Below are positions 1 to 64,000 of a DNA stretch of 64,000 nt, one piece after another (within the stretch, counting starts at the first letter, position 1; each line of letters starts with the position of its first letter). The notes under the pieces are model-generated. The model saw only the letters and a list, made by a program, of their open reading frames with translations, was not told the DNA's origin and ran no database searches. The translations under genes and the position numbers were made by a program. The stretch lies in the NCBI RefSeq assembly GCF_000189635.1, contig NW_002476405.1:310001-374000 (forward strand). Reading direction: 5' to 3'. The stretch comes from Tetrahymena thermophila SB210 (taxonomy: Eukaryota > Ciliophora > Oligohymenophorea > Hymenostomatida > Tetrahymenidae).

Positions 1-2458
1 AAAAAATTTATTATAGTTATGTACAGCTATGGAAAAATGCTTAAATGTGATTAATTTGTCACTCGATCTTGGGTAAAAATCATTATTTGATTAACTTTAA
101 CAATTAAATGGTTGAATAAAAATTATAAAACATATTTATTTTTATGATTTTTTATATCATTTATTCAAAGAGTTTTTTTAGTTATATTATTATTTAAATT
201 TTTTTAATTCATTATCTATTTTTTATTTGTTCTTCTTTTTAGCTTAAATTTATTTACAGACTTAAAAAAATAGGTTCATAGGGAGTAAAATCTTTAAGTT
301 ATTCTTTGGAAAAACTGATAAATCTTTAAACTTTAAAACTTAATATTAGGTAAAAATGTCTGACTTAATCTTATATATTTTACATAATATTTAGTAAAAT
401 TAGAAAAAATATCAAAGATTTATTTCCTATTTAACTTCTATTACCTTTTAGTAATGTTAAAATAGTAAAACTTCCCTATAGTTAATTTTTTTATTAAATC
501 TTCAAATTAGAGTTTTTAAACATTTCTTCATCTAATTTTCATATTTGCTTATTCATTAATTATTTAATTATTAAAGCTATAATTAAGTTGAATCAGAAGG
601 AATATCCTATTTAGGCTCTGTTTTATAAACCTTTAAAAATCTTTAAAATTTAATGCTGAAACTCACGTAAAAATTATTTATCTTCTCTTAATATTAATTT
701 AGATTTACCTAATTCATTAAATAATTATCTTCTTTAGCCAATTAAAAAAAAAATTCAATTTTTAAATAAACTCATAGAATAATTAAATATTTTTGGTATT
801 CTTATTGATTTTAAATATTCTTATGCACAACTTTAACAAACATTCTTCTTTTTTTATAATAATGACATAAATTATTATGTTAAAAGAAATAACGAAATCG
901 GCGATAAAGGGCTTTCTGATTTAAGTTCTTCTTTATCAAAATGCACAAATTTATTATCTTTGGAACTTTATCTTGAGTAAATATTCTTTATTTACATATA
1001 TGATTATTTTGAAATTTATTAAGGAAGAAAATTTTATTTTCTAATTGCTTATTAGAATTTATTCTATAATCTTTATAATTAGTTTTTCAATTCCCCTTAA
1101 GTTTTTTATTTAATTTTTGCCTGTATTAATTATTTCAAAATTTTAAAAGCTTAAATTTAGAACTATCTGATGAAGGAGTATCAGATTTAGGTTTGTGTTT
1201 AGCGAAATGTATAAATCTTTAAGTTTTAGTTCTCAGCCTTAAGTAAAAATAAAAATTATATATTTTCTTTTAGTTATTTTAGTTAATTACAAATTTATTT
1301 TAATTTTATTTAGCTATTTAATTTATTAATCTTATAATTTAAATTAAAATTCTTTAAATTTTTATTTTTTCAATTTTCCATTTTCTTTTTCAAAAATTTT
1401 TAATTTATAAAAAAATATTTAAAGTTAATGCTCTATTCGTGCAAAGGCTTGTTCTGTTTTAGCTTCTGGTTTTGCATAGTGTACAAAACTACAAAACTTG
1501 GAACTTTTTCTAGGGTAAATTATGAATAAATTAACTATTAATAATATCAACATTAAGATTATTAAAAAACTCTAGTTACATCATTTAATACAATTTAATG
1601 CTAAAATCTTTAATTTAAGTTTCAATTTAATATGTTTTTTAAATATCTATCCAATTATTAAAATTAAATAATATTTTTTTGATTTTAAAAGAAGAGCTAT
1701 CTGTTATTAAGATGTATCATATTTAACTTCTTCTTTAGCTAGATGTCATAAACTCTCAAAATTAACACTCAAGCTTTAGTAAAAATAATTTATTTTATTT
1801 TAATTATTTTTCTTACTTTTTTTCATTTATTTATTGTTATTTAGTTTAAGATTGAAAATAGTTTTAAATTTATTTTTAATGTTTATAGAGGCAATGCGCT
1901 TAGAGATTAGGATTCATTAAGCATAGGCTCTTGTTTGGCGAACCTTATCAATCTTAAATTCTTGAAACTTATTCTTTTGTATTTATTATTGTCTTTATTT
2001 TCATAAAAAACTTTTTTATTTCATATTATCTAAAAATTTAATTTTAAAAATGAAAATAGTGACAACAAAATTGGAAATTAAGGTGCATTAGGTTTATGTT
2101 TTGCTTTATCATAAACCTCTAACGTTTACACTTTGGAAATTAGTCTTTCGTAAAAACAGTTTTTTTTAATTAAATAAATTCAATTTATAATTTTTCAAGA
2201 ATTCAAGTTAATTAAACTATTTATTAATTAGTTTTGTTTCTAATTATAATTTCTTTTTTTCTTTCTTAAATTAAAAATAATATAATAATTTATTCTTTTT
2301 TTATTTATATTTCTTGCTATATTTAAGACATTTTTGCAATTTTATCTTTGTATTAAAAGTTTTAATTAGGATTTCACTTAAAAATCTAAATTTAAAAATT
2401 AAATTCTTAAATTAAAGAGATTAGCTTCTGCTGTCATCACCTTAAATCCTTGACTTGA
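1..2458 (+). CDS. Multi-exon leucine-rich-repeat protein, 3' part
   Basis: The 5' end lies outside the window. About ten short exons are visible, each encoding one ribonuclease-inhibitor-like LRR of roughly 29 residues, for example around 1-70, 259-352, 590-660, 885-976, 1150-1242, 1408-1513, 1680-1772, 1888-1972 and 2052-2149. Their readings follow the pattern N-x-I-G-D-x-G-x-x-x-L-x-x-x-L-x-x-C-x-x-L-x-x-L-x-L-x-L, with TAA/TAG as Gln. The 885 exon reads NEIGDKGLSDLSSSLSKCTN. Each exon ends with two bases of a split codon before GTAA and the next resumes after AG, so introns are phase 2. The last short exon ends in TGA at 2456-2458 after CCHHLKSLT. LRRs bind proteins; the partner is unknown. 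The upstream part could carry another domain, which cannot be seen here. Confidence 0.72.
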
Positions 2459-3210
2459 TTAAGCTCGCAACCTTTCTTTTCTTATTTATTCATAACTACT
2501 GTTAAATAAATCTGATTTGAAAGCTAAATAATATTTATTCTATATCTTTTTAATTTGCTGCAATTATTTATTTGTTTTTTCTTAATAAATATAAAAAAAA
2601 ACGGTTTTATTTACTTTTATATAATATTCAATATATTCTTAATTATATACCATAAATTTAAATTTTTGATTATAAATTTAGATTTATCCATAAAAAAACA
2701 AAGCAAATCTTTCTTTAATTAAATTATTTATATTACTAAATGTTAATAAAATCATCGCTAATAAATGGCGGTAACTATTTTTTAAAATTGTAAAGTGTTA
2801 TACTTAAAATATTATATTAAACTTAAAATGACTTTGTGCGTAATGAAAAGGAGTATTAAATTTTGTTAAAATACTAAATTAACTATTTAAAGAAATAAGC
2901 TAAATAATTTATTTTTATACAAAAAAAATTGCCTATTTATTTTAAAGCTAATGAATTTATCAAGTATTGAACTTAATAAGTTTAACTGCAAAATTTAAAA
3001 ACTAAATATTAAATATTTTTATTTATTGAATACGAAACTAATTAATTATTTAAATTAATTTTATTATTGATTGATTAATATTTTTTAAAATAGAAAGAAA
3101 ATGCCAACAAATAGGAATAAAATGAGATACATTCATTGTTAACTTAAAAAATAAGGTAATATTTTATTATTATTATTTTAAATTAATAACATTTTATGCA
3201 TTAAAATATC

Positions 3211-3399
3211 TTATGATAAATATTTCAAAATATCATAGACATTAAAGAAATAGTAAGTACAAAAGCAAATTATAAGAATGTTGAGCTCAGGCAATTTATA
3301 ACTACTTAAAGATTGTTTTAAATTGCTGCGTTTGTAGAACTGCATTTTGGTAAACAATTTTTGATCTATTGGGCAGAATATACTTGAAAGTTTGAACAT
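3211..3399 (-). other. Small open frame of uncertain coding status
   Basis: A 62-codon ATG frame without TAA/TAG codons, in a patch less A/T-rich than its surroundings. Read with code 6 it continues past the first TAA. It has scattered Cys, aromatic and Leu residues and a hydrophobic stretch near residues 42-52, but no recognisable domain. It may be a chance frame or a decayed gene fragment. I lean towards non-coding. Confidence 0.15.
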
Positions 3400-3635
3400 T
3401 CTTAAGCGCAGGTTTTCACTCTTTATGCTTCATTTAGACAATCTTAATTATCCTATTTGCATGTTTCTTATAAATCTGATTATTTTCTATCCAAACAATT
3501 AAGAAGATTAACTTAATCCTAGTTTTGAGCTTAGACTGCACAAAAAGCAATAAGAGCAAGGAAAGTAAATGTGATGAATTTCATTTTTTGTTTATATTTG
3601 TTTTTATCTTGGTTTTTATAAATATTTTGTTATAT

Positions 3636-3641
3636 TTCTAT

Positions 3642-3676
<35 letters not shown>

Positions 3677-3680
3677 TTAT
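3636..3680. repeat. TTTA microsatellite
   Basis: About ten consecutive TTTA/TATT units. They create the artificial Phe-Ile-Tyr-Leu repeat of an open frame on the plus strand. No gene is implied. Confidence 0.85.
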
Positions 3681-4580
3681 ACTTTTAATTATCATTTAAT
3701 CCTTTCCTTTATAAAGTAGGTATTTCATAAGTATATACAATATAAGAAAAAAACTATAGATATATGATTAATATAGGTTCATTAATTAAAAATAGTTATT
3801 ATTATTATTAAATATATAAACTAGAACTAATGATTGACTAAAATAGAAAAATAGTTTGCTCTTAATTCATATGATTATTACTATTACTAAATTTATTATC
3901 AAAAATAATATATTAATGTTTAGCTAACCTATTTTTACATCTTTTTTATAATTCATTTTTATAAAAAAGATAGTTTTGAAGCATATATTTATTTTAATTT
4001 TATCACTTTTTGATTGAATTATTAAAAATTTTTAAAGATAAAGTCAAATATCAATTTATTATAATCAGTAAATTATAAATTTAACCTTTCTGTTTATAGA
4101 ATAATGCCTCATATAATCCTATTTAATTATTGTTTCATACATACATCTTTTCAAAAAAATGACTTTTTCTAAGCAATAGAAAACTAATTTATTATATAAG
4201 TTCAAAAATATTTGGAAATTAAAATATACTTATAATCATATTGAAATAAAAATGTAATCTTTATTAAATATATCAATAACGTTAGTCAGTCTATTTATAT
4301 CTTTACAGACAATATTTACTGACTAATATTATTTGAGTTTTTTAAATAAATTAAAAAAATCAAAGCGCTATTAATTTCTGATAATTACTATTTAAAATTT
4401 TTTAGCTCTCATACTTCTAGATTAATAATATCAAAAATATAATTTTATATTTTTATTCATAAAATCTGAAATAGATATATTTTTAGTAATATTTTGATTA
4501 AAATATTTCATATTTTTTTAAAAATTTAATATTGCTAATATATATAATATTATTATCCCAAGTCCTATTTGTATTGTAGG

Positions 4581-4600
4581 GTAGAACCCTAGGGTTCTAC
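4581..4600. repeat. Perfect 20-bp palindrome
   Basis: GTAGAACCCTAGGGTTCTAC equals its own reverse complement. With one mismatch the symmetry extends to 4578-4603. It is 50% G+C inside a region close to 80-85% A/T, so it stands out sharply. It has no loop, so a dimeric protein site is as likely as a cruciform. The function is unknown. Confidence 0.9.
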
Positions 4601-5214
4601 TCTATATATATAACATAAGATTTTAATACTATAATTAAAACTAAAATGAACAAATATTTTTAAAATAAATATAAACAACCAACTATCATAAAGTATATTT
4701 ATATTTTTTTGTATGTTATTTTATTATGTGATAATATTTGACTGCAGTAATATTAATTTACTGCTTAAAATTATTTACAAATTTTATATTTTTTTATTTT
4801 TAATTAAATTTTGAAATAAGATGCAATATAAAAATGTTAAATTTTAAAAATATATATCATTCTATTTCTATATTAATTTGAATGCAATTTAGATCAGTTG
4901 TTAACTAAAGGAGTAGATTGTAATTAAGGAGATTATTAAAGTGTTTCTTATTAAGATAAGATATTATTTAACCTCAAAGTTTTTAAATCAGAATATTCTA
5001 ATTTTTAAAAATTAAAGTTAAAATTATTTTTATTAAACTAATTTACATTGAAGAGTTTTGAAATTGTTAGTTTTAACTAGATTAAAATCTAATTCAATTT
5101 CTTTATCTATTATGAAGGAATTTTTTTCAGATTCTTAGTTATCTAAGTTATTTAAATTCGGCTCTATAAACTAGCTTTTAAAGTTTGTTTATTTATTTAA
5201 TACATTTTGATATT

Positions 5215-8200
5215 TCATGTCTATTTTAATTTTTAAGATTTTTTATTTAAAATGCACATTTAATTAATTAATAAAATTTTACTTAGTTAGGTTTCCAAAA
5301 CTTTTATAAAAAACTATTTTCTTTATTCAATATTCATGTCTAAGTATCTTTAAAATGCTCTTTTAATTTTAGCTTTTATTTCTGGATTAAGCTTCTTAGT
5401 ATTATTCTCAGTTTATGTGAAACGTTTGAGCAAATGAATTTTTACTGAAAGTTTTACTATCAAATTTTTAATAACTTACTTAAATAACAAATAATAATTA
5501 TAGATAATTTCTTTTAAAACCGAAATTATAAAAATAGAGTTAATTAGTAAAATAATTCCAAATGAGGGATAATAAAAATATGGGAAAGGATTTTGATAGA
5601 TAAATATTCCAAGTAAAACTGTAATAGAACAGACTATAGTTGAATTTATATCAATTTAGTTTATTTCTTCTTCCTTATAAGGCTTGACCATGATAGTCAA
5701 AATTCCATAAAGTGTAATGCTAAGAAAAACTAAAATCCCTTTTATAATAATCATTTAAGAATAAAAATTAAGTGATAGGATTATTGTTATTTTTTCTACC
5801 ATCTTTACAAACTCCCAATAAAAAGCTTAGTTTTTGTATTCAATATAAAGAAACCCATATTTCAGTTTAATTTTTGTACTTTCAAGCTGATCTTAATTTT
5901 TTTTCAATAAAACAAACAAAGTTATAGGCAAGATAAACAACCAAATAATCAATAAAGGTAGAACAATAGCTAATATGTACTTAATATGCTAACTTGTATA
6001 ACACTCAAAAGAAACATTTGATAAAATGTAGCTTTTGTCTCCAATATTTCTGCAAGATAGTAATGCTATTATCTAAGCAACTATATCAGGTTAAGTGTAA
6101 ATTATTAAAAACATTGAAGCAGTAGAAATACTTTAAATTGGAAAAGCTTCCTTTTTTTTATTTATCCAGTAATGATAAACCAAAAGCCCTAAAAAAAATA
6201 TTATCAGATATAAAATAGGAATAATCTAAGAAAAAATCATTCTGAAAAATATTATTGGTATTTCTGTCTCTATCTTAACAAGTAAGCAATCTAATGAACT
6301 CATAGTTTATTTTATTGGATTCCCAACAGACTGAGGAAGCTCAAAAATACCTAAAAATTTAAATGTTTTAAATTAATAAATTTTTAACTTTGTAAATATA
6401 TGAATAAACTATGCTTAATTTAAATAATTTTGGATATAATTAAATCAAATCGCACTTTTAATTATCTATTTTTCGCAAGTATAATTATTTAAAAACGAAT
6501 AAATTTTATTTAATATTATGAATTTAATTTAGAAATAATTAAAACCTGATGGAATAGTAAGATTGAATGTAGCAATCGAACCTACAATTTAGAAGTAATT
6601 TGTAAACATTTTTATGCAAATACTTTATTTCATCGAGTCAGCTTATTTTTATTCAAAGTTAGCATTTTTATTTTTTTAAGAAATAGTAATCTATCTTTAA
6701 AACTATTGTGTAACATTTTTTTAAATTTAACTTGCATTGAGAGATTTGTTTATTTGGTTATCTGTTATTTAACTAATTCCTCTATTCCTAATATTCATAA
6801 CTGTTCTTTTAATTGCAAGTTAAGCAGCTTCAATTTTCAAAGAAGAAATGTTTCCTCTAATTGCAATCAGCATAGAGCATAACGTCCAAAATGTCAAAGC
6901 AACAATAATCCATGAATTATATTACATTTTACTGCATAATGCACATGAATATTTAGCTGTTTTAGAGTATTTTTCTCCCCAAAACTGACCCTCAATCTTC
7001 AATAAAATTAAAAATTTTTGGTTTAATCGAATTGAGTTTATGAATTCAAAATAAAATTAAATTATTTACATCACATTCTTCACAAAGTGCACCAATATGT
7101 CCTTCATAGCAAATATTATTTCCGAAGCTACCTCCAACGCAGTTTGATTCCTAATTTTCACAAGAAAGTATTATTGCTACATCACCAGATCTTCTCCAAT
7201 AACCATAATTTGTAACTATCTAATCGCCACCAAGACACTCAGCACCCTTTGGACATTCTTAACACTATTAAACATTAAATGAGTATTATCCCTTTTTGCA
7301 TATATCACATTAAATTAATAAATTATATTGAGTCTTTTATTCTCCTGAAATGCAATCCCTAAAATAAACGTTTACATCGAATGTGTAATTTTATTCGTAT
7401 AAATTTGTCTGTTTATTTAAAGTATAAATTTGGTCAGAATAAAACTATAGAATCACTGAAGAATTAGGTGTTCCTACAACAGTCAGTTATGAGAAAGAAA
7501 ATGATTAGGATGTTTAATTGAAACTGACTTACTCATCTCCACTTAGTTAATAACTTTGGATATTCTGAGTATGAGGATTTACTTTAACTTAAATTTTGTA
7601 AGATTAAATTTCTTCATAAGTAATAGGAATAATACATTCATTTTATTCATTTGTTAATTAAAACTAGATATCTTTTAATGAACCACCACTTCTAAATTCC
7701 ATAATTTCTATAGATTAATTCTACTTACCTTTGTTTAGTGTTAGAAATTATTCTAAATTCACCAAATTTAATTTGCTTGCATAAGAGATTAAGTTGCTAC
7801 CATATATATATCCAACGTTTCCTTCAAATTAATTTTTTGTTAATTATGCAGAAATATTTTATTAATAAATTGCTCCAGCTATTTATGCAAAATTAGAAAC
7901 AAAAATTGATTCAGAAATTAAAGCCGAACTATTTGGAGGATTAAGATTTTCAGAATAAATAAAAATAGCTCCACCTTTTCCATTTATTGAAGTATTATTC
8001 TAAAAGATTGATTTATCAATATTCAGTTGAAAAGCCTATATTATGATGAAATGAATTAAAACAATTTTAATGTAAACTAAAAAATAACATTTGTGTATTA
8101 TGACTGAATGTACATAGCACCTCCATCATACTAAGACTAACATTTATAAAATATACTATTTGAAATGGAGTTTTTTCCTTGAAGTCCATTAATAAAAAAA

Positions 8201-11200
8201 AATCCACCAAATTGATTCTTTTTATAAAAAAAAATATCTAAACAATTTAAATTATTGAGTAAAGTTAATGTATTAATAAATAACATAATTAAAGACATTG
8301 CATTAAAAAATATAATTTAAATTTTGCTTACCCTTGTTTAGTTAAAGATAGAATTATCAATATTAAGGTTGCCATTTTGCAGTTAAATAACTCCGTTACA
8401 ACTTTAGCAGTTTAATTCATAAAAAATGCAATTATTTTAAATATAGATTTAACTATTTTATAGCATTATTAAAGATGTTGAATCTTTAGAAGGTTAAGTT
8501 TCTTTCAATTCACTTAAAATTCTATTACTTGATTGTTAATTAATATTTAAAAATTTTGCACTATCTAACAAAATCGATCCTCCTTAAATATTTATGAAAT
8601 TTTTAACATAGCTACAATCCGAAATTGAGGAATTAAATATTTAAACAGTTGAGTTTTATGATTGAATAAGAAGAGGTATATTTGAATCAAGGTTTTTTAC
8701 AGATAAATCAGAGATAGTACAATTCTTTAATTAAACTTATGAATTCGTTAATTTTATTAATGTTGATTACTATTTATTTTAGTAACCTTAATAAAAAATA
8801 TATGGTAAAGAATCTGACTAAAATGGTTAATTATTTTTTTGAATTATATTGAAAAATTATATTTCTGAAGATTAAAGAGAAATAAAATAATTATCTGAAA
8901 CACCTTATATGTTGTAAATCAATCCACCATCAAATGTTATTTAATAAATAGCATAAACTGAACTTTACTAATATTATCTTTATAAATTTTTATAAATTAA
9001 AATAATTAAATAAATAAAGCATAACCTAAATATCTTACAATTGATAATTTTGCATATTAAAAATTGCTTAAAAAAATAAAATTTAAGATAAAATTTCAAT
9101 TTAAAAGTATTAAAAAAATGTAGAAACATTCTGTATTTAATTTTAAAAAGTATTCATTTTAATGTGAAAATTGCCATTTGTTTCATCTTTTATTAATTAA
9201 TTAATTTATTTAATAAAATAATAATAATCTTAATTAAATTTTATATTTTGAGAAACTAGTATTAACATCGTTTTTTTGGGTATTGTTTTAAATAAAATTT
9301 TTGATTTTAGATTATTTTTAATATTGTTTAATTAAATGATAATAATAATAATAATAATATAATAAGATACTGTAATTGTATAGCTGATGATAAAAGAGGT
9401 AATGTGAATAGATTACTGAAACTACAGTTCAAACAACTGAAATTTAATTTCTGTCCACTTGTATCTATAAAAATGGCACTTGCATCTACAGAAGCATATC
9501 CTTCAGTAAAATAGACGTTGTTAAATTAAAGATTTAATATCTCTGCAGATGATACTAAGTAAAGAAAACCTCCTTTTGAAGCTGTTGCTTTACTGAAATT
9601 GCAGTTTGTAATTGATATATTTTCTGCTTTTGCATATACCATGCAGCCAATTGAATTATATAAAGTTAATGATTAATTATTTATAAAGGTAGAATTGCTA
9701 AAATTGATTTAGTCCATAGATAATTAGCTTGTTTCTATATAAGCGAAGCCATATTAAGAATTGCTGTACGAATCTAAAAAATAAGATTTTTTAATTAAGA
9801 CAGATCCTTAATAATTGACTATCCATAATGCTATAGATGAATAAGTTTATGTGTATTAAATACTCTAAAGAAGTATATTTTAAAAATTGCAATTATTTAT
9901 CTATATTTCTATATTATAAGTTGTGGATATTTGGATTGGAATGGATTAAGTATTTTTTCCTTATTGATATAAAATCAAATCAGTGAAATTACTATCAAAA
10001 ATTTGTAGTGTAGCTTATAAAACAGAATTATTTTCTAATGATATTAAATTAATGTCTTATACTCTCATTGAATATAATTTATTTTAAGTAATAATTGTTT
10101 AGTAAATTTCACTTAATGAAAAGCAACCACTTGTTGCAATGTTTAAAACTTAATCAAAGTATTTTTTATCACTTAAGCATGAGAATAAACTAATATTAAC
10201 TGTATTGGCAATTTAAATTAAGCCAAATTAAATATTTAAATTGTTTTTCATAGTTATATTTTATGCATTAAGTGTAGCTATCTTGTAGGTTTCAAATAGC
10301 TAAGCTGAATCTAAATCAAATGAGCTATTTTTTATCAAGAAATTACTATCAAAATCTAAATTTTGAAGTATAAGTTAATGAGATGGTGAAGATCTCATTG
10401 AATACAAAGCATCAAAGAATACATAGGTTGTTCTAGCTTAAAATTTATTGTTAGCTATGCTAATATTAGTAAATTAAAAAGTTTAGTTTACTTAGTCAAC
10501 AGTAGCAACTGTAGAAAATATCGATTTCATACAAATAGTGTTATTATTCATTTGCATATTACTGACTGCAAAGAGGCCAGCTTAAAATAGGATAGAAATT
10601 TAATTTTTGTCGTCTTCATCGCTTTTTTAAAAACAAGTATTTTAAGAAATCAGAAGATTATTAACATTAGCTTAGATATTAGATTACTACTACAGAATGC
10701 TAAACTAATTCCCAAGAGTACAGTTAATTAAAGACAAATTATAAATTTAAATCTATTATTTAAAAAAATTTAATGGCATTGAATTATATAAAGTAAATTT
10801 TACATAACTAGAGTTAAAAGCTGCGATTATTGATTAGTGATAACTAAAATCTTCATTTGATAAATTGTACTTTTAGATAATTAGCTAAGTAGAGTCAACT
10901 TAAATAGATTAACAATTAATTTAAGATAAACTAATATTTAGATTCTTAAGTTAGATATTATTAATAATAGCATTTTACCCAATATTCTAAAAAATAATTC
11001 CACATTAATTAATTTACTGATTCAATGTAAAATTAATGATCATATCTTAAATTGTTATTTAATTATAATTATTAAATTTCATAACTCCTTAGTAATTTAA
11101 ACTTGCATAAGTGCCATACTTACTACTTAAAAAAAATAACGAAATAATACTATTAAAATCGAAATTCATTAGATTTGGGTTTAAGTTATACTCATTATCA

Positions 11201-14200
11201 GGATTTATGTAAATATTAACACTCATATCAGAAACACCTGAAACAATTTACTTATAGTATTAAGCCTATAAATAAATAATATAAAGTTAAATTAAAATAA
11301 AACAAAAGTTTATTTTAGATTAAATTTTTAGTTTCTTGAAATTTTCTTTATCCATAAACATCCAATTTTAAAACTCTCTAATTATTACTGTAAAAATTTT
11401 TGAATAGAGGGATTTAATTTTTATTTTTTTATGTTGTTAATTTGAAAGAGTTTTTTTTTAAATTATGAGAGTTTCAAGTATTTTAAAAATAGAAAATTTT
11501 TTAATTTATTAAAAAATAAAACAAAAAGAAGAACCTATAACAAAGATTTTGGAGCTTAAAAGCTTTTAAAAAATTAATAATTAAACAATTTAAATATTTT
11601 TAATACTTTGATCATTGCTGTTAAGAAATTGTCAGATGTTGTATAAGGATTGTCAACAGCTCCTGCACCATAAACTGCATTAACATCAAATTGATTTGTT
11701 GTATTAAAATAATATTACTAGGTACATTATGTGCAAAGAGTAGAGTTTGAGAGACAATCTTGAATGGAGTAGAATAGATTTCTATCTGTGTATTAAATCC
11801 ATAGTGTGTAATCACTTAGCATTTCTATATAAATTAACTTGTCTTAAATTTTTTTTGATTAGAGTTGTAAAAAAAAATCGAATAGTTTTGAATTTTAATT
11901 CAGTTTAAAGATTAAAGCTTCTCCAGAATTAAAATCACCTAAAGCTATTAGCTGAGGTTTTGAAAAGGCTCTTAAAGCTAAAGGTTAGCTAGTTAATTTT
12001 GCTAAATACTAATAATTTCCAGACAAATAATCTAGAGCGTAAACTTTATTATCATCACACGACATTATTATTCTTTTAAATCCATTAATATTGAAAATAT
12101 CACCTATTTAAGAGTTTTTGCAAATACCTAAATTTAAATTCAAACAAAATTTCAAAAACAATAAATTTAAAAATTATATAGAATTTAAATACACATAATA
12201 TAAATTAATTTATAAAGTTTAAATTTACTAAAATTATAAGAAAACTTAAATTCATAATTAGGAGTGCTTAGATCCCAAATGTAAACAGTCCCATTATTAT
12301 CTACTCCAATTAATTCTAAGTTTTGTGGATCATCTAAAGAAGCTATTGCAAAAGCTGTTTGGATTGATGTAACATCACTTTGATTTGAAGTTAAAAAATA
12401 CCTCTCAGTTGTTGATTGGCAATTGATTAACTAAAATAAATAGTTTTCTGTATTAGCTTTATTAGGAAAAGCTAAAGCAACATATATTTTATTTTATATT
12501 GAAAATGGATCTAAATTTTAATTTATACTTGCCCATGTCAAACCAAAAGAATTTGTTATGTCAATGGCCTAATTTATAATTGTAATTTTTGTAAATAGAC
12601 TTTAAATAAAAATAAGTAATTGCTCTTACTGTATTTTATTGGCTAAGAGGATATATTGGGAATGTAAATATAAAGCTATTACTTCCATCTTCACCACTTT
12701 TGATAAAATACCAATCAAATAAGTTTTTTACTGAGTAAAAGCTGCCATATTAATATCTGACGTTACCTGATAATTCAGGTTTTTAATTATTTCCATCATA
12801 TTATCCAAAATAACCATCATCATAAAGTAGAAGGTAATTTTGGTATAAAAATATGTATTTATCTGTATTGATATCATCCTGTCTAATAAATCTTCTACTT
12901 AGCGTGTCGCCACCAAAATCTAATTTTTAAGTTGTTAAAAAACTTTATATGTATATTTAAATGAAATATAAAAATAAAATGTTTTTTTCATTTTATTTAA
13001 AAATTTTTATTTAAAAGATTAAGAAAACTTTTAATATTTAATAATTTATAGTTACTGCAAAATTTAATAATAGTCTATAAAAAACTTAAATTATTATTTA
13101 AAATATAATAAGTATTGTCAAAATTAAAAATTACATAAGTAATAATAAAACTAGTAGGTGGTATAATGAAAGACTGTGATATATGTACCAGAAGATATAA
13201 TTAAAATAGGATTTTCTTATATTTTATACAATTTAAAATAGCAAGTGATTTAAATCCAGTAGTAACTTGAAATACTCATTTAAGAATAATCGTCATTAGC
13301 TGATAAATAGATTGGAAAAACATAGTATTAAGAGTTGATGATAAGAGTATGAGAATAGCTCCCGTTAGAAAATGATAAATCATAAACAATATTTTGAGTA
13401 TTATCTGTTAAATAGTATGAATAAATACCTAAAATTTATAATTTTAAATCTTTAAAATAATTACAATTGTTATTAAATTTTACTCTATTTGAAAAGAGTT
13501 TAATAAACTCCTTTCTTGATATCTATTATTTTTACTGCTGCTACCACTAAATATTTTCCACCCATAAATATTATATCTTAAGTTGGATGTTTTGTAAAGC
13601 ATTTGTTTCCATCTCCTTATTAATCTACTATAGCTATGAAAAGAATAATTATTTTTTATTAATTTAAATTAATAAATTTAGCATACAATCTTGGATATAG
13701 CCATTGTAAGAATAAGTTAGATTTTATAGATCTACACTCCAAGTTATTATTCCTCTATCATTTGTAGTCACTATTATATATTCGCCTGTAGAAAGCTGAT
13801 AAAAGCTTGAATAATACTAATAAAGCTAAGAATTATCAGAGAATGTCTAAAGAATTTATGTATTATCTAAGAGAAGAACTACTTATTGCTGAATAAAGTC
13901 AAATATTTACAAAACATTATAATAGCTAGTTAAAATAACATAATTAGTTCCCTAAATTAACTATAGTGAAGAAATGTTGATAAAGGAAAAGGATTATTGT
14001 GATTTCAAAGTATATGGATCTGCAAATATCAAGTTATTTTAGTTTATTATCACTAACTGTTAAGTTTGATCATTGTAATACATTTCTCCTATCAGAAAGT
14101 CAGCTTATTATTATTAAAATAGACATTTTTAAAATATAAATTCAAATCATAAAAAACACAATGCTTAGTAGAATTATTAAAATTTTTTAGCTTACGAGCT

Positions 14201-14519
14201 ATAACATTAATCACTTCTCCAGAAGAGGATGACATATCATAATAATATACAATACTAGAAATTGGGTAGTTCCATTAGCTCGTGTTTATAACTAAAATGT
14301 TAGTTTTAGGGATTCTCAAGAAATTTTTTACATAGAAGCTTTAATCCCTCTTTGGATCTTAAAAATTTTTAATAAAATATTATGAATTAAATATGGCTGA
14401 TAATAATAAATTAGTTTTTTACTGTCATAAGTTCTCAATTAAGGACATTTTTAAACATTTTAAGCCTAAATAAATAAAATAAAACTTAAAAGCAAAGCAC
14501 TTAGATACTAAATAATCAT
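5215..14519 (-). CDS. Giant surface membrane protein: beta-propeller, beta-helix repeats, Cys-rich stalk, C-terminal membrane segments
   Basis: The start at 14519 gives a clear signal peptide (MIIQYLSALLLSFILFIQAQ). The first third has WD40/beta-propeller-like blades, such as GTVYIWDLSTP near 12270 and LIALGDFNSGEALIFKLNQN near 11950, then a short Cys cluster (CLSNSTLCTQC). The middle (about 7400-11250) is Asn/Ser/Ile-rich and looks like parallel beta-helix repeats. At about 7060-7330 is a Cys-rich stalk with CPKGAECLGG, GYWRR and CYEGHIGALCEECD, as in the growth-factor-receptor-like region of many ciliate surface proteins. Several hydrophobic segments follow (5450-6950) with a polar cytoplasmic tail ending in TGA at 5215-5217. 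I join both halves across an intron at about 11265-11605, because the upstream frame meets no TGA before 11250 and the phases agree. A second signal-like ATG at 11361 makes two adjacent genes the alternative. The function is unknown. Confidence 0.66.
14397..14422 (-). other. Candidate 26-nt intron
   Basis: In the first part of the giant surface gene, the signal-peptide frame and the following good coding frame differ. Removing 26 nt that start GTAAAAAACT and end TTATCAG restores one frame. This is very short for this genome's introns, which mostly run 50-400 nt here. A sequencing indel is the alternative. Confidence 0.45.
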
Positions 14520-15626
14520 ATTTTCTTATAAGTTGATTGAGATAAATATTAAATTTTTGGTTTATTAATTATTAAGTAATTAGAAAAAGATATAGGTTTA
14601 TTATATTTAATAAAATCAAAGTTATATCTTTATTGTTGAATAGCTAATAATAGATAATTAAAAATTTTTACAGGTTCAGTAGTGTTTTTTGCTTCACAAT
14701 ATAATTTTAAAATAAAAAAAATACACATATGTATTATTATCTAATGTTTCTATAGTTAATTTTATTCTTTGTTATTTAAAAAGCTTATTTAAGAAATAGA
14801 TTTTTTTACTTGATACCTATTTCAATATTAACAATATTAGCAAAAATAGAAGTTAAATTTTTCTCTCAAATAATTTTTTAGAATTCATTGTTTAGCTAAA
14901 AATCTTAAAGATAACATTTATACATAAAAATCAAATTGGTTCAAACAATTTGTACATAAGATTATTTAATATTATAAAAATTATGGATGCAAAGTTATTT
15001 ATAAAATAGTAAATATATAAGAATTAAATAATTCATAAATCATTCAGTTCATTCATTTTTAGCTTTTATTTATAATTTTATATATTTTAAATTGAAAGTT
15101 TTAAATTAAGTTTGAGTTTATTTAGTTTTCATTTAAGATGATTTTTCAATTTATTTTACCTTTAGATTTCCTTCACTAAATCGCTCATTCATTAAGTAGC
15201 AAGCTCGTTTGATATAAAAGTAGTGTAATTAAAATAATCTATCCATCTCTATTAGTATTTGTAAAAATTTATTTACTATTAACTTAAACACTAATAATTA
15301 ACTAATTCACTTATTTGTATGATATTTAGTCACTCTTTAGTTTAAGTCAAAAATAAATGTATCAAGCAAGAAAAATCTGTTTGCCATAACGCAGATTACA
15401 TTTATTCATATTTAAATTTTATGACAAAATATTAATATATAGTTTGTAGGTAGCTTTTAATCATTTTAAATTTTTTGAAATAATGTTGAAAGAATTAGAT
15501 TAATTGTTTCAATTTTCTTATTTCTTTTCTTCTATTTTTATCTAAACCTAGTTTAATACATACTTAAGCTTTTCTTCTAATTTTTACAATTATTTTAAAT
15601 TTTAAGAATCTAAATCGCTCAAATCA
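14520..15626. other. A/T-rich intergenic region
   Basis: This contains the 5' flank of the giant surface gene and the 3' flank of the Schlafen-like gene, both on the minus strand. No open frame with coding character, GC island or RNA-like fold was noticed. Confidence 0.6.
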
Positions 15627-18062
15627 TCATATAGAAACTATTTATATTTTAGATAAATCATAAATGAGATTAAAAAAGAAGAAATAAATACCATTTTTTA
15701 GATTTGGTTGCACTCTGCTCTGAGTTGCTTTTTTATTTTAACTTATAAGTCTTATCTATAATATTAAAAAATGTTTATTTTATTAATCTTGTTTAATTTA
15801 CTAATATTGTATTTACTTTATTTCTTGTATTGACATTTTGGCATTCGAAGATTATTTTTTAATATATGCATTATTCTCAAAGAAATATATATCTGAATAG
15901 TTAGTTTTTACTACTTATAGCTCGATTACATAATTTTTACAGTCTTTACTAAGCTACACAGGCTTTCCAATTACTTCAGTATAGTTGATTCTCACTTCTC
16001 CCACTACTAATCTTGGTTCTATTAAAGAAGTTATATAATCTATATACAAATTAAACCAATCCTTTTACTTAGCATTCAAGCTTATACCATCTACCCAACC
16101 TTCATCATGCACACCTATATACCTAATTTTTATTATTTTAAAACAATATTTAAGTTTAAATCAGATTTCATTTATATTTTTGATAAAAATATATTTTAAA
16201 TATTTAAGAATTAATTTTTAAAATATTTTAGCTTTTTAAATTCTATTAATTATTTAATTATTTGTATTCAAAAAATCAGCATTTTATTATCATTCATTAT
16301 TGGATTTTTAAAATTGTTAAAAGACTTTTATCAAATGCCAAAAATGAATAAAGAAAATTATTTTTGATGATTTACTATCACCAAAGTCTTAAAATTCAAA
16401 AAAAGTGCCATCTAAAATTAAAAATTTGAAGACATTGATAAAAAAATCCCCCCAATTATAATTGTGGAAAATTTTCTTTGCTTTTTTGTTAAAATTAAAT
16501 AAATTTAATAATTTTGTTTACATTGTTCCTCCTTTGTGGTTTAAGAAACCGCAAATATATTAACCATATTCTTGCAATTTTAATATAGCGATCATGTCTT
16601 TTTAGATTTTACATGAGGATATCTTCTAGTAGTTTTTAAATTCGACTGTAGAACTTTCATGACCTAAGTCTTACTTATAATAATAAACCTTGTTACTGTA
16701 TTTTTGGGTATTAACATCTGTAAAATCTTTAAGATACTCATCATTGGAGCTCAAATCAGTGTATTTTGAAGTTTGTTTTGTTATATCTAATTCGCTCTTT
16801 GATTTTGTGTCTGGATTATTAAGACTGTTAGAACTGTGTCTTATGTCTTAAAATTAGTATTCATTATTTTTTTTAGACTTTTTATTTTAATTTTATTCTT
16901 GCTTTATCTTTAATTCTGCAACTTGGATATCGATGTTTTTGTTTGATAAATCGCCTTAGTTTTTAAATTCTTAATTTACTGGAGTATTTTGATCATTTTT
17001 GTTTGGAGGATTTTAAGTTTTTTTCTTTGTCTCTTTTTACTCTAAGTTTACCATAGTCTTGCTTTTTGGGGAATAAGATATCTTTTTATTTGATTTATCT
17101 ACTTTACTAGTTCTACCTTAGAGATTGGAGTCACTGCCTTTAGAATTCGTGTGTTTTTCTTCTAGCTCATTTATTGGATCTAACATCAAAATATCATTTC
17201 TATCTACAATACTATCATCGTCGTATAAATCTAAAAGAATGTTTGCTGTGTTCTATGTCATTTTATTATCTTAAATCTTATCTATATTAGCTAATTACAT
17301 ATTTAATTTTTCTTTTGGAGAAGGCTCATTCTTAGAAATTGGAGTTACTTAATCCACAGAGTTATTGTTATTGCTATTTGTGTTTTGGTTCTTAGGTACT
17401 ACCTTTTACTGAGAGATTTGCTCGTATAATTTTTCTAACTGCTTGTTACTAGATTAAATATTGTTAAAGTCATCAAGTAAACTCTATGTGAATTTTTCTT
17501 TGGGTGCTGCCATGTATTTAGTGGCTTTTAAATCATTTACCCAGTCATTTTTTTCTGCTTAGTTGTGATAGTAAGGACAAAATATTCCATAAATGCATAC
17601 ACTTGGCTTATCTTTTGCTAATTAATTACTGTTTTCTGTTGTTCCATTCAAATTTTAATTAGCTGCTACAGAAGGACATTCTTTTGATCTGAAATTTTAA
17701 GGATGATAAAAATACTCAAAAAAATTCATGCAAAATCTTGTATCTTCTCTATCTGTTTCCTTGACAAAAAGCCTGCTGTAATTGAATTTATTTTTGTCTT
17801 TAACAACTATTTTACGTCTTTTATCAAATTGGTTGTGCCACTTTATGCAATTAAATAATAAGGGAAATACAAATTCTTTCTTTTTATCTAACAAAGCACA
17901 TTCTTTATCGCAACACTCCTCAGTTTTATACCTTACCCAATCAAACTCTCTTTCATTTTTAATCACTACTTATTAACTCCTACTTTGTATTTGTAATTAA
18001 TCATCTTATATGATATCTATTTCTTCATCCTCGACTAACTCTAATTGTTGTGCCTATGACAT
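15627..18062 (-). CDS. CCCH zinc-finger (Unkempt-like) protein with Schlafen AlbA_2 domain
   Basis: Two exons (18062-16522 and 16122-15627) give 678 residues; the junction completes ...FLNHKGGTM/YIGVHDEGWVDGI. Residues about 30-155 carry spaced Cys/His groups (CC..C, NCIKWHNQFDKRR, FCMNFFEYFYHP, VCIYGIFCPYYHN), reminiscent of the CCCH fingers of Unkempt and plant tandem-zinc-finger proteins, which bind RNA. A long, polar, Asn/Lys-rich linker follows. The C-terminal part has Schlafen AlbA_2 hallmarks: E-S-S-T-V-E-F-K, then ICGFLNHKGG and IGVHDEGWVDGI. The family includes RNA nucleases (mammalian SLFN11/13) and regulators, so RNA binding or cleavage in the cytoplasm is a reasonable inference. 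The last 60 or so residues are weakly conserved-looking. The ATG at 18060-18062 precedes an acidic stretch and is the first in frame. Confidence 0.78.
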
Positions 18063-21000
18063 TTGTTTATTCACTAAAAAATATGTATCTGCCAAAACTA
18101 ATTTTTTAAAGTGCTAAAGCAATCTGATTATTCAATCAATCAATAGTAATGGAGTATTGAAAGTTAAAAAGAATCGAACTATTCACCTTTACACCTACCT
18201 CTCTTGTTCTTTCAATTTTATGGCTTTAGCAAACAAATCAATATATCTATCTAAAAACTTATTTATTTACTTACTAACTAATTAACTAATAAACAAACTA
18301 ATATTTTAATTATCAACTGAGAGTTAAATAAATATGCAGCATATATAGACAATATTTATTATTTTAATCTAAATTTCAAATCTTTTAATTATTGATTCTT
18401 CTTTATTGCATATTTTATTTTCAAATAGAAAAAAAAGTCTTATTCTAAATGCCTATGATTAATTGAGAAGCTTTTTCTGATAAATTTTACATGACACATT
18501 AGAAACCTAAAAAATAGCTAGACATTTTAAGTATTTTTCAATAAATAAATAAATCATAAATAAATTGTAAATATTTGATATTTTGAATAAAATAAAAGAA
18601 ATTGATTTTTTTAAATAAAATATAGATAAAAAACAAATATATTTTTTACATAAAATAAGCTTTAATTATTTTACATATATATTTATGCTTTTATGTAGGA
18701 TGTTATAATCATTTTTTAAATCATACATTTTATGTGAGATTAATTTATTTAAAATTAATTTTTTAAACATTTTTAAATTAAATTTTATTTTGTATTATTT
18801 ATATTTTTTATTTTAAAATACATTTATTTATTTCTCATTTTTATTTGATGAGAAATTAAGCTTGTCTTCAATTTTTTTTCAGCAAAATTATTTATTCATA
18901 TTTTATGAAAAAAGTATTTACAAGTTTCATTTTCTTAATAGGTCGTCAATATAATCTATAAATTCAATTTTTGAAGCATTTTAATGAAATACAGATTAAA
19001 ATAATAATTTAATTGAAAAATAAATTAAATTAATATTATTTTTATATGAAAATGGTTTTCTTTACAAAAATTAATAAAAACATGAAAAATAAAAAATATG
19101 TCATATTATGTATGATAAACAAAATATTAAGAAATTTATTTTTTTATTTATTTGATTTATGATCAATAAAAATTTAAATTAATATGTTTATCTATTCTTC
19201 TTAACTCATTCATAAGATATTAATTCTATTGAAAACGATACTAATTTTTTTAATTTCATTGAAATAGTTTCCAAATATTCTTTTCTCACTTCTTCTATCT
19301 AGTTCTCACTTATTTATAAAATATTTCATTCAAATTAAAAATAATTGATATAATGAAAAATAAATTAAATAACATCAAATAAAGCATTAAAGTTGTAAGA
19401 TTGGTAAATCTTTTCAGTTACTAACCAATATTTAAAATTCCTTAATCTCCTATTTTGTTATTACTTTTTTTTTATAAAATAATTATATTTTTTAAGTTGA
19501 AAATTTTTTTTTAGTAAAATATATTTTTAAATATTAAATTTAATACAAGACAATCAAAAAATATTTTATATTAAATTCAACTTATTTTAAACTAAATTAA
19601 CTAAATACGTAAACTCAATTATCAAAGTTGAAATATTTTAGCATTAAGCCAACTGATTCATTAACAAATAAGCACCCTCATCATTAATTTTGTTAGAACT
19701 TTTTAAGTTATATTTTTAATTAAAAATTTAGTAAATTTTATGATATTTTTAAGGTGTTTATTCAAATTAATAAATTAATAATATATTTAGATATTAGTAT
19801 ATATAAATTTGTCAATTTTGTATGCTAATTTATAATAAAATGAATAAATTTACTAAAAGTAGAGCTCAACTGATTAGAGTTTTTAAAATTTAATCAAAAC
19901 TCTACCTAAATCCTCCACTCCTTATTATCCGATATTATTTACTCTTTTATATTATTGTTAAATGTTAGTATAAAAGAAAAATTAATTTAGCATTTGTTAA
20001 ATGAGAAAAAATAAATAAAATCAAGGCAAATAAAATATTAATTACCCTAATCTTAACTTTAGATGTGTGAGATAAACCATATTTGTAAAAGAATTTGCTA
20101 TTGAAGACAAATATTAATTTGATAAATTACAACTGCTAAATAATTTTCAAAAAATTATATTATATTTTTATTTTTCAAAAATACTGTAAATATTCATTCA
20201 TTAATAAATACCTCCCCTTTTACTATTATTATTATTTTATTTAATTTTTAAATTTTTTTAAAAATAGGGGAAACTATCATTTGGCATTAATAATATAAAA
20301 GAAATACAGTCTATTCATTGATTTATTGATCTTGTCATTATTTAATTCACTTTAAGTAAATAAATGGATACATTAAGTAATAAAATTGAAACTATATTTT
20401 ACTATAGGCTAATCATGAGAGTTTTTACGTTAATGCACTTTTCTAATCCTTTACATAATTCTTATAAATCATCTCCTTAGATCTTCTTAAAACTATTACA
20501 AAAAAAGACATAGTTTTAATAATTTAAATATATAAATTTCTAATGATAAATAATTTAATGCAAATTGAATGAATAGCTTACTTGAGTATTAAGTCAATAT
20601 TGAGATGTCCTTCTAAGTTAGATTTTAAAAACTTTTGTTATTGTATAATAATAATATATTCGAAGGCTAGTTCACATGAATAATTACACTATTTATTTCG
20701 TAATATTTATTTTTATCTTGAAGATACTTTTTTGTTTATTAGTTCCCCATATAATATGTATAGTTTGAAGAGAAATAATCATCTATCAAATAAATTTAAA
20801 ATTAAACAATTTTTATTCTATTCATAATTTAAATATTAATTGATTGACATCTTGTTACTTTTACATATAAATATATAGAATTTTTTATCATTTAATTATA
20901 TTTATATACTTAAAGGATGTTAATTATAAATTAGCGCCAATATCTAGCAGATAAATTAATAAAAATTTGGCTACAAGATTTAAACAGTTTTCAAAAGTAG

Positions 21001-21270
21001 TGAGCATAGAAAAAATAGGGAAACAAAAAGAAAAAATATTCACAAAAGTTATTTTATTTTTACTGTAAGATTCAAAATTTGATGTGGAAAATATAAATTA
21101 TTTAATTTAGCTCCTGTCTATACCAAAAGGGTAAATAAAAGTTTGAAAAATATATTAAAGACCTGAGTTATTGAAAAATTAATCAAAATATTGATTATAA
21201 ACATTAAAGTAATAGATTATCTACCAAATAAATAAATAAAGAAAGACTGATTAGTTTCTATATTAACAAA
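18063..21270. other. 3.2-kb A/T-rich intergenic region between divergent genes
   Basis: This lies between the starts of the Schlafen-like gene (-) and the single-exon LRR gene (+), so both promoters are here. The only local structure noticed is a 9-bp stem, TAGAGTTTT/AAAACTCTA, in a slightly GC-richer patch at about 19860-19925. I see no gene. Confidence 0.55.
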
Positions 21271-22695
21271 ATGAAAGGAAATAAAAACAAAAAAATTTAA
21301 GTTAAAGAAGAATAAACTATCCCTATATTACAAATAAATTTGTCAAATGTTCAAGATATCTTTGAAGATGAGAAGAGAACTGAAAAATTTATTGATTAAA
21401 AGCTTGAAGAAGCTAACAAAAATTCTGAGCATTTAAAAGTCTTAAGGTTATTTTTAGAAAGTGAATAGGCAATAAATACTTAATATTTTCAGAAGCTATC
21501 AAATGTTTCTTTGCTTGAGGATTTGTAAATTAAGGGATTTTAAACAGCTGAAAAGTAATTCAAGCAATTCTTTTAATTTATTGAGAGATAAACTAACTTA
21601 AAGAGCCTTTATGTAGATGTTTTATGCCCTTACAATCAAAAATAATATTTTGAAGCTGAACTTAAATAGTTTTGTTAGAATGTTTGTAACTTAAAGAAAT
21701 TGGAGTAATTATACTTATCTGTACTTTGTTTAGACTAAACAGATCATCTTAAAGAGCTCGGTAAATCATTGAAAAATCTAGCAAGTTTAAAATCTCTAAG
21801 TCTGTCCTTTGGATAAGTAGATTCTAAAATAGTAGAATTAGACTCTCTTGCCTAATATTTAGGAATAGCTAAAAATTTGAAAACGTTACAAATCAAATTT
21901 GAGGAGATAAGTTCTTTCCCATTAAAAGAGGCTTAGTAACTATTTTAAGCTGTAGGCTCAAATAAAAATATTGATGATTTAACCTTTTCATTTGCAGGAT
22001 GCACTGATTTCTCAAAAAATTTATTTTAAGATCTTAGTAATATGATAAATAGTAAAACAAATTTAAAGAAATTTTCAATCAACTTGGACAGTTTAAGTCA
22101 CATCAAGACAGATGAATACAATAAAATATTAATATCAATAGAAAATTTGAAAGCTCTTTCTTTCCTGGAAGTGAACCTAAGCCAAAATAAAATAAATATA
22201 GATTAATTAACGAGTTTACTTAAATAATAAAACTAGCTAACACATTTAGAATTGAATTTAAATAGTATCAAAATAAATGGCTAATTTTAAAAAATAAATG
22301 ATGCTTTAAAAAGCTTCACTAAACTGAAAAGTCTAGTGCTCAATCTTTCAAATAATAAACTTTTTACTAAAACTTTTTAAGGATTATTTGATTTTCTTCC
22401 AAAGCTAGATCTTGATCATCTAAGTTTGGACCTAACAGATGAAGAAGGGAACTACAAAGAAAAGTTCATATTCCAAGTTGCTAAATATATTGGATAATGT
22501 TCAAGTTTAAAATCATTAATATTCACATTACAGTATTATGACGCTGAAGAAGATTTTTACTCCTAACTGATTAAAGAATTTAGCAAATTGTAGAAATTGA
22601 ATACTTTGATAGTAAGCGATGCTGTAGGAGAACATTTGGACAACTCAATTTATAAATACTTAAAAAATTTAGTATATTTTTAAATGAGATATTGA
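21271..22695 (+). CDS. Single-exon leucine-rich-repeat protein
   Basis: An uninterrupted 474-residue frame under code 6, from ATG to TGA, with dozens of in-frame TAA/TAG codons. A basic N-terminus (MKGNKNKKIQVKEEQ) is followed by irregular LRR-like units, such as NLKKLEQLYLSVLCLDQTD, SLKNLASLKSLSLSF, LTHLELNLNSIKINGQ and LKSLVLNLSNNKLF. It is related in style to the other LRR genes here, but the repeats are less regular and the glycine-containing N-x-I-G-D-E-G signature is missing. No signal peptide or membrane segment is visible, so a soluble intracellular scaffold is likely. It is unlike its multi-exon relatives in having no introns, which could reflect an old retrocopy or intron loss. Confidence 0.8.
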
Positions 22696-23881
22696 TAACT
22701 GAGTTAACTAATTATTCTACATACCAATAAAGGATCAATTTACATAAAGACTGTGTTTGCAAATTAACATTCAAAATTAAATATAGATTTCAATATAGGG
22801 CTTAAATTTATATTTTATTTTTGTGTATTAATCTATAAATTTAATATTTTAGTTCCAAAAAGTTTGTATACTTCACCAGTTATCGCTTATATAATAAAGA
22901 TTATTAGAAAATATAACATTTCATTAAGTCCTAAAAAATTTCATTTGACAATGAATTTATAAAAATCATCAGAAGATATCAAAACAAAATAATTTACCAT
23001 ATAATCTATTTACTTAAGTTAATTATAATAGAAAGTATAAACTTTATAAAAAATAGAAAGGTAGATTTTAATTAATAATTTATTAATTGACTTAAATCAG
23101 TTTATTTTTAAAAATTACATTAAGTGTTTAAAAATGTGCTGCAACAATTTAATTCATTGACAAATAAAATGAACTAAATTAGTTTTTATTTAAAATTAAT
23201 GAGGAAGGAATAAAAGCTACAAATATGACCTCAATTTAAATTATATATAAATTAAAACTTAAATGTAAAACAAAATAAAATATTTTGTATTTTTGAATGA
23301 CCATAAACTCTATAATTAATTTGATATATTTTTGTAAATCAAATAAATAGTTCATCTAATCAAAATAAAAAACGATATCAAACGCTAACCAATTAATATA
23401 TTAAATACTCAAGACTTTTCTAAACAATAGCTTTTTAGCTTTCAAATTATTGAATATGAAAAAAACTTATGTGGAAATTAAATTTTAAGATTTATCTTTT
23501 AAAAAATTTGGAAATTAAACAAAGAGTTAAAAGAAAATTAAGGAATTAAACATCATTCAAAATCAAATTCTAATTTTTGTGAAGACGAATATGAAGTTTT
23601 GTATGAATAACAATTATTTATTTTATTTATTTATTGATATAAATTGTAATTATATATATAAAGATAATAAGCATGGTTTTATAATATAGTTTGAACCAGC
23701 TTTTCATCTTTAAATGAATTTACTTTTGCAAGTAAAATTGATGCCAACCACCCACCCTTAAGATTTTAACTCATTTATAATTTCTTTCCTTCAGCCTTAT
23801 TGAAACACTCAATATTAAATTGCTGAGGAAGTAAGTCTATCTTTAACAAGTCAATGAGTTAATAAATACTTGTTAATTTGA
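22696..23881. other. A/T-rich intergenic region
   Basis: Convergent 3' flanks of the LRR gene (+) and the UBA/NYN gene (-). No feature is recognised. Confidence 0.6.
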
Positions 23882-24886
23882 TCACTGTTCAACAACAGCT
23901 GAATAAGCTTTACTACCAACGAAGTTATCCTTGATAAAGCTGAAGAACCTCTTTGAAGACATGATGTTCTTAACATTTTTTTCAACTAAGCGAGCTTGAA
24001 GCATTTAATCGCTAGTGACAAAGAGAATTGAAGATTGAACTTCTGGAATTTCAAGCGATGCAAAATGAACCAGAGCATCATCAGCATTCTAGAATTAAGG
24101 CTTAGAGCTAATAAGTTTAAAACTATCATCAGCAAATTGTTAAGCAAGGGATTAGTCCTTCATCATGGAGGAGTTGTCGAAAACAAGAACGATTTAGATT
24201 TAGTTTTCGTAGCTAGCTTAGAAAAGTTTCATTAAAGTTGCTATCTTTTCTTCGATTTACTTAAAATCACCCTTAACTGATTGCTTGATAAAGCTGTGCT
24301 CAATAAAAAAGCAGTTATTGCAGTCAACAAAAATTTTCTTTAGCTCACCTTTAGAAAAGGATTCACGAAGTTAAAGTTTTTGAAGAGATTGTTTTTTTTG
24401 CAAATGAGAAGCAGCTTTTTCAGGATTTCTTTCATTTTTTTTGAGTGCCTTGAAATTTTCTTTAGCATCTCCAAATCCTAATTTGCTTAATTAGTTGTTG
24501 AGATCTTCAAAATTAGGAATTTCTTCCACCATCTTATGAAGTTTTTCTTTTCTTTTTGATGGACTTCTTTCTTTTCTGTTTTTGCATTTCATGTTTTTTT
24601 CATCGTCACTTTTTTGTTTCTCTTGTGAATCTCTTTTGTGATGCTTTTCTCTTCTTTCTCTTTTAGGAGGAGCATTTTGGAGGAATTCCTCAGCCAACAA
24701 AACATCTCCTTTATTTTTTTTGAGAGCTTTTAGGATCATTCTTTCATCATATCCCTTATTTGAAAGCATTTCATATTGGACTTCGTAGCCATGCTTTCTT
24801 ATTTTATCTAAAAACTTTTGCATACATTTATCGCACTTGCTGCACAATTTTTTTGATCCTAAAGCTCCCTCAGCAGTTTTATCCAT
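23882..24886 (-). CDS. UBA-like and NYN/PIN-like nuclease domain protein
   Basis: A single exon of 334 residues. Residues about 10-25 hold a Cys cluster (LCSKCDKC). A UBA-like helical segment follows at about 40-70 (NKGYDERMILKALKKNKGDV), then a Lys/Arg/Glu-rich basic linker and a second UBA-like segment at about 128-165. Residues 182-334 resemble a NYN/YacP-type PIN nuclease fold: IFVDCNNCFF (Asp188), VLVFDNSS (Asp237), NADDA (Asp269/270) and FVTSDQ (Asp293) supply the expected acidic metal-binding residues in order. NYN domains cleave RNA, and UBA modules bind ubiquitin, so a ubiquitin-linked ribonuclease is inferred. The first 131 codons use only CAA/CAG for Gln, whereas the C-terminal part also uses TAA/TAG. 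The antisense frame at 24035-24235 is a shadow. Confidence 0.75.
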
Positions 24887-26171
24887 TTTGTTGTTTTTCT
24901 TTTTATTTGTTCTTTTTATTTAAAGTTATTTATTCTTATTTATTTATTATTCTTAAAAAGAAATCTGATTTGTTTTAGTTTTTAAATCAATCTGAATAAT
25001 ACTAAAAAAATAATTGTCCTTCATAATTTATATAGAAAAAAGACATCTAAATGAATTTTTTATCAGATTTCATTAATTAGATTTATAATATTTCTTACTT
25101 TATAATATAAAAAATAGAAGAAAGGGTATTATTTTGATATTTTTCTATATAAAAATGTATTAAACAGTTTAAATCAAATATTGCAATAAAAATATATTTA
25201 AAAAAATAAAAACTATTATTTTTTCTATTATATTTGTTTTAGTATTTCTTTCTTTGCTTATTTAATTAATTTCATTATACTAACTTGGTTTATAAAATTC
25301 ATGTTTTTTAAATAGATTCAAAGTTATTTAAATAAAGAAAAAAAAGTTTTTATATTTAAGGTCTTTTTTTATAATCTTTATCTTAGTTTTACAAAATAAA
25401 TATCAAAAAGAAACTTATATATGAATGATAAATGAATTAATATCTAGCATAAATATTTTATGTTTTTTGCTTATTTTTTTTATTAATAAATAGTAGAAAT
25501 TTAAATTTTATTTCTTATGTTTAAAAATCTTAAAATTAAAGTACATTATTTATTATGTTTATACATAATTACTGTTTATCTCCTATTTTGGCTTGTAAGA
25601 TTTAAAAAGTTTACTTTTTAAAAATAATTTATGAATATTTTTTAATTACTGTATAATTTTATTAGAGAATAGAAAAACTAATTTATTATATATGAAATAA
25701 TCAACTATGTGCTTATATTAAGATAGTTCAAGATTTAAAAAAAATTTTTTACAGTTAGTCCTATATTTCTGAAATTTACTTTTTAAGTTTAAAATTATAT
25801 TCGATGTGTGACACTATATTTAATTTAATTGAATAATTATTCATAATATTTTTGCTATTTAACGATTTAATTAATTTTTTTATCAAGTTAATTTTCTTCT
25901 GCATTTGTAAATGCACAAACTTAAAATTGAGTTAGATATTTTATAAAAAAGATTATAAAAATGTAAAGTAAATAAAATAATTTGCTTCATAATAATATTT
26001 TTTATATAATTAATTTGCAAATCATAATCCTAAATTTATAATAATTTTAAAGAATAAGATTTTAGGAAACAAGAGCAAGTTTTTTATTTTAAAGCCTTTA
26101 AATTTCTCTAGCATGTATATTAAATATATCTAATATTTTTTTTATTCAAAAAAAATTTCAAAAATAAAAAT
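24887..26171. other. A/T-rich intergenic region between divergent genes
   Basis: This holds the upstream regions of the UBA/NYN gene (-) and the first of two tandem LRR genes (+). Poly-A/T runs dominate. No distinct element was seen. Confidence 0.6.
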
Positions 26172-29100
26172 ATGTCGAATTAAACTATCTCATTTAAAAC
26201 TATCAAAAGAGTAAACACTTTTATATTAATTTATGCTAAATGTCAAATAATTTTTTTATTGCAAAAGTATCTTTTTTCAAATTATGTTAAGCATGAAGAT
26301 ATCTAACTTGATTTTAGGTGCAATTTAATTTTTTTGTTTAAAACAACATTAATTATGAATTACTTTTCTCTTATTGTTCAAAAGAAAGAAAAGTCACAGC
26401 GTGAAAGGAGCCTCTAAAGTAGCTAAAAGAATAGGGAAGACTAAAAATCTTAAATCATTACATCTTGATTTTTCTGGAGGGTATTTAATATTTAATTAAT
26501 GTTTAGGATGATAAAAATCTGTAATGCATAAAAGCAATAATCATATTAGTGACGGCGGGGCACTTAAAATAGGTTCTGGATTTTCTACCTGTCAAAATTT
26601 AATTAGCCTCTATCTTGATTTGTCAGGAAGGTAAACATAATTTTTTCAAACTTAATTACCTATTGTAATTACTTACAAATAAATCAATCAATTTATTTAT
26701 AAATTTTTTTAAAAACAATTTTTCACTTCTATTTATTTCATGAAATTTAAAAAAATAAAAATTTGTAATAACTAAGTTATTACAGTAATATTTTTTGAAA
26801 GAGTATCAAAATAAATTGATATTAAAAAGTATATAATTCTATTCATTTTATTTTATTTATTGTTTAAAAAAGTTAAAACAAAATTGCGGATGAAGGAATT
26901 TCTGGCATAGGTTAAGGATTAGCTAATTGCTAGTTATTAAGTTTTTTAACCTTAAAATTATAGTAAAATTCAAAAAATTTACTTTAAAATTAATCTATGA
27001 TTAATGCTTTTAAAATAACTTAATTATATACTTAGAGGAAATTATATAGGAAATGAAGGGATTGATAAGTTCGCTTATGGAATAAGCAACTGTAATAATC
27101 TTATATTTTTCAAATTTGATATATCCTAAAAGTAAATAAATTCTATTTAATATAATAAAATTTTATTTAAATATATTGAAAATTTAATTTTAATCTTTAA
27201 AAAGGATAAGATAAAATTTTATTAAAGGAATTTATATTTTAAATTAATTTTATTAATTTCTTCATATAAAACTTGCACTATTTCAGCTAAATATTTTATT
27301 AAAAGCAAAATATAGCTTCAGGAATAAGGTTTTTAAGGTTTTGCTTCCAATCTATCTAAATGTGTAAGTCTAGAAACACTAAAAATTAATTTAAGGTAAA
27401 CAAATTTCTATTAAAAATAATTAATTTTTTATTATTCTTAAAGTTTTAGTATGAAATAAATTTAAAATTAAGAAAATAAATAATTCAAATTTAAAAGCTA
27501 TTAAAGTAAAAAAAAATTAAAAAAAATCTTTAAAAAGTCAAGATAAAATCAGCGACTAAGCTATTATTTGTTTAGCATAAGGATTAGGGAAGTGCTATAT
27601 CTTAAAAAATTTAACACTGAAGCTGAGGTAATATTGATTAGTTATCTTATTTTTTTATAAAAATTGAATTGATTATCTTAACTGAATATTTAAAATGATA
27701 TGATATTGTTTCATATTCTTACAAATTATTTAATAGTGGAAATCAAATAACTTGTAAAGGATCTTCTGAATTATTTAATGAAATAGGGAACTGTTAAAAT
27801 CTTAATTTTCTAAAGCTTGATTTGCCTGGAGTGTAAATTAAATAAATAAAATTGTTTTCATAAAATTTTAATTAATAATCTTTTTGTGGTTCAATAAAAT
27901 ATGTTGTTTCTATTTAATTTATAATTAAGAGGAAATCAAATCAGCGAACAAGGAGGAGCAGGTATTGGATTAGGTTTGGCCAAATGTTAAAATCTACAAA
28001 TTTTATTATTAAATTTAAAGTAATATTTATTACTTGAATAGAATATTACCCAAATAAATACTTTATATAATTAAAGACTAAATTCAATTAATGATTAAGG
28101 AGTTTCAAGCATAGCAAACGGTATTGCAAACTGTATTAATTTAAAAAGACTAAAATTCGACTTATCTGGATAGTAAAAAAAATTATTTTCCATTCAAATA
28201 CTTTGCTTTCTTATTATTAGTTAATAATCATTAAATTAATTATATGTGTGAGTAGAAATTTATAAAAGTATAATTTATTTTAAGATTAAACACTTTTAAA
28301 TTTTTAGATCAAACAATATTGGCTAATAAGGTGTCTCGAATCTAGCTACCTAAATTGGTAAGTGCAATAATTTAGAAACTATAGCTTTGAACTTAAAGTA
28401 GCCAATTTTAATTTAAATATTAAGTGATCTATTTATTGAAAAAAAATTTATTATTAATTTATTTATTTATTTATAAAATATTTTGATTTTTTAATGAAAA
28501 AAAGGGATAATTATATTGGAGACAAAGGAATTTTAGGATTGAGGAATGGGTTAAAATAAGTGAAGAATTTATAATAATTATATCTTGATTTATCAGGCTA
28601 GTAATATGATATGCTTTTTTTTAAATTAAAAAAGAAACAATATATATTTAAAAAAAAAAAGAAATAACGATTTTTCGAGTGAAGGAGCTACTGCATTAGG
28701 GGATTTGTTTGTACAAACCACTAATATCCATACTTTAAAACTTTATATTAAGTGAGTTAATTTATTTTATTATAAGAGCAAAAATTAGACAAAAATTATA
28801 AATTTATATTAATCAAAATTAAATATTTTTAAAATAATATTATTTAAATAGTTCAAATAATTTATATGCTTAATCAATCTAAGGTCTTTTTTCTAAGCTA
28901 AAAAATTGTCTCAATCTCAAATCTTTAAAGACTAATTTAAGGTTAAACATAGTTCTTCAAATGAATTTTTTTTCCGCAATTTTTAATGGGATAACTCTAA
29001 ATTTATTTTTTAAAATATAAAGTGGAAACAAAATAAGTAATTAAGGGGCTATTGAGTTAGGAAGCTGCTTATCTAATTGTCATAATCTTGAAAACTTAGT

Positions 29101-30172
29101 GATTATACTGAAGTAAAAATATAAATTATTTATTTTTAAATATTTGTATCTATTTTACAATTACTTATATTTAAAAATAATTAAAATAAAAGCGATTGCA
29201 GCATTTACAATGAAGGAGTAATTGGTATTGGTGTAGGATTAGGCATTTGCAAAAATCTTAGTGATTTAACTATCGATTTTAGGTAGAATTTATTCAATTA
29301 GTTTTAAACAACTACTTAAAATATTCTAAATTTTAACTAATATCATTAAATCTTAAATTCTTTAAAAATAAATAATTATAAAATATAAAATTTAGCAAAA
29401 ATAGCATTGGAAGTATTGGAATATCTGGTTTTTCAGGTGGACTAATAAATAATTAAAGTTTAAAATCATTAAATATTGATTTAAAGTAAAATATATTATG
29501 TTAGATAACAAAGATATTAGTTTAATTTAAATAAAGTAAAAACAATATTGGAGAAGAAGGGGCTTCTAAACTTGGTACAAATTTAGGCTAGTTGCAAAAT
29601 CTAGAATTTCTCACTTTGATGCTACAGTAAAATATTCAATAAAGAAATAAATTTTATTTTTTGTTTTTGTTTCCAATTTTTCTAAAAAAAATTTAATTTA
29701 AGCTAATTTGATTTATTAAAACAAACATTAAATAAGATAAAATTAAATTAAAAACGTTGGAATTATTGATCTCTCAGATGGTATATCAAAGTCTAAGAAA
29801 CTCAAATCGCTGAATATTGAGCTAATGTAAATATTTATTATATTTTAAACTAAAGTTAGTTTATTTTATACTAAATTTAATCAAAAGGTAAAACGAAATT
29901 AGTTAATAAGGAGCTATTTAATTTAGCTATCAAATAAAAAATTTTCCTAAATTACAAACATTAAATATTAATTTAAGGTAAATTTATTGTTAACTACTTA
30001 AGAATTAATCCAGTTAATATAAAAAAAAATATTCTAAATCTAATTTTATTTTTTATTTATTTTTTTATTTTTAATTAGATTAAATTCAATAAATGCTTAT
30101 GGAAGACTTATAATGAGGTAGTCTATAAGAAAAATTACTAATTTAGTTAAATTTAACCTAAGAATACTTTGA
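26172..30172 (+). CDS. Multi-exon leucine-rich-repeat protein (tandem copy 1)
   Basis: About 21 exons. The first exon (26172 to about 26317) begins MSNQTISFKTIKRVNTFILI, contains no LRR, and is homologous to the first exon of the next gene. Then come about 20 exons, each one RNI-type LRR, at about 26394, 26530, 26880, 27037, 27300, 27541, 27737, 27930, 28080, 28308, 28504, 28662, 28852, 29032, 29194, 29396, 29541, 29743, 29893 and 30078. Examples are NHISDGGALKIGSGFSTCQN and KIADEGISGIGQGLANCQLL. All introns are phase 2 and 50-250 nt long. The last exon closes with KFNLRIL and TGA at 30170-30172. No signal peptide or membrane span was found, so it is probably a cytosolic binding scaffold. The partner is unknown. 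Individual exon borders may be off by a few bases. Confidence 0.75.
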
Positions 30173-30679
30173 TATAATTTTGTATATTTATTCATACATA
30201 ATATGAATTCTATTTTTTTGTTGTAGGTAAATTACATATAATATGAAAGAAATAAAATTTTTGATTAAAAGATTTATAAAAAATTTATATTTATACATCT
30301 AAAAACTAAATGTTAAATTAAATTTTTTAAATTTTGTCTGTTTAAAACATTATTTTTTCTTTTAAATTTTATTTTATCTAATATAAAAAATTTTTGATTC
30401 ATAAAGTAATAAATATATATTTAGTACTTATTAAATTATATTTTGAGAAAAGTAATAATAAACACTTTGAGATCAAATAAAAATAATAGTTGCGATTAAT
30501 AAAAGAAAGTTTAATATTTTGTAAAAAACTCACAAAAATTTTTTTTATTTGAATTTGATTAATAAAAGATAAAAATAATTAATAAACAGTTAAATTTTTT
30601 AAATAAAATGTGTAACAGTAAACATATTGTTTAATTAATAAATTTCTGATTTCTCTAAAAAAATACAAAAATATAAAGA
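30173..30679. other. Short intergenic spacer between tandem LRR genes
   Basis: A/T-rich spacer that should hold the 3' end of copy 1 and the promoter of copy 2. No motif stands out. Confidence 0.6.
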
Positions 30680-33508
30680 ATGACATTATAATTAAGTCAT
30701 TATAAAACACTTAAAGGAGTAATAAATTTATTTTTTAATATCAAAGCTTAATTATTATTTTTTTCTCACAAAAAGTTTTTATCATCTAAGTTAGAGAGTC
30801 ATTAAGAAGTACATCTTTATTTAGCGTAAGTTGGCTTAAATTATTTAAAAACAACTTTTTATAATTATTATTAGTTATTTGTTCAATCCATCTAAATATC
30901 TTTTCACTAATACAACATAATTATAATTAATACTAGTATACAATTTTGATAGGCATTAATATTAATTATTAAATTATTTGTTTTCAAATTTACAAAATAC
31001 TATTAAAAAGTGTTATTTTCATATAAATAAAATAAAATTAATTTTTTCTAAAATTCATGCTTCATATTTATAATTAAATAACATAATTTAATAAGTTAAT
31101 ATAAAATTATTTAATATATTTATTATCATTATTTAAATTATAGTAAATCAAATATCAGTGAAAAAGATCTGAATTCTTTAGGATCTGCTTTAAAAAAGAG
31201 TGTCCTTCTTAGAAATTTCTCAGTTTATTTAGGGTAATGCATTAATTAATATATAATAACTTTAATATTTCCTCTACTCTATTAAATTATTCACTTTCTA
31301 TCAATTTTTAAATAAAAGTTTAAACTAAATAGACTCAAATGGTTTATCTTAATTATTTAGTGCTTTTACAGGTTCATCTAATATATAGAAAATATTTATT
31401 GATCTGAGGTAAAATAAATTATTAAATTTCAAAATTATATTAAAATTCTTTTGCAAATTTTATTTGATAAAAGTACACCATAATACCTCATTTTATAGTG
31501 TTACTCAATACATACCCTTTAAATATCAGCTAAAAATTTAAAAAACTCAAAATTAATTCTTTTATAAGATCCCATTTTTTATTTAAATACCCTTAAAATA
31601 AAGAATTCAAAATATTAATATTTTCTGAGTGCATTTTAGTATCATAAGATTAAAAATTTTCAAATATCAAATAAATTAATTTATTATTAAACATTTTAAA
31701 AATTAAATTATAATTTGAGTTAAATGTTATCAAATACACTTATTTCATTAAAAAATTTTTAATTCATTTTACAAAATGTTTATTTAATTTTATGAAATAT
31801 CTAATATGCAAAATAAATTTTTCATAAATAATTTAAACATTTTGTATAAATTAGGTAAAATAATATTGGACATTAAGGGTCAAATGATTTAGGAGTTTAT
31901 TTTACGAATATGAATAACATTAAATCATTAGAGCTTAACCTTGAGTAAATTTATTTTTTATTATCTTATTAAATAAATCTATCGGTTTGACCGCATCTTA
32001 TATTTATTTTGATTAATTTTACTCATTAACTGTTATGAATAATTGATTTTAATTTATTTTTATGAATAGAAAAAACAACATTGGAGATTTAGGAATTTCT
32101 CAGTTTAGTTAAAGCTTACCAAAAATTAAGAATCTTTAAACTTTAAATTTAAATTTAAAGTAAATTTTATAGTTTAAATCAAACATTGTATCATTTAAAA
32201 ATATTAATTATTATATTAAATTATTTTTCTATTTAATAAAATAATTTTTAAATCTAATTAAGCAATAATAAGATAACAGATCAAGGTATGAATGTATTAG
32301 GTTTTAACTTAGCTAACTGTTCTACTCTATTATCATTGTATCTTAGCTTGGTGTATCACAATTTAATTTATTAACTGATGATTTTATCTATTACTTAATT
32401 TTTTTTTAATTTACCTATTTCTTACTATTTATTAATTTATTTAATGTAAAGTAATAATAAGATATAAAATTTTTAAACTCTTGGCAGTGGAATTGCTAGT
32501 TGCAAGAATCTATAAATTTTAAACTTAATTATTTGGTAAAATTTAATTTTAAAATATTATTATCTTTCTTGTGATTAAAAAGTTTAATAGTTTATATTTT
32601 ACTTATGACATATAAAAAGTGGAACTGGTGTTGAAGCAAAGGGTGTTTAAATTTTAGGATCTTAATTAGAGAAATGTGAAAATATTACTGTTCTGAAAAT
32701 TAATTTTTTGTAATATTTATTTGTTTTAATAATTTATTAAAAATAATCTCATTATTTGCTTATTAATTTACAATACTTTTTGAATTTTAATTATTTTTGA
32801 TTTAATAAAATTTAATAATAATTTAAAGAGGATGTGAAATTGGAGATGAAGGAATATCTAACCTTAGTATTAGTTTAGCTTAATGTCCAAAGCTTTTAGA
32901 TATTTCTCTTGAACTTTCGTAAGTTACCCATATTATTACTTAAATATTTCAAAGAAAAATTTAACAAAAATTTAAATTAATCTAAAATAAGAAATTTTAA
33001 AAAGAGCAAAAACTTTTAATTAAAATAGTTATCAATTATTTATATTTAAATATTTAAATAAATTAAATATAAAAGAGATAATAAAATTAGTGATTAAGGT
33101 ATAACTCATCTAGCATCTTCTTTAATTAATTGCAAGAAACTCTAAAGCTTAGCTTTAGAACTTATGTAACTTTATTTCGTTTCTATTTAAATTAATTTTA
33201 TATGTGTAAAACAATTCAAAAATAAATTTCTTTTATTTATATTTCTCTTTTAAATAATTTTTTTAACATAATTAAAAATAAATTTTGTAAATAATTAAAG
33301 GTCTAATTAAATTACTGAAAAAAGTTTATAAATTCTAGGATCTTCATTGAGGAAATGCAAAAAAATAAACTACTTTCTTATAAATTTATAGTAATTTTTC
33401 TTTTCTAATCATTTATGAATTAAAATTTTATTTTAAATTAATAAAGAGGATATTAAATTTATGCAGACTAATAATATTTATTTAGAAATTAGTGTAAAAA
33501 AATAATGA
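30680..33508 (+). CDS. Multi-exon leucine-rich-repeat protein (tandem copy 2)
   Basis: About 12 exons. Exon 1 (30680-30825) begins MTLQLSHYKTLKGVINLFFN and aligns end to end with exon 1 of the preceding gene. The splice (GC/GTAAGT to TAG/T) leads into KSNISEKDLNSLGSALKKS. LRR exons follow at about 31143, 31318, 31855, 32068, 32258, 32448, 32612, 32826, 33073 and 33298. The final exon ends ...NIYLEISVKKQ with TGA at 33506-33508. Intron phase is 2 throughout. It is shorter than copy 1, with about half the repeats, and several units have lost the glycine signature. It is probably a tandem duplicate that has diverged by exon gain or loss. A soluble scaffold role is inferred only from the family. 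Confidence 0.72.
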
Positions 33509-34492
33509 AATTAATAAATTACAAAATATATTTTTGAATTATCAAAATATAAATAAACTATTATAAAATAGTAAATTCTATTTATACTTATATTTTGTAT
33601 TAATTAAAGTATTTAAAATTTTATATTTAAAGCTGTTTTATATTAATCTTTAATTAAATATAATTTTTTATAAGAATTGTTAATAAATGTTTTCATTCAT
33701 CAGAATCTATTAAAAAAAAATAGAGCATATCATGTCATGCCTTAATATTAAAGCATAAAATTATATCTTAATATTAAAATAAATATATTACATAATATAA
33801 AATATATCATAGAATTTAATTTTTAATTATTAATAGGTCCTTTAAATTTTTTGTATTTTTGTTGAAAATTATTCTAAATAAAAATTATTAGAAATTATTT
33901 TAGAATTATTCTCAAAACAAACTGATAAAAATAATTTTTAAAAATACTTTAAGTAAAAAGTAATAGAAATAAACTTAATTAATTATTATGTTTGAATATA
34001 AAAATGATAAAAAACAAATATTATTTAATAATTTAAATATATTATACTAAACAATCATAATCTTGAAGCGAATCCAAAATTTTTAATGCTGGCAAATTTT
34101 ATTGAATTAATTGTGTTACTATAAATATGAATGAAAATAGTGTAAATCATTAAAGTTACTTTAATTTTTTATTTTTTGTAGTAACAAAAAAATTAGAGAT
34201 ATTAAATTCTTATGAATTTGTGTTTTTGATAGATTCTAATCTAATGCTTAACTAATTTGATTTTTTTTCTTTTTTTTTTCTACGAGAGAAGATTGATCTA
34301 AATTAGAAAGAAATTAATCTTATAAAATCTAATTAAAAAAGTTAGTATTGGCTGAAAAAATTACTTTAAAAATCAAAATCATTTAAATTAATCTAAAATT
34401 GTATAAATAAAATTCAATTTTGTAATTTTACCACAAAAGACTTAACAAAGCATAATAAAGAAAAAAAAAGATATATAAAAAGAAATAAAGAA
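33509..34492. other. A/T-rich intergenic region
   Basis: This precedes the GST cluster. No feature is recognised apart from A/T runs. Confidence 0.6.
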
Positions 34493-35164
34493 ATGGGCTG
34501 CAATCAAAGTTCTAGTGAAAACACTATTATCTCTTCAAATGCAAGAAAGTAGTTGCTTTTAGGATATTGGAATATTCCTTTGAGAGCATAACCTATTAGG
34601 TATATTTTAGAATTGGCTTAATACCCATACAGTGAAAAGAAATATTCCTAAAAAGAAGCCCAAGAATGGTTTGGTAATGATAAATAAAATCTTGGATTGG
34701 AATTCCCTAACCTTCCTTACATTTTTCATGGTGATTATCATTTAACTGAAGCTTCTAACATTGCTAATTATGTTTTAGAAATTACTTGCTAGTAATATCT
34801 TTTAGGTTGTGGAGATGACAAATTCAGAATTGGAAACATAAGATATGTCTGTGATGGGTTGATCATTGATGTTTTCAAGACTTTAAAAATGACTCCTGAA
34901 GAAAAATAAAAGCTCTTAGAAAATAATATAATTCCTGATCTATACTCATTAAAGGAAGCACTTGGTGAAAAGACTTACTTTTTTGGAAGACTGACTGTTG
35001 CAGATATTTATGCCTACTGCGCTTTTGTTAACTTCAAGCTTTTCTTCCCAAATGAGTACAAATAATTTGCTAGTTCATTTAATAACTTGATAATAAACTT
35101 CGAAGCTATCCCTGAAATCTAAGCTTATCAAAAATCAGATAGATTCCCTAAATTTTAATTATGA
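34493..35164 (+). CDS. Mu-class-like glutathione S-transferase with Met-Gly-Cys N-terminus
   Basis: A single exon of 223 residues, the usual GST length plus about 20 extra N-terminal residues. It starts MGCNQSSSENT, which fits N-myristoylation of Gly2 and palmitoylation of Cys3. The thioredoxin-fold domain begins LLLGYWNIPLRAQPIRYILE, like the mu-class LGYWDIRG start, and keeps the catalytic Tyr. GLEFPNLPY and LTEASNIANYV supply the cis-Pro and the Ser that contact glutathione. The C-terminal helical domain includes FFGRLTVADIYAYC, the usual capping and hydrophobic-staple region, and ends YQKSDRFPKFQL. It is expected to conjugate glutathione to electrophiles, possibly at a membrane. It heads a cluster of four intact paralogues and one relic. 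Confidence 0.92.
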
Positions 35165-36639
35165 AACCATTTCATAAACCATTATATTAGATAAAATTAA
35201 ATTGATAAATATTTATAAAAATTATAATAACTGACTAAAATGTATGTATTTTATATATTTTAAATTATAAACAACTCATACATTTTAATAAACATCATAA
35301 AAATTATTTTTTCCAATAAAATTTACATATAATTTATTAATAAATATATTAATTATATCTGATTTATTTTACTTTCAGAATATAGCAATACAGATATCAT
35401 GATAAATATTATATTTATTTTGATTAATAAATAATCTGTTGATAGTATTAATAAAAATTGAGGTAATTAGAAGTTTTTAATTAAATATATTATGTAGGTA
35501 TTTAATTCAATATTTTATTCAACAAAATTGAAAATATGGATAGTATAATTTTTGTCTAATATACAATTATAGATGATGAAAGCTAAAATTTAAATATCAG
35601 TTTCAGTAAACTAATCCATGAATAGTATAACTTTTGATACTTTAAATAATATTTTCTCATTATAAATCACTCTTTAAACAGCTTTTTGTGAATATTTACT
35701 CAATAAAAATTAATTGAGATATAAAATAAAGCAAAATAAATATTATTAGTTTTAAACATCTAAAATGGTAACTCAACTTTGCTATTTTAAAATTTCTATA
35801 AATATAAAAGTTTTATTTTTATTGCTTTCATTATGAATATTTTAAAATTTAAGCAGGTAAATTTATTAATTTTCTAAATCGATTGATGATTGATGTAAAT
35901 TTTGAAATATTATCACATATTTTTGAAAAAAGGATGAATTTGAAAATTAATTATTTGATTACTGAAATTTTTTGGAAAAATATGTAAACAAAACAAAAAA
36001 AATTAAGAATTCAACAGTATATATTACCAAAATTCAAAAAATATTGAAATAATAAAAAAGTCTATTTTTAATTACTCAATTATATCAAATAAAATCTTGT
36101 AATGAGAAAGCCATTAAAAATAAAGCTGGATTTAAATTAATATAAAAATTTGGTTATTTATGTAAATTTTTATAATTATAAAAGCAACATTTGATCAAAA
36201 TTGCAATACTTAATTATTAATCTTAGATATATCTTTCTTTGATAACAATAATATGAATAAGTATAGCTGATCTAAGGTATAGCATAGCAATAGGTCTTTT
36301 ATTTTCTATTATTCTTACTATTATTTTATAAACAATTATACTATTTTAAATAGCTGTACTAATATTTTTTAAAGCTTTTATTTTAATTTATTTAGATTTT
36401 AATTGTAGAAGAAAGTTAACCAAAATTTGTTTTTTCAAACAAAGGATTTGATTATTAGTCAAATAGTTATAGATTTGTTAACTAGAAAAATAAATAATTA
36501 AAATTATAGATTAGTTATACATTCAGTCTTAAAATATCTTTATTTATAAACCTTAATTTAATAAAAAAATTAAATTGACTTTAAATCTAAAAACGAAAAA
36601 TTGAAAAAAGATAGCACAAACTAATAAACAAATTATTGA
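35165..36639. other. A/T-rich intergenic region within the GST cluster
   Basis: Flanking DNA of the two neighbouring near-identical GST genes is itself not obviously similar, so divergence outside the coding region is well advanced. I see no gene. Confidence 0.6.
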
Positions 36640-37308
36640 ATGGGTTGTGGTTCTAGTTCAATTTAAGTTGCTGAAGTACCTAACTGTAATAAGTAATTAT
36701 TATTGGGATATTGGGATATTCCTCTAAGAGCTTAACCAATAAGATACCTTCTCGAATTAGGTCACTTTCCTTACACTGAAAAAAGGTATGCATAGAAAGA
36801 TGCTCAAGAATGGTTTGGCAAAGATAAATAAAATCTTGGTTTAGAATTCCCTAACCTTCCTTATATCACTCATGGGGATTATCATTTAACCGAAGCAGCT
36901 AATATTGCTAATTATGTCATAGAAATTACTTGCTAATAAAACCTATTAGGATGTGGAGATGATAAATACAGAATTGGAAATATTAGATATGTCTGCGATG
37001 GCTTGATTATTGATGTTTTCAAGACTTTAAAAATGACTGCTGAAGAAAAATAAAAGCTCTTAGAAAATAATATTATTCCTGATCTCTACTCATTGAATGA
37101 AGCACTTGGTGAAAAAACTTACTTCTTCGGTAGATTAACTATTGCAGATGTTTATGCCTACTGCGCATTTGTCAACTTCAAGTTATTCTTCCCAAATGAA
37201 TATAAATAGTTTGCTAGCTCATTTGATCACCTAATAATCAATTTTGAAGCTATTCCCGAAATTTAAGCTTATCAAAAATCAGATAGATTCCCTAAATTTT
37301 AATTATGA
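36640..37308 (+). CDS. Mu-class-like glutathione S-transferase with Met-Gly-Cys N-terminus, second copy
   Basis: A single exon of 222 residues, closely similar to the gene at 34493. It begins MGCGSSSIQVAEVPNCNKQ, again a dual-acylation signature followed by a short polar linker. The catalytic region is LLLGYWDIPLRAQPIRYLLE, followed by GLEFPNLPYITHGDYHLTEA. In the C-terminal domain, RIGNIRYVCDGLIIDVFKTL and LTIADVYAYCAFVNFKLFF are nearly unchanged between copies. It ends RFPKFQL, TGA. The same reaction is expected. The N-terminal 20 residues are the most divergent part, yet MGC is retained, which argues that it is selected. Confidence 0.92.
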
Positions 37309-37918
37309 AATATTTAAATAATGATTAACAAATAATATTCTTACTTATTCCATTTTTATTTTTGTATTTTATACTGTATCTCTCTCTCACACTATATTTT
37401 TTTGATAAATTTAAGCAAATTTTATAACCCATAAAAACGATATAAATTATGATTTATTAATTAATTGAGGTCAAATATAAACAACTAACTAAAAATTTTT
37501 ATTTTCATATGAAAAATAGAATAGTCTTAATAGTAGAATTTGATTAATTAATAAAATTAAGAATATAAATTCATGGAAGACGCTTTTGTAAAAAAAATAT
37601 CTTTTTTAATATACACTTTATTTATAGATTTTTCTATTATTAATATTAAATAATATATTGGCGAGGTCAATTACTTATTATTTATTTTGTAAATAAATTT
37701 ACTTTTTCAAAATAAAGATTATCTGTTCAAATGATGTTCAATTTTACTATGTTATTTATTGAAACTTATGATTTATTTTTTAATTAAAGTAAACGATTAA
37801 TGTTTGATTTTTGATAGAATGATTTAAATTTATTTTAACTTGATATAATTTTACAAGGATATGCAATATATAAAATATTATTATACTGGTGAAACTTATA
37901 AAATTATAATATTTAATT
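37309..37918. other. A/T-rich intergenic region
   Basis: Convergent 3' flanks of two GST genes. Nothing else was seen. Confidence 0.6.
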
Positions 37919-38542
37919 TCAACGTAACTTAGGGAAACGATCAGAGCTTTGGTATTCTTTAATTTGAGGAATTGATTCAAAGTTTTTAATAAAGGGATCA
38001 AAGGTTGCAGCAAAAGGTTGATATTGTTCGGGGAATTTATTCTTGAGGATATACAAACCAGAGTAGGTGTAAATATCAGCGACAGATAGCTTATTGTCAA
38101 AGAAATAAACTTTGTTTCCTAAGTGCTTCTATAAAAGAGTGAGCTTAGGGATAATATTGGTCTTGAATTCATTTGTTTAAGCTTCTCCGCTCAACTTAAT
38201 AGCTCCAAAGACTTTCATCATCACTTCATCAGCAACTAATCTAACATTTTCAATCTTGTATTTTTATTAGCCAGTTCCTTATAAATTGCATTAGTTGGAA
38301 ACTTCAATAGCATATTAAGCAACATTGTGTGATTCTGTGATTTTTAAGTCACCTTTGATGATATAAGGAAGATTGGGGAATTGTAAACCAAGAGACATGG
38401 AATCTTTTTCAAACCATTCAGCAGGAGTTTTGTACTAATTTTCCTTGTAAGGGTACTTACCTATTTCTAATATGTATCTAATTGGTTGAGCTCTAACTGG
38501 TTGTGCCCAGTATCCCAAAATAAGTGTATCGTTGTTTGACAT
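37919..38542 (-). CDS. Mu-class-like glutathione S-transferase (divergent member)
   Basis: A single exon of 207 residues on the opposite strand. It begins MSNNDTLILGYWAQPVRAQP, with no N-terminal extension and no Gly2-Cys3, so it is probably cytosolic. The catalytic Tyr of LGYW, the cis-Pro region LGLQFPNLPY and the ITESHNVAQY segment are present. The C-terminal domain has KVYFFDNKLSVADIYTYSG and ends SSDRFPKLR, TGA. It is clearly more distant from the other three intact copies. The relic at 40985-41440 resembles this member most. A plus-strand reading of the same DNA has no coding character. Confidence 0.9.
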
Positions 38543-39787
38543 TTTTAAAGATCTTTTTTAATTGTTTGTTTATTGCTTGGATTAGATTTTTAGTTTTTTA
38601 TTAATATTAATTTGTTTTTTAATATTATATTTAAATCTATGGCTCTCTTCTTTTAAATTAGATTCATAGTATGGATTTATCAGAATTATTTCTTTTTATC
38701 TATTTGATATAGAAAAATATCAAATTGTAAAGATAAAATAAGATATTTAAATACACCCTATTTTTTGTCAATAATATCCAAATAGTAGCATTTGAACAAA
38801 AATATTAGCATACATTTATTCAGAAACAATTAACTTAATTAATTTCAACAGTTATAAATAAGCTATTATAATTATTAATTCTAAAATTACACATAATTTT
38901 TATTTTTTATAATAGCTAATTTAATTTTAGTTCAGTTTTTCTATTATTTAAAAGTTATTCAACAGCACAGAAACAATTATCTTTATATTTCATATAAAAT
39001 CCCTTAAAATAGTTATTCTACTATAATAAGGAAACAGAAATAAGAAAAAATTAAATTTTTTAGAGACATTGACAGAAAAATTGAATGACTCTCTTTTCTT
39101 CCATCAAACTTGTTACTCTTATCGAAGCGCATAAGAAAGACAATATAAGCTATTATATATAGAGAAATGTGGACTCTAGCTCACTTTAAAAATTTGAAAA
39201 AATTTAGATCTTCCACAGATTCCTAAAAAAAATATAATTAAGTCAAAAATCTGAAGATTGTAAAAGTAGACAAAAGCATGATTACTATTATATGTGATTT
39301 TTTTATTGTAAGATAATTTTATTATTTTTTGTAGATAGGATTATTACAATATTTTTTTGAAAAGTAAATATATTAAATTCTGAAAGTGGTGTTACTGTGT
39401 TTTTGATATAAATTTGTGTAATTAAAATCTTGTTTGATATAGAAGAAAATTATTTGTTTGTTACAAAATTATCACGCGGAAAATAGTAATTGATAAATAA
39501 ATAAATTAATTAATTAGTACCTAGTTAACATTTATTATCCATTATTCGTTTTTCATGCATTCATATATTCATTCATTAAAATTGATTGAAATTGAAGTCA
39601 TAGAAATCTGAAAAAGAAAAAAATCTGATTAATACTTCTATGTAGAGTTTGAATGTAGCGAATATATCATATAAATATCTAAAATAAATCATAAATATTA
39701 TTGATAAAAAGTTAAATTATTTAATAAAATATAAAACAAAGACAATAAACTAATTGCAGATCTCTTTCGCAATTTGAATAGATAGAA
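38543..39787. other. A/T-rich intergenic region with two small inverted repeats
   Basis: This lies between divergent GST genes. A GC-richer patch at 39090-39185 carries two small hairpins, CTTAT/ATAAG at 39118-39135 and TAGAG/CTCTA at 39160-39178. No open frame of interest. Confidence 0.5.
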
Positions 39788-40432
39788 ATGGATAACAAAA
39801 CTTGTGCTTAAAAATAAGTAACTTTAGGATATTGGAACATCCCCTTAAGAGCTTAGCCAATTAGATATCTTCTTGAATTAGGTCATTACCCTTATGTAGA
39901 AAAAAAGTATACTTAATAAGACGCTTCAGAATGGTTTGGAAAAGACAAACAAAAACTTGGCTTGGAATACCCCAACCTTCCTTATCTTATCTAAGGTGAT
40001 TTTCATATAACTGAAGCTTCTAATATAGCTAATTATGTGATTGAAATTACTCATTAATAAAGACTTTTAGGATGTGGGGATAATAAATTTAGAGTTGGAA
40101 ACATTAGATATGTCTGTGATGGATTGATTATCGATGTCTTCAAAACTTTAAAAATGACTCCTGAAGAAAAGCAAAAACTTTTAGAAAACAACATCCTTCC
40201 TGATCTCTACTCATTGAAGGAGGCTCTTGGTGAAAAAACCTATTTCTTTGGAAATATAACTATTGCTGATGTTTATGCCTACTGCGCTTTAGTCAACTTC
40301 AAATTATTCTTCCCAAATGAATATTAAAAATTTGCAAATTCTTCTTTTGATCGTATTATTCACAATTTCGAAGCCATTCCTGAAATTAAAGCTTACCAAA
40401 AATCAGATAGATTCCCTAAGTTTTAATTTTGA
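39788..40432 (+). CDS. Mu-class-like glutathione S-transferase
   Basis: A single exon of 214 residues. It begins MDNKTCAQKQVTLGYWNIPL, so it lacks the Met-Gly-Cys signature of its two upstream relatives and is predicted to be soluble. Otherwise it is very similar to them: GLEYPNLPYLIQGDFHITEA, GNIRYVCDGLIIDVFKTLKM, FFGNITIADVYAYCALVNFK and a terminal SDRFPKFQF before TGA. The in-frame TAA at position 40325 is Gln, which makes an apparent early stop under the standard code. It belongs to the tandem cluster. Confidence 0.92.
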
Positions 40433-40984
40433 ATAACTAAATTAGTATTGAATATATATTTTTATAGTAGTATAAAATACCATTAATAATTTCATTTCTA
40501 AAAATTCAATAAAATTATTCAACTCAAAATTTATATTAAATTTTCATTCAAAAATTATTATTTAACTTCAAATTAAAAACTTAATTTTAAAATATTCTAA
40601 CAAATACCATCATTTTAAAAACGTCAAATCATTTTTCAAACAAGAAATCATGTAAAAATTAAAATAAAAATCCAAAGCAATTATAATAAAATAAAAATAA
40701 AACACTCTTTTTTAAAAAAAATAGACTAATTCTATTTTTAGAAATTTTATAAAAAAGTTATTATTGAAAATTAAATCTAAAATATTTTTATTTAATTTAT
40801 GAAAAGATAATAAGGAGTATTTAATACATTTTTTATTAAGCACACAATAGATTTAATATTGTTGTTATTTTTGTACTATAAATTGAATAATGTAGAATTT
40901 TATATATTTAAATATTTATTAATGTATATATGTATGTGCGTTTGAAACTGCTTTTTTTGTTTTGATATTTATGTAAAAATAAAT
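40433..40984. other. A/T-rich intergenic region
   Basis: This separates the last intact GST from the GST relic. Nothing else was noticed. Confidence 0.6.
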
Positions 40985-41440
40985 TCAGTGTATTTTTTAG
41001 AGTCTAAATCCTCTGTTTTTAATCTTAGCCTCTATTTTTATCAGCTTATTAATTTCTTATGAGAGAATTTCTTATATTTTAGGAATTTACTCAAACATCT
41101 ATAAAAATAGATCAAAAGTTTCAGCAAAAGGGATATATTACTCGTAAAATTTGCTCTTTAACAATTTTATAGCAGAGTAAGTATAAATATCTGAAAAACT
41201 AAGCTTTACTGCAAACAAACAAGCCTTATTTTATAAGTATTTTTGTAAAAGTATCAATTTAGGTTTAATAGTTGTATCAAATTAGTTTATTTGATTTTCT
41301 CCATTTAGTTAAATTGCTTGAAACAAACTTATAAGAGTTTCATCACTTATAAGCATAATACTTTCTGGGATATTTTAGTTGCTTAAATTTTTTACATGAT
41401 AATTTTTCTCCTACATATTTTTAGAGTTTTAGATCAATTG
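40985..41440 (-). pseudogene. GST C-terminal relic
   Basis: A minus-strand frame resembles only the C-terminal helical domain of the GST at 37919: ISDETLISLFQAIQLNGENQ, IKPKLILLQKYLQNKACLFA, LSFSDIYTYSAIKLLKSKF and IPFAETFDLFLQMFEQIPK. The N-terminal thioredoxin fold with LGYW and the cis-Pro segment is absent upstream, where the sequence becomes low-complexity. The usual C-terminal SDRFPK signature has also gone. The frame itself stays open to TGA at 40985-40987, but with such A/T-rich DNA and one stop codon this means little. It is probably a decayed duplicate and could not bind glutathione. Expression of a truncated protein cannot be excluded. Confidence 0.65.
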
Positions 41441-42188
41441 AAATTTGCCTTTTTTAGCTTATTTGTAACAGCTTTAGTTATTATAGAGTTTTTTATTATA
41501 TTTATTATTATTTGATATTTTAATATCTATGAAAAAATATTTATTTATAAATAATAAATTAATATTGTTTGAATTACATAATTGATATAGAAAATTGCAC
41601 ATCATAAAAAAAGAAAGAAATATATTATTAATAAATATAAAAATTGGTTATTAAAATTAATCAGATATAGAATTTAACAGAATAATATCTTAAGAAGTAA
41701 ATTAGTTAATCTTTCTTACATATAAAACTCACTAATTAAATGTAAGATCTAATTTTTTTAAGCATAAAGAGGCAAAATGTAATTCTACAAATATACTTCT
41801 GCTTTTTAACATTTTCCATAAATAGTCTTCTAAATTTTAGAAAAATCAATTTATTCATTTATTCTGGAATACTTAATTGATAAAATTTGCTAAAATAAAC
41901 TAAGAGATTAAAGCTTGATTTAAAAAAAACTTTGATTTAAAAATTCTATCAATAAGTTTTGTACAAGATTAGTAGTAAAAAAAAAATCTCTTTAAATTTA
42001 AACAAATATTGTTTGAAATGAATAAATATTTTATAAAATAGTTTAAAAATAAATTTTGCTTTATTTTTAGTATAAAAATCAACAGATATACTTTACTTAT
42101 ATTTTAATAAAATCCTTATTAGATACAAAATTATTTTTTAATTATAAAAATAAATACTATTTGAAAAGATTTATATATTATTAATTTT
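41441..42188. other. A/T-rich intergenic region
   Basis: No gene, repeat or structured element was noticed. It may contain decayed remains of the 5' half of the GST relic, which I could not recognise. Confidence 0.5.
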
Positions 42189-44345
42189 TCATTAAATCAG
42201 CTAAACATTTTTGAAAAAACTTATTTTTATTTTTTTAAATAATCTTGCTATGACTTGATTAAAATGTTTCTGAGCTTTTGAAGTTCTTAAAGTTGATTTT
42301 CTTCAATTTTTTAGTTGCTGTTTATAAGATTATTTAAAATATCAATAGCCTTTTCGAAATCTGACTATTCTTGTAATGCTAAACATTTTCTATAAATGGC
42401 CTTAGGGTTATTAGGGTCTATTTCAAGAATTTTGTCACAAGTCAAAATTAATTTATCCCACTTTTTAATCTTCAGATAACATAAAGAAGTATTAAGTAAA
42501 CTTGATATTTTATGCTTTTATTTTAAATTAAGAAGTTAATTTTAAAATTAATTTATTCATTTTAATTTTAATTTTACAGGATGAACTTTTTAGGCATCTT
42601 CACCTATAAATTTGCCTAGTTCGAAGAAAGCATTGATAGCTTCAAAAGTTTTACTGGCTTTTTTAAAATTTTACTCCTAATTAATAATAAAAATTCCATT
42701 TAAAAATAAAAAATATTAAACAATAAAATAATTTAATTATCTTTTAAAAAAATAATATTTATCAAAAAATTTTATTTACCTGAATAAATCTAAGTCCTAC
42801 AATTTTTTTACGTTATGCTTGTTCAACTTTGTCGTCTATTGTCATTGTGAATGTGTTTTTGCCTTCAGTAAAATTATACAACTTGATGTGATATTTAACA
42901 TAATCAGGAATAACTCCATTATACTTTTCTTTTATAATTTCAAAATCTTTTCCATATTAAATAAGAGTTTTGTCTCTGCATTCAAGGACTGAGTATTCTT
43001 ATTTCTTCATTCTTCTTAGGGTATTTTTTAACAATTTTGACATTTTATACTCGTCGAGAAAGTATTTCCAGCAAGTAGGTTGTTGCTCTAAGAATTCAAA
43101 ATCAAATACCTGCTTTTCTGTCAATATAGGGAAATCTCCATCTATCGACTGGTAAATAATTTCTCCATCGATTTCTATTTTTAATTCAAAATATATTTTA
43201 GCTATTTTTTCAGGCTTTGCAGTTGAATTTCCCTTAAGAATTTCTTTCTTGATAGCCATTTAATCTCCAAAAATATCATCAATTCTTGTTAATTGCTTCA
43301 AGTTGACTGTAAGAGAATATATTGTATTATCATCTTGCTAGTTTATTTTAAACCTTTCCTAATTACTTTCGCTTTCTTTTTTTAAAAATGCTTCTTGTTT
43401 AATTTAGGCTTCACTTATTTCCTTATCTTTCATAGATCTAATCACCCTCCATACAACTTCAGACATCCCTTTTTCTAAGAGACTTTCAACTCTGATAGGA
43501 GTGTCATCGCTCCTCTCATCCAAAACCTCTTCTCCTCTCTTCAAACAATAATTAACTTTTAAATTTATTTAAATTAAAAATAAGCAAAAACAATAAATAT
43601 TTGAACTTTAATGCACTAAAAAATTAAGCATTAATAAAATCTTTATATATTCTACCTATAATTTCATCCTATTTTTCTGTTCTATGATTTCCTTCTCCCT
43701 TCTGGACTATTTTCTTGAGTATTGTCATATCTTAATTCAAATCAATAACAGTGGTCCAATCTTCTAAATAAAACATAAAATGCTTTTTATTATCTAATAT
43801 CTTCATCTTGTTGTCATCATATTTTAAATATTCTAAAATAATAAAGCTAACTTCGCCTTTTTTCATGCTTTCAACAACTACTTCAAACCACTCTTCGAAA
43901 TTGTTTATACCTAAAAAATAAATTTATAGAATTGATCCCTATTTCTACCTAAATGTGAAATTAATAAATACCTAAATTTGGAGTAATTTGATCTACTTCC
44001 TTTACATGATTGATATACTTTTCAAACATTTCTTTTTTTTATTCCTCAGTCTAATCACTTTAAGCATCAGGGTCTTAAACTTCTTCATATTGTAATTTTA
44101 TTTAATCGTATTTAGCTGGCTTAGGAAGTCCTTTTCCAATCTAAAAACAATTTTTTTTAACATTAAAGCTTAAAAATTATTAATTTATATTCTACCTGCC
44201 ATATTTCTTTATAAATTCTAAGTAATTCTGTTTTTTTTAACAATTTTCTCTCTCTAACTATATCTTTTGGTGGTTCATGATCTGAGTGGAAGTCATCTGG
44301 ATTATCAGATTGTAAATCTGAATCATAAAAATCTAAATTCTTCAT
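42189..44345 (-). CDS. FKBP-type immunophilin with TPR domain
   Basis: About six exons; start at 44345, TGA at 42189-42191. After an acidic N-terminus (FYDSDLQSDNPDDFHSDHEP), the order is as in FKBP52 and plant ROF1. First is an FKBP-like module with IGKGLPKP and MKKGEVSFIILEY, ending in EDWTTVIDLNQDMTILKKIV followed by QKGEGNHR. The second has VLDERSDDTP, WRVIRSMKDKEIS and LTRIDDIFGD. The third is AIKKEILKGNSTAKPEKIAK onward. The C-terminal exons encode TPR helices (LLNTSLCYLKIKKWDKLI and ILEIDPNNPKAIYRKCLA). FKBPs isomerise X-Pro bonds and TPRs dock on the Hsp90/Hsp70 C-termini, so a co-chaperone role is expected. The aromatic drug-pocket residues are poorly conserved, so isomerase activity is doubtful. 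Introns are near 42700, 43590, 43940 and 44170. The antisense frame at 42970-43155 is a shadow. Confidence 0.8.
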
Positions 44346-44833
44346 TTTGTTTTTCTAATTATTTTCTGAATTAAATTAAATATCTTATTTGTTTTTGGCT
44401 AACTTTTTATTAAAATTCTTAATTAATGTTTTGATTTTTTAAAATTTAAAAAAAGATTTTGACTGAATGATAAACAAATAAATAATTATTGATGGAATTC
44501 TTCCAAAATTCTAAATTTTTCCTATTTATTTTCATCAAAAGAAAACAATAATAAATAAAAGTTGATAATAATTTAAGATTTTACAAAAAAAAATTAAGAA
44601 AATTAAAATCTAAAAAAATAAAATATTGGTTTTAAAAGACTCAGCAAATTATACAAAAATAATGAGCATAAAAAAATTAATTTGATTCAATCAACAAATA
44701 AATGATTAATTAATAAATTAAAAATTTACTTTTATATGTAGTTAATAATCTATTTACAAATTTAAAAAAATAAAATGCCTACACATTACAAAAAAAATTT
44801 TCTCTTCATAATTTACTGAAAAATGAATGAAAT
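44346..44833. other. A/T-rich intergenic region
   Basis: A short spacer between two minus-strand genes: the FKBP start on the left and the 3' end of the transmembrane gene on the right. No feature is recognised. Confidence 0.6.
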
Positions 44834-47036
44834 TCAATTCTATATTTCCTTAATAATTGAGGAAATTATCCTATAGTCTACCTTTTCTAAATTTTAGCTA
44901 TTAAGGCAAATTTAAATGAAATTTTTAGTGTATTTGCATTAAAGTTTTTCAGATGAGTAAATTTCCATCTGCTTCTGGAAATAGTTGTTAGTTTTTTCTA
45001 TTTTACGAATTAAATGTTTTTAATATATAAATAAATTAAATTATTTACAATAAATATTCAATTTTTTATCAAAAGTTTTTGGAGAGCAACCTATTAGATT
45101 GATAGCAGCCAGCTGTTCTTTGCTTAAAAGTACCATAATAGCTTTTTTCAAAAAAATAATATCTTTATAAAATTCTAAAATATTTAAGCTTCTGCTAACT
45201 TGTTATTCAATTAATTTTTTAGTTTATTCATTAATATCATCAAATTTAGAATGAGCTTCCTTTTTCCAAAAGCTTTTGTTAAAATACATAAATATTCAGT
45301 TTAGTGAGTGGATTAATTAACATTTAAATGAATAATTAAATTAATAATTTATTTTCTTACCTTTTTTTGAATATTAATTTTTTTGTGTTTTAGATTACTT
45401 TCATGTCTGAGAAGGTTTTAATTTTTTAAATGTAATAATTTTAAACTTCTTCTTTAGTAGTCTAATTTATTATTTGGCTTTGGCTTTCGTTATTTTTTTA
45501 TATTTAATTACTCACTTAATTAGTAAGATTAATTTTTTAATTGTTGCAGTTACTATATCTTCTTGTTTTAATAACCTAAATAGAATCACTGCTTTTCAGA
45601 TTTTGATTTTAAAAAGGGATTTTTTAACTATTCATTTTTGGACTTCTACTTTGATTTTTTTATGAAAACGCAAAGGAATCTAATCTAAAAGAATTTTTTG
45701 ATTACTAAGGACTTGATTCTATGTTTAGTATTGGTTTTGGAATTTTAACTTTTTCAACTTCTTTACTCTGGCTTTATAGTGTATCTTAAAATCCTTCCTA
45801 GCTTAATAAAATTCTACTTTATTGCATAAATTGATTTGAATCAAGGAAGGATAATTTTTTTGGTGATTGAGATCTGATTAATGCAAAATTTGTTAGAATT
45901 TTATCTTCGTTTTCTTCAGCTATTTCGTATTTACTAATCCGTTTTTTTAAGTAGGCCACTTTTTTTTAATCGAAAAGTTTATTTATCTACAATATTTATT
46001 CGTATGTATCTTTATATATTGTTTGCAAAAAGAGAAAGAAAAAATCTCTTTTAATAGCATTTTATGCTATTTTTCTTCCAAAAAAGCCTATAGTCATTAA
46101 TAAAGCTAAAGTGCTGTTTACAAGTGCTAAGATTTCTGGAAAAGTTGGAAACTGTATTTCAATATATTAAATAACTTCATCTACTTAATACGATACTTAA
46201 CTTAATGGTTTATTATCTAACTCGTATGATTAATTTTATTAGTTGAACTAAATAGGAAATGAATATTTTGATTCAACTTGAATTAAAAATCCTTTGTTAA
46301 CAGTAGTAACTTATTTTTAAGCACTAATTGTTGTTAATAAGGTTTATTTTGGATTTAAGAAAATAAACTAATTTCTATAACTTACTTAATTTTACTAAGA
46401 GCTTATATTATATTAAGAAGCAAAAAGTTTAATTCGAAAGCCAGCTCTACTTCCACTAATCAATTAAGAAATGTCATTTTAATCAGCACAGTTATCTGGA
46501 ATAGTTTTTTTTATTTAATCAGTTTAGTAGCAGTTATAAGTCCTTATAATAATTTAGGTGAAAATCCTTTATCTTGTATTTAAAACTATTGTTTTGTTTT
46601 TCATATTAGAAAAGTTTAAGCAATTATAACCCTCTAATTCTGGGATAGAACACTTAACTATTTCAAGTTATATTATTTCATTATCCAATCCATTTTAGTA
46701 GTTGAAAAGAGCATAATTCACAACATAAGTCTTATTTTACTAATTTTATATCAAATCTATAATCTTATTTGTATCATATTCGTATCTGAATGCAATTAAA
46801 TCTTCACGCAAATCTATTTCTATGTTATCTTCGCTTATGAAACTTTGGGATCTGTATTTAGGGTTTATTTAGTTAGTTAAGTATTGTTTTGTAAGATATG
46901 CAAAGTAAGTTAGCGTAACTATGAAAATTGTTAATGTTAGCAGAGCTCCTATAATTGAACCTTTCTTTTCTTATCGCTTATTATCTAAATGAAAAAAAAA
47001 TGGTTATGAAAATATATCAATTTTTGTAAAATTCAT
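44834..47036 (-). CDS. Ciliate-expanded transmembrane protein
   Basis: The start at 47036 reads MNFTKIDIFSQPFFFHLDNK, then a hydrophobic segment (SIIGALLTLTIFIVTLTYFA), then a long presumably non-cytosolic region including FRYEYDT. The C-terminal part has FWKKEAHSKFDDINEQTKK, SLNILEFYKDIIFLKKAIMV and LLSKEQLAAINLI. I recognise this layout from a large family of ciliate proteins annotated only as putative transmembrane proteins; no function is known. The last exon is reached by splicing at about 45110-45006, which avoids an in-frame TGA at 45058 and gives ...NLIEKTNNYFQKQ and finally VDYRIISSIIKEIQN, TGA. One further hydrophobic segment near 46060-46140 probably forms a second membrane span. 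The plus-strand frame at 45474-45665 is a shadow. Confidence 0.75.
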
Positions 47037-47978
47037 TGAAAGGATATTTTGTTTGCAGTTTTTACTTTTTGTTTATTTTTTTTAATTATTATTTGCTTTA
47101 AATATCAAAAAAAAAAAAAATCTTCTTTTATCATTAAAAGAAAGAAACAATTTAAAAAAAAAGTCAGCAAAGTTAATTTTTTTGATGAAATGAAGTTTAT
47201 TAAAATTTCTATTTTATAAAATTAACCAATCATTTTTGTTTTGTTCTATTTTCAGTTTAGCAGAATTTACAACGGGGTTATTTTTTAAAAGGAAAGTATA
47301 AAAAAGACTTTTTTGTCAATGAAGAATTTATGAAAATCATAATAGTTATTTTTTAAAATTATTTATAACCAAATCAATTAAAATATTGACTCTTAATCAT
47401 TTGATTTTTATTAAAATAGCTAAATTTGATTATTTTTAAATTAAAATTTTTGATTATATTTCTACAATATCAAGACATAAGCACAATATTTTTAACTAAA
47501 TAATTTTTTTTTTTATAATTAAATCAAACTTTCATAAATTAGCTTGCATTCTTATTTTTAAAATATTTTTTTTTTATTTATTTTGTTACTGTTAATTGAT
47601 ATATTTATTAAAATAAATAAAAAATATAATTTGAAAAATGATTATCTTTAGATTTTTTTCTGAAAAAAATTCAAATAATTATATAAAATAATAAGTAATT
47701 TTTATTGAATTAGTGACTGACTATTCTTTTGGATAAAGATATTTTTTAGTTTTAGTTAGTAATTATAAAAAATAAAATATAAATTTTTAAATTAAAACTA
47801 TTTTTAATTTTATATTAAATATAAAATATATCTAATAAAAGTGAAAAAGCAAAATAAAATAAAATAAAAAATAATTCTAAGTTATAAAAATAGTTAAAGG
47901 ATAATATTATTTTTAACAAAAGAGAAAATTACTTAATTTATTAAATAATTTGATTAATTAAAACAATTAATTCAATAA
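47037..47978. other. A/T-rich intergenic region
   Basis: This contains the upstream region of the transmembrane gene and the 3' flank of the TRAPPC13-like gene. No feature is recognised. Confidence 0.6.
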
Positions 47979-50062
47979 TCACAATAAATCTAAATTATTG
48001 TTATTATTATTATAATTATTTTCATTATTATTTTAGAAATTATTATTAAATTAGTTATTAATATTATTGTTAGAGTTATTTTAACTGCTATTAATGTTGT
48101 TATTGTTGTTGTTATTATTATAATTATTATTGCTACTGTTGAAGTTTGCCCCTGGCTAAGAATTAGTGCTGTCAAAATCAAGTAGATTATCGTCGAAAAT
48201 CGAATCCAAATTTTATTTGTTACTGTTACTGTTATTAACGTTGTTATTATTTTATTGATATTACGTATTTTGCTGGTTTTAATTTGAATTAAAAGCATAA
48301 ACGTTGTTGGCAGCCTGACTGGTTGTATCAGTAAAAAAATCTTGAATGTCATCATTTTCTTGCATCTTAGGCTAATATTAGGTTGCTTAAGTGCTTTATT
48401 GTGAAACTTAGTTATTAGTAGAATCAAAGTTATCAGCAAAGAAATCTATTACTTCGTTCATTCTATTTTATTGACTGGGAAATTAAAGAAGTTCGTCTTG
48501 TGTTTTAACAAGGACTTATAGCATTTTTCTGATAGTGCAATTTTTATTTGTATTTTCAACTCTAAAATTCAGACCTTTGATAAATTAAATTCCTGGCCCT
48601 AATGGGAGGAGATGAACTCCTAGTTCAAATTGATACTAATTTTCCTCAGAGAATGTGACTATCTTTATTTATTTTTTTTATTAATAAGATATATTTAAAA
48701 TAAGTTAATATTTTTCATTTTAAAATTAATCTTACAGAATTATCTAAGCCTAAAACTTTGATCCCATCCATATCAAAGTTGTTTAAAAAGATTTTAGCTT
48801 TTCTTATTTATCTAGTGGGATTGCTAACAATAAGCCTGCATTTGGAAATTTTTTTGATTGAAAGTTCAGGTTTTTCAGCAAATTATAACTCGATATCGTA
48901 TTTTTCCAAAGGAACTTCTTCAGATTTATTCATATAAGCACCACAAATACCCCATTCTAAAAATAAACTCCCAAGACTAATTGTTGCTTAATCTCTAAGA
49001 AATAGATTTTTGTATTCATCCATAGCATAAGGTTTTACATCCACCTTAAATATGATTTTTTCTTTTTCTTCTGGCTTCAAACAAACTAGTCCACTAGAAT
49101 CTAGTGACTTAACATACAAAAATATTTAATTAATTTACCATTAATCAAAAGATTAATTAAAATTATTTTGTTTTAATAAAAATATTGTTTTATTATGTCT
49201 TCATATAACATCTGATAAATAATTATTACTATGAGCTATGATTCAAACAAGTCCTCTGGAATAAAGGAAACAGTTTTAAAGAGAAAATCAATTTAAGTTT
49301 TTGCCTAGAGAGAGTACTCCAAATAGTAAGTTGGATACTAAAAATAAACAAAGAAAAATAAATATTAATGAATAAAACCTTATTACATTAGAAATAAATT
49401 TTACTAAATCAGAAATAACGCTCTTTTCTATTAAAAAGGGTAGCTTTGGAGATATTCTATATTGTCTAGTTTTTTGATTCTCTGGAATTATTGGAGCGCT
49501 TGATGGATTATTTATAAATGGTTTTGCCTTATATTTAATAAAAAATGCAATATTGTATTATTTTTCCTGCTCTATTTTTAGACTGAAAGGAACATTAATA
49601 TCATCTCCACCTTTAATGTCTTTAACTCTTGCTTCTGCAATTTTAGTTGGCTTTTTATCATCTTACTTTTGCACAATAATCTAAATTAATTAATTAAAAC
49701 AATTCAAAATAAATCATAAATGAAATCCTTAATTTTCTAAAATTTACTTCGATATTAACATAATCAAGAACCTAATTATAACCTTGCTTGTATCTAATCT
49801 AAGCCATAGCTTTCAATTATTCACCAACGTAAACTGTCCTATTATTTAAACATTTTTAGAGTCATTTCTAATTGCTACTTTGAATCCTTTTAATAATTCA
49901 CCCAAAGTCTTCTGTTGGTTGCAGTTTCTCTCCATCAACTATCACATAATCCATTCCCTGTTAAATACCCTATAGCGGATGTCTAGTGGTGCTCTAAGTT
50001 TTTATCTAATTTTTTGGAGGAACCAACCTAAAATTTCTAATTTCAAAAATATCCTGATCCAT
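47979..50062 (-). CDS. TRAPPC13: TRAPPC13-like trafficking subunit with Asn/Gln-rich tail
   Basis: The start at 50062 reads MDQDIFEIRNFRLVPPKNQ. A 63-nt intron (49839-49901) joins LQPTEDFG to TVYVGEQLKAMAQIRYKQG, matching the LPQxFGxIxLGE motif of TRAPPC13. Later segments fit the family in order: YYLEYSLQAKT and KTVSFIPEDLF (like FLEAQIQN and EKVSLEP), CLKPEEKE, ATISLGSLFLEWGICG (like IGKLDIVWKT) and LSIKKISKCRLIVSNPTR. TRAPPC13 belongs to the TRAPPIII tethering complex in ER-Golgi traffic and autophagy. The last 130 or so residues are unusual: after the FPSQQNRMNEVIDFFADNFD segment comes an Asn/Gln/Ser-rich tail that contains LLDFD and ends LDLL before TGA at 47979-47981. The 48439-47990 reading in another frame is a shadow of this repeat-rich region. 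Confidence 0.78.
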
Positions 50063-51355
50063 AATTAAAGTAAACAAACAAATAATAAACTCTTTCTAAT
50101 ATAATCTAAATTATCTTTTTTATTTATATATTTTAAATTGAGTATTTATTTATTTACTCACTTCTTCAATTATTTTCTTATGCAAAAAACAAATAGAAAA
50201 GAATATTATCAAAATCATTCAACCTCATAAGATTTTTTAAAATAAACATTTCTTTACATTCAATTTTTAATAGAAAACTACCTATTTTTTAACAAAAATG
50301 TTAAATATTAAAAAACAAATTATAAGATGTTGAATTATAAAAAGTTAAAATATCTAAAATTAAATTTATTTTATTATTAAATTTTAATAAATATTCTAAA
50401 AAATGATCTGTTAAAATAAAAACATAAATAAAAAATGTTGTGTAAATGTTAGTTTAAAAATTTGAATAATAATAATGAATACTAATTCATTAATATTTTA
50501 ATCTTTAAATTTATTGTTTTAAAGCAAATCTAAACTTTTTAATAAAATTAACTAATTAGTAATAAGTGTTTTTCATTTTTAAAAATAAGTGGAAAAATAA
50601 AAACTATTAGTAATTTTAAAGGATTTTAATAAAACTAACATCTTGCATGCTTTAAAAACCCTCCAAGTTTTTATGAATAGCCAAAATATAAAGAGAAATT
50701 TTTTATTTTGAAAAAAAATTTAAGTTTTTGTAAAAATTTTCTCAATATTTCTTCAAATAATTTTTAAATTCAATTCTACAAATTATTTTGGAGAATTCTG
50801 TAGGTACAAGATTTTGTTGATAACATTAAATATGAAAAATGAGCTAAATTATTTTGTAATTTATTTTGATTTATTTTTTTAGAATTACATTGAAAAAGGT
50901 GATAAAATTGTTTCAACATTAATTATTTTGAAAAAATTTACATTTTTATGAATGATATTATTTGAATAAATAAATAATAATAACGCATTTACTTACAGAA
51001 AAGAATATAATAAGTTTCATAAATCAACCTATTATAAAATATAAACTTAATAGATTAATTATTTAATTTATTAATAGACTAACTAGCTATTAATTGAAAA
51101 AAATAAATTAATTTAATAATTATTTGATAAAGTTAAAATATTTAATTTTATTTGAGTTTATAAAAGTGAATAGTAAATAAATTAAAGTCACATATATTAA
51201 AAATAAAGTATATAGATTTTAAATAATTAATTGAAATATTTTTCAATTTAAAGTGTGCTTAAATTGAGATAGTTTTCTTAGTTTTAAAAACTTTTAAATG
51301 TCTGGAGACTCTACCTTATTAATTCTTTTTCATTTAATAGCGATTAATTTTTAAA
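50063..51355. other. A/T-rich intergenic region, may include the 3' end of the next LRR gene
   Basis: Long A/T-rich stretch. The left part holds the promoter of the TRAPPC13-like gene. At 51180-51355 a minus-strand frame continues from the last LRR exon to a possible TGA at 51188, but without LRR character. No other feature was seen. Confidence 0.5.
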
Positions 51356-52654
51356 GAACTTATTGTTAAATATTACTCATAAAAGAGAGCTAGATATTTG
51401 AGTTAGATGCAATGCTTTAGATTTATGTACAATTAGTAAATTCCTTGGTTTCCTATTTAATTATTCCTAAATGATAAAATCTTAAATAAATAACAACTAA
51501 GCATAAAATTATAAGCTTTACCATAGATCTAGAGAAAGACTTTTTAAATTCCTGCAATATTTTACACATTTTGCAAATTCTTCAATTCCTGCATCTTCAA
51601 TATTATTTTCTCTTTTTTCATTTTTGAATGTAAAAATATTATCAAAATAAATAATATTTTAATTTAAATTACCCTAAATCTAAGCTGACTACTTCTAGCA
51701 TGGAAGAATCTTTTATGCCATTAGATATTTCAGATAGTCCTTAAGAGCCAATAAAGTTTCTTCTAAAAAAATGAAAAAAGCAAATTAAACAAATAAATAT
51801 TTTTGACACTTTACCCTATATTCAAATTAAAGTGTTTTAAACTCTTATTGGATTTCAATAGCTCTCCAATTTATTTTGTTCCTTTGTTGCCAACGTAATT
51901 ATTCCTAAAGCAAAAACAAATGAACAAGATTATATATAATATTTTTGAAAAACCTAAAGGATAAAGCTAAATGCTGTAAGTTACTATTTTCTTTTAAATT
52001 CAGCAAAAATTTTTCAGCTCCCACAGGAGTGATTTGGTTCATCCTTTTTTAAAATAAAAAAATAGTTAATTTGTTATAAAAAATGCTTCATGTTGAGTAC
52101 CTCAATCCAATATTGACGTGTGTCAAATTTTTTAAATACATTAAACCTGTAGATAGATCAGAAATTCCCTCATCACTTAATTAATTTTAACTATACATAA
52201 TTATTATTGATTTCTGATATATATTATTTTTGAAATTGATCTAAAATCTTAAAATATAAATAAATAAATAATCAATATCTATCAATTATCATGCCTTAAT
52301 TCTAATGAAAGTTTTTAAAGATTTAGCATTTTCGTGAAAGAATCGTTGATGCACTAAATTGTTTCCTAGTTAACTCCATTGCAGCTTTTTTTTTATCAAT
52401 GCAAATTTAAATTAGCAAATTAAAAGCATAAACTTACCTTAAATCTAATCTTAGCTCTACCAATTTGATCATCCTATTCAAGTACATAAATATCTCTCCG
52501 ATCTCTTTTAATCTAAGCTATTTATTTCTTTACAAGCAATAAATCAAAATGATTTTCTTTATTATTAAGTTTACTTCATATTTACATTAATCTCTTCAAC
52601 ATTTTTATTAATAACTATGAGTTCTTCAAAACTCTCTACTTTATTGTTGTTCAT
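51356..52654 (-). CDS. Multi-exon leucine-rich-repeat protein, 3' end uncertain
   Basis: The start at 52654 reads MNNNKVESFEELIVINKNVE, an N-terminus unlike the other LRR genes. About eight exons follow, one LRR each, at about 52438-52535, 52295-52390, 52100-52190, 51955-52045, 51830-51900, 51670-51760, 51525-51612 and 51360-51465. Readings include SDEGISDLSTGLMYLKNLTH, NFIGSQGLSEISNGIKDSSM and NNIEDAGIEEFAKCVKYCRN. Introns are phase 2, as in its relatives. The intron starting at 52294 has GC instead of GT as donor. The last clear LRR is NNQIGNQGIYQLYINLKHC; I cannot place the stop with confidence, the first candidate being TGA at 51188-51190 after one more splice. No signal peptide. A soluble scaffold is likely. 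Confidence 0.68.
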
Positions 52655-53791
52655 TTCCTTTGCTAATTATTAATATAAACGACAATTAAAACTAAATATG
52701 GAAAATAAATCTTAAAAATTTAGCATTATATATAAGTAGCCTGCAATAAATAGATGGTTACATATTGATAATTAGAAAAATAAATATTATTTAATTGCAA
52801 AAAGTAAAATACATATTAAAAATTAACCAATCAGCACTTTCTTTATTGCAATTTCTACTAATATTAAACGATTTCAAATGAATAAATGATTTAATCAATT
52901 AATACTTAACAGAAATATTATTAAATAAATATTAATTGATTATATTTTACCAAATATGACGATATTTAATATAAATTATATCCAATCTAATTCATTCTTA
53001 AATGAAACAAATCAAAATTTTAATACCTAAGAATTAAGCAGAAAGATCAAAAAATAAATAATTAAATATATTAATTATTCAATAACTTAGAAATAGAAGA
53101 ACTATAAATTAATGAATCATGAGATAAATATTTATATCTATATGTATTTTTATTCATTTTGTAAACTTTTTTTTATTTATTTACTGTCTTCGTTCATTAG
53201 ATATTAGTTTATTTGACATTTTTAACAAATTTAATTATAAATTTATAACTCTAATAACTTTTCAAAAAAAAAAAAAAAATCTCTAAGAAATTCTTTTTTT
53301 AAGCTTTTTGGTAATTTAACTTAAAAATTAAAATGATTTATTTTGATTTTTACACAAATTTATCAATATTTAGTTAAAAATAAGTATTAAAGAATTAAAT
53401 AGATAAAGAGATAGATAGTTTATCTACAAATAAATAAATTACCAAGATTATTTAAGTTATTATTTTAGATTTTAAATTTTTTTCAATGATATTCCAAGTT
53501 TTTAACAATGCAAATTATATGAAAAGAGAAATATTTATTTAGTTGACTGAACTTCTTTGTTAATGAATTAATTTTTCTAAAGTTAGCTGCACTGAAAAAA
53601 AAAGCAAAATAAACATATCCTTTTTGGTTGAATAAAAAGTGCAATTGAAATTGAAAATTTAAAATTATCAAATAATTAAATATTAGATAAATTTTTTAAA
53701 AAGATAGATTAGTTGTTAGATAGAATAGTAAGTAGTAAAAAGTTAAATTAGATAGAAGCATTCATTCATTTATTGATTTAGATTATACACA
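52655..53791. other. A/T-rich intergenic region between divergent genes
   Basis: This contains the upstream regions of an LRR gene (-) and the GPS membrane protein (+). It holds an A-run of about 15 near 53264-53280. The small minus-strand frame at 53483-53671 has no coding character that I trust. Confidence 0.6.
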
Positions 53792-56700
53792 ATGAGTACT
53801 AGAAAAATATAGGTTGTTCTTCTATTGTGTTTGCTGTAACTAGTTAATATTAGAGCAGATACACTTAATTGTTTAACTTCTGCAGGACCAGTTGATTTTA
53901 ATAGTCTTTGTAAGGATTACAATCTATGTAATACATGTAAGAATGGTCAAATAGTTTGTCAAAATTCAAAGCCTGCCCTCACATGCACTTCATGTAATCA
54001 GTTTTAATTCCTACTAAACGGAATTACATATTGCTCATCAACAGCAGGATGTGCTCAACTAGATAAAGCTATGGGATATTGCTAGAAATGTACCTACAAC
54101 TACTATGCTAATTTTAAACAAAATAGCCCAACAGATCTAGAAATTTAATGTTCATAGTCTCCTATAAATTTGTTAACAGTTATGAGCAGTTTGAATTCTC
54201 TAACCGGATACTCACCAAACTTAGTTTTTCAAACAAAGTTAGAAATTATTTACAAATATGCAATTTTAGTTTTAGGCAACTCCTAGTTAGTAGAATAAGT
54301 GAGATCAATTTGGTTTTTCTCAAAAGACGTAGAGGAATGTGGTGGAGCTAATTCAAGCACCCAAATATATTAAAACTGCTAATGTACTAACAATTTATAC
54401 GGATCTAGATGCCAACTTTAGCAGACAGCAGCTACTTAAGCAAATAACGAAATCCAAAAGAATATCATTCCTGCATTGAATGATCTATAAAGTGCTTTTT
54501 CTAAGCTACAAACAAATTAGCTCTAACTTCAATATGCATACTAAATCATTTTTATTTTAAGAGTTTTAGCAGAAGTAGCTGATGGATTTGATGTCACTAC
54601 CTATCAAATGTTTTACACTCTTCAGAGCAGCTTTATCTCTGCCATTCTTGCCTAGAATACTGTTTATGGTTTAAGCTACTGGCTTGATCTTAATCCTTTA
54701 AGTAAAAAGAGATATTTATTTCCTTTCAAAATAATCAATCAATAATTTAACAAATATATTTTTGAAATTAAAGATTGAAATTTCAAATTTAACTAAAATT
54801 TCTCACTTACTAAAATTATTTTTATCATTAAATGATCCCAATCATTAGAATTAATATTTAAGGCAATTAATTATTTCCAGTATTTAACATAATTGATAAA
54901 AATTATCTTCAAAGGAATAATAAAAAAGCATGAAATAGATAAATCAAATATCAGCAAAATCTTTTAGATTAGAATATTTAGAAGAAAATAAGAAAAAAGC
55001 AATTAAATTAATATTTAACAAATAAATATGAATTTTATTCATTTAATAACAGAAATAAATTTTGTTTGATAAAAATATTGAAAATAATTTAAAAATGTTT
55101 AATTTTTTTAAATTAATAAATTAATAGCAAACTCAAAAGATCCTTCAATCACAAATTTCAGTGTTTTGTTTTCTTTTTACAGTACCTTTGCTGATAGACT
55201 TTCTCAGACAATTGATTAAACATTATTAAGTCAATTAAGTTCGACATCTTCAAATTTAGTTACACCTGATACTATAATTATGGATCAAATAAAAAATTAC
55301 TATCAGTAGATTATATAAAATGGATTTGCTACTAACTAACTTGTTATACTAAAAGCTACAAAGTTAGAATTATATTTCCAACTCAATAATGTAAATTCTA
55401 ATGCTTAGACATAATAAACTTACTCTAACCTTGATCAAGTGTCTGATTTTAGTTTCATGAGTTTAGAATCTTTAAGTTCAATAAAGTGTAATGCAAACGA
55501 GCAACTTTACCCCAGATTCTTTATTTCAAAAAAAGCATTCTCTCAAATAGTTTCATCTACTCAACCTTCTTAATCATAGACTTTTCAAACACTTTTCTTT
55601 ATCAACCAATTTTCTTCTAATGTGTAATAAATTAATTAAATAGCTTAATTTATCGACCATATCAATTTTTTATTATGTGAACAAATTTATTAATAATTTT
55701 TATTTAAAGATATTAATACGAGGACTCAAGCGTTAACTCTCCAATAGTATAAGCCAGATTCCTTTATGGAGTTTCCTAAGCAAAGAAATTTGATGACTTT
55801 TAATTTGCACTTCAATAAGATTATGTTGCAGTTTTAATTCCAAAATTCAAAACACATCAATACCTGAGTGGAGCTACTAGCTCTGTAACTTGTATGGTAT
55901 TAGATGAAAACTCTAACAAATGGACAAGCAGCACTGAATTAGGAGTTGATAATAGTTAAACTATAAATTGTGATACACATGTCATTTGCTATTATAATTT
56001 GCTTTAAAATTTTGGTAAAAACATTAAGCTTGGCTACAAGATCACAATCAGCACCAATGAACTGAATGATGGTAATTTTATTAAAAATGAATATTTCATT
56101 TTGTTTTAAAAATAAATTAAAAAAAATTTTAAAAAGTGTTGAACATAATTTTATTTCTTATTAACATTTTAAAGCTTTTTTTAATGACAAATAATATTAA
56201 TTTTATTCAATTTTATAAAATTTATTGTAAAGAAATAAATATTAATGATTAATTTATTTTAAAATTTTAAATAAATATTAAGAATTCTTCGAAAGAGTTC
56301 ATGGAGATTGGTGGAGGACTTCTGGCTTTATTATTACATTCATTTTATTAGGTTTATTGATACTATTTATGGTACTCTTTTTATTTGTGCCATCTTTGAA
56401 TTCTTTAGAGGCTCCTAAGAGAAAAATTTAAATTTAAGAACAAGAATTACAAAACAAAAGATTAAATAAGTACAATGATAATAATAACAATAATAATCAT
56501 CTATAAACCGAAGGTCTAGACACTGAATAAAGATTTTAGACTGAATAAAATGCAGGACGACAAGATATCTACGCAATTCAACAATAATAATATCAACAGG
56601 AAGATTAATATTCAAATGCAAATATCATAGAGACAACTGAAATGGATGCAAATATGACTTTCTCATTCTATAGCATAGTTCACACCTAAGAAAGAAAATA

Positions 56701-57364
56701 TAAGATTTAAAAGATAACTATTTTAATTATGTCCTGGCACTTTATGGCTTGCTTCTTAGGAGTTATGTACAGAAAACTTTATTGGAGTGTAAATAAATAT
56801 TAATTATTTTTTTTAAAACTAATAAAAATTATTTGTCAACTATAAATTAAATAGAACTCAAACATCGTAGTTGGTATTGTATACACTATTATAGCTAGTT
56901 GGTTTGCTGGTTATATTTGGGGTTTTATTGCAGTAAAGTTCAGAAGAACCGTTGAAGGATCTCCTAGGTATATATATATATAAATTATCCTTTAACTACA
57001 ATATTTAATTAATAAAACAATTTCTTCTTTTTTTTTCTTGAAATAATTGATTCAATTCATAATTTTATTCTAAAATGTCATTTTATTTTAATAAATAAAT
57101 AGTGTCAGCACCCTCTATTATATTATTTATATTTGCTTGTTTATCTTTTTGTTCTTTATTGAGCTTTAAGCAACTGAGTATTACTATGATTATCCTAATA
57201 GATAGAAATGGCATGGGGTAGGATTCCTATTGTGTGTTCTCTTTGACTATTTCTTGTTTGATATCATATTGCTTTTTATTTATCAATATCTCTCAACTCA
57301 TTAACAAGCGTTTTTCCATAAATTAGGAAGCATTTTGAGACATAGAGGCTATTATTAACATTGA
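53792..57364 (+). CDS. Polycystin-like GPS-containing multi-pass membrane protein
   Basis: ATG at 53792 gives a signal peptide (MSTRKIQVVLLLCLLQLVNI). A Cys-rich ectodomain follows (CKDYNLCNTCKNGQIVC, CQKCTYNYYANF, then CQCTNNLYGSRC). After a long intron (about 54702-55177) the ectodomain continues to a GPS-like motif: TCMVLDENSNKWTSS, then CDTHVICYYNLLQNFG, matching the Cys-Trp-Cys-x-Cys arrangement just outside the first membrane span of polycystin-1/REJ and adhesion receptors. The first span is TFILLGLLILFMVLFLFV. A Gln/Asn-rich cytoplasmic loop follows, then ILIMSWHFMACFLGVMY, IVYTIIASWFAGYIWGFIAV, YYIIYICLFIFLFF and a final FLLCVLFDYFLFDIILLFIY, ending HRGYYQH, TGA at 57362-57364. No ion-pore or PLAT domain was recognised. 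Introns lie near 55620-55710, 56070-56280, 56790-56850 and 56965-57100. Confidence 0.72.
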
Positions 57365-58126
57365 TTTAAATTAAAATTTTATCAAGATTAATTTATTTTA
57401 ACAAAATAAAGAATTAATTAATTAATTATTATAAATTTCAGTTTAAATTTACCTAAATTATATTTTAGATGAATAAGTAAATATTATAAAAATGTATATC
57501 TTGTTAATAAAAAATTATTTTATTGTTATTTTATTTTTAAATTAATGAAAATAAACTAACTAACTAACTTACTAAAAAACATACAATCATCATAAATTAT
57601 ATTTATTTTTTTTTATAAACTTACATTATAAATTATTAATATCAGAATTAGAATTATTGAATATTGAAATTGATAATTTTGTACTTGATGAAAATTAATA
57701 TTGCATGTACTCATACTTAAATATTTGCATATTTATTTTAATATATGTTAATTTTATAAAATAGGTTGCTCACACTAAACCAATCAAACTTATTCGCTTA
57801 TATTTTTAATAGAATTTAAATTATTATTTTGTATATCTAATTACATTTTATCGCAAAATAATATCAAAGTATATATATAAATTATATTGAATAATTAAAT
57901 TAGTTCTAAATTTTATGATAAATTCTATCTAACTTAATAATATATTTTCCTATAATTTCCTTTTTGCATTATTTATAATATATTTTTTTCAATAATTATT
58001 TATTATATATATTTATTATCTTATATTTCGTTTTAGATATCAGTTAGTAGTATTTATTTATTTTATAATATTTATTAAATATTCACTGATCATATCATTA
58101 TTTGCAATTAAGTAGAAAATAAACTA
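57365..58126. other. A/T-rich intergenic region
   Basis: Tandem plus-strand genes lie on both sides. No element was noticed. Confidence 0.6.
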
Positions 58127-58784
58127 ATGAGTAATAGAATTTAAAATGGATTATAAGAAAGAAAGATTTTTCAATCAAAAGAAGAGAATAAGTAATAAAA
58201 TAATAGTGAACAAGAATATTTGAATAAAATATCCAGCCCTCAATATAGACATGTTATGAAATAAGTATAAGGCAAGAAGAAATATTATTATTCTTTGTAG
58301 CCTGGTAGTTCATTTATCAGCAAAATGCAAAAAGTTGGTGGGACTAGCAACAAGAATTAAGTAACAGTTACAATGAAAACAGGATCTACTTACACTGGTG
58401 AAGTAAACGAAAGAAATGAAAGACATGGATATGGTGTTTATTAAGGTAAGTATAATTTATAAAAATAAGAAGTTTAATATTAATTATTATTTATTGCAAT
58501 AATTAGTAATTTATGGAGGATATTATGAAGGTATGTGGAAAAATGGCTTTAAAGAAGGCAAAGGGACTTTTTACTATAAAAAAGGTTTAATACATTACGA
58601 AGGAGATTGGTAATGTGGAGAACCTCATGGTAAATTCATAATTTAATCTAATAATTATTAAATAAATGTAAAAATAGGATAAGGTAGAGTTTTCAATTAA
58701 TAAAATCAGCTTGTATATGAAGGAGCTTGGAAGAATGGAAAGTCAACAGAAAATATATATTGGTTAGATTATAAAAATAAATGA
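58127..58784 (+). CDS. MORN-repeat protein
   Basis: Three exons (58127-58445, 58507-58629, 58678-58784) give 182 residues, with both junctions in frame. The N-terminal 90 residues are polar, Gln/Lys/Ser-rich and look unstructured. From about residue 90 come MORN repeats: TYTGEVNERNERHGYGVY, YGGYYEGMWKNGFKEGKGTF, YEGDWQCGEPHGQGRVF and YEGAWKNGKSTEN. MORN repeats bind membranes or act as rigid scaffolds, often in the cortex or basal-body region of protists, so a cytoskeletal or membrane-linked role is plausible. There is no kinase or other catalytic domain. The short length suggests a partner protein supplies the activity. Confidence 0.85.
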
Positions 58785-59629
58785 AAATAAATAAAATAAT
58801 TTTTAAACTAATTAAGTTATAAATTAATTGTTCTATTTTATTTTATTTATCCAAACATATTCTAGTTAATATAAAGTGATTAAAAACTCTTAAAAATATC
58901 AGAATATAGTTTAAATCTTATTATTTTAAATAATATATAGAAGTATCTATTTTTCTTTTAATGGCTAATAAATTCACTAAAAAAGTAGATAAATATAAAC
59001 AATTTTTAAATTATGTTTTCTTATAGTTATTACTTTTTCTATCATATTTATTTTAAGTTTAGAATTCAAAATACAGTTAATTTAAAATTGATTCAATAAA
59101 AATAAAAAAATCAAAAAATTATTTTTTTAAATAGAATATTTTTGTATAAATTAATTAATAAAAATAAGGAGGAGTGGGTCACAGCTGCTGGATGTGACTT
59201 ATTTTGATTTTATCAGTTCCAAATAGGAGGATGAACATTTTTTTACCTATGAATAGATAGAATACGGTCTAATATATAACAAAGCTTAAAATTAAAATTA
59301 TTTCAATCTACCCTCAACCTAATCTTTTCTCACTTTAAAAGCTCTTTTGAATAAATTTATCTTACTATTTATTAACATCATGAATGTGTTAATTTTTTAG
59401 ATTTTTGGTTAAATATTTGACAAGGAGAAATTATTTTGATCTAAATTTTTAAATACTTTTCCTCTTTCTTACAAATTCCATCTATCTTTACTTAATTTTA
59501 TTTTAAAAACTATTTTTATTCAAGAAAAACTTAAACTTATTAAAAAAATTTAGTAAATAATCAGATGCATTATTTCTTTATTAAGAAAATACATTTCTAT
59601 TTAACATATGCAAATACATTTTTTATTTA
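58785..59629. other. Intergenic region with a GC-richer structured segment
   Basis: A/T-rich DNA interrupted at 59166-59245 by a markedly GC-richer segment able to form an RNA hairpin and followed by a seven-T run. From 59337 it also holds the shared 3' flank of the secreted-protein array. Confidence 0.55.
59166..59245 (+). ncRNA. Candidate small structured RNA
   Basis: An isolated GC-rich island. GTCACA at 59178-59183 pairs with TGTGAC at 59193-59198 around a nine-base loop. Outward the stem continues to 12 pairs only if G-U wobbles are allowed, as expected for an RNA made from the plus strand. T7 at 59238-59244 resembles a Pol III terminator. I do not recognise an snRNA, snoRNA box pair, tRNA or SRP motif, so the class is open. 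Confidence 0.3.
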
Positions 59630-60289
59630 TCATAAACATTATTTTTCATAATAAACATGACCAGGACTTCCATGTGCAGTAGTTTTTTCAGTATAACCAG
59701 ATTTACAAGTACAAATCAAAGAACTTGAGTTAAGCTCAGCATTTTAACCACACAAATAGATATCAACTTAAATATTCGAAATACCCAGCCTTGCAACAAC
59801 ACCCAAATTGTTTGAGCTAAAAGTTAAATCAAGATCTCCACTATGTGATAAAACTAAAGAAACTGATGTCTTTCCATCTACTTTAGTACTACCGGCTGCT
59901 CTTTGCATACATTAGTAATTATCATTTACAACTTTTGTTGAAAATGTATTTGTGTTTCCGTTTACATCAACTTAACCGTATTTAGTAACTCCTCCCCAAA
60001 TTTTTTCAATATTGAGAAAAGCAACATCAAAAGTAATGTGAACATAATTGTGAGATTGAAGAGTGTAGTTTTGAATCAGAGAAGCGTTGTAAGCCATAGT
60101 TTCAAAGTATTAGCTGATAGCTGTACAGTTATAGGTATTAGAATCAGTATCTAATTAGGATTCGAGTTCATCTTAGGTAAGATAGAAGTAACTATGTTTA
60201 CTAACATTAATATTATCAACAACAGTATAGCAATTGATAGAATTTAATGCTAATATTAGCAAAGTTAAAGCAATTAGTTTTTAGCACAT
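59630..60289 (-). CDS. Small secreted protein, tandem copy 1
   Basis: A single exon of 219 residues, exactly the length of its two neighbours. The signal peptide MCQKLIALTLLILALNSINC ends in a plausible cleavage region. The mature part is Asn/Thr/Ser-rich with scattered Cys, suggesting a disulfide-stabilised extracellular fold: YNCTAISQYFETMAYNASL, YVHITFDVAFLNIEKIWGG, YQCMQRAAGSTKVDGKTSV, LSHSGDLDLTFSSNNLGVVA, VDIYLCGQ, SLICTCKSGYTEKT, and a final YYEKQCL before TGA. Several Asn-x-Ser/Thr sites could be glycosylated. I do not recognise the family and assign no function. Copy 1 is the most distant in the spacer but nearly identical in protein. Confidence 0.85.
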
Positions 60290-61543
60290 TTTTGTTTTTT
60301 TAGTTTTTTTGTTTATTTATTTTTGTTTAAATTTTATAAAATTGAAAGATTTCATGTATTTAAATAAATTAATTAATAAGCTTGCGTTTGTAAAGAAAAT
60401 TTAAATCACTTGAAATATAATTAGCGTTTGCGTTAGTAATTTAAAAATTTTTTGTATTAATAACTCAATGTAGATTTTTTTAAAAAGTTAATTATAAATT
60501 CTAAAAACTATAATTTATTTTTTACTTAATTATTAAAAATAATTTTTTTGAAATGATAAATATTCATTAAAAAATGAAACATTCTATTAAACTATTCAAA
60601 ACTATAAATTTATTATGATACAAATAAATTTATTTTTAATCAGTCATTTAATTAAATTATTACAAAATGATTTTCAAAAATATATCAAAACAAAAAATGT
60701 TGATGCTTTGCTTAAAAATTGAGTATAATTTAGATTTTTATTTAAAATTCGAACTCTAACATAATTAGATCTTTATTAACTTGTTAACGCAAATTTATAA
60801 GCATGAATATAGAATTTATAAGCAAAAACGTAAAAATAGGATTGTTGTTACCAGTTAGCAATAATTATATAAGCCTGAATTTTTTAAATGAGGAAGAATA
60901 TTTAACATTAATAACCAAAAGAGTTTTTTTTATTTTTTTCTCATTCGACTGCTAATATCAATATTAAATAAATGATAATGTCAGCTTAAGTAAAATTTTA
61001 ATTTTCTTCAATTCTACATCATAAATTCAATTACTTTTTAATTATTATTTGTCATAAATAAAAAAAATCCTAAAAAAAATGATGTTTATTTGAAATTTTG
61101 ATACTTTTAATTTTTAAGCTGTTTTATATCAATTTATCAAACTTTTATTAAATATTTAAGTTATTTAAAATATTTTTTTTATTCAATTTATTATGTTTTT
61201 AATATTTTATAAGTTATTTATTTGAATTTATTTTTAAAAAAGAAAATTTATTTTTTTATTAATTAAAAAGATTAATTAGTTTTTTCAATATAATTTTATT
61301 ATTTTGAAACTAAATAAAAACACTTTGTTATCTTATTTAAAAGCTCTTATGTTTTAGCCTAAATTAAAAAAAACTTTTTTTCTTTCTTTACATCTTTATT
61401 TAATTTTATTTAAAAAAAACCATTTTTTATTTTCAAAAATAAATTAAATTTTTATAATAAATAAATTTAGTAAATCAAAGTTATAATTTCTTAGTAAAGA
61501 AAATACATTTCTATTTAATATATGCAATTACATTTATAAATTA
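60290..61543. other. Spacer between secreted copies 1 and 2
   Basis: This holds the promoter of copy 1 and the 3' flank of copy 2. Compared with the next spacer it carries about 570 extra bases, roughly 60480-61100, that resemble the sequence to the right of copy 3. Confidence 0.55.
60424..60439 (-). promoter_or_regulatory. Conserved upstream element of secreted copy 1
   Basis: On the gene's strand this reads TTACTAACGCAAACGC, about 135-150 bases before the ATG. The same 16-mer or a one-base variant lies at the same distance from copies 2 and 3. A transcription-factor site or a promoter-start element is inferred. Confidence 0.4.
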
Positions 61544-62203
61544 TCATTAACATGATTTTATATAATAAACATTTCCACGACCTCCTTCTGGAGTTGTTTT
61601 TTAAGTATAACCAGATTTGCAAGTACAAATCAAAGAAGTTGAGTTAAGCTCTGCATTTTAACCACATAAATAGGTATCAACTTAAATATTTGAAATACCC
61701 AGTCTTGCAACAGTACCCAAATTGTTTGAGCTAAAAGTTAAATCAAGATCTCCACTGTGTGATAAAACCAAAGAAACTGATGTCTTTCCATCTACTTTAG
61801 TACTACCAGCTGCTCTTTCCATGCATTAGTAATTACCATTTGTAACTTTTGTTGAAAATGTACTTGTGTTTCCGTTTACATCAACTTAACCATTTTTAAC
61901 AACTCCTAACCAAATTTTTTCAATATTGATAAAAGCAACATCAAAAGTAATGTGAACATAATTGTGAGTTTGAAGAGTGTAGTTTTGAATCAGAGAAGCG
62001 TTGTAAGCCATAGTTTCAAAGTATTAGTTGATAGCTGTACAGTTATAGGTATTAGAATCAGTAGCTAATTAGGTATGGAGTTCATCTTAGGTAAGATAGG
62101 AGTAGCTATGTTTATTAATATTAATATGATCAACAACAGTATAGCAATTGATAGAATTGAATGCTAATATTAACAAAGTTAAAGCAATTAGTTTTTAGTT
62201 CAT
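61544..62203 (-). CDS. Small secreted protein, tandem copy 2
   Basis: 219 residues in one exon. It starts MNQKLIALTLLILAFNSINC, with the same cleavage region as copy 1. Differences from copy 1 are scattered: VDHINI for VDNINV, IWLGVVKNG for IWGGVTKYG, and a distinct Cys-rich end CTCKSGYTQKTTPEGGRG then YYIKSCQ, TGA. All visible cysteines are conserved. The mostly conservative substitutions suggest an intact, expressed copy. The function is unknown. Confidence 0.85.
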
Positions 62204-62888
62204 TTTTATTTTTTTTAATTTTTTAGTTGATTTATTTTTGTTTAAATTTTATAAAATTGAAAGATTTCTTGTATATATATATATAAATTAATTAATTAAT
62301 AAACTAGCGTTAGTAAAAAAATCGAATAATACTGGAATTTTATAATTAGCGTTTGCGTTAGTAATTAAAAATTAATTTGTATCAATAATTCAATGTAGAT
62401 TTTTTTAAAAAGTTAAGTTTAAATTCTAAAAACAATTGTTTGTTTTTTACTTAATTTTTAAGCTGTTTTGGATGAATTTATCAAACTTTTATTAAATATT
62501 TAAGTTAATTAAAGTATATTTTAATATATTATGTTTTATATATTTTAAAAGTTATTTATTTGAATTTATTTTTAATAAGAAAATTTATTTTTTTGTTAAT
62601 TAAAAGATTCATTAGGTTTTTCAATATAATTATATTATTTATATTTAAACTAAATAAAAACTTTTTGTTATCATATTTAAAAGCTCTTTTGCTTTTGCTT
62701 AAATTTTTAAAAACTTTTCCTCTTTCTTAAACATTCCATCTTTATTTAATTTTATATAATAAATCATTTTTTTTCAAATATAACTAAAATTGTTAAAAAT
62801 AAATAAATTAAGTAAATTATTAGATGCTTAATTTCTTAATAAAGAAAATACATTTCAATATAACATATACACTTACATTTATAAGTTA
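62204..62888. other. Spacer between secreted copies 2 and 3
   Basis: A 685-base spacer combining the copy 2 promoter and the copy 3 3' flank. No extra gene. Confidence 0.6.
62307..62364 (-). promoter_or_regulatory. Conserved upstream elements of secreted copy 2
   Basis: TTACTAACGCAAACGC (62349-62364) and a second TTACTAACGC (62307-62316) lie about 105-160 bases before the ATG on the coding strand. Both are present at matching spacing upstream of copy 3; copy 1 keeps the distal 16-mer and a diverged proximal one. Confidence 0.4.
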
Positions 62889-63548
62889 TCATAAACATTA
62901 TTTTTCATAATAAACATTTCCACGACTTCCATGTGGAGTTAATTTTATAGTATAACCAGATTTACATTTACAAATCAAAGAAATTGTGTTAAGCTCTGCA
63001 TTTTGACCACATAAATAGGTATCAACTTAAATATTCGAAATACCCAGCCTTGCAACAGTACCCAAATTGCTTGAGCTAAAAGTTAAATTAAGATTTCCAC
63101 TATGTGATAAAACCAAAGAAACTGATTTTTTTCCATCTACTTTAGTACTACCAGCTGCTCTTTCCATACATTAGTAATTATCGTTTACAACTTTTGTTGA
63201 AAATGTATTTATGTTTCCGTTTACATCAACTTAACCGTATTTAGTAACTCCTCCCAAAATTTATTCAATATTGAGAAAAACAACATCAAAAGTAATGTGA
63301 ACATAATTGTGAGATTGAAGAGTGTAGTTTTGAATGAGAGAAGCGTTATAAGCCATAGTTTCAAAGTATTAGCTGATAGCTGGACAGTTATAGGTATTAG
63401 AATCAGTTTCTAATTAGGATTCAAGTTCATCTTATGTAAGATAGAAGTAGCTATGTTTACTAATATTAATATTATCAACTGTAGTAGCGCAATTGATAGA
63501 ATTGAATGCTAATATTAGTAAAGTTAAAGCAATTAGTTTTTAGCTCAT
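62889..63548 (-). CDS. Small secreted protein, tandem copy 3
   Basis: 219 residues in one exon. It starts MSQKLIALTLLILAFNSINC followed by ATTVDNINISKHSYFYLT. The N-terminal YT pair of the other copies is AT here, and NCTAIS becomes NCPAIS, which removes one potential glycosylation site. The end is CKCKSGYTIKLTPHGSRG then YYEKQCL, TGA. Otherwise it is nearly identical to copies 1 and 2, which points to a recent duplication or gene conversion. The function is unknown. Confidence 0.85.
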
Positions 63549-64000
63549 TTTTGTTTTTTTAGATTTTTTAGTTGATTTATTTTTGTTTAAATTTTATAAA
63601 ATTGAAAGATTTCTTGTATATATATAAATTAATTAATTAATTAATAAACTTGCGTTAGTAAAAAATCGAATAATACTGGAATTTTATAATTAGCTTTTGC
63701 GTTAGTAATTAAAAATGTAATTGTATCAATAACTCAATGTAGATTTTTTTAAAAAGTTAACTTTTATTTTTAAAAAATGTTATTGATTTTTTTATTTTAA
63801 ATATTTTATTTTGCTATTTAAAATTTTTTATTTATTAGGTAAAAAAAATTATTTTACATTAATTATTTATTACTTAAATTATTACAAAATTATTTTCATA
63901 AATATTTCAAAACAAAAAAATTTTGATAACGCTTTACTTTAAAATTGTGTATATTTTAGATTTTTATTTAAAATTCGAGCTCTAACATAATTAAATCTTT
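63549..64000. other. Right edge: promoter of secreted copy 3 and repeated flank
   Basis: The element at 63652-63661 and 63693-63708 matches those of copies 1 and 2 (the latter with one base changed). Beyond about 63720 the sequence resembles the spacer next to copy 1. No gene was seen before the window ends. Confidence 0.55.
63652..63708 (-). promoter_or_regulatory. Conserved upstream elements of secreted copy 3
   Basis: Coding-strand TTACTAACGC at 63652-63661 and TTACTAACGCAAAAGC at 63693-63708, about 105-160 bases before the ATG, as in copy 2. The segment between them is also conserved with copy 2. Confidence 0.4.

Follow-up and report, generated by a model that had tools for sequence, protein, structure and literature searches.

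A gene on the minus strand of the 64,000-nt stretch of ciliate DNA analysed here (hereafter the window) encodes a protein in which an N-terminal cysteine- and histidine-rich region, most likely descended from an Unkempt-type CCCH zinc-finger cluster that is now worn, is joined to a C-terminal Schlafen AlbA_2 domain with a predicted intact active site. Schlafen nucleases are known as factors that cut tRNA and rRNA in vertebrates and, in nematodes, as the piRNA-processing PUCH complex. The combination of domains found here is real and unusual, and what it does can be proposed by analogy with these systems. With modest confidence, we read the fusion protein as a Schlafen-fold, metal-dependent endoribonuclease lobe that would be recruited to RNA, would probably work together with further lobes and is perhaps anchored in a membrane. 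No description of a CCCH-Schlafen fusion or of a ciliate Schlafen was found in the titles and abstract openings of the open-access literature, among the matches listed.

Gene structure and coding evidence

The gene is read with the ciliate code, in which TAA and TAG encode glutamine and TGA is the sole stop. Its first exon (16522..18062, minus strand; 513 codons plus 2 bases from an ATG at 18062, defined by its open frame and translation) contains the zinc-finger region, a linker and the first half of the AlbA_2 domain. It is followed by an intron of 399 nt (16123..16521, minus strand; GTAAAC...AAATTAG, of GT-AG type, 15.5% GC) and by a second exon of 306 nt (15817..16122, minus strand). Two versions of the 3' end were compared. 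In the first, exon 1 ends at 16522 and exon 2 is read through from 16122 to 15627, giving 678 residues; in the second, a probable intron of 61 nt (15756..15816, minus strand; GTAAAT...TTATAG, 11.5% GC) is removed and a probable third exon (15509..15755, minus strand), the best of six frames, contributes an 82-residue tail ending in TGA, for a total of 697 residues.

After training on ten gene pieces taken from elsewhere in the same genome, codon scores reached 0.25 bits per codon for exon 1 and 0.144 for exon 2. The two alternative tails scored −0.082 (exon 3) and −0.239 (read-through), compared with non-coding open windows of 82 codons whose median was −0.332 and whose 99% limit lay at 0.069. 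The exon 3 score was matched or exceeded by 3.8% of non-coding open windows of equal length, and is lowered by its hydrophobic codons. Overall, there is moderate support for a 3' end that probably comprises a second intron and a third exon, and the read-through end at 15627 is regarded as less likely given its score. An earlier note on this DNA had described one spliced frame of 678 residues; its GT..AG splice and its frame are real, but the 3' end probably differs. The Cys/His and Schlafen strings that it quoted were all recovered from the minus strand, in the frame that it gave, with CIKWHNQFDKRR, FCMNFFEYFYHP and CIYGIFCPYYHN at residues 72-83, 110-121 and 156-167, ESSTVEFK at 469-476, ICGFLNHKGG at 503-512, and IGVHDEGWVDGI ending at residue 527. 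Between the two groups of strings, the linker (residues 190-455; 16698..17495, minus strand; 0.289 bits per codon) is rich in N, K, S, Q and D, a composition which suggests that it is probably disordered.

The fusion could be an artefact of a gene model made from sequence alone, with the fingers and the Schlafen exon belonging to different transcripts, and the length of the first intron (399 nt) would be in keeping with such an error. This we regard as very improbable, since the finger motifs and the first Schlafen half, including E-x4-E-F-K and GFLNHKGG, share one unbroken exon of 513 codons and splicing restores the full domain; the single open exon plus the splice speak against separate transcripts for the fingers and the Schlafen half.

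Elsewhere in the window, a minus-strand ORF at 37919-38719 matches a glutathione S-transferase C-terminal domain (PF14497, 39.6 bits, cut-off 21.6) and another at 7046-8125, also on the minus strand, matches a TNFR/ELAPOR1-like family only below threshold (PF23091, 21.7 bits vs a cut-off of 33.2), while the ORFs at 9154-11631 and 13118-14083 gave no Pfam match at E≤0.001. On contig C4, (GGGGTT)n was detected at the start and again, among the matches listed, at about 465.6-465.9 kb, which is probably the other end of that contig. Such ends, along with TGA as the only stop, fit a Tetrahymena-type macronuclear genome.

A Schlafen AlbA_2 domain with predicted active-site residues

The spliced protein of 697 residues matched the Pfam profile SLFN_AlbA_2 (PF04326) at residues 469-610, over profile positions 1-117 of 118, with 53 bits (E = 6.2e-14), well above the curated cut-off of 25.3 bits, and the 678-residue version gave 53.1 bits (E = 5.9e-14). 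The profile search that the earlier note had called for was thus significant, and the Schlafen similarity cannot be put down to chance. The match emerges only once the first intron is removed: neither exon frame alone (16290-18122 and 15627-16112) matched PF04326 at E≤0.01. Pfam and alignment to SLFN structures place the first part of the domain, with E469, E474 and K476, at 16522..16658 and the second part, which contains D520 (16104-16106) and extends to residue 610, at 15834..16122, both on the minus strand. A single PF04326 stretch was recovered in Pfam searches of the fusion protein, with no second AlbA-like lobe and no match to a helicase domain. Against NCBIfam and PADLOC the domain gave no match at E≤0.01, and a single partial match turned up in phage records, covering 41% of the query at 39.1% identity (E = 3e-3).

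When compared to the PDB by sequence, the domain alone retrieved no Schlafen and nothing significant. A profile built from the eight AlbA_2 domains of this genome, the fusion gene's included, retrieved 17 sequences at E≤1, 14 of which were Schlafens (SLFN14, 11, 12, 8/13 and 5; E from 2.4e-15 to 8.2e-9) with the best stretch in their second, C-terminal lobe, and this lobe is the one to which the E-x4-E-x-K block and the D that follows GGxxxIGV align. Based on our reading of these alignments for residue equivalence, E469, E474, D520 and K476 fall in the active-site columns of SLFN13. In rat SLFN13, the active site consists of E205, E210 and D248, mutation of any one of which diminished activity (PMC5862951), and K212 lies close to it (PMC8789055). 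The acidic active-site residues, whose presence the earlier note had proposed to check, are therefore all predicted to be in place, along with the lysine, and the domain appears to keep the residues that cut RNA in its relatives, which makes the fusion protein a candidate RNA-cutting enzyme. By itself, possession of the triad is no proof of cleavage, however, because human SLFN5 has it (E191/E196/D233), without the lysine, and no ribonuclease activity was found for that protein (PMC8789055).

AlbA_2 paralogues in the genome

Within the 101-Mb assembly (445 contigs), a Pfam scan for AlbA_2 identified seven places. The fusion gene was not among them, presumably on account of the intron that interrupts its domain. 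When the domain of one of these seven, L014, was used as a protein query, the same loci were returned at E≤0.05, again without the fusion gene, and the fusion gene's own domain as query retrieved two paralogues, C442 (E = 1.6e-5) and C184 (E = 3.4e-5). As these searches go exon by exon, the resulting number of AlbA_2 genes, at least eight, is a lower bound. All eight proteins match PF04326. Based on hand-made splices for the paralogues, the full E-E-K-D set is present in six of the eight (the fusion gene, L014, L015, L016, L019 and L020), and L018 has a D in place of the second E. L017 (C31:375400-385300, minus-strand ORF 3841-5646) has lost the catalytic E/E/K/D while still scoring 56.7 bits to PF04326, and its sequence marks it as a candidate non-catalytic lobe.

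The fusion gene's domain is 21-28% identical to those of its paralogues and the most divergent of the eight (end branch of 3.37 vs a median of 0.98). In a tree of these domains, the pairing of L014 and L016 alone was supported, and the fusion gene was placed without support. In L014 and L016, the domain is free of introns and 56% identical between the two, and about 200 further residues have no Pfam match at E≤0.01. In L020 (4961-8017, plus strand), the second AlbA_2 half is followed by a very long stretch in the same frame (an open frame of 1019 codons), which is Q/N/K-rich in the part inspected. The gene strand was scanned for CCCH-like signatures with a pattern search that misses fingers split by introns, differently spaced or further away; none was found in the seven 9.9-kb paralogue loci and two were found in the fusion gene.

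These comparisons bear on whether the protein cuts RNA at all. It could instead be an RNA-binding regulator without nuclease activity, in which the AlbA_2 lobe would bind RNA or protein and the choice of transcripts would fall to the fingers, similar to SLFN5 or to the non-catalytic PUCH subunits. SLFN5 and mSlfn2 have the fold with no nuclease activity detected (PMC8789055), potential catalytic residues were reported for TOFU-2 of PUCH and not for TOFU-1 (PMC10567574), and the fusion gene's domain is the most divergent of its set. Yet all four active-site residues are kept despite the low identity to the paralogues, and L017 illustrates that these residues can be lost. We thus see regulation without cleavage as possible but rather unlikely.

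A probable, worn cluster of Unkempt-type fingers

The Unkempt-type CCCH cluster, delineated from motifs and alignment, spans residues 50-166 (17565..17915, minus strand). The fingers resembling Unkempt fingers 4 and 6 are largely kept, the middle one is degraded, with only part of its ligands left, and in the last one the first two cysteines are separated by 26 residues. For comparison, at least five Unkempt-like proteins (L021/L030, L024, L026, L031 and L032, on contigs C356, C156, C198, C332 and C40) are encoded in this genome, as judged from a search with the Unkempt C-half of L024 that found five places at E≤0.01; the fusion gene was not one of them, and residues 1-193 of the fusion protein retrieved only themselves from the genome at E≤1. 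By visual count, L021, L024 and L026 each have six fingers in a single frame, and the fusion protein is 30-34% identical to fingers 4-6 of these three, with C51, C72, H76, C111, H120, C129, C156, C162 and H166 invariant across the alignment. Three Unkempt-type motifs written from the alignment are present, in the same order, in the fusion protein and in all five own-genome Unkempt-like C-halves, but not in the one N-half tested (L021n).

Statistical support for this relationship was mixed. When residues 36-180 were shuffled 200,000 times, no shuffle held two or more of the three motifs, although this overstates the significance because the motifs were written after seeing the sequences. HMMER scores were weak: the fusion protein ranked first of 2001 (2000 shuffles; E = 0.0081) with a three-row C-half profile and fourth of 2001 with a three-row N-half profile, and when a five-row C-half profile was used, its rank was fifth of 10,001, as four of 10,000 shuffles scored higher. 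Comparison by hhalign did not tell the halves apart, with a probability of 43% for the C-half and 69% for the N-half. Pfam scores of the finger region were below cut-offs (PF23035 UNK-like, 17.9 vs 27; PF23261, 14.8 vs 27; PF00642, 12.2 vs 20.5 bits), such that the zf-CCCH profile search proposed in the earlier note gave no match above cut-off, and PF00764 matches of the N-terminus, also below cut-off, were taken as noise. The best PDB match of the N-terminus was to Unkempt (UNK; 5elk) at a non-significant E of 0.17, and single-sequence structure prediction of residues 1-200 was uninformative (mean pLDDT of 30.4). The description of this region as Unkempt-like CCCH consequently stands in part: the collinear motifs and the 30-34% identity argue for it, while the sub-threshold Pfam scores, the blank single-sequence searches and the missing ligands of the middle finger argue against. 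Compared to Unkempt itself, the motif order of fingers 4-6 is shared, but Unkempt has six fingers in two clusters, whereas one cluster only was found in the fusion protein, with its middle finger degraded and AlbA_2 joined to it.

The Cys/His groups might also be a relic that neither folds nor binds RNA, in an otherwise ordinary divergent Schlafen, which would be compatible with the protein being either a nuclease or a regulator. The lost ligands of the middle finger, the long first loop of the last one, the scores below Pfam cut-offs and the mixed outcome against shuffles are consistent with such decay. We nonetheless find it doubtful, as C72, H76, C129, C156, C162 and H166 are kept within DKRR and YHP context and the finger frame has coding-like codon use.

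C-terminal tail and comparison with known Schlafens

Provided that exon 3 is right, residues 637-651 (MVFISSFLISFMIYL; 15650..15694, minus strand) form a hydrophobic segment with lysines on both sides. Its 15-residue Kyte-Doolittle mean is 2.25, and the best 19-residue mean of 1.44 is below the customary 19-residue limit of 1.6. On the same proviso, the segment is a possible short membrane anchor.

To our knowledge, SLFNL1 of mammals has no CCCH fingers. It has a single C-terminal SLFN fold (PMC10567574), as in the fusion protein. The vertebrate Schlafen core (SLFN11/12/13/14) has in common with the fusion protein an AlbA_2 domain by profile and the C-lobe active site, with E-x4-E-x-K and the D after GGxxxIGV. 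This core is a two-lobed pseudo-dimer, as described for SLFN13 (PMC5862951), whereas the fusion protein has one lobe and adds Unkempt-type fingers. The structural zinc site of SLFN5, composed of H, C, C and C (PMC8789055), is unrecognisable here because one cysteine (C575) and no histidine lie between D520 and residue 617.

PUCH, the piRNA nuclease of C. elegans, comprises three subunits, and a predicted C-terminal transmembrane helix in SLFL-3/4 brings it to mitochondria (PMC10567574). If exon 3 is right, the fusion protein and SLFL-3/4 have in common an SLFN-like domain followed by a C-terminal membrane segment, which is a likeness of layout only. PUCH also combines catalytic and non-catalytic SLFN members, as the AlbA_2 set of this genome would, judging by its active-site residues. 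The excerpts available from the PUCH report mention no zinc fingers in SLFL-3/4 or TOFU-2 (PMC10567574).

One special case of the nuclease reading would make the fusion protein a membrane-anchored, PUCH-like subunit that processes small-RNA precursors with catalytic and non-catalytic AlbA_2 paralogues. The order of AlbA_2 and hydrophobic segment, as in SLFL-3/4 (PMC10567574), and an AlbA_2 set in which the active site is intact in six of eight members, altered in L018 and lost in L017 are in line with this idea. On the other hand, exon 3 and the helix are tentative, the transmembrane and catalytic subunits of PUCH are different proteins (PMC10567574) whereas fingers, active site and possible helix would here be on one chain, and Dicer reportedly makes most ciliate piRNAs. 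Altogether, this special case seems quite unlikely.

Proposed function and significance

For the more general reading that we prefer, an RNA-recruited endoribonuclease lobe, the following sequence of steps can be envisioned. The worn three-finger cluster at the N-terminus would recruit RNA, and the long flexible linker would let the nuclease reach it. The single C-terminal AlbA_2 domain, with E469, E474, D520 and K476, would then cut this RNA. Given that the Schlafen nucleases studied so far have two or three lobes, the protein would most likely form a homo-oligomer or team up with other AlbA_2 proteins in the cell, and the short hydrophobic tail may tether it to a membrane, as in SLFL-3/4. 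By the same analogy, the earlier label of a single-chain nuclease may be wrong, since the SLFN13 core has two lobes, PUCH has three subunits, and one lobe is found here. With regard to the analogy with antiviral Schlafens that the earlier note drew, no evidence in favour of such a role or against it was found.

A further extension concerns small RNAs. Twi12, an essential Piwi protein of Tetrahymena, carries tRNA 3' fragments (PMC4695841, PMC4307339), and the tRNA halves of starvation are due in part to RNase T2 enzymes (PMC4307339). In the portions of these two reports available, no enzyme is named as the maker of the Twi12 fragments (PMC4695841, PMC4307339), and it is a speculation that a Schlafen might be. 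More specifically, a Schlafen nuclease that is tethered to a membrane and guided to RNA by fingers of its own could form a PUCH-like complex with ciliate AlbA_2 proteins and generate Dicer-independent small RNAs, for instance the Twi12 tRNA 3' fragments, which we consider a long shot. More broadly, a protist chain that carries an intact Schlafen active site together with Unkempt-type fingers would bear on the age of Schlafen nucleases, as well as on how these enzymes choose their RNA, and in a ciliate amenable to genetics the fusion protein represents a candidate for cleavage that does not depend on Dicer.
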